Below are positions 1-12,025 of a DNA stretch of 12,025 nt, one piece after another (position 1 is the stretch's first letter; each line of letters begins with the position of its first letter). A model generated the notes under the pieces. That model had not been told where the DNA came from. It was given only the letters and a program-made list of their open reading frames with translations, and ran no database searches. The stretch is from Candidatus Tectimicrobiota bacterium (GTDB lineage Bacteria > JACPSX01): assembly GCA_016193065.1 (NCBI GenBank), contig JACPSX010000085.1, positions 1-12,025 of the forward strand, read 5' to 3'. A program made the translations under genes and the position numbers.

Positions 1-304
1 CGGTCCCGAGGGGAAAGGCGTCGCCGTCCTTGACGCGTCGGGCAGGATACGCGAGGTCGGTCTGTTCGTGAAGGAGCAGTTCGGCGCCCGTCATCCGGAC
101 CAGGCGGCGGGCGCCCGAGACGTGGTCGGCGTGAGTGTGGGTGTCGATCACGTAGCGGATGGAAGTCCCGTGTCTGCGGGCGCTGCTGGCGAACGGCTCC
201 GGATCCCAGAGCGGGTCGATGACCGCGCACTGGCCGCTCTCCTCGCAGCCCAACACGTAGGAAGCGCACCCCGTCTCCGGCCTGACCACCTGTTCAAAGA
301 ACAT
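1..304 (-). CDS. MBL-fold hydrolase, persulfide dioxygenase-like (partial)
   Basis: The first 101 codons of a metallo-beta-lactamase-fold protein are present; the rest lies beyond the left edge. The ATG at 302-304 is preceded by a G-rich ribosome-binding stretch. Residues 54-64 read DTHTHADHVSG, giving the HxHxDH metal motif (H56, H58, D60, H61). The preceding AVIDP strand (27-31) and the TGCASYVLG start are typical of the ETHE1/rhodanese-associated subgroup. By family, such enzymes oxidise glutathione persulfide with a mononuclear iron, or act as related thioester hydrolases. A thiosulfate sulfurtransferase encoded just upstream on the same strand favours the persulfide dioxygenase reading, but that is inference: the second half, with the remaining metal ligands, is not visible. 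A glyoxalase II-like hydrolase is the main alternative. The gene sits 120 bp downstream of the small ORF, probably in the same operon. Confidence 0.85.
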   Translation of the reverse strand, partial: MFFEQVVRPETGCASYVLGCEESGQCAVIDPLWDPEPFASSARRHGTSIRYVIDTHTHADHVSGARRLVRMTGAELLLHEQTDLAYPARRVKDGDAFPLGT

Positions 305-353
305 CCGCGCCCCCCTTCACGCACTGCATCCCGCTCTGTTCGGCCAAGTTGCC

Positions 354-368
354 GCTCCCACCGGGAGC
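354..368. other. Perfect 6-bp hairpin in gap before MBL gene
   Basis: GCTCCC and GGGAGC are separated by three bases. No T-run follows on the minus strand, so it is not a convincing intrinsic terminator. It may be a processing or stability hairpin in the operon transcript. A second perfect hairpin (GGACTC/GAGTCC, 421-437) spans the stop codon of the upstream small gene. Confidence 0.3.
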
Positions 369-424
369 CGCCTCGCCCTGCCCGAAGGAGCGCGGGTCGA
401 GGCGGTCTCCCGAGCGGAGCGGAC

Positions 425-655
425 TCATGCGGAGTCCGAAGTAAGGACGCGCGTCTTGCCCAGCATCTCCTCGGCTTTCTGGATCGCCTTCTTCTCCGCC
501 TCCTCCCGGGTCGGACCCTTGCCGCGGGCCAGGACCGCGCCGGGCTCCACGTTGTCCACGGTGCAGAGGTACTCGTCGCCGAGCCTGTAGCTCACGATGT
601 TGATCTTCCACCGCCCGACCTGTTGCTGCCTCTTGGTGTACTCCTCTACCTTCAT
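425..655 (-). CDS. Small hypothetical protein with dsRBD-like C-terminal half
   Basis: A 76-residue protein I do not recognise as a named family. The ATG at 653-655 follows a strong G-rich Shine-Dalgarno stretch (GGGGGGAGGAA), which supports real translation. It lies 22 bp after the rhodanese stop and before the MBL gene, so it is most likely the middle gene of the sulfur operon. Residues about 14-42 look like three beta strands (WKINIVSYRLG, YLCTVDN, AVLARGKG). They are followed by a charged helix, about 48-66, with EEAEKKAIQKAEEML. This beta-beta-beta-alpha order, with a lysine- and alanine-rich final helix, resembles the second half of a double-stranded-RNA-binding domain, but the first helix is absent. 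There is no signal peptide or membrane segment. RNA binding is only a fold-level guess; the context could equally point to a partner or chaperone of the sulfur enzymes. Confidence 0.75.
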   Translation of the reverse strand: MKVEEYTKRQQQVGRWKINIVSYRLGDEYLCTVDNVEPGAVLARGKGPTREEAEKKAIQKAEEMLGKTRVLTSDSA

Positions 656-677
656 TTCCTCCCCCCTCGACGGGCAG

Positions 678-1517
678 CTATGCCGGCCTCTCGATGGGGG
701 CGCGAACGAGGTTCCCCCACTCGGTCCAACTGCCGTCGTAGTTCTTCACGTCATTGAAGCCCAGCAGGTATTTGAGGACGAACCAGGTGTGGCTCGAGCG
801 CTCGCCGCAGTAAGCGACCACGGGCTTGTTCCCGGTGATCCCCGCGCTCTCGTAAAGTTGCTGCAATTCCTCTCGGGACTTGAAGCTGCCGTCGTCGTTG
901 CAGGCCCGGGACCAGGTGATGTTCCTGGCGCCGGGGATGTGCCCGCCGCGCTGGCAGGTCTCGGGCAGGCCGGGAGGGGACAGGATTTCCCCCGTGAATT
1001 CCTGCGGGCTGCGCACGTCCACGAGCTCGATAGACATGCCTTCCATCCCCTTGTGAACATCCGGTAGGAAGGAGCGGATCGAGAGGTCGGGATCCTTTGC
1101 CCGGTAGGTTTGCGTTGAGACATGGGGAGGTTCCTTGGCGAGCTCCCTCCCTTCCTCGATCCACTTCTTGCGGCCTCCGTTCATGAGGCGCACGTCCTGG
1201 TGGCCGTAGATCTTCATCTGCCAGAGCGCCCAGGCCGCAAACCAGTTGTTGTTGTCGCCGTACAGGATCACGGTCGTGTTGTTGTCGATCCCGGAGCTCC
1301 CCATGAGGTTTTCGAACTTGTCTCTGGGGATGATGTCGCGCAGGAACGTATCGCAGAGCTGCCGGTCCCACGCCCACCCGACGGCATCCGGGATGTGTCC
1401 CTCGTCGTAGGCCTTGGTGTCCACGTCGACCTCGACGATGCGCACGTCCGGATCCTGCATGCGATCCTGAACCCATTGAGTCGAGACGAGTACCTCGGGA
1501 TGCGCGTAGTCAGCCAT
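678..1517 (-). CDS. Thiosulfate sulfurtransferase, tandem rhodanese (CysA/SseA type)
   Basis: A complete 279-residue protein with two rhodanese domains, the usual size for this family. It moves sulfane sulfur from thiosulfate or a similar donor to cyanide or thiols through a cysteine persulfide. The N-terminal domain (about 8-125) is the inactive copy: its loop reads LYGDNNNWFAAW with Asp where the catalytic Cys would be. The C-terminal domain (about 160-275) holds the active loop AYCGERSSHTWF, with Cys237 (codon at 807-809). The GHIPGA segment and the SSHTWFVLKYLLG region closely match mycobacterial CysA-type proteins. In the members I remember the loop reads CRIGERSS, so this copy seems to lack two residues after the cysteine. 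The start at 1515-1517 has the SD stretch GGAGGGGG. It is the first gene after the promoter at 1578-1606 and leads the operon with the 76-residue ORF and the MBL gene, fitting a sulfane-sulfur detoxification or oxidation role. Confidence 0.93.
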   Translation of the reverse strand: MADYAHPEVLVSTQWVQDRMQDPDVRIVEVDVDTKAYDEGHIPDAVGWAWDRQLCDTFLRDIIPRDKFENLMGSSGIDNNTTVILYGDNNNWFAAWALWQMKIYGHQDVRLMNGGRKKWIEEGRELAKEPPHVSTQTYRAKDPDLSIRSFLPDVHKGMEGMSIELVDVRSPQEFTGEILSPPGLPETCQRGGHIPGARNITWSRACNDDGSFKSREELQQLYESAGITGNKPVVAYCGERSSHTWFVLKYLLGFNDVKNYDGSWTEWGNLVRAPIERPA

Positions 1518-1577
1518 CTTGCCCCCTCCTCTGGCCGTTACTGCAGTTTGATGGGAAACTTCTGTTGTGATTATATT

Positions 1578-1606
1578 ATGTTAGGGACCTCATGCTGCCT
1601 TGTCAA
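1578..1606 (-). promoter_or_regulatory. Sigma-70-type promoter for the rhodanese operon
   Basis: On the minus strand a perfect -35 TTGACA (1601-1606) lies 17 bp from TAACAT (1578-1583), which matches the -10 consensus at 4 of 6 positions. An A/T-rich tract just upstream (about 1605-1617, AAAAAATATTTTT) looks like an UP element. Transcription would start near 1570, about 55 nt before the rhodanese ATG. A TATAAT at 1570-1575 is badly spaced for this -35. Confidence 0.65.
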
Positions 1607-1657
1607 AAATATTTTTTGGGCAGAGATTCTGCTGCGCTTCGCAGGGAGGGAGAGCTA

Positions 1658-1685
1658 ACCCCGATCTGAAATTCTTCTTCGGGGT
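1658..1685. other. 7-bp hairpin next to the folded element
   Basis: ACCCCGA (1658-1664) and TCGGGGT (1679-1685) are perfectly complementary around a 14-base loop. Neither strand has a following T-run, so it is not scored as a terminator. It lies between the spoVR stop and the rhodanese promoter. Confidence 0.3.
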
Positions 1686-1691
1686 CATTTG

Positions 1692-1824
1692 GCGGAGGCC
1701 CGCGGGTGGCGTCGGGGACGCCTCCGCAGAGCCGCGCCGGGCACCCGCCTTGCGGGTGCGGGACCCTCGTCAGGGTGACGGAGCGCGGCTTGAGGAGGCA
1801 ACCCGGCGACAGGCCCTGCGGGCC
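1692..1824. repeat. GC-rich multi-stem element (possible structured RNA or palindromic repeat)
   Basis: This fills most of the roughly 260-base gap between the spoVR stop and the rhodanese promoter. Complementary arms seen by eye: GCCTCC (1720-1725) with GGAGGC (1794-1799); AGCCGCGC (1730-1737) with GCGCGGCT (1783-1790); inside these, hairpin GCACCCGC/GCGGGTGC (1741-1759, three-base loop) and hairpin ACCCT/AGGGT (1763-1776). Together they make a three-way junction. GCGGAGGC (1692-1699) can instead pair with 1720-1727, and GGCGTC/GACGCC (1708-1722) forms another competing hairpin. A further hairpin, GGCCC/GGGCC (1812-1824), is flanked by CGACAG direct repeats (1807-1812, 1825-1830). No matching known riboswitch motif was recognised. 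It could be the 3' end of the prkA operon transcript, a dispersed palindromic repeat, or an independent small RNA. The strand cannot be decided. Confidence 0.55.
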
Positions 1825-1866
1825 CGACAGCGCGGATCAACTAGGTTTGTTTTCTTCGGATTGGGG

Positions 1867-3348
1867 CTAGATGTCTTTTTCCAGGTGCTCCTGGCCCGTG
1901 AAGCTGAGCCTCTTTTTCCGGCCTTCCACCGTGGTGTGGATGTGGACGGGGCGGCGCCAGATCTGGAAGAGATTCTTCAAGGTATCCTTGGCGTAATCGA
2001 TCCGCAGATCAACCCCTTCGTGCTGATGGTTCAGGAGGAGATCTCCGCGATTCCCATGGTTCCCGTCTTCCACGAGGATGATCGGGTTCCCCATGTTGGT
2101 CAGGCTGAAGAGGAGCTTTTGCTTGATCTTTTTAAAATCTCGATCATCGATTTCGTAGCGTTTGGTCTCTTCATTGTACTTGAATGTGAAAAGCTTGTGA
2201 TCCTCGCAGAACTCTTTGGTTAGAAACGTATCGATGAAGTTAATGTCGTTGTATATGCGGCGGACTTCGAAGATCTTTTCCCGCCCCCGGCCCAGGTTTT
2301 GATTCCAATTCTTCTTGGCCAGGTAGTCGTCGCATTCGTCGTAATCCTTGCCGAACTTCCCCTTGTTCCAGCGCTCCTCGATGTCCCGGAAAAGCTCCAC
2401 GCCAAGCTTATAGGGGTTGATGTGCCCGGGCCTGACGGCCAGGGTCCCCGAATGGTGATCGGCGTAATCGATCAGTTCGGAATCCTTCAAGGCTTTTTCC
2501 GTCATGATCTTCGAGTGCCAGTAGGTGGCCCATCCTTCGTTCATGATTTTCGTTTGAGCCTGGGGGGAGAAGTAGTAGCTCTCCTCCCGGATCATGGAGA
2601 GGATGTTGCGCTGCCACTTCTCCATCGGGGCGTGCTCGATCATGAACAGGAGGATATCGCGCTCGGGATGCTCGGGGAACATGCGCTCGCGCTGTTTTTC
2701 CTCCTCCAGCTTGCGCTTCTGGGCGTCCATGAACTCCTGGGGGTTGATGAAGCGGTCCATGTATTCCTTGCTGCGGATCTTTTGCACGGTTTTGGGAGGC
2801 TCTTCTTCCTCGATCTCTTGATCCTCCCTCCGGCGCTTTCTCTCCTGGAAGGGGGAGTGGACATCAATGAGGTTTTCCAGGGAGAGGCAGCAGTCGATGA
2901 AGCGCTCCACATCTTCCTCGCCGTACTGCTCCACGTAATTGCGCATCCGCATGCCGTGGTTTGCCATCTCGTCGATCATCTTGCGGTTCGTGCTGGAGAA
3001 GTAGATGTTGTTTTTGAAAAAATCGCAATGGGCGTATACGTGACCCATGACGATCTTCTGATCCACCAGGTTATTGCTTTCCATGAGGTAGGCATAGCAG
3101 GGGTCGTTGTTGATCACCATCTCGTAGATTTTTTGGAGTCCGTAGGCATACCCTTTGCTTAACTCCTCGTACTCCATCCCGAACCGCCAGTGCGGATAGC
3201 GGGTCGGGAAGCCTCCGTAGCTGGCCACCTCGTTGATCTGGGCGTAGTCGATAACCTCGAAGATCGTTTCGAAGAAGTCGAGACCGCAGGATAGGGCGTG
3301 GCCTTTAATTTCCTCCTTGATCTGGGTGAGGGCGGAAGAGAGGTTCAT
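1867..3348 (-). CDS. spoVR: SpoVR family protein
   Basis: A complete 493-residue SpoVR/YcgB-family protein (E. coli YcgB is about 510). The name comes from a Bacillus sporulation locus, but the family is widespread in non-sporulating bacteria and its biochemical role is unknown. Family landmarks visible: [17 protein letters not shown] at 45-61; [13 protein letters not shown] at 102-114 with H103 and H107; NEGWATYWH at 270-278; HINPYKLG at 309-316; and a His/Asn/Gly-rich stretch at 429-445 ([17 protein letters not shown]). The repeated conserved His and Glu residues look like metal ligands, but that is inference. Residues about 168-225 form a highly charged, probably flexible insert. The start at 3346-3348 was chosen because it begins the conserved region, has the SD stretch GGAAAGG, and overlaps the yeaH stop by four bases (ATGA). 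An upstream in-frame extension lies inside yeaH and is not homologous-looking. No signal peptide; cytoplasmic. Confidence 0.93.
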
Positions 3349-4450
3349 CGTCCTTTCCCCAGAAACTCTTTGATGGAATCGTAGATTCCGTCTTTGTCCT
3401 TGATCTCGGAGACCACGAGGGGCTCGGAATCCCGGAAGTGCTCTCTCAAGTCCTTGATGAACTGTCCGCTGCCGTAAGGGCTCTCCACCTGCCCGTAGCA
3501 AACAAGGTTGCAGTGGGGGAGGATCTCCTGCCGGAGAAGCTCGATGCATTCATTGGTGTCTCCGCCGCTCCAGTTGTCTCCGTCGGAGAAATGAAAGGCA
3601 TAAATGTTCCATTCCGTAGGCGGGTAAACTTCCCGGATCAGCTTGCTGGCGTATTTGTAGGCCGAGGAGATCTTGGTCCCTCCGCTCTGCCGGGTGTGGT
3701 AGAAGGAGTGCTGGTCCACTTCCCGGGCGACGGCGTCGTGGATGATATACCGGATCTGAATCCCCTTGTACTGGGAACGCAGCCAGGTGTCGATCCAGAA
3801 GGATTCGATGCGGACGATCTCCTTCTGCTCGTCTCCCATGGAGCCCGAAACGTCCATCATATAGATGATGGCGGCGTTGCTTTCGGGCGTGGTGTGGGTT
3901 TTCCAGGACCGGTAACGCTTGTCATCCCGCACGGGGATGATGACGGGATCCGTGGGATCATAACTCCCCTGGGCCAATTGCCGGCGCAGGGCTTCTTTGT
4001 ACGTGCGCTTGAAGACGCGCAGGGTCTCGGGACCGGTGCTGCGAATCCCCGCGTACTTGTCCCTTTGGGCCGTGATGTTCTTCTTCCCCCGGGGCTCTAT
4101 GCGGGGGAGTTCCAGCTCTTCTCCAAGGATGGCGGCCAGCTCGTCCATGGAGATGTCGACCTCAAGGATGTGTTCGCCCGGGAGATTCCCCGCCCCTGAA
4201 CTGCCGTTCGCTTCCCCGTCGCCGCCGATGGAAGTGCCGGGCTCTCCCTCACCCTGACCCACTCCTCCCGTCTTGCGCGTCTCGTAGCGGAAGCGGGGGA
4301 TGTCGATCTGCGGCAGAGGAATGCTGATCAGGTCCTTGCCTTTTTTCCCGATCAACTCCCCTTGGGTGATGTAGCGTTTCAGTTCCTTCTTTATCTTTCC
4401 CCGGACGATCTGGCGAAACCGGGTGTGATCCCGCTCGATCTTGCTGACCA

Positions 4451-4451
<1 letters not shown>
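3345..4451 (-). CDS. yeaH: YeaH/YhbH family protein (DUF444, vWA-like)
   Basis: A complete 368-residue DUF444 protein, slightly shorter than B. subtilis YhbH (about 390) and E. coli YeaH (about 427). The N-terminal part (1-60) is basic with the [20 protein letters not shown] segment typical of the family. A Gly-rich low-complexity linker covers about 62-90. The C-terminal half is a von Willebrand A-like domain: MIDAS motif DVSGSMGD at 200-207, a Thr in the SGGTK segment near 259, and FSDGDNW at 288-294. Such domains bind a divalent metal and mediate protein contacts, so this is plausibly the adaptor linking PrkA and SpoVR. The molecular function is unproven. The ATG at 4449-4451 shares one base with the prkA stop (TAATG), and the gene's own stop overlaps the spoVR start, implying translational coupling across the operon. 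Confidence 0.93.
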
Positions 4452-6538
<2,087 letters not shown>

Positions 6539-6608
6539 CCTTAGCTCCTCCAAGCTCTTTTCGTAAAAGCCTTTGCTTCTGTTTGCATTGGTGACTTCTA
6601 ACCTATAA

Positions 6609-6635
6609 CGTATATCATTGATATTTTCCAGGCAA
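6609..6635 (-). promoter_or_regulatory. Possible prkA promoter with inverted-repeat operator
   Basis: On the minus strand TTGCCT (6630-6635) could be a -35 box for TATACG (6609-6614, 15-bp spacing) or TACGTT (17-bp spacing); neither -10 is strong. Lying across them is a perfect palindrome, ATATCA-A-TGATAT (6612-6624). Its position within the presumed promoter fits an operator for a dimeric regulator. No sigma-54 -24/-12 pair was seen, although enterobacterial yeaGH is reported to use alternative sigma factors. Confidence 0.35.
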
Positions 6636-6648
6636 TTTTGTGCACGCC

Positions 6649-6906
6649 TCAATCCTCCCTTGTTCCGGAGTCGCCCGCGGAACCCTTGGAATTACCATCA
6701 GTTCCAACTTCTCCTAGCCATTTGCAATGGACGTGCCGTTTCACGGTCTCCCAGGTCTTGGCTCCTCCAGGATAATTGCTTGTTTTTAAAAGGTCTGAAT
6801 AATCAAGGCCTCGTCGGTACATGGCGGCGATCCGCACAGGCCGGCCAATGGGCGAATTTGACGGGAATTTGTCAAAAACCACAGCGCAGAGAGCCAAGGT
6901 CAGCAT
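6649..6906 (-). CDS. Uncertain small ORF with HTH-like stretch
   Basis: This candidate lies in the 333-base stretch (6539-6871) between prkA and the Mut7-C gene and overlaps the latter's last 35 bases. From the ATG at 6904-6906 it encodes 85 residues. Residues about 23-63 ([19 protein letters not shown], then [14 protein letters not shown]) recall a helix-turn-helix of the kind seen in resolvases and small regulators: a MYRRGL helix followed by a TVKRHV recognition-like helix. Evidence against it: no good Shine-Dalgarno (only GGGA about 11 bases upstream), more A/T-rich codons than the neighbours, and a low-complexity Gly/Ser/Thr/Asp tail. It could be a real small regulator, an eroded fragment, or chance. 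The rest of the stretch holds the prkA leader and nothing else I can support. Confidence 0.28.
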
Positions 6907-7372
6907 TGTGTGATGTCCCGTGGGGAAAAACTTGCTCCATAAAAAGGCCCATTCGGCGCTGGTGAGTTCCCGGCCAGTAGATTCTACCGCATTGGGGACA
7001 GCGCCCGAAGCGGGCCGCGTGGCAAGCCACATAGTCCGGCACGAAGGGGCGGACAGCTCGGCGCTCGATCCGGATGAGTTCCATATTGCACAGGGAGCAG
7101 CGGGGTGTTCCGGGCAGATCCGTGGAGGTGATCTGCAAAGCGGTAAAGAGTTCCCTCATCTGCCCGGCAACCCCATGGGAGCGCAAAAGCAGATGGGATT
7201 GGCCGCGAAGCTTGGCGAGCAGACCCCGGTTCCGGCTCAAGAAAAGTCGGTTTTGCCGGTCAGTAAGGTCCCTGTCCGAGCCTTCTCGGACGGCTACAGT
7301 GTCAAACCCCAGGATGCGCAGCCAGCGGGCCAGCTTGCCCAGGGTCATATCAACCATAAACTGATGACCCAT
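6872..7372 (-). CDS. Mut7-C RNase domain protein (DUF82)
   Basis: A complete 166-residue protein matching the Mut7-C family, a PIN-like nuclease fold joined to a zinc ribbon. Residues 5-24 show the signature FMVDMTLGKLARWLRILGFD with acidic D8 and D24. LFLSRNRGLL (43-52) sits where many members have an LLTRDR-type motif, so the usual third acidic residue appears to be Asn48 here. The zinc part has CSLC (C92, C95) and CPQC (C125, C128), followed by the conserved GRIYWPGTH (129-137). Ribonuclease activity is predicted for the family from fold similarity; the substrate is unknown. The start at 7370-7372 gives the usual N-terminus, though the SD (AAGGGA) is weak and close; the ATG five codons later is an alternative. 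It is divergent from hrcA and shares its control region. Confidence 0.88.
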   Translation of the reverse strand: MGHQFMVDMTLGKLARWLRILGFDTVAVREGSDRDLTDRQNRLFLSRNRGLLAKLRGQSHLLLRSHGVAGQMRELFTALQITSTDLPGTPRCSLCNMELIRIERRAVRPFVPDYVACHAARFGRCPQCGRIYWPGTHQRRMGLFMEQVFPHGTSHNADLGSLRCGF

Positions 7373-7413
7373 AATCCCTTGCCCCCCATCCCGGCAGGGG
7401 GATTACCATAGAG

Positions 7414-7442
7414 ACTTTAGCCGCGAATCCCTGGAAAGGCAA
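7414..7442 (-). promoter_or_regulatory. Probable promoter of the Mut7-C gene
   Basis: On the minus strand TTGCCT (7437-7442) lies 17 bp from TAAAGT (7414-7419), each matching consensus at 4 of 6 positions. Transcription would begin near 7407, about 35 bases before the ATG. It is back to back with the hrcA promoter. Confidence 0.4.
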
Positions 7443-7464
7443 GACCTGAGGCAAATTTTTCTCC

Positions 7465-7493
7465 TTGACATGGAAGGAAAGTCTGCCTAATTT
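7465..7493 (+). promoter_or_regulatory. Heat-shock operon promoter (hrcA-grpE-dnaJ)
   Basis: A perfect -35 TTGACA (7465-7470) is followed after 17 bp by TAATTT (7488-7493), a weak -10 with 3 of 6 matches. The predicted start near 7500 lies directly before the CIRCE operator, the standard geometry for HrcA-repressed promoters transcribed by the vegetative sigma factor. Confidence 0.65.
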
Positions 7494-7503
7494 CTCAGTA
7501 ACG

Positions 7504-7530
7504 CTGGCACTCTGTAGCAGCGAGTGCTAA
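7504..7530 (+). promoter_or_regulatory. CIRCE operator for HrcA
   Basis: The right arm GAGTGCTAA (7522-7530) matches the CIRCE consensus at all nine positions. The left arm CTGGCACTC (7504-7512) matches seven of nine, and the spacer is exactly nine bases. In RNA, eight of the nine arm positions can still pair, counting one G-U. HrcA, encoded immediately downstream, binds this element and represses its own operon until heat or misfolded protein inactivates it; GroEL helps HrcA fold in studied species. Confidence 0.95.
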
Positions 7531-7573
7531 GTTTGTGGGGTGACAGGGGTGGCTGCGACGATCTTAAACACGT

Positions 7574-8623
7574 ATGATGGAAATCAAACTTAGCGAAAGA
7601 GCCGAAATTATCTTGCGGACGGTGGTCCAAAATTACATTGGGACCGCCGAGCCCGTGGGTTCCCGTACGATTGCCAAGATGACCCACTTAGGGCTGAGTC
7701 CGGCCACGATCCGGAACGTGATGTCCGATTTGGAAGACACCGGATACCTTTCCCAGCCTCACACTTCGGCGGGCCGGATGCCGACGGACCTAGCCTACCG
7801 CTTCTACGTGGACAGCCTGGGGGAAATCCCGCCTCTGGCCCGGGAGGAGCTGGAGAGAATCGAACGGAGTTTTCCCGCCGGAGTCCGGGAAATCGAAGAT
7901 CTTATGGAAGTGACTTCCCGTCTGCTTTCGTTCCTCAGCCAGCAGGCCGGCCTGGTCTCTTTACCCGATATCCGCTCCGTGGTGTTTAAACACCTGGAAT
8001 TCATCCGGCTCCGGCCTTATCAGGCCATGGCCGTTTTTGTCGCTGAGTCGGGGATCCTGCACAGCCGGATTATCAAACTCGACGAGGATTTCACCCAGGA
8101 AAAGCTCGATCAGATGACGGGCTATCTGAATGCCGAATTCGGAGGGATGTCCCTCCACCGGATCCGCAATAAGATCGTAAAGCGCATGGCCCTGGAGAAA
8201 GAGCAATATGACCAGCTCCTGATGAATGCCATGCGGCTCAGCCAGAAGGCGCTGGCTCAGGAGGAGAATCTTGAGGGTGGGCAGGTGATTCTCGGCGGGG
8301 CCACGAACATCCTAAGCCAGCCGGAGTTCAGCGCAGATGTGGACAAGATGCGCAGCATCTTTTCCGCCTTCGAGGACAAGAGCAGGTTGTTGAAGATCAT
8401 TGACCGGGTTCTTCAGGAGCATGGGGTCAGCATTTTAATCGGGGCTGAAAATGAGATTCAGGAGATGAGGAACTGCAGCCTCGTGATGCACCCTTACACC
8501 TGCGGGGACCGCGCCCTCGGTGTGCTGGGGGTCATCGGGCCTACCCGGATGGAGTATCCCCGGATGATGGCCGTCGTGGCGGCGACCGCCCACACCCTTT
8601 CGCGGCTCTTGACGGAGCGTTAG
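7574..8623 (+). CDS. hrcA: Heat-inducible transcription repressor HrcA
   Basis: A full-length 349-residue HrcA, within the normal family range (about 340-350). Residues 1-75 form the winged helix: LSERAEIILRTVVQNYI, the GTAEPVGSRTIA segment, and the recognition part LSPATIRNVMSDLEDTGYL (41-59), followed by QPHTSAGRMPT (61-71). The middle is the GAF-like dimerisation/insert region, and the C-terminal GVIGPTRMEYPRMMAVV is diagnostic. It binds the CIRCE site 44 bases upstream of its start, so the operon is autoregulated. Two adjacent ATG codons (7574 and 7577) could start translation. No good Shine-Dalgarno is close to either; the nearest G-rich stretch is about 25 bases upstream, so the protein is probably made weakly. 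grpE follows after a 129-base gap. Confidence 0.97.
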   Translation: MMEIKLSERAEIILRTVVQNYIGTAEPVGSRTIAKMTHLGLSPATIRNVMSDLEDTGYLSQPHTSAGRMPTDLAYRFYVDSLGEIPPLAREELERIERSFPAGVREIEDLMEVTSRLLSFLSQQAGLVSLPDIRSVVFKHLEFIRLRPYQAMAVFVAESGILHSRIIKLDEDFTQEKLDQMTGYLNAEFGGMSLHRIRNKIVKRMALEKEQYDQLLMNAMRLSQKALAQEENLEGGQVILGGATNILSQPEFSADVDKMRSIFSAFEDKSRLLKIIDRVLQEHGVSILIGAENEIQEMRNCSLVMHPYTCGDRALGVLGVIGPTRMEYPRMMAVVAATAHTLSRLLTER

Positions 8624-8645
8624 CGTATCCCGCCACGCTTAAATC

Positions 8646-8705
8646 TGATATGATCACTTGGCGCGCGCCTGGGCCCTGCCGTAAACAGCAAAGGGTCGGG
8701 CGCGC
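8646..8705 (+). promoter_or_regulatory. hrcA-grpE spacer: extended -10 and GC hairpin
   Basis: TGATATGAT (8646-8654) matches an extended -10 (TGN plus TATGAT), with no acceptable -35 at normal spacing. Just after it, GCGCGCC (8663-8669) pairs with GGCGCGC (8699-8705) and CCCT (8674-8677) with AGGG (8692-8695), making a stable stem directly upstream of the grpE leader. It could be a secondary promoter with a structured leader, or an RNA processing site between hrcA and grpE. Confidence 0.3.
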
Positions 8706-8752
8706 ATCCGTGTTCAGAGGGGCCTGTGCCCCGGAAGGAGTCAGGCGCAGCG

Positions 8753-9394
8753 ATGACGCGAATACCGATTGAAACCGGAGACTCTTCAGAGGAAGAGGCG
8801 GTCCAGCAGGGTGTACAAGGGGGAGAGGAAATCCCGCGGGAAGGCGGCCGGGAGGAGATCCGAGCGGATTCGGGTGGGGAATCCCAGCCCCCCCCCGTGC
8901 TGGACGCGGAGGCAAGAATCCGCGCACTGGAAGCGGAAATCGCCAAAAAGTCCGAGGAGGGAAAACAGACCTTCGACCGTCTCCTGCGCCTGCACGCGGA
9001 ATTTGAAAATTACAAGAAACGCGTGTCTCGGGAGAAAGAAGAATTCTCCCGCTATGCACATGAGAGGGTGTTAAGAGAGTTTTTGCCCATTGTCGATAAC
9101 CTCTATCGAGCCCTGGAAGCGCTCAAGATGGGAGGAGAGCTTCCCGGCTTGATGACAGGTCTCGAATTGATCTTGCAGCAGATCAGGGAGGCGTTTCAAA
9201 AGCTGGGAGTTACGGAAATCAAAAGCTTAGGCGAGCCCTTTGACCCCACGGTGCATGAAGCCGTCATGCAGGTGGAGGCGAAGGGGCAAGAGGACGACGC
9301 GGTCGTGGATGAGTTGGAAAAGGGGTATCTTTTGCATGACCGGGTTCTACGGCCGGCCAAGGTGACCGTGTCTAAAAAACGTTCCGAGTCTTGA
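8753..9394 (+). CDS. grpE: Nucleotide exchange factor GrpE
   Basis: A complete 213-residue GrpE, which releases ADP from DnaK. Residues 1-50 are acidic and disordered-looking. About 52-110 form the long coiled coil, including FDRLLRLHAEFENYKKRVSREKEE. A four-helix dimer region follows (about 111-150). The C-terminal beta domain begins with the family signature GEPFDPTVHEAVMQV (160-174) and ends with GYLLHDRVLRPAKVTVS (191-207). The ATG at 8753 was chosen; it has GGAAGGAG 12 bases upstream, slightly far. A GTG at 8726 would add nine residues and has GAGGGG close by, so the start is not settled. Its partner gene dnaK does not follow; dnaJ comes next after 131 bases. Confidence 0.96.
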   Translation: MTRIPIETGDSSEEEAVQQGVQGGEEIPREGGREEIRADSGGESQPPPVLDAEARIRALEAEIAKKSEEGKQTFDRLLRLHAEFENYKKRVSREKEEFSRYAHERVLREFLPIVDNLYRALEALKMGGELPGLMTGLELILQQIREAFQKLGVTEIKSLGEPFDPTVHEAVMQVEAKGQEDDAVVDELEKGYLLHDRVLRPAKVTVSKKRSES

Positions 9395-9396
9395 GC

Positions 9397-9413
9397 CCCC
9401 GACGGCGGGGTTT
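9397..9413 (+). terminator. Weak terminator-like hairpin after grpE
   Basis: CCCCG (9397-9401) pairs with CGGGG (9406-9410) across a four-base loop, followed by only three Ts. It starts two bases after the grpE stop. It may attenuate rather than end transcription, letting some read-through reach dnaJ. The rest of the 131-base gap shows no ORF and no recognisable dnaK remnant. Confidence 0.4.
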
Positions 9414-9525
9414 CCTGGACCGTGAGGGCGGGGGCCGTGAAGGTCGCTGTGGCCGGGAAAGCTCTATGGGGTCGGTGTCGTAGGATCAAGCCGGGAATGG
9501 AGTGCAGCGCGTGGGTGGAGGAACC

Positions 9526-10638
9526 TTGAACAAACGGGATTACTACGAAGTTCTCGGGGTTGATCGGGATGCGAGCGAGGAGGAGATTAAAAAAGCCTTT
9601 CGCAAGCTCGCCCTGAAGCACCATCCCGATAAGAATCCCGGTGACAAGGAATCGGAAGAGAAATTTAAGGAGATCAACGAGGCTTACGAGGTCCTGCGGG
9701 ATCCCGAAAAGCGCTCCCGGTACGACCGGTTTGGACGCGCCGGCTCAGGTGCCGGAGGATTCGGCGAGGCGGGTTTCGGATTCGGGACGAGCTTCGGTGA
9801 CATCTTCGAAGATTTCTTTGGAGATTTTTTCGGCACGGCCGGCCGCCGCGGCCAGAGCAGAGCTCAGCGCGGGTTTGACCTGCGCTACAACCTGGAAATC
9901 TCTTTCCCGGAGGTAGCCACCGGAGTCGAAAGGACCATACGAGTTCCGCGCCGTGAGACGTGCCCGGCCTGTAAAGGAAAGAGGGGGAGAGGGGGCAAAG
10001 GGATCGAGACCTGTCCTACTTGCCAGGGCCGAGGCCAGGTGGGATATCAGCAGGGGTTCTTTACGATTTCCCGCACCTGCCCTCATTGCCATGGCGAGGG
10101 ACATCTTCTCAAGGACCCCTGTCCCGAGTGCCGGGGGGAGGGGAAGGTCAAACGGGAGCGCGAACTTTCTGTCAGAATACCCGCCGGTGTTGAAACCGGG
10201 ACCCGGCTCAGGGTGTCCGGGGAAGGGGAAGCGGGCAGCTTTGGTGGTCCTCCCGGGGATCTCTATGTGGACATCACGGTGGCTGACCATCCGATCTTCT
10301 CCAGGCAGGGAAACGATATTTTGTGCGAGATCCCGGTCAGCTTTCCGCAGGCCGCTCTGGGAGCGGATCTGGAAATTCCCACTCTGAAAGGAAAACAGGT
10401 CATTAAAATCCGTCCCGGAACTCAGAGCGCAGACCTCTACACGATCGAGAGGGCAGGTTTACCTGATTTGAGAGGACGGGGGATCGGGAACCAGATCGTG
10501 CGGATTCTGGTGGAAACACCGACGAACCTGACTGCCCGCCAGAAAGAACTCCTCCAGGAATTCGCCCGCCTGAGCGGTGAGAACCACCACCCTCTGCGGG
10601 CCGGCTTCCTCGGACGCGTCAAGAAAATATTTGGCTAA
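9526..10638 (+). CDS. dnaJ: Chaperone DnaJ
   Basis: A full-length 370-residue type I DnaJ (Hsp40), the co-chaperone that delivers substrates to DnaK and stimulates its ATPase. Order: J domain 4-67 with HPD at 33-35; Gly/Phe-rich region about 70-106 including [13 protein letters not shown]; zinc domain with four CxxC pairs (C146/149, C163/166, C185/188, C199/202); then the C-terminal substrate-binding domains. Three zinc repeats are standard CxxCxGxG; the first reads CPACKGKR, with Arg replacing the last Gly. The start is taken as TTG at 9526: the following [10 protein letters not shown] aligns with normal DnaJ N-termini, and GGAGG lies four bases upstream. GTG codons at 9502 and 9511 would add residues not expected for the family. 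It probably belongs to the CIRCE-controlled operon, though a separate promoter cannot be excluded. Confidence 0.97.
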
Positions 10639-10640
10639 CG

Positions 10641-10663
10641 CGGACCCGGCCGCTCTCGGTCCG
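10641..10663. terminator. Possible bidirectional terminator between dnaJ and anmK
   Basis: CGGACC (10641-10646) and GGTCCG (10658-10663) form a perfect 6-bp stem in the 46-base gap between two convergent genes. The plus-strand tail is T/G-rich (TTGGTTGTT) rather than a clean T-run. The position favours termination, but the motif is weak. Confidence 0.45.
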
Positions 10664-10684
10664 GAGATTGGTTGTTGGGTGCGA

Positions 10685-11875
10685 TCAGGACAGGCGGCAG
10701 CGCAAGTTGTTCCCCGGGATTATGGCTCCCAGCCTCACGGGCCGGGACGCTCCGGTGACCCTGGGAAGATTCGCCGCGGACCCCGCCACGGTCTCGTGGG
10801 CCAGGACGGCGAAGATGACCGCTTCCAGGGCTTTGGCGGGGAACCCGAGGGCATCGCTTAGGACGACCGGAACCGGATCGAAACCCCGGGACAGCATCGA
10901 GACCAGCGTCCGGTTATAGGCCCCACCGCCTGCCAGGATGACCTGATCCAGGTCGTGGTGGGGAAGGATGAAGAGCCGGTAGTTGCGCAGGATCGATTCG
11001 GCGGTGAAAGCCGTGACAGTGGCCACCAGGTCATCGCCCTCAATCCCCTGCCCCTTGGCCGTGACCAGGATTTTTTCCGCCAGGCCGGGCCCGAAATCCT
11101 CCCTCCCCGTGGCCTTGGGGGGTGGTTTGGTGATAAAGGGGTGAGAGAGGAGCCCCTCCAGCATCTCCTCCTGGATCTTCCCCCGGGCGGCCCGCAGGCC
11201 GTCCACATCGAAGTGGTCCTTGCCGGCCGAGACCTCCTCAACGATCCGGTCGATCAGTAAATTGGCCGGTCCCGTATCAAAGCCGATCACTTGGGACAAG
11301 TCGCCTCCTTTCGGAAGCAGGGTGAGATTGCTGATCCCTCCCAGGTTGTGGACGGCGATGGATCGCCTCCAATCGCGAAACAGGAGATAATGGACATACG
11401 GGGCCAGGGGCGCCCCGATTCCTCCCGCCGCCATGTCCCGGCTGCGAAAGTCGGCGACAACGGTGATCCCCGTACGCTCCGCGATGACGGCGGGTTCCCC
11501 GACCTGGAGAGTGGAGGAGGTGTTGAAACCGCGGGCAGGATCCGGCGTGGGAATATGGAAGAGTGTCTGCCCGTGGCTGCCGATCAGATCGATCTCTTCC
11601 ATGGTCAGGCCCGCATGCTCCGTTACCTGGATGGCCGCCTCCGCAAAGGCCTCCCCCAGGTGAAAATTGAGCTGGCAGATCCGGTCGACGGTCCCGGCGT
11701 GAGGCTGGCAGGATTGGATGATCTCCCGCCGGAGACTGGCGTCGATCGGGTGAGTGATGTAGGCCCGGAGCTCCACCCGGGTTTTGGGCCCTTGTCCGGC
11801 AATCTCGACCAGGGCCGCATCGACGCCGTCGGCGGAGGTCCCGGACATGAGCCCGATGACTTTGTGGGTTTTCAT
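10685..11875 (-). CDS. anmK: Anhydro-N-acetylmuramic acid kinase
   Basis: A complete 396-residue AnmK, slightly longer than the E. coli enzyme (about 370). It opens 1,6-anhydro-MurNAc, released during wall turnover, and phosphorylates it to MurNAc-6-phosphate, part of cytoplasmic peptidoglycan recycling. ASKHA-fold kinase motifs: GLMSGTSADGVDAAL (8-22, phosphate loop), GSHGQTLFHIP (99-109), DFRSRDMAAGGIGAPLAP (142-159), HNLGGISNLT (176-185), and GFDTGPANLLID (198-209), where Asp200 is the expected catalytic base. A later VILAGGGAYNRTL contacts the nucleotide in relatives. The ATG at 11873-11875 has the SD AGGAGGG and a good promoter 30-60 bases upstream. It converges on dnaJ and appears to be transcribed alone. 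Its presence supports a Gram-negative host with wall recycling. Confidence 0.96.
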   Translation of the reverse strand: MKTHKVIGLMSGTSADGVDAALVEIAGQGPKTRVELRAYITHPIDASLRREIIQSCQPHAGTVDRICQLNFHLGEAFAEAAIQVTEHAGLTMEEIDLIGSHGQTLFHIPTPDPARGFNTSSTLQVGEPAVIAERTGITVVADFRSRDMAAGGIGAPLAPYVHYLLFRDWRRSIAVHNLGGISNLTLLPKGGDLSQVIGFDTGPANLLIDRIVEEVSAGKDHFDVDGLRAARGKIQEEMLEGLLSHPFITKPPPKATGREDFGPGLAEKILVTAKGQGIEGDDLVATVTAFTAESILRNYRLFILPHHDLDQVILAGGGAYNRTLVSMLSRGFDPVPVVLSDALGFPAKALEAVIFAVLAHETVAGSAANLPRVTGASRPVRLGAIIPGNNLRCRLS

Positions 11876-11907
11876 AGCCCTCCTGTTTTCCGGAGATGGG
11901 CTGCGCC

Positions 11908-11936
11908 ATTATGTCAAGCAGGATTGCGGACGTCAA
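11908..11936 (-). promoter_or_regulatory. anmK promoter
   Basis: On the minus strand TTGACG (11931-11936) lies 17 bp from CATAAT (11908-11913), each five of six to consensus. The start point would be near 11901, leaving a leader of about 25 bases before the ATG. A second TTGACA overlaps the -10 but has no matching partner. Positions 11937-12025 show no gene I can support. Confidence 0.7.
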
Positions 11937-12025
11937 GGAGCTGAGGAACCTTGCCCACCCCCAGTTCTCGCGAATCCATAGCAAGGGACTGTCTCCCGCC
12001 CTTCGCTCCACGCCTCTCGCAGCGG

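Follow-up and report, generated by a model that had tools for sequence, protein, structure and literature searches.

The hairpin-rich DNA between spoVR and the rhodanese gene in the window, the 12,025-nucleotide stretch analyzed here (Candidatus Tectimicrobiota bacterium, contig JACPSX010000085.1), is very probably a copy of a mobile DNA element that is MITE-like, non-autonomous and composed of nested palindromes. It is repeated in its own genome, has defined ends with target duplications and is built of layers lying one inside the other; the stems of its inner core covary, and the core is patchily spread over other phyla. An earlier note on this DNA, which had set the limits at 1692-1824, offered a dispersed palindromic repeat, a stabilizing 3′ end of the prkA operon RNA and a new small RNA as options, of which the repeat turned out to be the right one. 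Coordinates are given in Table 1.

Table 1. Positions of the element and of its parts in the window
Feature	Position	Strand	Remark
Left target-site duplication, CTAA	1655..1658	.	other copies with perfect 4-bp duplications
MITE-like element of class A, full extent, 208 bp	1659..1866	+	copy alignment, TIR/TSD scan, pairwise identity
Left terminal inverted repeat, CCCCGATCTGAAA, 13 bp	1659..1671	+	
Outer palindrome arm GGCCCGC around core	1697..1703	+	pairs with 1818-1824
Hairpin core, GGGTGGCG...GACAGGCCCT	1704..1817	+	common to Rokubacteria and Aminicenantes MAGs
Basal stem, 5′ side (GCCTCC + AGCCGCGC)	1720..1737	+	pairs with 1783-1799
Nested dispersed hairpin, GGGCACCCGC-CTT-GCGGGTG	1739..1758	+	one of 83 genome copies
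Invariant tip, GGGACCCTCGTCAGGGTGACG	1760..1780	+	
Basal stem, 3′ side	1783..1799	+	pairs with 1720-1737
Outer palindrome arm GCGGGCC	1818..1824	+	pairs with 1697-1703
Right terminal inverted repeat, CCCCAATCCGAAG read on minus strand, 13 bp	1854..1866	-	
Right target-site duplication, CTAG	1867..1870	.	1867-1869 doubles as TAG stop of spoVR (minus strand)

Copies, ends and target duplications

The own genome (2.9 Mb in 294 contigs, a fragmented assembly that is 86% complete) contains about 20 further copies of the core and gave 21 matches at E ≤ 1.2e-10, plus many short ones; several copies stop at contig ends. Copies are thus present outside this locus, and the grounds for refutation given in the earlier note, conservation at this locus only, do not apply. 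Alignment of the copies together with their flanks revealed that they are alike from window position 1659 to 1866 and that the flanks outside are unrelated. The limits first proposed were therefore too narrow, since homologous copies span this whole range plus the target duplications. The usual length of the element without extra hairpins is 191 bp. In the aligned own-genome copies the common block opens with CCCC(A/G)ATC(C/T)GAAA and the inverted repeat of this sequence, TTCGGATTRGGG, closes it. When the genome was scanned for pairs of such ends, the 13-bp terminal inverted repeats (TIRs) turned up at about 25 own-genome loci, most of them bordered on either side by a perfect YTRR-type direct repeat of 4 bp (TTAA, CTAA, TTAG, GTAA, TTGG, TTGA and CTGA were seen). 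In the window copy, only 3 of the 4 bases of the duplication match. Several insertions fall on stop codons, in no excess over expectation (5 of 16 versus 4.2 expected, P 0.34, in a crude test), and stop-codon targeting was rejected.

No mobilizing enzyme was found in a scan for two transposase families, RAYT (PF01797) and DDE (PF01609). The RAYT-like and IS4-type loci of the own genome are not flanked by the TIRs, and these genes were rejected as mobilizers, the ends of the element not lying beside them. Among the matches listed for this 86% complete genome, no pair of TIRs encloses a stretch as long as a gene. An empty site for the element was not seen either, so that we infer its movement. 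One copy (C21, locus L161) was considered as an empty site and rejected, as a deletion between the direct repeats GCGGGTG of a copy like C40 or C133 explains it. A putative transposase would cut at CCC(C/T)(A/G)ATCCGAAA ends and duplicate 4 bp, and so move the shell.

Folding and nested layers

All complementary arms claimed in the earlier note were recovered in the window sequence: 1692-1699 with 1720-1727 (8 nt, perfect complement), 1730-1737 with 1783-1790 (perfect) together with 1720-1725 and 1794-1799, 1741-1748 with 1752-1759 (perfect), and a small hairpin at 1763-1767/1772-1776. The predicted minimum free energy (MFE) fold agrees with the proposed basal stem enclosing two hairpins. The claim that this nesting exceeds that of usual GC-rich sequence was borne out with a z score of about −5: the MFE of 1692-1824 was −92.3 kcal/mol as compared to −72.8 ± 3.7 in 200 dinucleotide shuffles (z −5.2), none of which folded as stably. 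The whole element gave −117.2 versus −97.5 when shuffled (z −4.5), and the most stable 208-base segments of the 12 kb correspond to this region.

Three layers can be distinguished in the window copy, a TIR shell, within it the hairpin core and, in the tip of the core, a 20-bp hairpin. The core, GGGTGGCG...GACAGGACC(T), measures about 97 bp and lies inside the arm GGCCCGC/GCGGGCC; its length is 96-98 nt without extra arms in Rokubacteria and Aminicenantes MAGs and 114 in the window copy because of the nested hairpin. The 20-bp hairpin, GGGTACCCGC-NNN-GCGGGTG, has 83 copies in the own genome at ≤1 mismatch and none in the reversed control, and its 3-nt loop is hypervariable, free to differ between copies. 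It constitutes a REP-like family in its own right. In the window copy, and likewise in C166, it stands in for the usual GCGAAA-type segment beside the tip and thereby turns a single long hairpin into a three-way junction. The three-way junction of the earlier note is thus present in these copies and does not represent the general fold, most copies having one hairpin at this position. In the own-genome alignment such hairpins also occur at two further positions in some other copies, and some contain another arm, GGCACCGAG...CTTGGTCGG, likewise present in the Rokubacteria MAG. A resemblance to group II intron domain V (GAGCCG...CGGTTC) was dropped, as it is not conserved in other copies.

The core in other phyla and its covariation

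Every own-genome copy of the core with readable flanks sits in the TIR shell, and it is from other phyla that a movement of the core itself is deduced. Among about 85,000 genomes, the exact 19-nt tip occurs in three MAGs (one Rokubacteria, two Aminicenantes) and, apparently by chance, in two isolated matches from Streptomyces. One copy of the core in the Rokubacteria MAG is about 90% identical over 103 bp, and there as well as in a few Aminicenantes MAGs the core is found without the TIR shell. Of the 142 genomes in the class to which the Lac Pavin Aminicenantes MAG belongs, five contain the core, with 14, 13, 4, 2 and 1 matches (the lone match in the fifth genome being weak) and none in controls. 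The distribution is patchy, like that of mobile DNA. Phages, plasmids and viral contigs gave no match.

Compensatory changes between the arms, the check proposed in the earlier note, were observed in three sets of homologous copies. In 12 copies of G061 (Aminicenantes MAG, isolate M_DeepCast_400m), 7 pairs had changed on both sides as compared to a mean of 2.2 in shuffles (0/500), and one helix passes from G-C,U-A via A-U,U-A to G-C,C-G. The own-genome set, to which one row each from Rokubacteria and Aminicenantes was added, gave 10 versus 1.5 (0/500), and eleven distinct cores of the Aminicenantes genomes G140 and G144 gave 7 versus 2.3 (0/500). These shuffles ignore kinship; the signal vanishes when the partner is slid by 1-3 columns. 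The tip and the inner loops are nearly invariant while the core stems covary. This pattern would be accounted for if the core were kept as a folded single strand, either lagging-strand DNA or RNA.

The core may alternatively be a structured non-coding RNA, small or protein-binding, that is carried by the mobile element and whose stems and tip reflect selection on the RNA. This is unlikely. Covariation in three sets and internal-loop and tip residues that are invariant from the own genome to Aminicenantes would agree with it, as would the 63 G-U versus 14 A-C cells on this strand; counted by columns, however, G-U and A-C amount to 19 versus 14 (P 0.49), with a structure that was drawn from this same strand. 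The column counts do not separate RNA from single-stranded DNA as the selected form, and give no significant sign of strand-specific RNA selection. Moreover, there is neither a gene-orientation bias nor an Rfam match, and REPs likewise keep folded DNA under selection.

Flanks of the core

The flanks of the core were compared in 16 copies of G140 and G144 with a 95- or 96-bp core, one of them shortened by an assembly gap. These cores are nearly identical and their ends sharp; the flanks are private to each copy yet complementary within the copy, as in GCCTGCCGGGC|core|GCCCGGCAGGC and GTGCCCAGC|core|GCTGGGTAC and, in Rokubacteria, GGAATTCGGGGC|core|GCCCCGGAATTCC. Of 10 flank positions 5.5 pair, as compared to 3.9 when flanks are cross-paired between copies (P<1/5000), and 4.3 versus 2.7 when the two nearest bases are skipped. 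Because the cores are nearly identical, a slow co-evolution of private stems with them is unlikely. The core either inserts into palindromes already present or copies one flank upon insertion, and its recurrence at the centers of many unrelated palindromes suggests a spread through hairpin-forming DNA. We tentatively consider the core an independent mobile hairpin, aimed at palindrome centers or loops or palindromizing its flank at insertion, and the MITE present here a palindromic host that it colonized and spread with; this remains somewhat less probable than the contrary. If true, insertion of the core would be directed by structure and not by sequence, and the near-identical cores with private self-complementary flanks offer a direct test of target choice by secondary structure. 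No clean empty palindrome was found in 0.79 Mb of G140, where the flanks are partly other repeats. The same 0.79 Mb contains related repeats as well as a variant, at locus L261, whose ends are the same but whose interior differs.

A further repeat of G140, GACACAGAACCCCGA...GGCGTTCTGTGTC, is a hairpin of about 50 bp with several copies (loci L257, L253, L252, L275, L266 and L242), one of them right beside a core insertion.

Position next to spoVR

The element lies directly against spoVR, whose TAG stop is held in the right duplication. The rhodanese gene is separated from the element by a promoter-like site (TTGACA-17-TAACAT, window 1578-1606, minus strand). According to crude gene calls, the copies show no orientation bias; they are found in both orientations, whether the neighboring genes are divergent, convergent or co-directional. 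At 1500-1950 no intrinsic terminator (GC-rich hairpin plus T run) was found on either strand. The Rfam scan suggested in the earlier note returned no family, with no match in the window at the gathering score and, for related loci at a relaxed threshold, only a chance miRNA match (E 0.29). A cis-acting RNA role is therefore unsupported. This leaves two options of the earlier note without support, the 3′ end of the prkA operon RNA and the small RNA, in view of the varied gene orientations, the missing terminator and the missing Rfam family.

That the element serves the prkA-yeaH-spoVR transcript as a 3′-end stabilizer, terminator or insulator, and is kept for that, is accordingly very improbable. 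It does start right at the stop codon of spoVR, forms a stable fold on either strand and is followed by a rhodanese gene with its own promoter-like site (1606-1578, minus strand), but a T-tract is lacking, copies lie in every gene arrangement and, in the crude test, duplications do not fall on stop codons more often than expected. A regulatory switch between two mutually exclusive folds, which the earlier note had raised, is hardly conceivable: the perfect complementarity of 1692-1699 to 1720-1727 holds in the window copy, but the competing arm GCGGAGGC becomes GCTGAGGC, GCGTTGGC, GCGAAGGC, ACGCAGGC or GAATTGGC in other copies, with loss of perfect pairing, and the three-way junction itself rests on a hairpin found in few copies only. 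The MITE-like insertion that lies between spoVR and the rhodanese gene is best regarded as tolerated, and is probably harmless. It would have inserted at the stop codon of spoVR, thereby parting spoVR from the rhodanese promoter; any effect on the 3′ end of the spoVR mRNA would be a side effect.

Relation to known repeat families

Small bacterial palindromes have mostly been catalogued family by family, with no settled view of how they multiply. The present locus allows three layers of mobile hairpins to be peeled apart, the inner core being traceable across phyla through its fixed tip and covarying stems. Like the bacterial MITEs (Correia/NEMIS, ERIC, RUP; reviewed in PMC10969869), the element is short, non-coding and intergenic, has TIRs and target duplications, folds strongly and lacks a transposase of its own (PMC10969869). 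Shared TIRs, duplications of a fixed 4 bp and dispersed copies with unrelated flanks and no coding capacity make the shell MITE-like in every tested feature except a known parent. Unlike bacterial MITEs, it has no parent IS that could be found, it contains a separable covarying core that occurs shell-free in other phyla, plus nested dispersed hairpins, and its genome has the same perfect TIRs around unrelated single-copy interiors.

With REPs and BIMEs the element shares its nature of dispersed palindromes (PMC3733652), and Di Nocera et al. (2013, PMC3733652) described REPs inside larger palindromes of A. variabilis, T. roseum and H. neapolitanus. CGTC-tagged REPs, which have no dedicated transposase, are defined by an unpaired CGTC tag, an 8-9 bp stem starting with AT and a CCA tail (PMC3733652). 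The minus strand of the tip, CGTC-ACCCT-GACG-AGGGT-CCCA, recalls this tag and tail; however, its stem has 5 instead of 8-9 bp, the AT start is absent and the bases of the CGTC tag form pairs, which covary in G061 (CATC, CGCC). The core ends carry no GTAG tag, and the RAYT-like loci of the own and the Aminicenantes genomes are not flanked by core or tip. The core thus fits neither the GTAG/RAYT nor the CGTC definition of REPs (PMC3733652), and differs from REPs further in its unit of about 97 bp and in that RAYT adjoins no copy seen. Yeast mitochondrial palindromic GC clusters are likewise mobile, GC-rich hairpins and become mosaics by merging and shuffling (PMC4478555), whereas the present element resides in bacterial chromosomes and has a larger core with a conserved tip and a TIR shell with 4-bp duplications. 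By analogy, the core would work like a REP-type palindrome, and its mosaic habit resembles that of the GC clusters. The element belongs with the known MITE/REP mosaics.

At least eleven elements of 96-191 bp in the own genome carry CCCCGATCCGAAA ends, perfect or nearly so, with 4-bp duplications, around mutually unrelated interiors that are each present once in that genome (loci L124-L133, L140 and L141; C99, C100, C131, C189, C231, C250, C287, C166, C123, C175 and C69). Class-C interiors, when sought elsewhere in the own genome, were each single copy. A second related family of 190 bp has CCCCGATCCGACA ends and 4-bp duplications and is found at loci L134-L137 (C136, C26, C40 and C282).
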